Origin: a virus
Length of the DNA: 30,285 nt
Virus record (IMG/VR): IMGVR_UViG_3300025309_000040
Span: 1-30,285 of that record
Direction: 5' to 3' (one strand)
In this document: positions 1 through 30,285 of the stretch, in pieces
How the letters are laid out: the number at the start of each line of letters is the position of its first letter
Position numbering within the stretch: position 1 is the first letter of the stretch
Notes under the pieces: generated by a model
What the model was told of the DNA's origin: nothing
What the model saw: the letters and a program-made list of their open reading frames with translations, nothing else
Database searches by the model: none
Made by a program: the position numbers and the translations under genes

Positions 1-139
1 CTTTTGCAGCATGAGTGCTCCTCAAAACTACCTGTGAGAATCAGTACAATATGGCCTATTATAACAGGGGTTGGGTGGAGGCGAAAGTTTTTTCTATATA
101 AAAGACCATGCTATAATTTACCGTTACTGCATAACAGCG

Positions 140-249
140 GTTTGGAGATAAAAATACCCCTATATGTTGGCGTTATTATCTCTCAACCACTATATATGGC
201 GGTTTATTAACTTAGATCAATCATCCCTGGTGCCAATCTGTGCCAATCC
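140..249. other. Possible attachment/integrase-arm region
   Basis: AT-rich stretch just beyond the integrase stop, where attP/attL usually lies. It holds two imperfect direct repeats (159-178 and 188-209, sharing CTATAT..GGCG..TTATTA) and a tandem 10-mer, GTGCCAATCT then GTGCCAATCC, just before the integrase 3' end. Such repeats could be arm-type integrase sites. No tRNA end is recognisable and no second att copy lies in the window. Bases 1-139 hold no supportable gene. Confidence 0.25.
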
Positions 250-1380
250 TCAATGATTTTTTATTTCAATACTTGTGACAGTGGTGATCGCATCCATAAG
301 CAGGGCAGCGGTCTCCTGGCTGTCGGGGATGTAGTGACTGTAGGTGGATAGCAATACGCCCACAGACTGGCCCAGGATCCCGGCAACCCGCACCGGCGGC
401 TCGCCATGCAGGAGCATAATACTGGCAGCGGTGTGACGAATGTCATGGAAGCGGATGATCGGCAGGCCAGCGGCTCGGGTAAGGTGATGGAAATGTTCGG
501 TGATGTGCTGCCTGTTCCGCGGTGTTCCGGTTCGCGTGGGGAAGATCAGATCGTTCTCCCTCCATGAATCACCAGCTGCCGCCCGCATATCCGGGATGGT
601 ATTGCGAAATTGAAAGCTGAGCGCTTCCAGTAGGCCGCGTCCCAGGCGGATGGTACGGGTACCTCGGGTAGTTTTGGGCGGCCGAAAAACAAAGCCCCCG
701 CCAATGGGCCGATAGACCTGGCGCGTGATCTTGAGCATTTCGCCAGCCCAGTCGATGTCTTTCCACTGTAGGCCGAGAATTTCACTCAGGCGCATGCCGG
801 TGGAGAACGCCAGGCGGAAAAATGGATCGGAATCACACCGCAGCAGGAAAGCGTTGACCTGGTTTTCATCCCACACCTGCACCTCGAATTTTTCAGAGCG
901 GGGAACATCTGCCATCTCGGACCAATTTTGAGCGACCAGGCCGATTTTTTTGGCATGTTTCAAGAACCCGTGCAGAATGACATGGGCGAATTTTATGGTG
1001 GGGACGCCAATGCCGCGCCGCGCCATATCATCATATAACTTTTGCACCCTGGCCGAGGACAAATCTTTGAGTTTGAGTTTTCCGATGGCCGGCTGGATGT
1101 AGGTTCTGGTAATGCGGTTATAAGTCTCAATGGTGGCCGGGCGGGACTGGGTGGCTTTGATTTTCAGCCACCGGGTCAGCAGTTCGCCGACCGTGGTCTT
1201 GGCGCTGTCATAGGTGAGGCCCTGCTGGCCCTGGCCGCGCATGGTTACGATCCATTTCAGGGCGTCGCGCCGCAGCCGGAAAGTTTTAGAGATACGCCGG
1301 CCGTCCAGAGTGACGCGGGCGGTGTAGGAACCGTTCGCCCGCTTACTAAGTTGACCCTCGCCGTGGGAGCGTTTCGCCAT
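250..1380 (-). CDS. int: Tyrosine recombinase (phage integrase)
   Basis: Site-specific recombinase that would integrate and excise the phage chromosome. Residues 1-45 resemble the AP2-like arm-binding domain. Residues 62-150 are the SAM-like core-binding domain and about 165-360 the catalytic domain. Catalytic residues visible: R197 in STGMRLSEILGL, K236 (PPKTTRG), H312 and R315 in HDIRH, and nucleophile Y347 in TYSHY. The usual LGH motif reads LGQ (Q338), a conservative change. At 376 aa the protein is full length for the family. An AGGG precedes the ATG on the minus strand. It is the left-most gene of the leftward lysogeny block and has its own promoter candidate at 1412-1441. Confidence 0.95.
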   Translation of the reverse strand: MAKRSHGEGQLSKRANGSYTARVTLDGRRISKTFRLRRDALKWIVTMRGQGQQGLTYDSAKTTVGELLTRWLKIKATQSRPATIETYNRITRTYIQPAIGKLKLKDLSSARVQKLYDDMARRGIGVPTIKFAHVILHGFLKHAKKIGLVAQNWSEMADVPRSEKFEVQVWDENQVNAFLLRCDSDPFFRLAFSTGMRLSEILGLQWKDIDWAGEMLKITRQVYRPIGGGFVFRPPKTTRGTRTIRLGRGLLEALSFQFRNTIPDMRAAAGDSWRENDLIFPTRTGTPRNRQHITEHFHHLTRAAGLPIIRFHDIRHTAASIMLLHGEPPVRVAGILGQSVGVLLSTYSHYIPDSQETAALLMDAITTVTSIEIKNH

Positions 1381-1411
1381 CGTAATCCCTGTCGCGCAAA
1401 TGTTCTAAATT

Positions 1412-1441
1412 ATTATACTGCTTTTCCGGCAGGGAGGTCAC
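1412..1441 (-). promoter_or_regulatory. Integrase promoter candidate
   Basis: On the minus strand GTGACC (1441-1436), an 18-base spacer, then a perfect TATAAT (1417-1412) about 30 bases upstream of the integrase ATG. The -35 overlaps the stop of the upstream membrane-protein gene, so int could be transcribed independently. The 12-mer AATGTTCTAAAT (1399-1410) lies at the expected start site and recurs before the late promoter. Confidence 0.5.
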
Positions 1442-2334
1442 TCCAATGACACGGTCCAGGTCCCTTCGGCCCGAACGATCAATAAAATTGGCGCTCCCGG
1501 AACGATGACAGTTCCGAAATAGGGCGCGATCTCATTGACGATAAGCTCCTTTGCATCGCCGGCCGTCCAAACAATGAAGTTGCTGTCGCCAGAAGCCTCG
1601 AATTTGGCAATAGAAGGATCGCCGACCAGATAGAGAATATTATCGCCATTTCCCTGGTAGCTACCGGGAACCGATATCATCTCCAGCGGCGCATCCTGGT
1701 AGGGGGTGATGGTTATCGACCAGGGGCCACTGGCCTGCACCTGAATCACGGATGTATTTTCACCAACGATAAAATCCATTTCGATGCGGCCTGAATAGCT
1801 GCCGATGGTGTTGACCAATAAATCAATCAACTGGCCGCCTGAATCATAATTTTGAACGATGAAATTCGATCCGCCCGAATATTCAAGATCGACAATGGCC
1901 GGGCCAACCGGATTGATCGTGATCACATCGTCACTGTTTCCCGAAAAAACCTGCGGGGGAGTCGGTTGGGTTGGCGTTGATGTGGGGCGCGGCGTTTCGG
2001 TCGGCTGCGGCGTTTTGGTTGGGGCAGCCGTTGAGGTAACAGTGGCGGTTGCCTGTACCGCCGTTGCGGATGCCTGGATGCTGGACTGGCCGGCGGCTGG
2101 TTCCTGCTCGCTCGATTTTCCGCCCGCGCCGAGCAGCAGAATAAAAAACAGCAAATAGGCAGCGCCAATCCCGGCGATGCCAAAAATGCGCTGCGAACCG
2201 CCCGCTTTTATGGACCTTATGCCCCATTTTGTGATTTCATACAGTAACCAAAACGGCAGAAAAATGATCCGGATGATCCAGACAAATAAACCAACCTTCT
2301 TTTTTGCAACCCGCGGTTGATCAGCCTGCGACAT
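1438..2334 (-). CDS. Membrane-anchored surface protein with duplicated beta domain
   Basis: Family not recognised. The 298-aa protein has a short basic N-terminus, two hydrophobic segments (about residues 14-36 and 50-70), a Thr/Pro-rich low-complexity linker (about 85-127; TKTPQPTETPRPTSTP) and two related beta-rich halves. The halves share GN(S/G)D(D/N) at the start, a (D/S)SNFIV-like core and a closing G-(P/T)-W-(S/T)-(I/V) strand. This implies an exposed tandem-domain protein on a stalk. AGGGGG sits upstream of the ATG. It lies between integrase and repressor, where genes expressed in the lysogen often sit, so a lysogenic-conversion or superinfection-exclusion role is inferred, not shown. 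Confidence 0.8.
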   Translation of the reverse strand: MSQADQPRVAKKKVGLFVWIIRIIFLPFWLLYEITKWGIRSIKAGGSQRIFGIAGIGAAYLLFFILLLGAGGKSSEQEPAAGQSSIQASATAVQATATVTSTAAPTKTPQPTETPRPTSTPTQPTPPQVFSGNSDDVITINPVGPAIVDLEYSGGSNFIVQNYDSGGQLIDLLVNTIGSYSGRIEMDFIVGENTSVIQVQASGPWSITITPYQDAPLEMISVPGSYQGNGDNILYLVGDPSIAKFEASGDSNFIVWTAGDAKELIVNEIAPYFGTVIVPGAPILLIVRAEGTWTVSLE

Positions 2335-2359
2335 TTTTACCCCTTTCTTTAATTCCCCC

Positions 2360-2387
2360 TTGCAATATAGAATAATAGTTCTATAAT
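2360..2387. promoter_or_regulatory. AT-rich palindrome with promoter-like boxes
   Basis: Lies between repressor and surface-protein gene. ATAGAA (2367-2372) and TTCTAT (2379-2384) form an inverted repeat. On the plus strand TTGCAA-16-TATAAT (2360-2365 / 2382-2387) would read antisense into the repressor gene. The minus strand offers TATATT/TATTAT -10 boxes for the surface-protein gene. The direction of any real promoter cannot be decided by eye. Confidence 0.3.
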
Positions 2388-2421
2388 ATTGGTAGCAGGA
2401 GGGTGGAATGCTGATAACTTT

Positions 2422-2898
2422 TCAGTTTGATGATTTTCCGGACTTGGGGGTCGAAATCAATTTGGCGCCGTACTTTTCCAAAATTTCCAGCGCCACCTCC
2501 TCCGCTTCGGAGGAGTATTCGGTAATGGCGCGTTCTCTGAGAGTGTTTTTGATCTCGGAGTCGATGGACTGCAGCCTGGCTAAAAACTCGGGCGGAAGGA
2601 AGTCAAACGGGATGGACTGCCTTTGATAACCCAATAATTCCAATAAAGTGTAGTCACCTAATTTTTTGCATATTTTCAATACCGTCTTATATGATGGATT
2701 ATTCCTTCCGTTAATCCATGTGTTTAAAGCCTTTTCGCCAACATCAAGAAAACGAGCAAATTCTGCCATTGATGCCAAAACACCCATATCCCTCTGCCAG
2801 TCGAGATATTTCGACATCAACCAAGAGGACGAATTAGGCTTTTCGCTCACATCTACATAATAGCAATTTTGGGAAATATTGTTAATACCTATTGACAT
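2422..2898 (-). CDS. XRE-family phage repressor (CI-like)
   Basis: Probable lysogeny repressor. A helix-turn-helix domain spans about residues 28-95: MSKYLDWQRDMG, then EFARFLDVGEKALNTWINGR, then NPSYKTVLKICKKLG. The C-terminal 60 aa are charged and helical, with no LexA/CI-type Ser-Lys peptidase signature, so induction by RecA-stimulated self-cleavage is not supported. The ATG at 2898 overlaps the -35 box of the opposing promoter and would give a nearly leaderless mRNA. A GTG at 2850 or an internal ATG at 2817 are real alternatives. It is divergent from the Cro-like gene across the operator region. Confidence 0.85.
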   Translation of the reverse strand: MSIGINNISQNCYYVDVSEKPNSSSWLMSKYLDWQRDMGVLASMAEFARFLDVGEKALNTWINGRNNPSYKTVLKICKKLGDYTLLELLGYQRQSIPFDFLPPEFLARLQSIDSEIKNTLRERAITEYSSEAEEVALEILEKYGAKLISTPKSGKSSN

Positions 2899-2920
2899 TT
2901 TCGCTACATCTCTCTATAAT
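2892..2920 (+). promoter_or_regulatory. Rightward early promoter (PR-like), perfect consensus
   Basis: TTGACA at 2892-2897, a 17-base spacer and TATAAT at 2915-2920: a perfect sigma-70 consensus. Transcription would start near 2927, ahead of the Cro-like gene, and drive the early operon. An overlapping leftward candidate, TTCTTG (2944-2939), 17 bases, TATTAT (2921-2916), would serve the repressor. Confidence 0.85.
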
Positions 2921-2921
2921 A

Positions 2922-2935
2922 TCTACATACGTAGA
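2922..2935. promoter_or_regulatory. Operator palindrome at the lysogeny switch
   Basis: TCTACATACGTAGA matches its reverse complement at 12 of 14 positions. It covers the predicted start of the rightward promoter and lies inside the spacer of the leftward one. Related half-sites occur at 2852 (TCTACATA), 2904 (CTACAT) and 2950 (GTAGA), as expected for a multi-operator switch bound by the repressor and Cro-like proteins. Confidence 0.7.
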
Positions 2936-2963
2936 AAACAAGAACAAAAGTAGATTGAGAGAA

Positions 2964-3245
2964 ATGTCCCAAACAATTCCTGAAATCACGCAGAAATATA
3001 TCGGCGACCAATCCCTTGAGAAATTTGCAAAGACTATCGGAATCGATGCCAGCCGTCAGATGGTCTGGTATTGGAAAGAGGGGAAACAGGTTCCCAGCAT
3101 CATGACGCTGTTCCGGGTGATGGGTTCTGCAACGTCCACCACGGAAGCCAAAGCGTGGGCGCGGGAATGCATCAACTCGCTGCAGGCTCAGGCCGGCATG
3201 GAATTTGAAGACACTCTCGACAAGGAAGTCGAGCGGCGCCGGTAG
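2964..3245 (+). CDS. Cro-like HTH regulator
   Basis: First gene of the rightward operon, 93 aa. Residues about 15-50 form an HTH unit (SLEKFAKTIGIDASRQMV, then WYWKEGKQVPSIMTLF), resembling Cro/XRE proteins. The open frame extends upstream to 2892, but that would begin inside the promoter. The ATG at 2964, preceded by GAGAG and 37 bases after the predicted transcript start, is preferred. Expected to antagonise the repressor at 2922-2935. Confidence 0.75.
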   Translation: MSQTIPEITQKYIGDQSLEKFAKTIGIDASRQMVWYWKEGKQVPSIMTLFRVMGSATSTTEAKAWARECINSLQAQAGMEFEDTLDKEVERRR

Positions 3246-3273
3246 GGGCACGTCAAAAGCGCAAGGAGGAGCG

Positions 3274-3366
3274 ATGAACAAAGATTTCGAGTGGAAAAAA
3301 TGGGAAGATCGGGCGGTGTATGCGGCTGCCATTGTCATTTTGATCGTACTGGTCATCTGGGGATAG
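3274..3366 (+). CDS. Small single-pass membrane protein (30 aa)
   Basis: A perfect AAGGAGGA lies five bases before the ATG. The N-terminus is charged (MNKDFEWKKWEDR) and is followed by a hydrophobic helix (about residues 14-29) ending in WG. No family recognised. It opens a run of four small membrane-protein genes after the Cro-like gene. The strong ribosome-binding site is the main reason to believe it. Confidence 0.6.
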   Translation: MNKDFEWKKWEDRAVYAAAIVILIVLVIWG

Positions 3367-3375
3367 GAGGATCTC

Positions 3376-3480
3376 ATGAAAAGCGCTTACGAAGCCGAGA
3401 AAGAAATGGCGAGGTTTGTTTGGATCATCTTTTTTGCCGTCGTTGGTTTTGGGACGTTGTGGCTGTTCGGTTTGATATAG
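3376..3480 (+). CDS. Small single-pass membrane protein (34 aa)
   Basis: Starts nine bases after the previous stop, with GGAGG upstream. The N-terminus is charged (MKSAYEAEKEMAR), then one hydrophobic helix (about residues 14-34). Same architecture as its neighbours but no obvious sequence identity with them. Function unknown. Confidence 0.55.
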   Translation: MKSAYEAEKEMARFVWIIFFAVVGFGTLWLFGLI

Positions 3481-3523
3481 CGTAGCACGATTTCATTGGT
3501 TTGTCAGAACTTCGAGGTCGAAA

Positions 3524-3628
3524 ATGAGTGATTCCAAAAAAGTCCGGACGTACATCGGTATCTTGTATGCCATCCTGGCCATTATTCTTGTTGCATCGAT
3601 CCTACTAGGAGTAATCGTATGGCCCTAA
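3524..3628 (+). CDS. Small single-pass membrane protein (34 aa)
   Basis: MSDSKKVRTY followed by a hydrophobic helix (residues 11-33). GAGG lies about nine bases upstream. Its end overlaps the next start by ten bases, suggesting translational coupling. Function unknown. Confidence 0.55.
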   Translation: MSDSKKVRTYIGILYAILAIILVASILLGVIVWP

Positions 3629-3975
3629 TCTATGTCCTGATCATCATTCTCGGGATTTTCACTGCCGGCTGGATGCTGCATTTGATCACAAGCGAACATG
3701 CGCAGGCTACCGCCAAAATGCAGCGCGAGCTGGAATCACTTTCGAGGCGGCTGAAAGATTTGGAAGAAGCGGCGGCGAAGAAACGCAATCCCTACCTGAC
3801 GGACGTCGGGCTGGAAGACGCAATCGCCCAACTGCTGGACATCAAAAATACGCTGGATTATGCGGATATTCGCAGCACGGCTCTACACGGCGTTTTGAAA
3901 CAGATTCGATCCAATCCGGGCAGCTACAACGAGGATGCCGCCAACGGGAAGCGGGATTTTGGAGGGACGAAATGA
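3619..3975 (+). CDS. Membrane-anchored coiled-coil protein
   Basis: 118 aa. An N-terminal hydrophobic helix (residues 2-22) is followed by a heptad-like charged helix (about 27-58; QRELESLSRRLKDLEEAA) and a polar C-terminal half. No family recognised. Its GGAGTAATC ribosome-binding region lies within the previous gene, and it shares an ATGA overlap with the next. Probably a cytoplasm-facing coiled coil tethered to the membrane. Exclusion or lysis-timing roles are possible but unproven. Confidence 0.65.
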   Translation: MALIYVLIIILGIFTAGWMLHLITSEHAQATAKMQRELESLSRRLKDLEEAAAKKRNPYLTDVGLEDAIAQLLDIKNTLDYADIRSTALHGVLKQIRSNPGSYNEDAANGKRDFGGTK

Positions 3976-4217
3976 GCGAGGAGGCGGTTGTAGTTTCGAT
4001 CTCCCTGCACGTCAATCAGGACGTGCAAACGCCCAACGGTCCGGGAGTCATCTGGGGGCGAATGGTCGATGGCGGCCAGACCCGAATTTTGATCGCGCAC
4101 GATCCCAAATCACTGGACGCGCTTGCCCCGGGAGTCGTGGAAGTGCTGAAGCACTATCGTGGCGGGCCATGCGTGCTGTGGAAATATCCTATCAAGCAGA
4201 TCACGCCGATCAAGTGA
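3972..4217 (+). CDS. Small beta-rich protein of unknown function
   Basis: 81 aa, starting in an ATGA overlap with the coiled-coil gene. The pattern V(Q)TPNGPGVIWGRM resembles small SH3/KOW-like beta folds that appear in phage early regions, followed by RILIAHDPKSLDAL and a C-terminal CVLWKYPIKQITPIK. No catalytic motif seen. Annotate as hypothetical. Confidence 0.65.
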   Translation: MSEEAVVVSISLHVNQDVQTPNGPGVIWGRMVDGGQTRILIAHDPKSLDALAPGVVEVLKHYRGGPCVLWKYPIKQITPIK

Positions 4218-4263
4218 GGCGTGTGATGCTGGCCTGGCTGCCCTCCTCAGTCCGGTCAGTCAC

Positions 4264-4340
4264 CCCGCCGGCGAATACCGGTAGAGCAACAATCGCCGGC
4301 GGGACCCCTCCCTCAGTCCCTCCCCGAAAATCAGAGAGGG
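4264..4340. repeat. Perfect 11-bp inverted repeat plus eroded palindromic repeat
   Basis: CCCGCCGGCGA (4264-4274) and TCGCCGGCGGG (4293-4303) pair perfectly around an 18-base loop. No T-run follows, so this is not a classic terminator. It is followed at about 4305-4340 by CCCTCCCC..CAGAGAGGG, which looks like a copy of the palindrome at 4916-4957 with part of its central stem and loop lost. It occupies the gap before the gene at 4370. Confidence 0.6.
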
Positions 4341-4369
4341 AAGAAAAGAAAGAGCAAGAAAGGAAAAAT

Positions 4370-4624
4370 ATGGCAGAAAAAATTGTACGCACAAAGTTCC
4401 GATGTGTCGAAATGGGCAAGATACCAGGATGGGGTGGGAGTGGAGCCAAGTTTCATTATTCTTACCGGTTCACCGCCGTTTCGGATGGAAGCGAAGAGAA
4501 TAAAAAGTTTTTCGCCGCTACCCCCTCTGCTGAGGTCAGAATTACCGCACTGCGCGATGATCTCTTCGAGGTCGGCGAAGAGTATTATGCCGATTTCACT
4601 TCTGCAAATCAACCATCAAATTAG
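4370..4624 (+). CDS. Conserved phage protein of unknown function
   Basis: 84 aa, with AAGGAAAA before the ATG. The pattern VRTKFRCVEM .. YRFTAVSDGSEENKKFF .. TPSAEVRI .. EVGEEYYADF is one I recognise from many phage early regions: a small beta-rich protein with 'DGS-EN--FF--TP' and 'F-VG-EYY-DF' signatures. Its biochemical role is unknown to me. The frame is open upstream to 3935 but has no ribosome-binding site there and would overlap two genes. Confidence 0.75.
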   Translation: MAEKIVRTKFRCVEMGKIPGWGGSGAKFHYSYRFTAVSDGSEENKKFFAATPSAEVRITALRDDLFEVGEEYYADFTSANQPSN

Positions 4625-4974
4625 CACTTTTACATTGGGCGGCAGTGTGGACAATGACATACTCGACAGTTCCGTAAATCGGATGGAGGCGGAGCACAAA
4701 TCGATACTAGGGATCAGTGTAATCTCCAACCCCGTCAGCGTTTGGCAACTCGGGGCCGCCCAAATCGCTCATGTCGTGAGACAGCGGCAGCGAGAAACAG
4801 ACTGTACTGACAGAGCCATTGGCACAGAGGTGTTACCTGGGTACCGCTCAGGGTGAGCCCATGACCCAAAATGACGGGACCATAAGCAGTCTGGAGCGCG
4901 GCATCCCTCCCACCCCACCCCTACCCCCTCCCCGTTTTCTGCGAAAACAGAGAGGGGAATGAGAAAGGATAAAA
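4625..4974. other. 350-base stretch without a convincing gene
   Basis: Weak coding options only: an ATG at 4683 gives 57 residues to 4856 without a ribosome-binding site, and an ATG at 4861 gives 33 residues ending inside the palindromic repeat. A 9-bp inverted repeat (TTGGGCGGC 4635-4643, GCCGCCCAA 4755-4763) encloses about 110 bases containing smaller stems such as CTCA-TGTCG-TGAG. It could be a structured RNA or a decayed gene. Confidence 0.4.
4916..4957. repeat. Palindromic CCCCTCCCC/GAGGGG repeat, copy 2
   Basis: GTTTTC (4934-4939) and GAAAAC (4943-4948) form the inner stem with loop TGC. CCCCTC (4925-4930) and GAGGGG (4952-4957) form the outer stem. It sits directly upstream of the ribosome-binding site of the gene at 4975, as related copies do at about 4305 and 23121. 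REP-like in appearance. Confidence 0.7.
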
Positions 4975-5250
4975 ATGATCAAGGTTAGAAATTCGATGGA
5001 AGTATTAAACCTGCCCGTGTGGGTGCTGATTCTGTTCATTTTGATCGCCAGGCGCAAGCGGTCGCGCAGCCTGGACGATATGGCCAACCGGCGGATTGTG
5101 ACCAACGATCTACGGTATTCGCTGCCGCTGCCGCGCACCGGGCTGGAACGCCGCCTGGTGGGCGTGTTGATGAATTGGATCGACCGCGAAGAGCACGAAC
5201 TGCAGACGTTTGAATGGCTGTTTACGGTGGCATCGGTCAAAAATAATTGA
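4975..5250 (+). CDS. Small membrane-anchored protein
   Basis: 91 aa, with GAGAAAGGA upstream. A short N-terminal hydrophobic segment (about residues 10-25; LNLPVWVLILFILIA) is followed by an RRKRSRS basic patch (inside-positive) and a soluble helical part with LERRLVGVLMNWIDREEHE. No family recognised. Its stop codon lies within the hairpin at 5247-5274. Confidence 0.65.
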   Translation: MIKVRNSMEVLNLPVWVLILFILIARRKRSRSLDDMANRRIVTNDLRYSLPLPRTGLERRLVGVLMNWIDREEHELQTFEWLFTVASVKNN

Positions 5251-5274
5251 TCTGCCGCTGGAACGGCAGATCAA
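5247..5274. terminator. Stem-loop at gene end (terminator-like, no T-run)
   Basis: TTGATCTGCCG (5247-5257) and CGGCAGATCAA (5264-5274) form a perfect 11-bp stem with a six-base loop, overlapping the TGA of the preceding gene. The downstream sequence is AGGGTGG, so intrinsic termination would be weak. It could instead stabilise the mRNA end or bind a dimeric regulator. Confidence 0.45.
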
Positions 5275-5328
5275 AGGGTGGAACCGGACGGCGCCACCCC
5301 TCCATGATAGCACAAGATCGGAGGTGCG

Positions 5329-5718
5329 ATGGAAAGAAAAGGAAAATATGAGGCTGAACTGGCGGCGATGCCGCCCGGGTTGGAGCGGGCAGTGCTGAAA
5401 GTGATATCGAAGTACGGCAGCAGCCGGCCGATCAGCCGCGGCGAGCTGGTGCTGCACGTCACTCAGAGCGGTTTTTGCGCCAGCGAGCGCCAGGTGCGAG
5501 AGACGATCAAAACGCTGCGCCGGCAAGGGCACCTGATTTGCTCCACGCCCGGCACCGATGGTGGCTATTACATGGCGCAGATCCGCATCGAATACGACAA
5601 TTTCCGCCAGGCCGAGTTTGCTGCCAAAATTTCGGACATGGCAGAGACAATGCGAACAATGGACGCCGCGGCCAGAGCTCAATTTGGCGATGGTTACCAG
5701 GTTGGGCTGGGGATATGA
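5329..5718 (+). CDS. Winged-helix-like DNA-binding protein
   Basis: 129 aa with GGAGG five bases before the ATG. Residues about 15-85 read as a winged helix: ERAVLKVISKYG, ISRGELVLHVTQSG, recognition-like SERQVRETIKTLRRQG, then a wing HLICSTPGTDGGYY. The C-terminal 45 aa are helical. Such proteins in phage early operons often regulate or assist replication. Which applies here is unknown. Confidence 0.7.
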   Translation: MERKGKYEAELAAMPPGLERAVLKVISKYGSSRPISRGELVLHVTQSGFCASERQVRETIKTLRRQGHLICSTPGTDGGYYMAQIRIEYDNFRQAEFAAKISDMAETMRTMDAAARAQFGDGYQVGLGI

Positions 5719-5813
5719 AAATCACATTCGGGTCCGTCTTGGCCGCGGTTGATGCGGCGCTGGAGGCGTGGAAGCGCGAAATGGTGAAGGCGGTGAGGAA
5801 TGATTATATCTGA
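5715..5813 (+). CDS. Small hypothetical protein (32 aa)
   Basis: Starts in an ATGA overlap with the winged-helix gene and overlaps the next start at 5800. One amphipathic helix (SVLAAVDAALEAWKREMVKAV) fills the protein. No family recognised. Belief rests on coupling and tight packing. Confidence 0.45.
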   Translation: MKITFGSVLAAVDAALEAWKREMVKAVRNDYI

Positions 5814-6333
5814 TGTAATCGCACGATTGCGAGAGTTGGCGGCGCGAATACCGTTGCCGCTCGTTGCACACGAGGAAGGCGGTCAATCCAGGTCAATCAG
5901 TATAAATGAGTTTTCCCCCAGCGGGGGCAGATGGATCGTTGGCGACATTATGAATGAGTATGCCGATGACATCATATCGCCCGCGAACGCGCTTCCCGAT
6001 CTGCTGGATGAGATCGAGCGTTTACTGGCGGCTGGATTTATTGAGGTCGAGCGTGCGAATAAAGCCGAAGCAGAGCTATCCGCCGCGCTGAAACGGGCGG
6101 AGGCGGCGGAAAAGACGCTTCCCACTATGTACGAAAACTTAACGTTGATATTCCCGCTGGCCAGGAGCGACCAGGAATACCGCGATTGGATTGAACGGCT
6201 TATTAACAAGGCGATTGAGCATGCTGGCATAGTCAAAGTCCAAGAATCCGATCGTGTTACAGCCGGTCACCTGGTAATCGGATACAGGCAATTTGCCTCT
6301 AAACCAGACTCATCGAAAGGCGGCGAGGGATGA
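5800..6333 (+). CDS. Hypothetical early protein with coiled coil
   Basis: 177 aa, GAGG upstream, start inside the previous small gene. The middle (about residues 66-108) is a Glu/Ala/Arg-rich helix (ERANKAEAELSAALKRAEAAEK) typical of variable phage early proteins of the Ead/Ea22 style. The N-terminus carries GGRWIVGDIMNEY. No enzyme motif. It ends in KGGEG, as does its downstream neighbour, because both genes end with the same ribosome-binding-site-containing sequence GGCG(A/G)TGAGGGATGA-like. Confidence 0.65.
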   Translation: MIISDVIARLRELAARIPLPLVAHEEGGQSRSISINEFSPSGGRWIVGDIMNEYADDIISPANALPDLLDEIERLLAAGFIEVERANKAEAELSAALKRAEAAEKTLPTMYENLTLIFPLARSDQEYRDWIERLINKAIEHAGIVKVQESDRVTAGHLVIGYRQFASKPDSSKGGEG

Positions 6334-6749
6334 ATAAATTGATTGGATTTACTTCGCTCGATGTTGAAGGTGAAATGATCTGGGTAGATCCATCTGAGAT
6401 CGTTTTGGTTAGAAAGTTTGTCCCGGTATCGATGGGTGATCACGCAATATTGTTTTTAAAGAACGGGCAAAAGATCAACGTTAACTTATCGGTCATCGAA
6501 ACTATTCATTTCTTAACAATGGAAGACATTAAAGCCGATGAAATTGCAGTAATGGAAGAAGCGCTTGATTTCCACCCGCGGGCAGCAAAGTTTATGCGGA
6601 AGAAAAAGAATTTTGTGGTGGTGGCATGCGATGAAGCTTATTTTAAAACCGTGTACGACTTGATTCGCAAAAACGAAATCGAAAGAAAGCGGTGGGCCAT
6701 TTATGACGAAGAAGCTTATATCAAGGCCACAAAAGGCGGTGAGGGATGA
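6330..6749 (+). CDS. Hypothetical early protein
   Basis: 139 aa beginning in an ATGA overlap with the previous gene and ending in one with the next. The first half (residues 1-65) is beta-rich (MIWVDPSEIVLVRKFVPV .. HAILFLKNGQKINVN). The second half is helical and Lys/Glu-rich (HPRAAKFMRKKKNF, RKNEIERKRWAIYDEE). No recognised family. Confidence 0.65.
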   Translation: MNKLIGFTSLDVEGEMIWVDPSEIVLVRKFVPVSMGDHAILFLKNGQKINVNLSVIETIHFLTMEDIKADEIAVMEEALDFHPRAAKFMRKKKNFVVVACDEAYFKTVYDLIRKNEIERKRWAIYDEEAYIKATKGGEG

Positions 6750-7009
6750 GCCCAGACGGTGTGCTACTCGTGATCGTGCTCATTATGACGCTGACAGGTG
6801 TCTATATTATGTTTTTCTGGATACCTCCCGAATATCGCGTATGCCGCTGGACTACAGATGACAACGCAGATTACAACACATGGCATGGTGAGTGTGGTTG
6901 TGAATGGGATTTAGATGATGGCATTCCCGAAGAAAACGGCATGAAATACTGCCCTGATTGTGGCAGGCGCTTAGTGCAGGTCATATCCCAATCCTTGGAG
7001 AAAGAATGA
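6746..7009 (+). CDS. Membrane-anchored zinc-ribbon protein
   Basis: 87 aa. The N-terminal helix (residues 4-28; VLLVIVLIMTLTGVYIMFFW) should span the membrane. The soluble part has Cys residues in a ribbon layout (C34, CGC about 51-53, and CPDCGRR near residue 74), which suggests zinc binding. ATGA overlaps on both sides place it in the early operon. Function unknown. Confidence 0.65.
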   Translation: MSPDGVLLVIVLIMTLTGVYIMFFWIPPEYRVCRWTTDDNADYNTWHGECGCEWDLDDGIPEENGMKYCPDCGRRLVQVISQSLEKE

Positions 7010-7104
7010 CGATTTGTTTTCAATGCCACAGGGAACTTTCCCACCCACTTGATGAATACGGTGATCTATCAAATCCAGTTTGTTGGGATTGTTTTTCTAT
7101 ATGA
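7006..7104 (+). CDS. Tiny CxxC zinc-finger protein (32 aa)
   Basis: Begins in an ATGA overlap with the preceding gene (GGAGAAAGA upstream) and ends overlapping the start of the excisionase-like gene. Two CxxC pairs (CFQC near the N-terminus, CWDC near the C-terminus) separated by 18 residues make a single treble-clef or ribbon-like finger. Function unknown. Confidence 0.6.
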   Translation: MTICFQCHRELSHPLDEYGDLSNPVCWDCFSI

Positions 7105-7301
7105 ACGCGCCTATTCAGCGGCAGGTGGAAACCTTATTAAGGGCCAGCGATATTGCCAGCCGCTTATCGATCAGCCGGTCCGCAGCGTACCGGTTGATGC
7201 GGGATTCACTGCCGGTGGTGCGCTTTGGTCCCGGTACGCTGCGGGTGCGCGAAAGCGACCTAGAAAAATTCATTGCCAGCCGAATTGACAATCACCAATA
7301 A
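7101..7301 (+). CDS. Excisionase/MerR-type HTH protein
   Basis: 66 aa. The layout RASDIASRLSISRSAAYRLM, then PVVRFGPGTLRVRESDLEKFI matches the HTH_17 'DNA-binding domain, excisionase family': helix-turn-helix followed by a small wing with a G--LRV-ESDLE-FI ending. It could be the Xis partner of the integrase or an early regulator. It is far from int, next to the replication gene, which leaves both open. The ATG at 7101 lies in an ATGA overlap with the preceding zinc-finger gene. An upstream in-frame start at 7080 is less likely. Confidence 0.8.
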   Translation: MNAPIQRQVETLLRASDIASRLSISRSAAYRLMRDSLPVVRFGPGTLRVRESDLEKFIASRIDNHQ

Positions 7302-7303
7302 TT

Positions 7304-8014
7304 ATGCCGCGTCCACTGGTTCCCCCACACTATATAAACGTCCCTGTTGGCATTGTCTATGACAAAGATATACCACCTCAGGTGCTGGCCACCTACATCC
7401 AGATCCGCGGGACAGCCTGGGGGGAAGACGAGACGCCAGAAATATCGGTCAAAAAGCTGATGGAGTTAACAGGTAAATCCAGATCAACCATTTACGGGCA
7501 CCTGGGCATTCTGAGAGATTCGGGTTGGCTTCTGTTCAATTCGACTCACCATGCCGGCTTAACCGTCCGATTTATATCGGATGCGGCCCGTGATGCACTG
7601 TCCAAGAATCTGGATTCGCTTAATGAGGATGTTTTAACAGATATTACGTTAACCAAAATAATTAAACATCCTCCTGTTAATCAATTTAAGCGCGCCAATA
7701 CTGTCCAAAAATCTGGACAGGAGTCCGAAATTTTGGACAGTAATAACGGCTGGCACGGAAAAATCGATGCTGATCTAGAGGATTTGCTGGACCGCGTAGG
7801 CGTGTACCGCGATAAATTCAAAGCGGTGGCAGATTCGGGCTGGAATCCAGAACAGATCCAAAAACTGGCGGAGATCGTGCTGGATGAACTGGGTCCAGGG
7901 CGCGGCGGTGGGGTGTTTTTGTACCGGTTAATCAACCGGGAACCGCCAAAAACAGAGGCGAATTTGAGACGGAGGTATGTTGCCGGTGATTGGGGCGCGT
8001 ATGTTGAGCACTAA
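7304..8014 (+). CDS. Phage replication initiator-like protein
   Basis: 236 aa. The N-terminal domain (residues 1-100) is a winged helix of the replisome-organiser/initiator kind: PPQVLATYIQIRGTAW, PEISVKKLMELTG, KSRSTIYGHLGILRDSGWL. A variable linker follows (about 105-148). The C-terminal domain (149-236) contains WNPEQIQKLAEIVLDELG and GGVFLYRLI. This is the domain plan of lambda O-type initiators, and the linker coincides with the repeat cluster at 7625-7742. The preceding gene ends two bases before the ATG. No helicase or loader gene is recognisable, so host DnaB/DnaC functions are probably recruited. Confidence 0.7.
   Translation: MPRPLVPPHYINVPVGIVYDKDIPPQVLATYIQIRGTAWGEDETPEISVKKLMELTGKSRSTIYGHLGILRDSGWLLFNSTHHAGLTVRFISDAARDALSKNLDSLNEDVLTDITLTKIIKHPPVNQFKRANTVQKSGQESEILDSNNGWHGKIDADLEDLLDRVGVYRDKFKAVADSGWNPEQIQKLAEIVLDELGPGRGGGVFLYRLINREPPKTEANLRRRYVAGDWGAYVEH
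7625..7742. other. Candidate replication origin inside the initiator gene
   Basis: Left part: GAGGATGTTTTAA (7625-7637) faces TTAAACATCCTC (7662-7673) across an AT-rich spacer. Right part: TACTGTCCAAAA (7699-7710) faces TTTTGGACAGTA (7731-7742), with a third GGACAG at 7715-7720, exactly 20 bases before the one at 7735. AT-rich DNA plus clustered GGACAG repeats in the linker-coding part of an initiator gene resembles the lambda-type origin within gene O. Confidence 0.5.
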
Positions 8015-8573
8015 TTTTCACCTGTGCGCGGAGGGAGAGAAGTTGTATCTGGACTGGTCGCGGCTGGATGCGCTCACGACGATGCCGCTGGCATGCATGC
8101 GGATGATGTCACAATACGCGAGTGAGACTCATGTGCCGGTTGAACGCTCAAAGGGCGAAATCGAGCGAATTCTGCGGCGCTACGGTGCTGAATCGTTTAT
8201 GCACGGTTGGGACCGCCTGAAAGCGGTGGTCGGGTTCGACATCAACGGCCGCCGGTACCGGATCGTGCTGCCGATGCCAGATACACAGTCTTTTCGGTTA
8301 ACCGAAACTGGCCGCGCCCGGGTGAAGTCATCGATGGATGCCGCGTATGAACAGGCGATCAGGCAGCGCTGGCGGGCGATGGCGCTGTGGATCAAAGCCG
8401 TGCTGGAGGCAGCGGAGGCCGGCATTGTCACCCTGGAAGAAGTGCTGCAGCCGTTCACCGTGCTGCCGAATGGTCAGACGGCCGGGCAATGGCTGGCGCC
8501 ACAGATCGAGGCGGCCTATCAGAGCGGTCGAATGCCGCCGCTTTTACCGGCGGGAAGAGGCGGAGACGAATGA
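7977..8573 (+). CDS. Conserved phage early protein of unknown function
   Basis: 198 aa from 7977. The conserved part starts near residue 44: SQYASETHVPVERSKGEIERILRRYGA, then F-INGRRYRIVLPMPD, QRWRAMALWIKAVLEA, GIVTLEEVLQPF, VLPNGQT and GRMPPLLP. I recognise this as a widespread phage/prophage protein near replication genes, without known activity. Homologues usually begin at the 'Y---T-V-V--S--EIE' region, so starts at 8103/8106 are plausible. The 7977 ATG has GGAGG unusually close (one base). It overlaps the initiator gene by 38 bases and the methyltransferase by an ATGA. Confidence 0.75.
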   Translation: MLPVIGARMLSTNFHLCAEGEKLYLDWSRLDALTTMPLACMRMMSQYASETHVPVERSKGEIERILRRYGAESFMHGWDRLKAVVGFDINGRRYRIVLPMPDTQSFRLTETGRARVKSSMDAAYEQAIRQRWRAMALWIKAVLEAAEAGIVTLEEVLQPFTVLPNGQTAGQWLAPQIEAAYQSGRMPPLLPAGRGGDE

Positions 8574-9421
8574 AATTCGGCAGTCTGTTTTCAGGCATTG
8601 GCGGATTCGATTTGGGTCTCGAGCGTGCCGGGATGCAATGCGCCTGGCAAGTAGAGATCGATCCTTATTGCAATCGGGTACTTGCAAAACATTGGCCAGG
8701 AGTAAAACGTTTTGGAGATATCAGACAAATCGAATGGAGCACAGTCGATCCCGTTGATCTTTTGTGTGGAGGATTCCCTTGCCAACCACACAGCCTTGCA
8801 GGAAAACGAGCAGGCAGCAGAGACGAGCGGGACTTGTGGCCAGAGTTTGCACGGGCTATTCGCGAGCTTAAACCAAGATGGGTTGTGGTTGAAAATGTCC
8901 GGGGGCTACTATCTAGCGAAGCTGGACGGTTCTTTGGTGGAATTCTCAGGGATCTGGCCGGCCTCGGGTATGATGCGGAATGGCAGGTGCTTTCGGCAGC
9001 GGCGTTTGGTGCGCCACATATCCGCGAAAGGGTCTGGATTGTGGCCTACCCCGCGCAACAATACGGGACCTTCGATGGATGCTCATCACCTGAGTCTGGA
9101 CGGGGCAGTTCGGCAGATGTGGCCGACACCCAAAGCAAACGACGCGGAGAAGCGCGGGAAGATTATGAACATACCAAGAAACGGCTTGCCTGCGGCAGTG
9201 CAGTATGCAACGCCCCAGGCGAGGGATTACAGAACGGGCTCGACCAAGAGAGTGGACGAAGCGCGAAAAGGAATCCGCTCGGTCAACCTGAACGATCAAA
9301 TTGGTGGGCAGTTGAACCCAACGTGGGTCGAGTGGCCCATGGGATTCCCCACAGGGTGGACCGACTTAGAGGATTAATGCCGCAGTTCCGCAAGTGGTGG
9401 AATGGATTGGACGGCGGATAA
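8570..9421 (+). CDS. DNA (cytosine-5) methyltransferase with frameshifted C-terminus
   Basis: Transfers methyl from SAM to cytosine C5. Motif I FSGIGGFDLGLE is at residues 7-18, the catalytic PCQ loop GGFPCQPHS at 67-75 (C71), ENV at 108-110 and IRERVW at 151-156. A variable target-recognition region (160-250) follows, then EPNVGRVAHGIP--VDRL. After RGL (9371-9376) the frame reads MPQFRKWW and stops at 9421. The -1 frame from 9376 instead encodes NAAVPQVVEWIGRRIM to a stop at 9441, which is the normal motif X (GNA-VPQ) and tail. A deletion of about 4 bases therefore seems to have removed motif X, so activity is doubtful. ATGA overlap with the upstream gene. An unrelated recognisable frame overlaps 8712-9377. 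Confidence 0.85.
   Translation: MKFGSLFSGIGGFDLGLERAGMQCAWQVEIDPYCNRVLAKHWPGVKRFGDIRQIEWSTVDPVDLLCGGFPCQPHSLAGKRAGSRDERDLWPEFARAIRELKPRWVVVENVRGLLSSEAGRFFGGILRDLAGLGYDAEWQVLSAAAFGAPHIRERVWIVAYPAQQYGTFDGCSSPESGRGSSADVADTQSKRRGEAREDYEHTKKRLACGSAVCNAPGEGLQNGLDQESGRSAKRNPLGQPERSNWWAVEPNVGRVAHGIPHRVDRLRGLMPQFRKWWNGLDGG
8712..9377 (+). CDS. Overlapping frame encoding a WPTP-repeat phage protein
   Basis: A 221-codon same-strand frame lies inside the methyltransferase gene. Its translation is not random: W-K-SGGYYLAKLDGSLVEF, FSGIWPASGMMRNGR, LWPTPRNN, MWPTPKAND, YATPQARDYRTGS, NLNDQIGGQLNP and a C-terminal WVEWPMGFPTGWTDLED. I recognise this motif order from phage proteins annotated as hypothetical or methyltransferase-associated. 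Start is uncertain (TTG at 8712, ATG at 8894) and no good ribosome-binding site is visible. Either true dual coding or a family of mis-called overlapping frames. Confidence 0.4.
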   Translation: MEISDKSNGAQSIPLIFCVEDSLANHTALQENEQAAETSGTCGQSLHGLFASLNQDGLWLKMSGGYYLAKLDGSLVEFSGIWPASGMMRNGRCFRQRRLVRHISAKGSGLWPTPRNNTGPSMDAHHLSLDGAVRQMWPTPKANDAEKRGKIMNIPRNGLPAAVQYATPQARDYRTGSTKRVDEARKGIRSVNLNDQIGGQLNPTWVEWPMGFPTGWTDLED

Positions 9422-9433
9422 TGCAGGTAAATC

Positions 9434-9649
9434 ATGCCTGAGCGCTGCGCGATCAGTTGGAAATTATTCCGCGAGGTGGAGAAGCAGCAGTTGCGCGCCA
9501 GTACCGCCGGGTATGTGATCGATGATTCATATCCGCCGTATTTTCTGGCTTTGCAAACCTACCAGACTCATTTCAGGAATTGCGAGCAATGCCGGGCGTG
9601 GGTTGACAGTTGGACAGACGAAGGAGCGAAAAATGAAATTTTTGTGTGA
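9434..9649 (+). CDS. Small hypothetical protein with CxxC
   Basis: 71 aa. Its ATG overlaps the stop (9441) of the restored methyltransferase frame, as expected if the two genes were once coupled. The C-terminal half contains HFRNCEQCRAW, an H-x3-C-x2-C pattern that may bind a metal. No family recognised. Confidence 0.55.
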   Translation: MPERCAISWKLFREVEKQQLRASTAGYVIDDSYPPYFLALQTYQTHFRNCEQCRAWVDSWTDEGAKNEIFV

Positions 9650-9713
9650 TTCAGACAGTTTTGAAGTTTTGGATCGGGTAGCGCGGTCGCTAGGCGATCC
9701 GGCTAAAGGCTGA
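9633..9713 (+). CDS. Tiny hypothetical reading frame (26 aa)
   Basis: GAAGGAG lies upstream of the ATG at 9633. The frame encodes MKFLCDSDSFEVLDRVARSL and seven more residues. It overlaps the previous gene by 17 bases and leads into the methyltransferase remnant, so it may be part of the same decayed locus and not a functional gene. Confidence 0.3.
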   Translation: MKFLCDSDSFEVLDRVARSLGDPAKG

Positions 9714-9927
9714 GCGGGTGTGCTTGCTGCTCAAGTTGACGTTCCTGGAAGGAGTTGGCCGGCGCGAGCTATTCCGGCAGAGTCCGCCGGCGCGGATCTA
9801 TGTTTTCAGCAAGCGGCTGAGTATGACTCGCAATGGCAATAAATATACAAATAGCGGCATGATCGCCTTTGCCTGGTTCGTGTGGGTGAGGGGGTACAAT
9901 GGCAGCCCCCAGGTGGATTGGATTTAG
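9694..9927 (+). pseudogene. 3' remnant of a phage SAM-dependent methyltransferase
   Basis: Only the C-terminal third of the family is present: AIRLKAERVCLLLKLTFLEG, then PPARIYVFSKRLSMTRNG and AFAWFVWVRGYNGSPQVDWI. I recognise these as the end of phage Dam-like proteins whose N-terminus carries the NPPF catalytic motif. That part is missing here, and a TAG at 9691 closes the frame. A GTG at 9718 could start a 69-aa product. It ends five bases before the next gene. Confidence 0.6.
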
Positions 9928-9931
9928 GACG

Positions 9932-11086
9932 ATGATCGTAAACGCGAACGCACTTCATATCCCGATAGCCGACAAGTCCGTGCAATGTGTGGTCACGTCT
10001 CCGCCTTATTACCTCCTGCGCGATTATGGCGTTTATGGCCAGATTGGATTAGAGCAAACTCCAGACGAATACATAGCCAACATGGTCGCCGTATTTCGTG
10101 AGGTCTGGCGTGTACTGCGCGATGACGGGACGCTGTGGTTAAACGTCGGGGATAGTTATGCCGGCGGTACGCGTGGAGGCAATAGCGATTTTATTACCGG
10201 GAAATGGAAAGACAAATCAATTATTGACCGAGGTAAAAGAACATTACCCAGATGGGGCGGTGGAAACGTGCCGGCAACAGCCGGACTAAAAACAAAGGAT
10301 TTAATTGGCATTCCCTGGCGGCTAGCCTTCGCGCTGCAATCGGACGGCTGGTATCTGAGGTCGGACATCATCTGGGCGAAGCCTAATCCCATGCCGGAGA
10401 GCGTGACGGATCGGCCAACGAAAAGCCACGAATATTTATTTTTGCTGACCAAGTCACCGTGTTACTATTACGACGCCGACGCAATCAAAGAAGGCGTAAC
10501 CGGAAATGCGCACGCGCATGGCAAAGGGTATGGAAAGAAATTCGCGGATCCCGGACTGGGTATAAAAAGTAATACATCTTTTATGGGCGCAATTCACAAC
10601 GCCATCAAAGACGACCTGCCGACTTCCCGTAATCGTCGCACCGTCTGGACAATTGCAACGCAGCCTACCAAAGAGGCGCATTTTGCCACTTTCCCCGAGA
10701 AGCTGGTCGAGCCGTGCATTCTGGCTGGCACGTCCGAGCGCGGATGCTGCCCGAAGTGTGGCAAGCCGTGGAAAAGAGTAATTGAAAAAACCGGGCATGT
10801 GAACAAACGCGAAGATGCGCATGTGCCCAATAATACGCCGTCAAAAACCGATAGCACTGGCTGGGGCCCTACGAAGCGAGCAAGTGAAATTTGGATACCA
10901 GACTGTATATGTGAGGCTGGCGAACCTGTTCCGTGCATAGTGTTCGACCCGTTTGTCGGAAGCGGAACGGTTGAGCGCGTGGCAATCCGCCTGCGCCGGC
11001 GGTCAATTGGTATAGATTTAAATTTTAATTACATCAATAAAATCGCCAGAATTAGGACCGGCGAACTGCAAATCAGGTTGATATAG
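9932..11086 (+). CDS. Beta-class N4-cytosine/N6-adenine DNA methyltransferase
   Basis: 384 aa. The catalytic motif TSPPYY is at residues 22-27 and the SAM-binding motif DPFVGSGT near 339-346, the reversed order that defines the beta class. Supporting motifs: GTLWLNVGDSY, GIPWRLAFALQ, RSDIIWAKPNPMPESV, FATFPEKLVEPCI and GIDLNFNYI. A CCPKCGKPW/CIC-type cysteine insertion before motif I resembles the zinc knuckle of phage versions. The start at 9932 follows TTTAGGACG and the previous stop. The upstream 9899 start would overlap the remnant. Probably solitary (no restriction partner), protecting phage DNA. N4 versus N6 specificity cannot be told from TSPPY alone. Confidence 0.9.
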   Translation: MIVNANALHIPIADKSVQCVVTSPPYYLLRDYGVYGQIGLEQTPDEYIANMVAVFREVWRVLRDDGTLWLNVGDSYAGGTRGGNSDFITGKWKDKSIIDRGKRTLPRWGGGNVPATAGLKTKDLIGIPWRLAFALQSDGWYLRSDIIWAKPNPMPESVTDRPTKSHEYLFLLTKSPCYYYDADAIKEGVTGNAHAHGKGYGKKFADPGLGIKSNTSFMGAIHNAIKDDLPTSRNRRTVWTIATQPTKEAHFATFPEKLVEPCILAGTSERGCCPKCGKPWKRVIEKTGHVNKREDAHVPNNTPSKTDSTGWGPTKRASEIWIPDCICEAGEPVPCIVFDPFVGSGTVERVAIRLRRRSIGIDLNFNYINKIARIRTGELQIRLI

Positions 11087-11094
11087 GGTTATTT

Positions 11095-11307
11095 ATGACT
11101 GACATTGTTGAAGCGACCATCGATCAAGGGGAATTATGCCGGCGGCTGTGCGCTGTGTTAAAACCGCTGGAAATGCTGGACCTGGTTGAATCGATAGAGG
11201 AGGTCGTCAACATGCGAAACGGATTCGGTCAGGTTGGGATAGATTTCAAATATAAACGCGTGGTTGAGATGTCCGTAAATCGCACAAAGAGGCCGGGGGT
11301 TGGGTAA
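11095..11307 (+). CDS. Small hypothetical protein
   Basis: 70 aa, largely helical (TIDQGELCRRLCAVLKPLEM, ESIEEVVNMRNGFGQVGI). No family recognised. The 3' end carries CCGGGGGTTGGGTA (11293-11306), which recurs exactly at 11711-11724 at the end of another small gene. Confidence 0.5.
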   Translation: MTDIVEATIDQGELCRRLCAVLKPLEMLDLVESIEEVVNMRNGFGQVGIDFKYKRVVEMSVNRTKRPGVG

Positions 11308-11309
11308 AA

Positions 11310-11627
11310 ATGGGCAGATATATTCTAAAAATCAAAGATTATTATTTGGAATGGTCAACCGTTGTGGATTGTCCTGTAACACTTGGGATGAATCTGGATC
11401 AACTTACCAGGCATATAAAGCGTGAATATGGCGCTAATGGATTGCGCGATCTGCCAGAACGCCTTGAACGCGTCAATCAAACGGGAACCAGCAAGCGCGG
11501 CGGTAATTTGCAAGATGTAATTTCAGGGAATCGCGCCGGGCCAAACGAAAGCGAACTGGATTTAGACGAGATTTACCAGGCCTATTGTTTGCGGGAGTCG
11601 ATTCGGGACGGTTGGAAGGCGATGTGA
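11310..11627 (+). CDS. Hypothetical protein
   Basis: 105 aa. Start MGRYILKIKDYYLEWS, then helices with RHIKREYGANGLRDLPERLERV and a C-terminal LDLDEIYQAYCLRESIRDGW. The start lies three bases after the previous stop. No family recognised. Confidence 0.55.
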   Translation: MGRYILKIKDYYLEWSTVVDCPVTLGMNLDQLTRHIKREYGANGLRDLPERLERVNQTGTSKRGGNLQDVISGNRAGPNESELDLDEIYQAYCLRESIRDGWKAM

Positions 11628-11629
11628 AA

Positions 11630-11725
11630 ATGGACACCGAGAATATTCCGGTTGTGGTCGATATGGAGAATCGCCGGGTAAAATTGATATCAACGTTGAG
11701 CAGCAGGAAACCGGGGGTTGGGTAG
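11630..11725 (+). CDS. Tiny hypothetical protein (31 aa)
   Basis: GGAAGG lies upstream of the ATG, which begins three bases after the previous gene. Sequence MDTENIPVVVDMENRRVKLI, ending SSRKPGVG. The terminal PGVG is shared with the gene at 11095-11307 through the repeated 14-mer. Plausible but unproven. Confidence 0.4.
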   Translation: MDTENIPVVVDMENRRVKLISTLSSRKPGVG

Positions 11726-11731
11726 GAGCCA

Positions 11732-11965
11732 ATGACGATGACCTGTCGCATATGTGGTTTTGAAAAAACAGGAGATATTTTCGACGACTGGGTTCCAGAC
11801 ACATTCACAAATTTTGGTTTACTTTATCCAGGCAATATCATTTGCAATGATTGTAAATTCTGGTTCAATCAGCATTCGGTCGAATTGCAGCAGCGTATGG
11901 GCAAAGATAAGCCGCAAAAAATGCAAAATTACAGCCATTTTGTGATTAATAATGTAATGTTCTAA
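11732..11965 (+). CDS. Four-cysteine zinc-finger protein, possibly truncated
   Basis: 77 aa with TAGGAGCCA before the ATG. CRICG near the N-terminus and CNDC near residue 38 form a two-CxxC finger separated by DDWVPDTFTNFGLLYPGN, followed by GKDKPQKMQNYSHFVI. This C-x2-C..FTN..L..P...C-x2-C..YSHFV order recalls the N-terminal zinc finger of Csf1-like proteins (type IV CRISPR) and phage relatives. That is recalled similarity, not a search. It is much shorter than those proteins. Its last codons lie in the tandem ATGTTCTAA repeat. Last gene before the late control region. Confidence 0.55.
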   Translation: MTMTCRICGFEKTGDIFDDWVPDTFTNFGLLYPGNIICNDCKFWFNQHSVELQQRMGKDKPQKMQNYSHFVINNVMF

Positions 11966-11974
11966 ATGTTCTAA
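11957..11974. repeat. Tandem ATGTTCTAA repeat before late promoter
   Basis: ATGTTCTAA occurs twice in tandem (11957-11965, 11966-11974), about 22 bases upstream of the predicted -35. AATGTTCTAAAT (11956-11967) is identical to 1399-1410 at the integrase promoter. Possible activator or operator site. Confidence 0.45.
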
Positions 11975-11995
11975 TATTCATCGAAAATCTAGATA

Positions 11996-12023
11996 TTGTA
12001 ATATTTACACTAAGTGCTATAAT
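11996..12023 (+). promoter_or_regulatory. Late promoter candidate (extended -10)
   Basis: TGCTATAAT (12015-12023) is a perfect extended -10. TTGTAA (11996-12001) at 16-base spacing is a 4/6 match to -35, so help from an activator at the tandem repeat is plausible. Start expected near 12030, roughly 95 bases before the first late gene. Confidence 0.65.
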
Positions 12024-12046
12024 TTAGTTAGCTCAGCGAGGCATTG

Positions 12047-12106
12047 ATCCCGGAGCTGCACCCCCGTATGTTTACGGGCGGTTCAGCGACCGGGATTTTC
12101 GTTTTT
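12047..12106 (+). terminator. Strong intrinsic terminator in late leader
   Basis: Near-continuous rod: ATCCCGG (12047-12053) with CCGGGAT (12090-12096), GCTG (12055) with CAGC (12084), ACC (12060) with GGT (12080), and CCCGTA (12063) with TACGGG (12073) around a TGTT loop, followed by TTTTCGTTTTT. It lies after the promoter and before the holin-like gene, so it acts on the early operon and also on any late transcript, giving a roughly 75-nt RNA unless read through. Confidence 0.8.
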
Positions 12107-12125
12107 AACCTGCGGAGGCTTCGCC

Positions 12126-12671
12126 ATGAAAGCTAAAACTATTTTTGTTTCGGTCATCTTGATGATGGTCTTGCTGGTGATGATCATCATGCCGGTATTT
12201 GCTCAGGCTGCTCCGATCGGAGAGATGCCTGTCACGGCTCAGGCGGAAGCCCAGGAGGTGGCACCGGCGATCCTATTGACGCCGGAAATGCTGGGGGGTA
12301 TTGCCGGCATTGTGCTCAGTCTGTTATTCGCATATATTCCGAAGTTGAATGTTAAGTTTGCTGAATTAACGCCTGAGGCGAAACGCCTGATTATGCTGGG
12401 TGTGCTGCTGGCTACATCCGGGGCGATCTATGGCTTAAATTGCGGAGGGGTGATCAGTACTGGGGTGACGTGTGATCGAGCCGGGATTATTCAACTTGGC
12501 TCGATCTTTTTATATGCGGTAGTTCTCAATCAATCCACTTACGGCCTTACTCCTATCCCGGCGGCCGTAAAAGTGGCAGCGGCAGAATCGAAGAAAACGT
12601 CGGAGGCACTGGCTCAAGAAAAAGTGCAAGAGAAAGCGCTCGATGAGCATGACGTCCAATCCTACGGTTAG
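12126..12671 (+). CDS. Holin-like membrane protein
   Basis: 181 aa with GCGGAGG upstream. Signal-like hydrophobic N-terminus (residues 5-27, ending near VFAQA), then helices at about 55-75 (GGIAGIVLSLLFAYIP) and 87-104 and 118-137. The C-terminal tail is charged (ESKKTSEALAQEKVQEKALDE). First gene of the late operon and two genes before the endolysin-like gene, which is why a holin role is proposed. Holins lack diagnostic motifs, so this rests on topology and position. Confidence 0.6.
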   Translation: MKAKTIFVSVILMMVLLVMIIMPVFAQAAPIGEMPVTAQAEAQEVAPAILLTPEMLGGIAGIVLSLLFAYIPKLNVKFAELTPEAKRLIMLGVLLATSGAIYGLNCGGVISTGVTCDRAGIIQLGSIFLYAVVLNQSTYGLTPIPAAVKVAAAESKKTSEALAQEKVQEKALDEHDVQSYG

Positions 12672-12675
12672 GCCC

Positions 12676-13014
12676 ATGCCTGAGCCCATCATCATAGCCC
12701 TAATCACCGTCGCCGGTGGATTGATCGGAGCGTGGATCACAAAGCTCTCCGGCAAAAAGAAAATAGGCGCGGAAGCGGCCGATTTGATTACACAAGCGGC
12801 TTCCACGGCAGTCGAGGCGCTACTGACACCGCTGACCGATAAAGTGAATCAGTTAGAGGCTCAGGTGAAAGAGCTGCAGTGTGTCAACAATCGCTACGGT
12901 CAACGGGTGATTTCGTTGATGCATGGGATCGAAAAATTGATCTTACAGATCAAGAGCTTGCAGTATACCCCGGTTTGGACACCGGATGAGTGGGATCCAA
13001 ATAAGGAGACGTAA
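12676..13014 (+). CDS. TM plus coiled-coil protein of lysis cassette
   Basis: 112 aa from the ATG at 12676 (PEPIIIALITVAGGLIGAWI helix at the N-terminus). A polar helix with AADLITQAASTAVEALL and a coiled coil (DKVNQLEAQVKELQ) follow. An upstream start at 12643 would add 11 residues and overlap the holin-like gene. The stop overlaps the endolysin ATG by one base. Could be a second holin or antiholin, or a membrane-tethered lysis accessory. Confidence 0.6.
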   Translation: MPEPIIIALITVAGGLIGAWITKLSGKKKIGAEAADLITQAASTAVEALLTPLTDKVNQLEAQVKELQCVNNRYGQRVISLMHGIEKLILQIKSLQYTPVWTPDEWDPNKET

Positions 13015-14003
13015 TGCTGAATGGAATCGGTTTTTATATCTGGAAAGTTGAAAGCTGCGAGGGCGGAAACGTGGATGCGATCGTCAAAAAGGCGGTCGAA
13101 TCGCGTTTTTCGCATGTGTTGGTGAAAATTGCGGATGGAGTCTATTCCTACAACGCTGTATATGTTGAGGCTTTGACGCGGGGACTACGCGCGGCAGGCA
13201 TTGAAGTTTTTGGCTGGCAGTATGTATATGGCGCCAATCCGAGCGATGAAGCACTGCGTGTGATCCCGATCATCCAGGCATTGGAACTGGATGGATTCGT
13301 GGTCAATGCCGAGGTGGAATATAAGCGGGTAGGCAGCGCGGCCAGGGCGAAGTTGTATATGCAGACATTGCGGGCGAGAGTCGGGGCGGATTTGCCGATT
13401 GCGCTGAGCACCTATCGCTGGCCGACGTATCACCCGGAATTTCCGTTCGATGCTTTTTTGGAGAGCTGTGATCTGGCCATGCCCCAGGTGTACTGGATGC
13501 AGGAGCACAATCCGACCGCGCAACTAAAACGGACAGTCAGCGAGTATGCGGCGCTGGCGGTCAAGCGGCCGGTGTTTCCGACGGGAGCGTGTTTCCGCGA
13601 ATATGGCTGGCAGCCGACGGCGGTTGAGGTTGGCGCGTTTATCCAGGCGGCCAAAGATTTGGGCCTGGCAGGCGTCAATTTTTGGGAGTGGGCGAATGCC
13701 CGCGCTTATGTGGCTGATGGATGGGAGGTGATCCGCTCTGCTGGCTGGGCTACAACCCCAGCACCCGAACCGGAACCGACGCCCGTCAGTGGGCAGATGA
13801 TGCGTGTATTGGTGGATGGATTGCGCGTACGCAGTACGCCGGTCGCGGACCCGAGCGGCGAGAACGTTACCGGCCGACTGGCTGCGGGTCAATTGGTGCG
13901 CATAGCCACTACGGTAAACAAAGAGATATGGGTGGAACTCGCAGAAGGCGGATATGCTGCGGTGCTGGTCAATGGCACGCGGTATATGGAGGCGGTCGAG
14001 TAA
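13014..14003 (+). CDS. Endolysin-like TIM-barrel protein with SH3 domain
   Basis: 329 aa. Residues 1-240 read as a glycosidase-type TIM barrel (GIGFYIW, HVLVKIADG, VFGWQYVYG, DGFVVNAEVEY, ALSTYRWP, DLAMPQVYW, GVNFWEWANAR), resembling GH25/GH18-like phage lysins. The acidic NAEVE at 98-102 is a candidate catalytic site. A TPAPEPEPTPVSG linker (248-260) leads to an SH3b domain (263-329; LRVRSTPVADPSGENVTGRL), which usually binds the cell wall. Presumed to cleave peptidoglycan at lysis. Bond specificity is unknown. Confidence 0.75.
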   Translation: MLNGIGFYIWKVESCEGGNVDAIVKKAVESRFSHVLVKIADGVYSYNAVYVEALTRGLRAAGIEVFGWQYVYGANPSDEALRVIPIIQALELDGFVVNAEVEYKRVGSAARAKLYMQTLRARVGADLPIALSTYRWPTYHPEFPFDAFLESCDLAMPQVYWMQEHNPTAQLKRTVSEYAALAVKRPVFPTGACFREYGWQPTAVEVGAFIQAAKDLGLAGVNFWEWANARAYVADGWEVIRSAGWATTPAPEPEPTPVSGQMMRVLVDGLRVRSTPVADPSGENVTGRLAAGQLVRIATTVNKEIWVELAEGGYAAVLVNGTRYMEAVE

Positions 14004-14350
14004 TGCCACAAGCGGCGCTGCGAGTATGCTCGCACGTTGGATGTACCAACCTGGTGAGGTCCGGGCGCTGCGACCTGCACCGGAGCGAGGTGATATTCAG
14101 GCGTGCCGCTGAGCGTCAGAAGCTGTATGGCACGGCTCGCTGGCAGCGGATCAGGAAGATTCAGTTGGCGAGGGAGCCGTGGTGCGCAGACTGTTTGAAG
14201 CGCGGAATTTACGTCCCTGCGACCGATGTAGACCACGTAATCCCTCATAAAGGGGATAAAAAACGGTTTTTTTTGGGTCCTTTTCAGTCTTTTTGCAAGA
14301 GTTGTCATAGCCGAAAAACCTCTTCCGAAGTCAGGGGGAGGGGGGCATGA
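14003..14350 (+). CDS. HNH endonuclease
   Basis: 115 aa. Four cysteines for structural zinc (WCADC, FCKSCHSRK) frame the HNH core (VDHVIPHKG, then FQSFCKSCH). A small Cys/His-rich N-terminus (CSHVGCTNLVRSGRCDLH) precedes it. Position immediately before TerS matches the cos-phage HNH proteins that cooperate with terminase during genome packaging. The start at 14003 is just after the lysin stop. Longer upstream frames overlap the lysin gene. Confidence 0.9.
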   Translation: MPQAALRVCSHVGCTNLVRSGRCDLHRSEVIFRRAAERQKLYGTARWQRIRKIQLAREPWCADCLKRGIYVPATDVDHVIPHKGDKKRFFLGPFQSFCKSCHSRKTSSEVRGRGA

Positions 14351-14436
14351 AAAGTTCGCAGGTTAGAAGGGCCAGAGCGCAGATGTCCTGTGATTTTATC
14401 TTGTACGGGATTGGAAACTCCCGAGAGGAGCGCTGA
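14347..14436 (+). CDS. Tiny coupled reading frame (29 aa)
   Basis: Starts in an ATGA overlap with the HNH gene and its TGA overlaps the TerS ATG by one base, so it bridges an otherwise uncovered 85 bases. Basic start (MKSSQVRRARAQ), then MSCDFILYGIGNSREER. GGGGG upstream is a poor ribosome-binding site. Could be real or a coupling leader for TerS. Confidence 0.4.
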   Translation: MKSSQVRRARAQMSCDFILYGIGNSREER

Positions 14437-14894
14437 TGCCAGGACCAATGCCAAAGTCTTTGGCGATACGGCAGCGGCGGAACAAGGCCGCGAGCCGGGC
14501 TACGCTACCGGCGGAACTGGCCGCGGAGCGACTGCGCACCGGCCAGCGACCGATTTTGCCGGATTTACCGGATGGGCAAAAGTGGCACCCAATGGCGCGG
14601 AAGTTCTGGCGATTGATCTGGGCCTCGCCGATGAGCTTTGAGTATCTGCGCGCCGATGAGCCGGCGCTGCTGCGGTTGATGTACCTGGTCAACGCATTCT
14701 GGCACGAGCACAGCCTGGAAGTGGCCAAGGAAATCCGGCTGATGGAACGGGAGTTCGGTTTGACGCCGCTAAGCCGGCGACGGTTGGAATGGTCTGTGGC
14801 GACGGCCGAGGAGGCCAAGGACCGCCACGAGCAAAAGCGCATCCATCGGGCGCAGGTGGTGGACGCAGATCCACGCGGGGTGCTGGAATCATGA
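14436..14894 (+). CDS. terS: Terminase small subunit (P27-like)
   Basis: 152 aa. Basic N-terminus, then TLPAELAAERLR, WHPMARKFWRLIWASPMSFEYL, ADEPALLRLMYLVNAFW and FGLTPLSRRRLEW, the usual P27-family order (target DNA recognition and regulation of TerL). GAGAGGAG precedes the ATG. Overlaps TerL by four bases. Confidence 0.85.
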   Translation: MPGPMPKSLAIRQRRNKAASRATLPAELAAERLRTGQRPILPDLPDGQKWHPMARKFWRLIWASPMSFEYLRADEPALLRLMYLVNAFWHEHSLEVAKEIRLMEREFGLTPLSRRRLEWSVATAEEAKDRHEQKRIHRAQVVDADPRGVLES

Positions 14895-16516
14895 GCGTGT
14901 TGATGATCCCGAAGGATAAACTGGTTTACCCGAGCCTGGGCGGGCAGGTATGCGCCTGGATCGAGGAGAACCTGGTGCACGGCCCGGGCGATTTGCGCGG
15001 GATGCCGGTGCATCTGGATCAGGAAAAACGCGCGCTGGTGTACCGCATGTACGAGGTCTATCCCAAAGATCATGCATGGGCCGGCCGCCGGCGCTTCAAA
15101 CGGGCGGCTTTGAGCCTGCGCAAGGGCAGCGCGAAGACCGAATTTGCGGCGTTGATTGCCGCCGCGGAGCTGCACCCTTACGGGCCGGTACGCTGCGACG
15201 GCTTCGACGCCAAGGGCGAGCCAGTAGGGGTGGGCGTGGTGGATCCTTACATCCCGCTGGTAGCCTACACCGAGGAACAATCCGACGAGCTGGCCTTTGG
15301 CGCGCTGCGCACCATTTTGATCTATAGCCAGGTGGCCGATGATTTCGACATCGGCACCGAGCGGATTATGCGCGTTGGCGGGGACGGCAAGGCGATCAGC
15401 CTGTCATCGTCGCCGGATGCCCGCGATGGCGCGCGCACCACGTTTCAAGTCTGCGACGAAACCCACCGCTGGAATTCGCCGCGGTTGAAGAGCGCGCACC
15501 GCACGATGCTGGCCAACATCCCCAAGCGCTATAAATCGGATGCCTGGAGTCTGGAAGTGACCACGGCGCCCGCGCCGGGCGAGGGTTCAGTGGCCGAGGG
15601 CACGATGGAATACGCCCAGCAGGTGGCCAAGGGAGAAATCCAGGACAGCCGGCTATTTTTCTTTCACCGCCAGGCATCGGATGAGCATGATTTGACCACC
15701 CCGGAAGGGGTGCGGGCGGCGGTGATCGAGGCCAGCGGGCCGGTAGCCGAGTGGAGCGACATCGACTCCATCTGCGAGCAGTGGCGCGATCCGACGGCGG
15801 ACAAGGCCTACCTGGAGCGCGTGTGGCTCAACCGGCTGGTGCGATCCAGCGACAAGGCCTTCGATTTCGAGACATGGCAGTCGCTGATCCTGAAAGATTT
15901 CATCCCGCCGCCGGGAGATACGATCACGCTGGGCTTCGATGGGGCGCGCTGGCGCGATTCGACTGCGCTGGTGGCTACCCATCTCAAAACCGGCTACCAA
16001 TGGCTGGTTGGATTGTGGGAGAAACCGCAGAACGTGGACGAATGGGAAGTGCCGGAAGAGGAAGTGAGCGCGGCGGTTGATGAGGCCTTCTCGATCTGGA
16101 ACGTGTGGCGCATGTACTGCGATCCGCCTTACTGGGAAACGCAGGTGGCCACCTGGGCGGGGCGCTACGGCGATAAACGGGTGATCTCCTGGTACACCAA
16201 CCGCATGAAGCAGATGGCGTATGCCATCCAGTCTTTCAATACTGCGATTATGGCGAAGGAGCTTTGCCACGAGGGCAATCCGGATTATTCGCGGCACATC
16301 GGCAACGCGGTGCGCAAGAAGTTGAATATGGTGGACGAAAAAGGCGAGCCGCTGTGGGTGATCTACAAGGAACGGGCGGATTCGCCCTTCAAGATCGATG
16401 CGGCAATGGCGGGAATCCTGTCCTGGCAGGCGCGCACCGACGCGCTGACCGAGGGAGTGGCGGACGGCGTGGTGGATCTGTCGGCTGTCATTATGAATCC
16501 GGAATGGGGTATGTGA
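14891..16516 (+). CDS. terL: Terminase large subunit
   Basis: 541-aa packaging motor. The ATPase half has an adapted Walker A RKGSAKTE (residues 77-84) and Walker B FQVCDE (185-190). The nuclease half has acidic residues D350 in LGFDGARWRDS, D411 in YCDPPYW and D503 in KIDAAMAGILSW. Full length for the family. The start in the ATGA overlap with TerS is preferred over the upstream 14789 codon, which would lie within terS. Cuts and pumps concatemeric DNA into the prohead through the portal. Confidence 0.95.
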   Translation: MSVLMIPKDKLVYPSLGGQVCAWIEENLVHGPGDLRGMPVHLDQEKRALVYRMYEVYPKDHAWAGRRRFKRAALSLRKGSAKTEFAALIAAAELHPYGPVRCDGFDAKGEPVGVGVVDPYIPLVAYTEEQSDELAFGALRTILIYSQVADDFDIGTERIMRVGGDGKAISLSSSPDARDGARTTFQVCDETHRWNSPRLKSAHRTMLANIPKRYKSDAWSLEVTTAPAPGEGSVAEGTMEYAQQVAKGEIQDSRLFFFHRQASDEHDLTTPEGVRAAVIEASGPVAEWSDIDSICEQWRDPTADKAYLERVWLNRLVRSSDKAFDFETWQSLILKDFIPPPGDTITLGFDGARWRDSTALVATHLKTGYQWLVGLWEKPQNVDEWEVPEEEVSAAVDEAFSIWNVWRMYCDPPYWETQVATWAGRYGDKRVISWYTNRMKQMAYAIQSFNTAIMAKELCHEGNPDYSRHIGNAVRKKLNMVDEKGEPLWVIYKERADSPFKIDAAMAGILSWQARTDALTEGVADGVVDLSAVIMNPEWGM

Positions 16517-16677
16517 TGAAAAATCGTGGATGGCTCAGTGATCTCATGATCTTAATCGGATGCACAACTTTGATTTATGGCATTGGATTGTTCTCCATAC
16601 CCGCCGCCTGGGTTGCTGCTGGAATCATCTTTATTCTGGCGGGAATCATGGCAGGTCTGGAAGGACGGAGTAAATGA
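16516..16677 (+). CDS. Small two-helix membrane protein
   Basis: 53 aa between terL and portal, overlapping both by 1-4 bases. Two hydrophobic helices: about residues 8-28 (LMILIGCTTLIYGIGLF) and 30-48 (AAWVAAGIIFILAGIMAG). Small membrane proteins at this position occur in other siphophages, function unknown. The strict coupling supports it as a real gene. Confidence 0.7.
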   Translation: MKNRGWLSDLMILIGCTTLIYGIGLFSIPAAWVAAGIIFILAGIMAGLEGRSK

Positions 16678-17936
16678 TCATCCGCAATCTTTTGGATGCA
16701 CTTCGCAATCAGGCGGCGCCGCCGCCGGCAGTCATTCCCAATCCGATGCCGGATTATGGCGTCGGCTATTTTGGCGCGCAAACGGTTTCGGGTAAGCGCG
16801 TTTCCGCAGAAACGGCAAAATCCATCGCCACTGCTTACCGCTGCGGGAACATCCTATCGGACGATATTGCTTCCATGCCGCTGCAGGTGTACCGCCGCTT
16901 TGGGCGCAATATCGAGCAGATCGGGCCGGACCCGATCATTCGCAATCTGGCTTACCAGTTGGAGATCAGTCCGAATCGCTGGATGGCGCCGTTTATTTTC
17001 AAAAAAACTACGGTCCAATGGCTGATTTACTGGGGCAACGCCTACATCTGGCAGCCGCCGGGCAGCTACCGGGAATGGTTTATTTTGCGCTCCGACAACA
17101 CCTACCCGACCTTTGACGAGGACGGCGATCTTTGGTATCGGACTTTCGCGCCGTCCGGGCGCTGGCTGACCATCCCGAGCGTCGAGATTTGCCATTTGAT
17201 GATCAACTCGACCGATGGATTCGTCGGGCGCAGCGTGATCACCTACGCGGCAGAAACGATGGGACGGCAGTTGGGGGCGCACGAGACGCAGAATCTCATC
17301 AACGGCAAGGGGTTGAAGCCGGCAGGAATCATGTGGGTGGAAGGCGAATTGAACGCAGCGGCGCGCAAGCGTTACCGCGACGAATATAACGCCCAGATGA
17401 GCGAGGAAGCCGGCGGGATGGCGATTATGGACAGCAAGATCGCCAAATTCGAGCAAGTGACCTTGAAGCCGGTGGATGCTCAGTTTCTGGAGACCATCGA
17501 AGCCACGGACGCGGAGATCGCCAACTTTTTTGGCATGCCGCTGTACAAGCTGAACATGGGTAAGCAGTCCTACGAATCCAACGAGCAGCAGAACCTGGAC
17601 TATCTGCGCACCACGCTCAATCCCTACCTGGTGCAGTGGGAACAAGTCGGGCGGCTGAAGTGGCTGCTGCGCTCCGAACAGCAGAATACCTATCTCAAAT
17701 TCAACCGCGAGGCGCTGCTGCAAACGGACGCCAAGAGCAGGGCGACTTACCTGAAGGACAAAATCCTGTCCGGGCAAATGTCACCCAACGAAGCGCGTAT
17801 GATCGACGATCAAAGTCCCTACCAGGGCGGCGACAGTCGTTATATTCCGGCCAACATGGCGCTGGTAATGGACGATGGCAGCCTGCAGACCGGGCTTACA
17901 TCGATTGCAGAAACAAAGACGATGGAGGGAGCATGA
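16674..17936 (+). CDS. Portal protein (HK97 family)
   Basis: 420 aa. Recognisable HK97-type sequence: SAETAKSIATAYRCGNILSD (N-terminus), LPLQVYRR-like segment, NRWMAPFIFKKTTVQWLIYWGNAYIW, LTIPSVEICHLMI, GLKPAGIMWVEG, FFGMPLYKLNMGKQSYESNE and a C-terminal GQMSPNEARMI. Forms the dodecameric vertex ring through which DNA enters. Coupled to the ClpP-like protease by overlap. Confidence 0.93.
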   Translation: MIIRNLLDALRNQAAPPPAVIPNPMPDYGVGYFGAQTVSGKRVSAETAKSIATAYRCGNILSDDIASMPLQVYRRFGRNIEQIGPDPIIRNLAYQLEISPNRWMAPFIFKKTTVQWLIYWGNAYIWQPPGSYREWFILRSDNTYPTFDEDGDLWYRTFAPSGRWLTIPSVEICHLMINSTDGFVGRSVITYAAETMGRQLGAHETQNLINGKGLKPAGIMWVEGELNAAARKRYRDEYNAQMSEEAGGMAIMDSKIAKFEQVTLKPVDAQFLETIEATDAEIANFFGMPLYKLNMGKQSYESNEQQNLDYLRTTLNPYLVQWEQVGRLKWLLRSEQQNTYLKFNREALLQTDAKSRATYLKDKILSGQMSPNEARMIDDQSPYQGGDSRYIPANMALVMDDGSLQTGLTSIAETKTMEGA

Positions 17937-18736
17937 AACAACCTATTCGTGTGTTGGAAGGCAGCGCCAAGCCCTATGAGCCGTTCTGGCGGGTGGTGGA
18001 TGCGGCCGAATCGGAGAGCGGCGAGCCGGAGATCGAGTTCTATGGCTATATCTCAGAATTTTCATGGTTCGACGATGACATCACGCCGGCAAAATTCAAG
18101 GCGGACCTGCTGAATATCGGCAAGGGCGGGCCGGTGACGGTGCGAATCAACTCGGTCGGCGGCGAAGTTTACGCCGCCAGCGCGATCCGCGCCATGATCG
18201 TGGATTACCCGGGCAAGGTGACCACGCGCATCGATGGTTTGTGCGCCTCGGCGGCCACCCTGGTGGCAATGGCCGGGGATATGGTCAAGATGCAAGACAG
18301 CGCCTATTTCATGATTCACGAACCTTGGATGATGACCTGGGGCTCCGTGGATGAATTAAAAACCGCGGTCGAAATGCTGAAAACCATTCGGCAGGGGATT
18401 GTCGAAACCTATCAGAACAAGACCAAGCTGGAGCCCGAGCAGCTAGCCAAAATGATGGCTGCCGAGACCTGGATGACCGGTCAGAAAGCTAAAGAGCTTG
18501 GTTTTGTGGATGAGGTGATCACGGGCAGCAGCAAGAGCTTTGACCGCCTGCAAAACGCGGCGATCCTGAATGCACTGCGCGATTACACGAATGTACCGCC
18601 GGACCTGCTGAAAACCAGCGAGCCGGACCCGGCGATTGCAGAAGAAACTCTCCAAAACCCTCCGGATGAGGGCGAGGATGTCGATACCGAGCGCGAGGCA
18701 AAGAGCCTGCGCGACTATCTGGATATTTTTGGATAA
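17933..18736 (+). CDS. ClpP-like head maturation protease
   Basis: 267 aa. Crotonase/ClpP fold: ADLLNIGKGGPVTVRINSVG, EVYAASAIRAMI, catalytic Ser106 in CASAATLVAMAG, His129 in YFMIHEPWM, and TWMTGQKAKELGFVDEV. Presumed to trim coat or scaffold during prohead maturation. Starts in an ATGA overlap with portal. The last 60 residues are acidic and may be a scaffold-like tail. Confidence 0.92.
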   Translation: MKQPIRVLEGSAKPYEPFWRVVDAAESESGEPEIEFYGYISEFSWFDDDITPAKFKADLLNIGKGGPVTVRINSVGGEVYAASAIRAMIVDYPGKVTTRIDGLCASAATLVAMAGDMVKMQDSAYFMIHEPWMMTWGSVDELKTAVEMLKTIRQGIVETYQNKTKLEPEQLAKMMAAETWMTGQKAKELGFVDEVITGSSKSFDRLQNAAILNALRDYTNVPPDLLKTSEPDPAIAEETLQNPPDEGEDVDTEREAKSLRDYLDIFG

Positions 18737-18746
18737 GGAGCGAACT

Positions 18747-19115
18747 GTGATTGACCTGAAACCCTATTTCGACGCCGCACGCGCGGCAGACGATGAAGTG
18801 CAGCGGATCATGAACGATATGAACCAGCACTACACCGCCGGTACGGAAGAGGGCAAACAGGCGGCTCTTGACCTGCGCCCGGCGCTGGCCGAGGCAAAGG
18901 AAAAAGCCGCTGATGCCAACAAGCTGTACCTATCGATGCGAGACGCGGCTGCCACCAGCAACAGCGCCGCGCGGGAGTTCGTACCCGCGACCGACCACCT
19001 CAAAGAGACCGGCGACCCGGCCAAAGAGATGACGCGCCAGGAATTTGACGCGCTAAACGCTGCCGCCAAGGTGAAGTTCATCAAGGCGGGCGGCGCTGTA
19101 ATCGAATCCGATTAA
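18747..19115 (+). CDS. Scaffold-like or head accessory protein
   Basis: 122 aa from a GTG with AAGGAG eight bases upstream. Mostly helical and charged (FDAARAADDEVQRIMNDMN, ALAEAKEKAADANKLYLSM), ending in MTRQEFDALNAAAKVKFI and GGAVIESD, a tail common in small proteins directly before phage coat genes. A scaffolding or prohead role is inferred from position and helix content. Confidence 0.65.
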   Translation: MIDLKPYFDAARAADDEVQRIMNDMNQHYTAGTEEGKQAALDLRPALAEAKEKAADANKLYLSMRDAAATSNSAAREFVPATDHLKETGDPAKEMTRQEFDALNAAAKVKFIKAGGAVIESD

Positions 19116-19133
19116 GGAAAGGAACCTTAAAAC

Positions 19134-20276
19134 ATGGCTAACACGCTCACCGGGTTATACCCGACCATCTACGAAGCGCTCGACGAGGTTTCACGCGAGC
19201 AGATCGGATTCATTCCGGCTGTTCTGCGCTCGACCAAGGCCGAACGCGTTGCCAAAGGCCAGAAGATCGTCTGGCCAGTCGTTCCTCCGGGCACCCCTGG
19301 AGATATCACCCCGGCCGCCAGCGGCCCCACGCCGAGCGATACAGTTGTCGGCGTGCCCGAATTGACCATCAGCAAATCACGCTCGGTCACGTTCCACCTG
19401 ACCGGCGAGGAACTGAAGGGCCTGAAATCAGGCGGAACCGACCAGGTTATCGTCAAGGACGCCTTCACCCAGGCGATGCGCGCGCTGGCGAACGAAGTCG
19501 AGGCCGATTTGGCCGCCACTGCCAAAGAGGGCGCTTCACGCGCTGTTGGAACGGCCGGAACCGCGCCATTTGCCACCGCCAGCGACCTGACCGATCTGGC
19601 GGAAGTGATGAAAATTCTAGACGATAACGGCGCTCCCATGAGCGGCCGCAGTCTGGCGTTGAACTCGGCGGCCGTGCTGAACCTGCGGGCCAAGCACGCC
19701 GTGGCACTGGGCCAGGCAGGCGCTGACGGAGTCTTACGCAGCGGCGTCCTGGAAATGATCGAAGGCGTAATTTTCCGCCCGTCAGCCGGGTTGAAGTTGC
19801 ACACCAAAGGCACCGGCGCAAGCTATGCGACCAGCGGCTCAACCGCAGTCGGCGTGGAAGCGGTGGCTCTGGTGACCGGAACCGGCACCATCCTGGCCGG
19901 CGATGTGGTCACCTTCGCGGCCGATACAGTCAACAAGTATGTGGTAGGCTCCGGCATCGCCGCTCCTGGCACGATCCAATTGGGCGAACCGGGCGCTCGG
20001 GTGATCATCCCTACCGCCAATGCTTTGACCGTCGGCGGCAATTACACCCCAAACATCCTGTTCACGCGCGACGCGCTGGCTCTGGCCGTGCGCCTGCCGG
20101 CGGCACCGGATGGCGGAGACTCAGCGGAAGACGTGATGACCATCGAAGACCCGGCCTCCGGTTTAGTCTTCGAAGTGCGGCTGTACCGCCAGTACCGCCA
20201 GGTGACCTATGAAGTAGGCATCGCCTGGGGTCAGGTGGCAGTCAAGAGCGAGCATATCGCTATCCTGCTTGGCTAA
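19134..20276 (+). CDS. Major capsid protein (P22 coat-like)
   Basis: 380 aa. Closely follows the P22 gp5-like pattern: MANTLTGLYPTIYEALDEVS, REQIGFIPAVLRS, DITPAASGPTPSD, LTISKSRSVTFHLTGEE, FTQAMRALANEVEADLAA, ASRAVGTAGTAPF, ILDDNGAPMSGRSL and SGVLEMIEGVIFR. The C-terminus (about 240-380) holds an extra beta region. HK97 fold, forms the icosahedral shell. AAGGAAAGGAACC precedes the start. Confidence 0.9.
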   Translation: MANTLTGLYPTIYEALDEVSREQIGFIPAVLRSTKAERVAKGQKIVWPVVPPGTPGDITPAASGPTPSDTVVGVPELTISKSRSVTFHLTGEELKGLKSGGTDQVIVKDAFTQAMRALANEVEADLAATAKEGASRAVGTAGTAPFATASDLTDLAEVMKILDDNGAPMSGRSLALNSAAVLNLRAKHAVALGQAGADGVLRSGVLEMIEGVIFRPSAGLKLHTKGTGASYATSGSTAVGVEAVALVTGTGTILAGDVVTFAADTVNKYVVGSGIAAPGTIQLGEPGARVIIPTANALTVGGNYTPNILFTRDALALAVRLPAAPDGGDSAEDVMTIEDPASGLVFEVRLYRQYRQVTYEVGIAWGQVAVKSEHIAILLG

Positions 20277-20287
20277 TCGAGGCTGAC

Positions 20288-20515
20288 ATGGCCGATATTT
20301 TTGTGGAAATGGAAAAGGATGGGATGCGCCTGGTGGTGCATCCCACAACCGTCGATGCTCACAAGCGCGCCGGTTGGAAGGTCGTCAAGGAGGGCGTAGC
20401 GCTGCCGCCGAAAGCATCCGGCAAGGATAAGGACGCGGAACCCCCCAAGGACAAAGAACCCGACAAGGGTAAGTCTGAAGCCGATAAGGGCGCAGCCGAG
20501 CCCAGCGGGAAATAG
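20288..20515 (+). CDS. Small head protein with charged tail
   Basis: 75 aa. A short folded part (MADIFVEMEKDGMRLVVHPT .. HKRAGWKVV) is followed by a Lys/Asp/Glu/Pro-rich low-complexity tail with repeated DK-EP units. Proteins of this layout often follow coat genes. Role unknown. Confidence 0.6.
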   Translation: MADIFVEMEKDGMRLVVHPTTVDAHKRAGWKVVKEGVALPPKASGKDKDAEPPKDKEPDKGKSEADKGAAEPSGK

Positions 20516-20551
20516 CCCGAAACCGAATGATTTGAGAGAAGGAGTCCACCA

Positions 20552-21058
20552 GTGGCGAATGTGTTGACCGCGGCTGAAGCCGCAACCGTATTACGCACGA
20601 GCGCGACCGATGCCGCGATGCTAGCGCTGCTGCCGCTGGTGGACGCTTACCTTAAAAACGCGACCGGGCACGACTGGGCGGCGGATGCCCAGCCGATCCC
20701 GGAAGCCAAATCCGCGGCGCAGATGCTGATCACCATGTGGTACGAGAATCCGGCCATGACGGCCAGCGGAATCACGACACTATCTTTCGGCCTGCAGGCG
20801 GCTTTGGTGCAATTGGAAGCGATCGCGCTGGCGTACCGGAACTTTCCGGGGCGCGATGGCGCGGGCGGCGTGTATCTCAAGGGCGCGCGCATCGGCGACA
20901 CCGTCTCCACCCTGGTGGGAATCATCGGGGCTACGGGCAACCAATCCGCCAGCTTCGAGGGCGTGATCACGGTGGATGACTACATCCAGCAGGTCAGCGC
21001 CAGCGATTTTAGCGCGAACTGGTATCGGGCTTACATCCTTGCGCCGGGGGAGCTATGA
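20552..21058 (+). CDS. Head-tail connector protein
   Basis: 168 aa from a GTG after GAAGGAG. The N-terminal helical part (LTAAEAATVLRTSATDAAML, LLPLVDAYLKNATGHDW, AAQMLITMWYENP) matches gp6-type connectors that extend the portal. Residues about 95-168 (GGVYLKGARIGDTVSTL, FEGVITVDDYIQQV) are an extra C-terminal piece not typical of the short connectors. Confidence 0.7.
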   Translation: MANVLTAAEAATVLRTSATDAAMLALLPLVDAYLKNATGHDWAADAQPIPEAKSAAQMLITMWYENPAMTASGITTLSFGLQAALVQLEAIALAYRNFPGRDGAGGVYLKGARIGDTVSTLVGIIGATGNQSASFEGVITVDDYIQQVSASDFSANWYRAYILAPGEL

Positions 21059-21101
21059 CGCTTCGACAAGCTCAGGGACCGGATGGAGAGGGAGGTGACT
21101 C
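21059..21101. repeat. REP-like CTTCGACAAGCTCAG element
   Basis: Immediately after the TGA, CTTCGACAAGCTCAGGGACC matches a palindromic intergenic sequence (CCTGAGCTTGTCGAAG on the other strand) I recall as widespread in bacterial chromosomes. It fills the gap and leads into the GAGAGGGAGG ribosome-binding site of the next gene. Confidence 0.5.
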
Positions 21102-21446
21102 ATGAAGCTGAATGAGAAACCCTTCAATCCGGGCGAGCTGCGCACGCCGATCACGCTGAAATCCCGCAGCGTTTCTACGGGAACGGGCGGTTTCCAAATC
21201 CCGACCTGGGCCACGCTGGCAACGGTTTTGTGCAAGTGGGTGAACGCGCACGGCTCCGAGGTGTGGACGGCGGACATGGCGGGTGCGGAAGCGCCGGCAA
21301 CGGTCACCATCCGCTACCGGAGCGATATAGATCCAACCTATGCGGTCGAAAAAGGCGGCGAGCTGTATGAAATCGTCTCGATGGATAACATCCGCGAATA
21401 TGGCGAACTGCTGGAGATCAAAGTGCGGCGATTGAGGAGCGGCTAA
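21102..21446 (+). CDS. Head-tail adaptor (head closure)
   Basis: 114 aa. The pattern NPGELRTPITLKSRSVSTG, GGFQIPTWATLATVLCKW, ATVTIRYRSDIDPTYAVEKGG and YEIVSMDNIREYGELLEIKVRR is the SPP1 gp16-like head-closure family, which seals the connector and docks the tail. Confidence 0.85.
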   Translation: MKLNEKPFNPGELRTPITLKSRSVSTGTGGFQIPTWATLATVLCKWVNAHGSEVWTADMAGAEAPATVTIRYRSDIDPTYAVEKGGELYEIVSMDNIREYGELLEIKVRRLRSG

Positions 21447-21838
21447 TGGCTGATCGATTCAAAATTGACATGCAGGGCATCGATGCGTACCTAAAAAAGC
21501 TAGCGGATGGCAGTGAGAACATGGATGAATCCGCGATTAATGCGGTATTGGCAGGCGGAGAAGTGGCCAAAGACGGTATGCAGATGCGGGTGCCGAAAGA
21601 CACTCACAACCTTGAAAAGCATATCGTAGTGGGCGATGTAAAACGTGATGGAAATTTGACCTATGTCGAAGTTGGCGTTTTGCACGCAGATGAAGAGACG
21701 TCGCGCTATGGCAATGCCCAGGAATATGGCACCTCTTCGATGCCCGCTCAGCCGTATATCCGCCCAACCCAAAAAGAGGACGCCGGCAAGATCAAGAAGG
21801 CGATGAAGGAATCACTGATCGAGGACCGCACCTTATGA
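21446..21838 (+). CDS. HK97 gp10-like tail/neck protein
   Basis: 130 aa. MQGIDAYLKKLADGSENMDE, AKDGMQMRVPKDTHNLEKHI, YVEVGVLHAD and NAQEYGTSSMPAQPYIRPT are hallmarks of the gp10 family at the head-tail interface. One-base overlap with the adaptor gene and ATGA overlap with the next. Confidence 0.88.
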   Translation: MADRFKIDMQGIDAYLKKLADGSENMDESAINAVLAGGEVAKDGMQMRVPKDTHNLEKHIVVGDVKRDGNLTYVEVGVLHADEETSRYGNAQEYGTSSMPAQPYIRPTQKEDAGKIKKAMKESLIEDRTL

Positions 21839-22173
21839 CGATCTGGGAACGGGTGGTGAATGCTTTGACCGGGCTGGGGCTGCCGCTGGCTGCCAATGTG
21901 TTGATCGTGGCCAGCGAGGCCGAGCGGCCGGACGCGTACATCACCTATTTTGTGGTCACGTCCAACCCGGAACTGCACGCGGATAATGTGGAAAAACACC
22001 GATCTCATACGGTGCAAGTGACATATTACAACCGCGCTGGTCTGGCAGGAATGCCGGACATCCCAGGCGCGATGGCCGCGGCGGGCTTTATGGCCGCAGC
22101 GCGGCGCGAACTGCCTTATAACCAGCAAACTCGCCACTTCGGCTACGCGCTGGACTTTGTGTACATGGAATAG
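21835..22173 (+). CDS. Tail completion/terminator-like protein
   Basis: 112 aa. VVNALTGLGLPLAANVLIV, RPDAYITYFVVTSNPEL, HTVQVTYYNRAG, and a short C-terminal strand YALDFVYME resemble the tail terminator/completion family (lambda gpU/DUF3168-like). Position between gp10-like and tail tube genes agrees. Confidence 0.75.
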   Translation: MTIWERVVNALTGLGLPLAANVLIVASEAERPDAYITYFVVTSNPELHADNVEKHRSHTVQVTYYNRAGLAGMPDIPGAMAAAGFMAAARRELPYNQQTRHFGYALDFVYME

Positions 22174-22182
22174 GAGTTAATT

Positions 22183-23106
22183 ATGCCCCCAAATCAAGAT
22201 GAATATAAAAGCCTGGTGGGCGTCGATCAATTGTATATCGCGCCAATCACCCAGGACGATGCCGCCGGCTATGTGGCCGGGACGCCGGAATGGCTTGCGC
22301 CGCTGGCTGAGTTGAAGCTCGAGCCTGCATCCAATTCGGAGACGCAGTACGCCGATAATCAGGCGTACGACACCATGAACTCGGTCGGCGAGACGGCGAT
22401 CACAGCGGTGATCACCAACCTACCGGCAGAGATGTATGCCAAGGTAACCGGTCAGGTGTTCGACGCGGTTTCCGGGCGGATTTTTGAACGCGAAGGAGCG
22501 CCATCGTACTTTGCGCTCGGTTTCCGCTCAATGAAATCCAACGGCAAGTACCGCTACTATTGGTTCCAAAAGGTGAAATTCAGTCTGCCAAAAGAAGAAG
22601 CGGCTACCAAAACCGACACTCCTGAATTCAAGACCCGCGAGCTGACGATCACGGCGCTCAAAACCGTGTACAAGTGGGACCTTGGCAGCGGAATTACCGA
22701 TTCTGTCAAGCGCGTCTGGGGCGATGAGGACACCACCAACTTCTCGGCTACCACCTGGTTTAGCCAGGTGCAGGTACCGAGCGTGTCGGCTCCGGCCGCG
22801 CTGGCGCTGTCTGTCAGCGTCCCGGTGGACGGTGCGACCGGCATCTCCGTCAGCGCCAACCAGACCCTGACCTTCAACAACGCGCTTCCGACGACCGCGG
22901 TCAATGGAATCGCGCTGTACAAGGTCTCGGACGGCTCGAAGGTTGCGATGGCAGCGGGTTTCCCGGCGCTGGATGCGACCAAGAAGATCGTTACACTGGA
23001 CCCGGCCGCCAACCTGACGGCGCTGACTGTGTATTTGTTGGTCTATCACGTGACCGACATCTACGGGCAATCGCTGCAGGGCGCGGTGGACTTCACCACG
23101 GCGTAG
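22183..23106 (+). CDS. Major tail tube protein with Ig-like domain
   Basis: 307 aa. Residues 1-195 are tube-like (YKSLVGVDQLYIAPIT, LKLEPASNSETQYADNQ, SVGETAITAVITNLPAEMYA, KVKFSLPKEEAATKTDTPEF). Residues about 205-307 are a Big_5-type Ig-like domain (SVPVDGATGISVSANQTLTF, LTALTVYLLVYHVTDIYGQSL). Ig domains on tube proteins decorate the tail surface and may aid weak adsorption. Confidence 0.88.
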   Translation: MPPNQDEYKSLVGVDQLYIAPITQDDAAGYVAGTPEWLAPLAELKLEPASNSETQYADNQAYDTMNSVGETAITAVITNLPAEMYAKVTGQVFDAVSGRIFEREGAPSYFALGFRSMKSNGKYRYYWFQKVKFSLPKEEAATKTDTPEFKTRELTITALKTVYKWDLGSGITDSVKRVWGDEDTTNFSATTWFSQVQVPSVSAPAALALSVSVPVDGATGISVSANQTLTFNNALPTTAVNGIALYKVSDGSKVAMAAGFPALDATKKIVTLDPAANLTALTVYLLVYHVTDIYGQSLQGAVDFTTA

Positions 23107-23120
23107 TACCCAACATCTGA

Positions 23121-23165
23121 CCCCTCCCCTAACCCCTCCCCATTTTCTCTGAAAATGGAGAGGGG
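23121..23165. repeat. Palindromic CCCCTCCCC/GAGGGG repeat, copy 3
   Basis: CCCCTCCCCATTTTC (23133-23147) pairs with GAAAATGGAGAGGGG (23151-23165), 14 of 15 positions, around loop TCT. It lies between tail tube and chaperone genes. Best-preserved copy of the family also at about 4305 and 4916. Confidence 0.75.
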
Positions 23166-23192
23166 TAGGTGGGCATAAAAAGGAATCGAATC

Positions 23193-23552
23193 ATGAACAT
23201 TACCCCGCTCACATTAAAACTGTTAGACCCGGAAACCGGCAACGAAGTCAAGACTTTCAGCCGGGCTTTCATACAGACGGGCATTTTTACCGAACTGGTG
23301 AAGCTAATGAAGTTCACTGATCTGAGCCACCCGGAAAATTTCGAACCGGAAACGGCCGAGGCGCTGTATGCGCTGATCGCCGAGTTGTTTGGCAATCAGA
23401 TATCCATCGACCAAATCAAAACAGGGACCGACCTGGGCGGATTTATGGCGCTGGTGGCGGCGATCATCGCCCGGGTAGAGGGCGAAGTTCCGACGCAACT
23501 TCAGCCAAACCCTACCCTGCCGGGACAGGTCTCCCGGAAGAGACACAAGTAG
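23193..23552 (+). CDS. Tail assembly chaperone (G-like)
   Basis: 119 aa. MNITPLTLKLLDPETGNEVK, FIQTGIFTELVKLMKF, ETAEALYALIAELFGNQISI and GFMALVAAIIARVEGEV match tail assembly chaperones that load the tape measure protein. AAAAAGGA precedes the ATG. The frame also opens at GTG 23169, within the repeat. A slippery heptamer near the 3' end should give a longer GT-type product. Confidence 0.8.
   Translation: MNITPLTLKLLDPETGNEVKTFSRAFIQTGIFTELVKLMKFTDLSHPENFEPETAEALYALIAELFGNQISIDQIKTGTDLGGFMALVAAIIARVEGEVPTQLQPNPTLPGQVSRKRHK
23507..23513 (+). promoter_or_regulatory. Slippery heptamer for -1 ribosomal frameshift
   Basis: AAACCCT is read A AAC CCT in the chaperone frame, an X-XXY-YYZ site. A -1 slip continues as YPAGTGLPEETQVDLV and onward into the T-like segment. 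Confidence 0.7.
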
Positions 23553-23749
23553 ATCTGGTCGATACGCTGATGGATATCAAGATTTTGATGGCGCAGACCT
23601 ATGGCTGGAGCCTGCACGACATCAATCAGACCGACGTCATCGATTTGCTGCACTTCATCAACCGCGCAACAGTCGGAACGGCGGGAACGAAGCGCGGCAA
23701 TGGCAGAGGAATGAAGAAAATGTTTTGTGATGATATGTCATGGCTATGA
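23513..23749 (+). CDS. T-like extension of tail assembly chaperone (frameshift product)
   Basis: The -1 frame after the heptamer runs 78 codons to TGA 23747-23749: VDLVDTLMDIKILMAQTYGW, SLHDINQTDVIDLLHFI, then a basic GTKRGNGRGMKK tail. This YGWS---I---D---LL pattern is typical of second chaperone segments. There is no ribosome-binding site of its own, so it should be made as a GT fusion. The stop overlaps the tape measure start. Confidence 0.75.
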   Translation, partial: YPAGTGLPEETQVDLVDTLMDIKILMAQTYGWSLHDINQTDVIDLLHFINRATVGTAGTKRGNGRGMKKMFCDDMSWL

Positions 23750-26409
23750 GCGATAACCCACTTTCCGGACAAGTAAGTTTAGATATCACCAACTTCAAAG
23801 GCGCCATCGCCGAGATGTTCCGGTCGCTGGCCGGCATCCAGCAGCGCTTTGCCGGTATGGCCTCCGGAATGTCCAATGCCGCGAGCGGAATCGGCAGTTC
23901 GACCCAGCAAATGGGCGAAAAGGTGAAGGCCGGGGCAAACCGGATACGCGATCTGCAAAGCTGGGGCGCAAAACTGGCGCGTACCCTGCGAATCGTACTG
24001 GTAGGGGCGCTGATTGCGGTCGGCGTGGCCTTGCTGGGTCTGGTGGGCAAATCTGGGGCGCTGCAGGCAGTATTTGCACGCCTGGGCGGCGGGGTATCCG
24101 GATTTGGAAAAATCCTGGGCGGGTTGGGCGGAAAACTTAAAGATGTATTCGGCAGCACGGCGGTCAAAACGGGAGTTAGCTCCCTGGGCAAGGGCGTCGG
24201 GGCGCTGGCAAAGATATTTGCACCGCTGCTGGCGAAATCACTGGCGCAGGCGCTATTCAAGATGGCAGGCTACGACAAAGAAACCAATAAAGCGCGCGGA
24301 TCCACCAATCACCTGGGCAATGCAATGCGGAGCCTGAGCAACCATGTGCGCTCCGCGGCCAACGGGATCGGCAGCATGGTGACCAAGGTAGCCAAACTTG
24401 CCGCGGGACTGGCAATCGGCCTGGTAGGGGCAGCAACGGCAGCCGGAGCGGCAATTATTGCGCTGGCAGCCTCGACCATCGCGCCGGCGAGCAATTTAGC
24501 TGAAACCGTTTCGAAGGTCGGCGTCGTTTTCGACGCGTCGGCGGAGCGCGTGCTTGAATTTGGCAAAAGGGCGGCAATGGCCGTCGGAATGAGCGAAAAT
24601 GTGGCGCTAAGCGCAGCCGGAACATACGGCAACTTGTTCCGATCGATGGGAATCGGGAGCGATGCATCGGCGGATATGTCGATCAACCTGGTCAAACTGG
24701 CCGGCGACCTGGCCAGCTTCAACAATTTGGCTCCGGATGAGGTGCTGGAGAAACTGCGCGCCGGATTGACGGGCGAATCGGAGCCATTGAAGACGTTGGG
24801 CGTCAATATCAACGAGGCGACGATCAAGGCCAAGGCGATGGAACTGGGACTGCTGCGCGCCGGCGAAGAAATGAACGCGGCAGCCAAGGCGCAGGCCGCC
24901 TATGCGCTCATTTTCGAGCAGACGGCGCTGGCACAGGGAGATTTTGCGCGCACATCCGGCGGGGGAAAGGCCAATCAGCAGCGCATCTGGGAGGCGCAGG
25001 TCGAAAATTTGAAAGCCAGGATCGGGGCAGGGCTGGTACCAGCACTGGCCAGCATTTTGACGCTGGGAAACGAGTTATTGGCCAGCGATGCGGTGCAGAA
25101 CTGGGCAGGCAACCTGGCTAAAAGGCTGGAAAAAGTCGGCACCTTTATCGGGCCAATCCGGCGGGGATTTGCCACCGGCGGGATCACCAAAGGGCTGGAC
25201 GCGATCGGTGAGACTTTCAAAACGATGTTCCCGATCCTCAACGTGGTTTTGGGACCGTTGGGCAGGGTGATCGGGTATATCTCGGATCTGATCGGAATCA
25301 TCCAGGGTGCGGACAGCGTCAGCGGGGCAGCCGAGGGAATCGGCGGACTGATCGCCAAGATATTCGGGGATACTGCGACTGCCAGAACGAATATGGCGAC
25401 CACGGCGGTCAGTTTTATCAGCGGATTTGTGGATGGAATCGTCGGGGCGCTGCCGCAGTTGGCTACTCTGGCAACCACCCTGTTGATGGCCATTGTCAAT
25501 GGGCTGCTGACGGCCATTCCTATATTAATCCCGGTGGCGATCACGATCATCAATTTGCTGATGCAATTCTTGATTCAAAATTTGCCGATGCTGATCACGG
25601 CGGCGATCCAGCTCATTGTGACGCTGGCAAAGGGGCTCAGCGAAGCGTTGCCGAAATTGATTCCCGAGGTGGCCAAAATCATTCCGGTTATCATTCTGGC
25701 GCTGATCGAAAACCTGCCGATGCTGGTAGAAGCTGCTTTGCAGCTCATTATTGCCCTGGCTGAAGGGCTGATTGTTGCCATTCCGCTTTTGCTGGCAGCC
25801 GTGCCGGAAATTATGACCGCTTTGATCGGGGCGATCGTGCTGTTGTGGCCCAAGATCAAAAAGGCCGGGGAAGATCTGATTAAAACGGTGGTGGATGGCG
25901 TCACCGCCGCCTGGCCGAAGATGAAGGAATCGGGCAAAAAGATCGGGGATATCTTCCTGGGCGGGGTGAAAGAGAATATTGAGAAGTTTTTACAGATAGG
26001 CAAAGATATCGTTTCCGGGGTTTGGGATGGGATTCAAGAAAAGACAGCCTGGTTTACCGACCTGGTTACCGGCTTTTTCAGCGGCATCATTGACGCCGTC
26101 AAAAAGACGCTGGGAATCTCATCTCCTTCTAAGGTGTTTTCCGGGATCGGTGAAAATATGGCGCTGGGACTGGGCAGCGGCTTCTCTGGGGCGTTCAGAC
26201 AGATCGAGCGGGACGTACAGGGCGCAATTGCGGGAATGAGCGCCATACCCTCACCCAGCCTCTCCCTGGCAGGGGGAGGAATCAGCGGCGGGCGAGGAGT
26301 GGCGCCAACGGTAACCGTCCCCATTCAGGCGACGGTTAGAAACGAGATGGATCTGCATGTATTTGCCAGGTTGGTTGCACTGGAGATCAAAAGGGCCAGT
26401 AGCCGATGA
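23740..26409 (+). CDS. Tape measure protein
   Basis: 889 aa, the longest gene, as expected for the protein that sets tail length. N-terminal helices, a TM-rich centre (residues 60-300), APASNLAETVSKVGVVFDAS..YGNLFRSMGIG (tail tape measure core), then two similar hydrophobic units starting QNLPMLI and ENLPMLV about 35-40 residues apart (600-690), and the classic LGISSPSKVFSGIGENMALG C-terminal motif. Start is 23740 or the ATG at 23746, which overlaps the chaperone stop as ATGA. A hairpin-forming REP-like segment is read in frame near the end (26259-26279). Confidence 0.93.
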   Translation: MAMSDNPLSGQVSLDITNFKGAIAEMFRSLAGIQQRFAGMASGMSNAASGIGSSTQQMGEKVKAGANRIRDLQSWGAKLARTLRIVLVGALIAVGVALLGLVGKSGALQAVFARLGGGVSGFGKILGGLGGKLKDVFGSTAVKTGVSSLGKGVGALAKIFAPLLAKSLAQALFKMAGYDKETNKARGSTNHLGNAMRSLSNHVRSAANGIGSMVTKVAKLAAGLAIGLVGAATAAGAAIIALAASTIAPASNLAETVSKVGVVFDASAERVLEFGKRAAMAVGMSENVALSAAGTYGNLFRSMGIGSDASADMSINLVKLAGDLASFNNLAPDEVLEKLRAGLTGESEPLKTLGVNINEATIKAKAMELGLLRAGEEMNAAAKAQAAYALIFEQTALAQGDFARTSGGGKANQQRIWEAQVENLKARIGAGLVPALASILTLGNELLASDAVQNWAGNLAKRLEKVGTFIGPIRRGFATGGITKGLDAIGETFKTMFPILNVVLGPLGRVIGYISDLIGIIQGADSVSGAAEGIGGLIAKIFGDTATARTNMATTAVSFISGFVDGIVGALPQLATLATTLLMAIVNGLLTAIPILIPVAITIINLLMQFLIQNLPMLITAAIQLIVTLAKGLSEALPKLIPEVAKIIPVIILALIENLPMLVEAALQLIIALAEGLIVAIPLLLAAVPEIMTALIGAIVLLWPKIKKAGEDLIKTVVDGVTAAWPKMKESGKKIGDIFLGGVKENIEKFLQIGKDIVSGVWDGIQEKTAWFTDLVTGFFSGIIDAVKKTLGISSPSKVFSGIGENMALGLGSGFSGAFRQIERDVQGAIAGMSAIPSPSLSLAGGGISGGRGVAPTVTVPIQATVRNEMDLHVFARLVALEIKRASSR
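26259..26279. repeat. REP-like hairpin read in frame in tape measure gene
   Basis: CCTCTCCCT (26259-26267) and AGGGGGAGG (26271-26279) pair with one G-T wobble around a GGC loop. With the preceding CCCTCACCC it resembles intergenic palindromes of the host type. It encodes SPSLSLAGGG, low-complexity sequence unlike the helical neighbourhood. Confidence 0.4.
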
Positions 26410-27950
26410 CGATTAAACTGACATTGACGTACAAGAGCACCACCATCGATTTGATGACGGCCGGCTATATGGTGCGGGACGGTTTTTATCCTGAGACTGC
26501 TACCGACATGGATAAACAGGTTGCCGACCGGCTCGACGTGATTGTCATAGGATCGTCGCTGGCAGATTTAGATAGCAAAATCAGGGCAATCGAGCTGGCA
26601 TTCGAGCAGGCGCGGCGGCACACAACCGGGCCAGACGGCTGCTACATCCATTATGCGATCGATACTGCGATGGATGCCTGGCGATCGCGCGTCACAAATG
26701 GTCTGGTGATGCACGACGGTGATCTGAGCCGCCGGGCGCGGGAATTCAAGGCAGTGCTGGGGCTGGTGGTGGAGCGGGCGCCGTACTGGGAAGGACCGGA
26801 GGTACAACTGGCGTTATCGAACCCGCTGGGCAGCGGCAATACCAGCGGCTTGAAGATTTACAACCCGCGCATCCATTACACGAATTTAACAGGCACTGTT
26901 TCCTTCGATGCGACCACCCAGCGGATAAACGATGCAGCCAACGGCCTGGCCGATTTCCTGGACGGCATGACCATCCGGGTGGAGGGCTCCACCAGCAACG
27001 ACGGACCTTACACGGTCACCGACGGCGGGAATGCCGGGTATATCGGCGTGGCGGGATCTGCGATCGTTAATGAGACGGCGGGAGCGACCATCGGCATCGA
27101 CGGAGCGGTGGCCAATTACGTGGAGATCGCGGCGGCGGATGTGATTGGAAATTTAGCGGGGGCCGCCAGGCTGGAGATCACCAACACGTACAATTCCATC
27201 AACCGGGTGGATACGATCTGGATCGGGCAAAATGTCGAAAGCGAGCCGGCCACATTCTCACATATTCTCGAGGCGGAGGACGCCGCCGGGGAAACGACCA
27301 TCGATAGTATCAACTCATCCGGGAATAAAAATAAAGAATGCGCCTGGAGCGATGCCGCTGAAACAAACCTGCTGACCTGGACGCTCTCCACGGCGGAATT
27401 GAACAAACTGGCCGGGCATTACGTGCGCGTCATCGGCAGGTTTGGTTCCATCTCGGGTCTATGGCTACGCCTGAAGGTAAAATTTGCATTAACCACCCTG
27501 TGGGAAGGCCCTTTGACGCTGATGGGCACAACCCAGTTGCAGGAAATTACCAGTCTGCGCCTGCCGCCGTATTTGCTCGGCGCAGGCGATTTGTATCCGC
27601 TGGATCTGATCCTTTCGGCAAAAGTTACTACGGCCGGGGCGCACTCATTTACGCTGGACTATTTGCAGTTGACCACGCTGGACGGATGGCGGAAACTGGC
27701 GCCCAAGGGCTATGGATTGGATTACATGATTCGGATCGTTGACGACGGCATAGACAGTTATCTTTATACCGATGGCTGGATCCCGGGCGGCAAAACCGGG
27801 CATTATGTTGGCTACGGCGAACCGATTCTGCTGCAACCCGGCAAATTGCAGCGCCTGTACTTCCTACACGAGGAAACGACCGGTTCCGCGCCAACCAACC
27901 GGACGATGAGCGTCAAGGTTTATTACCGGCCGCGCAGGTTAACAATATGA
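26406..27950 (+). CDS. Distal tail (Dit-like) protein with inserted repeat module
   Basis: 514 aa. Residues 1-150 look like a siphophage distal tail N-terminus (LTLTYKSTTIDLMTAGYMV, DLDSKIRAIELAFEQARR, FKAVLGLVVERAPYWEGP). Residues about 165-235 are a compact module (SFDATTQRINDAANGLADFL, NDGPYTVTDGGNAGYIGVAG, IVNETAGATIGIDG) also found twice in the next gene. A galectin-like beta region follows (280-514; LYPLDLILSAKVTTAG). Overlaps tape measure by ATGA. Likely forms the tail-tip hub ring. Confidence 0.75.
   Translation: MTIKLTLTYKSTTIDLMTAGYMVRDGFYPETATDMDKQVADRLDVIVIGSSLADLDSKIRAIELAFEQARRHTTGPDGCYIHYAIDTAMDAWRSRVTNGLVMHDGDLSRRAREFKAVLGLVVERAPYWEGPEVQLALSNPLGSGNTSGLKIYNPRIHYTNLTGTVSFDATTQRINDAANGLADFLDGMTIRVEGSTSNDGPYTVTDGGNAGYIGVAGSAIVNETAGATIGIDGAVANYVEIAAADVIGNLAGAARLEITNTYNSINRVDTIWIGQNVESEPATFSHILEAEDAAGETTIDSINSSGNKNKECAWSDAAETNLLTWTLSTAELNKLAGHYVRVIGRFGSISGLWLRLKVKFALTTLWEGPLTLMGTTQLQEITSLRLPPYLLGAGDLYPLDLILSAKVTTAGAHSFTLDYLQLTTLDGWRKLAPKGYGLDYMIRIVDDGIDSYLYTDGWIPGGKTGHYVGYGEPILLQPGKLQRLYFLHEETTGSAPTNRTMSVKVYYRPRRLTI
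26898..27105. repeat. Tail repeat module, copy A
   Basis: Encodes VSFDATTQRINDAANGLADF through NETAGATIGIDG. Related at protein and partly at DNA level (GCGGGATCTGCGATCGTTAA) to the tandem copies at 28589-29056 in the neighbouring gene. Confidence 0.75.
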
Positions 27951-29956
27951 GCCTGACGGTCAGCATCCAATCCAGGGCGTTTTCCAACGAGCTGCAAACA
28001 CTGCCGGTGCAGTTCAAGGTTGGAGCCTATTCCTGGTCGGTGTTTGGCGGGCCAAAGTCGGCCGAAATCCAGGTGGAGGGCGATGAAAACGACCTATGGG
28101 AAATGATCGAGCGGCTGCGCTGCCCGATCACGATCTGGAGCGATAACGGTGATGCAGTCTGGTGGGGATTTGTCGCCGAGGTCGAGCTGCAACTGCCGGC
28201 CTGGACGGTGGGCGTCAACATCGATTCGATGTACAACCGGATCGCGGTGGCTTATACCACGGCAGCCGATAACGGCGAGACCGGCGCGCGCGAAACCACG
28301 AGCTGGCTGGAGGACGCGGATTCGGTGGCGGAATATGGGCGGAAGGAGTTGCTATATACGTCGTCCGGATCGTCGCTGGCGCATGCGGAAGCGGCGCGAG
28401 CCATGCTGCTGGCGCAAAAAAAATTTCCCATCCCGACCATCGAGCGGGCGGACAACGGCAAGATCGGCGTGACGCTGCGCTGCCGCGGATGGTACAGCAT
28501 ACTGAACTGGCGCTATTATGCCGAAAGCGCCGGATTGGAAATGTACTCCACCAGCGGGCCGGGAGACCAGGCGGTAGGTACGCAATCCGCGATCGTGAAT
28601 GAGGCGGCCGGCGCGTCTGTGGGCATCGACGGACAGATCGCAAATTACACGGCAGCCACCATTTCTTTCGACGCGGCCACCCAGCGAATAAACGATTCAG
28701 CCAATGGATTGGCCATTTTTTTGGACGGCACGACCATTCGAATCAAGGGGTCCGTCAGCAACGATGGAACTTACACGATCACCGACGGCGCAAATGCCGG
28801 GTATATCGCCGTGGCGGGATCTGCGATCGTTAATGAGACGGCCGGCGCGTCCGTGGGCATCGACGGACAGATCGCAAATTACACGGCTGCCACCATTTCT
28901 TTCGACGCCGCCACCCAGCGAATAAACGATTCGGCCAATGGACTGGCCGATTTTTTGGACGACACAACCATTCGGGTAGAGGGTTCCGTCAGCAACAACG
29001 GCAGTTATATAGTCCTGGCCGGCGGAAACGCCGGATTTATCGCCGTCGAAGCAGCCAACGAACGAATCGGGCAGGGATTCCAGCTTTCCAAAGCCTGGAC
29101 GGTCAAGACCGTCGAAATCAACATCAAGGCGGTGGAGACCGTAACCGACAACGTGGATGTCCAAATCTGCGCCGATGCGAGCGGAGCGCCCGGTACAGTG
29201 CTCGGCAGCGGAGCCATCACTGGAAGCACGGTGCCCGCCGATTACGTCTGGATGGTGATCAACCTGACCACACCGGTCAGCCTGGATGCAGGCACGCCTT
29301 ACTGGTTGGTCGTCAAACGCAGCGGGGCGCTGGACGCGGTCAACTATTTCGTGCTGGAAGTGAACGAAGACCTTGGTTATAGCGCCGGGGCGCTGCGGCT
29401 GTACACCGGCGCCGCCTGGGTGGCGCGGGTGCCGGATGCCGACCTTAATTTCAAACTATCCTCCACCGAGGACACGGCGATCCAGATCAAAAACATCGTC
29501 ACGGCGGCCGGGGAGTTCATTACGGCCGTGGATCTGGATTGCTACTCGGGGCTGCCGATCTCACAGTTTCGGGATGGGGACGGCCTGGCGCTCTACGAAG
29601 TAGAGGAAATGCTCAAGATGGGAACATCGAATTTTAGGCGCATGCTGGCGACGGTGGATATCAACCGGCGAGTGCGAATCTACGAGGAGCCGACCAACGA
29701 CAACCCCTATTTGATCTCAAAAAAGGGAGAATTGCGGGACGCGCTGGATAATCCGGTGCGGGCCGAGCAGTGCCCGGTGGGGGTTTATGCGCGGCTGAAA
29801 GACGTGATTCCAGGATCGCTGGATACCAGCAAACTGGCCGACCCGTCGCTGATGTTTGTGGATGAAGCGGAGTATACGCCAGACACCGGCAAGTTGATGG
29901 TGCAACCGCGCGGCATGGAAAGCCCGTGGGATATTGGGAGGCCGATCGATGGCTGA
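27947..29956 (+). CDS. Tail tip/baseplate hub protein with tandem modules
   Basis: 669 aa. The N-terminal part (GPKSAEIQVEGDENDLWEMI, CPITIWSDNGDAVWWGFVAE, IDSMYNRIAVAYT) matches hub proteins of siphophage tails. Residues about 214-370 are two copies of a 78-aa module. Residues about 370-515 (ANERIGQGFQLSKAWTVKTV, LGSGAITGSTVPADYVWM, TPYWLVVKRSG) resemble a choice-of-anchor/lectin-like beta sandwich, a candidate surface-binding domain. The C-terminal part resumes hub-like sequence (FRDGDGLALYEVEEMLKMG, RVRIYEEPTNDNPYL). No peptidase motif seen. Confidence 0.7.
   Translation: MSLTVSIQSRAFSNELQTLPVQFKVGAYSWSVFGGPKSAEIQVEGDENDLWEMIERLRCPITIWSDNGDAVWWGFVAEVELQLPAWTVGVNIDSMYNRIAVAYTTAADNGETGARETTSWLEDADSVAEYGRKELLYTSSGSSLAHAEAARAMLLAQKKFPIPTIERADNGKIGVTLRCRGWYSILNWRYYAESAGLEMYSTSGPGDQAVGTQSAIVNEAAGASVGIDGQIANYTAATISFDAATQRINDSANGLAIFLDGTTIRIKGSVSNDGTYTITDGANAGYIAVAGSAIVNETAGASVGIDGQIANYTAATISFDAATQRINDSANGLADFLDDTTIRVEGSVSNNGSYIVLAGGNAGFIAVEAANERIGQGFQLSKAWTVKTVEINIKAVETVTDNVDVQICADASGAPGTVLGSGAITGSTVPADYVWMVINLTTPVSLDAGTPYWLVVKRSGALDAVNYFVLEVNEDLGYSAGALRLYTGAAWVARVPDADLNFKLSSTEDTAIQIKNIVTAAGEFITAVDLDCYSGLPISQFRDGDGLALYEVEEMLKMGTSNFRRMLATVDINRRVRIYEEPTNDNPYLISKKGELRDALDNPVRAEQCPVGVYARLKDVIPGSLDTSKLADPSLMFVDEAEYTPDTGKLMVQPRGMESPWDIGRPIDG
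28589..29056. repeat. Tandem 234-bp repeat in tail hub gene (copies B and C)
   Basis: The units start at 28589 and 28823 (GCGATCGT(G/T)AATGAG) and again align at 28661/28895 (ATTTCTTTCGACGC). The spacing is exactly 234 bases, 78 codons. The first ~120 bases of each unit are nearly identical, the second halves have diverged more. Confidence 0.85.
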
Positions 29957-30285
29957 GACATTGACCACACTAGCCAAACGGCTGCGGCCTTTGTTGCTTT
30001 CGGTTGCCAAATCAGCGGCCAATGCGGTTATCACGGCAGGCGAAGGTCCGGGAATCGACATCGCCAACAATTTGATCGGGCTGGGCGGAGATACCATCCT
30101 GCTGTACAAAGCCAATGGCAACCCGGTGGCGGAATTCGCCAAAACCGCATCAGTGGCAGCGCTGGCGGCGGCAGCGGCCGGGGATGTGATCATATTGCCG
30201 CCCTGCAGCATCAGCGGGGATCTGACTATCCCGGCGGGCGTGGCAGTGGTGGGAATCGGGCGGGATAAATGCACGATTATTGGGC
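29949..30285 (+). CDS. Tail fibre/tailspike-like protein, 5' part
   Basis: Open to the window edge (112 codons seen). ATG overlaps the hub gene by eight bases. MAETLTTLAKRLRPLLLSVA, GPGIDIANNLIGLGGDTILLY, then AASVAALAAAAAGDVIILPP, SISGDLTIPAGVAVVGIGRD and CTIIG. The last part is the typical beginning of a pectate-lyase-type right-handed beta-helix, common in tailspikes and host-glycan depolymerases. Completeness and catalytic residues lie outside the window. Confidence 0.7.
   Translation, partial: MAETLTTLAKRLRPLLLSVAKSAANAVITAGEGPGIDIANNLIGLGGDTILLYKANGNPVAEFAKTASVAALAAAAAGDVIILPPCSISGDLTIPAGVAVVGIGRDKCTIIG

Follow-up and report, generated by a model that had tools for sequence, protein, structure and literature searches.

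How can one stretch of phage DNA carry two conserved proteins in overlapping frames, and what is the inner one? The question is raised by a methyltransferase gene in the window, a 30,285-base virus record analyzed at its full length, whose genes include a terminase, a portal, a major head protein and a tape measure protein. A sequence-only reading had described a second same-strand frame at 8712-9377, and this frame is real: SGIWPASGMMRNGR, LWPTP, MWPTP, YATPQARDYRTGS and LNPTWVEWPMGFPTGWTDLED are all found in its translation. The same bases also yield two peptides, EPNVGRVAHGIP in the outer frame (9314-9349) and NPTWVEWPMGFP in the inner one, as had been noticed. Throughout, alpha denotes the outer and beta the inner protein, and motif names (I-X) are those of m5C methyltransferases. 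The features of the locus are these:

8570..9421, plus strand: alpha, the outer open reading frame; ATG start, 283 aa; motifs I-VIII, without motif IX, motif X core absent in the window copy
8698..8702, plus strand: AGGAG, Shine-Dalgarno-like; inside alpha, 9 nt upstream of the beta TTG
8712..9377, plus strand: beta, the inner open reading frame; +1 frame, TTG start, 221 aa, fully within alpha; WPTP repeats and motif IX
8768..8785, plus strand: alpha motif IV, GGFPCQ, with the catalytic cysteine (from the translation and the PF00145 match)
9039..9053, plus strand: beta unit 1, LWPTP, overlapping the end of alpha motif VIII, WIVAYP (from sequence and translation)
9117..9131, plus strand: beta unit 2, MWPTP, where the alpha frame reads VADTQ (from sequence and translation)
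9204..9215, plus strand: beta unit 3, YATP (from sequence and translation)
9312..9350, plus strand: beta motif IX, LNPTWVEWPMGFP, where the alpha frame reads EPNVGRVAHGIP (9314-9349); P replaces L at the W-x-M position
9371..9385, plus strand: remnant of alpha motif X, GLMPQ; relatives read GLGNAVVPQ, and about 12 bases are gone, in frame

Our preferred reading, to which we give a probability of about 0.88, is that of a split m5C DNA methyltransferase, with both subunits encoded by the same stretch of DNA at this locus. Motifs I-VIII, the catalytic core, would come from alpha, as would motif X in the normal case. Beta would be translated in the +1 frame from an internal ribosome-binding site of its own, contributing motif IX and, very probably, the target-recognition domain, in the form of the WPTP repeats. 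We infer that the two would pair into one active enzyme. This enzyme would probably be an orphan methyltransferase of the phage that protects phage DNA against restriction by the host, in line with the usual reading of such orphans as a means of evading host restriction (PMC8637289). No restriction enzyme was recognized among the nearby open reading frames that were scanned, which were part of the total. A second DNA methyltransferase, with a TSPPYY motif and assigned to phrog_67, lies just downstream at 9899-11086.

Residues 1-164 of alpha match PF00145 (E 8e-53); alpha covers positions 3-163 of 329 in TIGR00675 and is assigned to phrog_363. Of the features that mark PF00145 members, the catalytic PCQ and motifs I-VIII are found in alpha, motif IX is present but lies in beta and is absent from alpha, and the motif X signature GNxVxP is absent from window alpha but present in other nested relatives. 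The frame at 8570 had been called a canonical m5C methyltransferase; the description holds for motifs I-VIII and needs qualifying beyond them, where motif IX is missing and so, in the window copy, is the motif X core, GNAVV.

One alternative is that the window holds a two-frame enzyme whose copy is decaying or was sequenced with an error. This is compatible with the preferred reading, and we consider it a serious possibility, if somewhat short of an even chance. The missing motif X core is unique to the window among 128 dereplicated nested alphas, a result obtained after ten automatic misses were read by eye. In beta motif IX, codon 9336-9338 encodes P, whereas 105 of 113 relatives have L and only 2 of the 113 share the P. 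Still, both frames are fully open, and the loss in motif X keeps the frame. The window pair may be inactive, or its sequence may be in error. Because the motif X core is lost and the P in motif IX is rare, we claim the split-enzyme mechanism for the family and do not claim activity for the window copy.

The nature of beta emerges from relatives in which its parts occur in other settings. Window beta itself matches phrog_1008 ('DNA methyltransferase') with E about 5e-30 to 6e-30. In the relative L114, LNPDWVEWLMGYP stands in a single chain with motifs I-VIII and X, and this chain matches positions 2-322 of 324 in PF00145. By phmmer, LNPDWVEWLMGYP aligns gap-free, and on into GNSVV, with KLHPRECARVMGYP, which is motif IX of M.HhaI; the motif IX stretch of this alignment is weak alone (6 bits) but collinear with the rest. 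The beta profile in turn matches L114 at the motif IX site (97.6%, E 3e-12). A further relative, L265, has the classical RRLTPTECERLQGFPDNWTE and GNAVTVNV in its +1 frame, which covers TIGR00675 positions 181-329 of 329 (E 4e-20). L265 falls in the neighboring clade and may be a single-chain gene with a frameshift, so it speaks for what the parts are and not for the nested lifestyle. Together, these computed comparisons identify the C-terminus of beta as motif IX. In the single-chain protein of WillSterrel, WPTP repeats lie between motifs VIII and IX, read in frame, which is the place of the recognition domain. The WPTP repeats of beta are thus very probably the target-recognition part, and as such they would read the DNA. 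Beta-like proteins are also encoded by separate, non-nested genes, such as Eagle gp77, which carries motifs IX and X; it falls into phrog_1008 (E 1e-79), as does window beta. A search of the PDB with the beta profile found no chain, and Pfam gave no family for window beta and, among 115 members, one marginal match at chance level only. AlphaFold2, run on beta alone with 69 relatives, gave no confident fold (pLDDT 59, pTM 0.27).

Beta is a selected and separately initiated frame, as computation across the family shows. As regards initiation, the most upstream beta start codon follows a Shine-Dalgarno (SD) sequence in 77 of 126 loci, compared with 206 of 2012 later in-frame starts (p 2e-39). This first start is an ATG in 94 of the 126 loci and often stands directly after an in-frame stop; where beta starts are internal to alpha, 40 of 53 are preceded by an SD. 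The TTG of the window occupies the position of the ATG in relatives, 19 codons upstream of motif IV, and an in-frame TAA stands shortly upstream of it. Such starts weigh against the idea of a single chain in which programmed +1 frameshifting near motif VIII would link alpha motifs I-VIII to the inner frame. The inner frame does run straight on from motif VIII, where IVAYP and LWPTP share bases, and the Eagle tandem pair switches frame exactly at motif VIII. However, beta has an SD-preceded start of its own well upstream, the stretch of beta before motif VIII was counted as stop-free too, and a second shift would be required to get to motif X in alpha. We consider a frameshift improbable.

Could the inner frame instead be a by-product of codon choice and conserved motifs, with only the outer methyltransferase being real? 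When, for the window alone, the synonymous codons of the outer gene were shuffled, with protein and codon usage kept, the +1 frame was stop-free in 5% of shuffles over motifs IV-VIII and in 4% over VIII-IX, so the open frame of the window is by itself only mildly unlikely. The conserved motifs of alpha also impose some conservation on the +1 frame. The family tells otherwise. Stops scattered through the second frame of relatives were sought across 128 dereplicated nested loci, and there were 0 over motifs VIII-IX, against 180.8 expected (sd 8.9), and 11 over IV-VIII, against 192.1 expected (sd 9.0); the +2 frame of these loci shows no stop depletion. As unrelated controls we took E. coli dcm together with PF00145 genes from other genomes, chosen without regard to the nested family. 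Their +1 frames over IV-VIII are near expectation (21 vs 24.2 and 57 vs 62.6), which means that +1 stop avoidance is not general to m5C methyltransferases. We had considered that the openness of beta might be such a general property, and we reject this because the unrelated PF00145 genes show no avoidance.

Complete single-chain relatives behave differently from the unrelated controls. Their +1 frame over IV-VIII is also stop-free (0 vs 25.1 expected, 12 loci; L261, L266-L303) and ends in SLSDILEExxDxKYFLSEK, though the outer protein has all motifs. This frame makes up phrog_16143, and in phage MM1 it carries the annotation 'C5 methyltransferase beta subunit'. Openness in that region therefore does not, by itself, show a recognition subunit.

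The stretch between motifs VIII and IX is where the two frames can be told apart by selection. We took 25 independent pairs and sorted their substitutions by what each does in the two frames, a per-frame check that the sequence-only reading had proposed. Over VIII-IX, substitutions that leave beta unchanged while altering alpha amount to 0.288 per site and those with the converse effect to 0.132, and the dN/dS-type ratio is 0.45 [0.32-0.59] for beta and 0.99 [0.85-1.15] for alpha. Alpha is the selected frame before motif VIII (0.14) and after motif IX (0.24). Because first codon positions are as a rule under less constraint than second ones, a value close to 0.5 is weak evidence alone. The stronger point is the comparison with single-chain controls, in which the VIII-IX pattern is reversed (0.110 vs 0.271). 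Protein identity over VIII-IX is 77.8% for beta, 68.5% for alpha and 66.8% for the third frame in an alignment built on alpha, and beta identity exceeds that of alpha both in VIII-IX and in IX. Thus, by computation, selection over VIII-IX acts on the beta frame, while the alpha frame is nearly neutral there. This frame-specific selection makes the gene a mosaic: one frame holds the catalytic motifs, and the other holds motif IX and the recognition stretch.

A by-product of the outer gene would be hard to square with 0 stops where 181 are expected and no such depletion in +2 or in unrelated methyltransferases, with a VIII-IX stretch where beta is selected and alpha nearly neutral, with SD-preceded beta starts, or with beta-like proteins as separate non-nested genes such as Eagle gp77; we think it very unlikely. 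It is just as unlikely that the WPTP units, which do repeat and vary in number among relatives, are kept as DNA repeats for recombination and not as protein, since beta-silent substitutions are more than twice as frequent as beta-altering ones and WPTP/LPTP is kept as protein, read in frame, in single-chain WillSterrel. Overprinting with two functional products, one of the options originally raised, is supported at the level of the family by stop avoidance, frame-specific selection and beta's own ribosome-binding sites. What that option missed is that, on our reading, the inner and the outer protein are halves of one enzyme, the inner half carrying motif IX and probably the target-recognition part.

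How widespread is the nested arrangement? A tblastn search with the inner protein matched 67 phage records. Nine of these were fetched; methyltransferase motifs stand in the other frame in all nine, and seven keep the inner frame free of stops across the matched region. A diverged inner protein (L152) matched 274 records when used as the query. In IMG/VR, a DNA pattern for the peptide NPxxWVEWLMGxP, which makes no demand on the other frame or on openness, occurs at at least 121 places; among the matches listed, at least 96 lie within a methyltransferase whose motifs IV and VI are read in the other frame, and most of the remainder are cut-off contigs or other splits. Starting from the outer protein as query led again to nested pairs, alongside complete single-chain relatives. 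A plasmid search with window beta gave one match. Annotation of these loci is uneven. Both genes are annotated in Paenibacillus phage Bloom, whereas for two E. coli prophages the annotation covers the outer gene alone, in one case as a pseudogene. The suspicion of a database-wide mis-call therefore pointed in the wrong direction, since the inner gene is often omitted from annotation. At L309:1510-2271, an E. coli prophage locus, RefSeq lists alpha as a pseudogene because of an internal stop, and since beta is also interrupted by a stop at this point, both halves are broken.

It is useful to compare the window with known systems. Judged by its arrangement, it is of the M.EcoHK31I kind, which is known. 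The small gene of M.EcoHK31I reportedly lies inside the large one in another frame (Lee et al. 1995). As in the window, M.EcoHK31I (YGGCCR, m5C) is made as two polypeptides from one locus with motif IX in the small one. Here, too, motif IX belongs to a second polypeptide encoded in another frame inside the first gene, 8712-9377 within 8570-9421. M.EcoHK31I needs both polypeptides, the larger holding motifs I-VIII, X and the predicted recognition domain and the smaller holding motif IX (PMC3404938). The large chain thus combines I-VIII with X, whereas window alpha has I-VIII with the X core lost; nested relatives keep X. The recognition domain of M.EcoHK31I was predicted in the large chain, whereas here selection puts the recognition stretch in the inner frame. 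This placement and the breadth of the arrangement are what is unexpected relative to M.EcoHK31I. M.AquI (CYCGRG) is likewise an m5C methyltransferase split between VIII and IX into two chains. Its second chain holds IX and X, as in Eagle gp78/gp77, L048 and L058. In contrast, window beta ends just past motif IX, the pair is nested, and motif X belongs to alpha.

Other phage genes resemble the window in part. In Streptococcus phage MM1 (L346:1153-1578), nested C5 methyltransferase alpha and beta are annotated, beta (phrog_16143) being +1 over IV-VIII; unlike in the window, motifs IX and X are read in frame in alpha, and beta stops short of the recognition domain. The ShiLan insertion in actinophage methylases also places a second protein out of frame in a phage methylase gene, but that protein is an inserted homing HNH endonuclease and no part of the enzyme (PMC11855218). 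The name of phrog_1008, 'DNA methyltransferase', to which window beta and Eagle gp77 belong, hides the half-enzyme status of its members, many of which are nested. Our search of the open literature, with most subscription papers outside it, found no account of a nested methyltransferase as a widespread phage family.

The reading of the locus as a split enzyme may be relevant in several ways. First, it turns an apparent annotation oddity into a testable statement, that two overlapping frames encode the halves of a single enzyme. By implication, many database phage 'DNA cytosine methyltransferases' represent just half of an enzyme, and the annotated gene by itself is not enough to tell their specificity. 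Second, the family is a large natural data set on selection in overlapping genes. Finally, it suggests that the recognition domain of M.EcoHK31I-like enzymes sits in the small subunit. We lean modestly toward a broader view, in which these loci form a large and often unannotated phage class with the target-recognition domain in an overprinted frame. The middle of alpha would be a near-neutral spacer, beta could evolve new specificity without touching catalytic residues, poly-G tracts could switch both subunits in some members, and the placing of the M.EcoHK31I domain would have to be revised.

The same parts occur in several layouts. The nested layout is the commonest among relatives. The single-chain layout occurs in L114 and WillSterrel, and tandem genes that switch frame at the VIII/LPTP junction occur in Eagle gp78/gp77 and Vash 32/33. 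In L048, L058 and L023, alpha ends after motif VIII and both IX and X are in beta, and L092 is in three pieces. In a tree of the I-VIII core, these layouts form one clade (100/99), separate from the complete single-chain group, and within it single-chain, tandem and other forms are scattered among nested ones. An origin of one family from a frameshifted form of the other had been proposed. One segment is indeed used in frame, in tandem or nested, with the forms intermixed in the tree, which makes the proposal partly right. The nested layout may be the older state of the clade, on a tree whose root is not fixed. Poly-G tracts lie within the overlap in L037 and L049 (G14 in each, immediately behind motif VIII), L132 (G10), L079 (G15), L106 (G10) and L054 (G9). 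In L037, L049 and L132, each subunit shifts its frame across the tract, as would be expected if phase variation in tract length could switch both subunits together; assembly error is the alternative.
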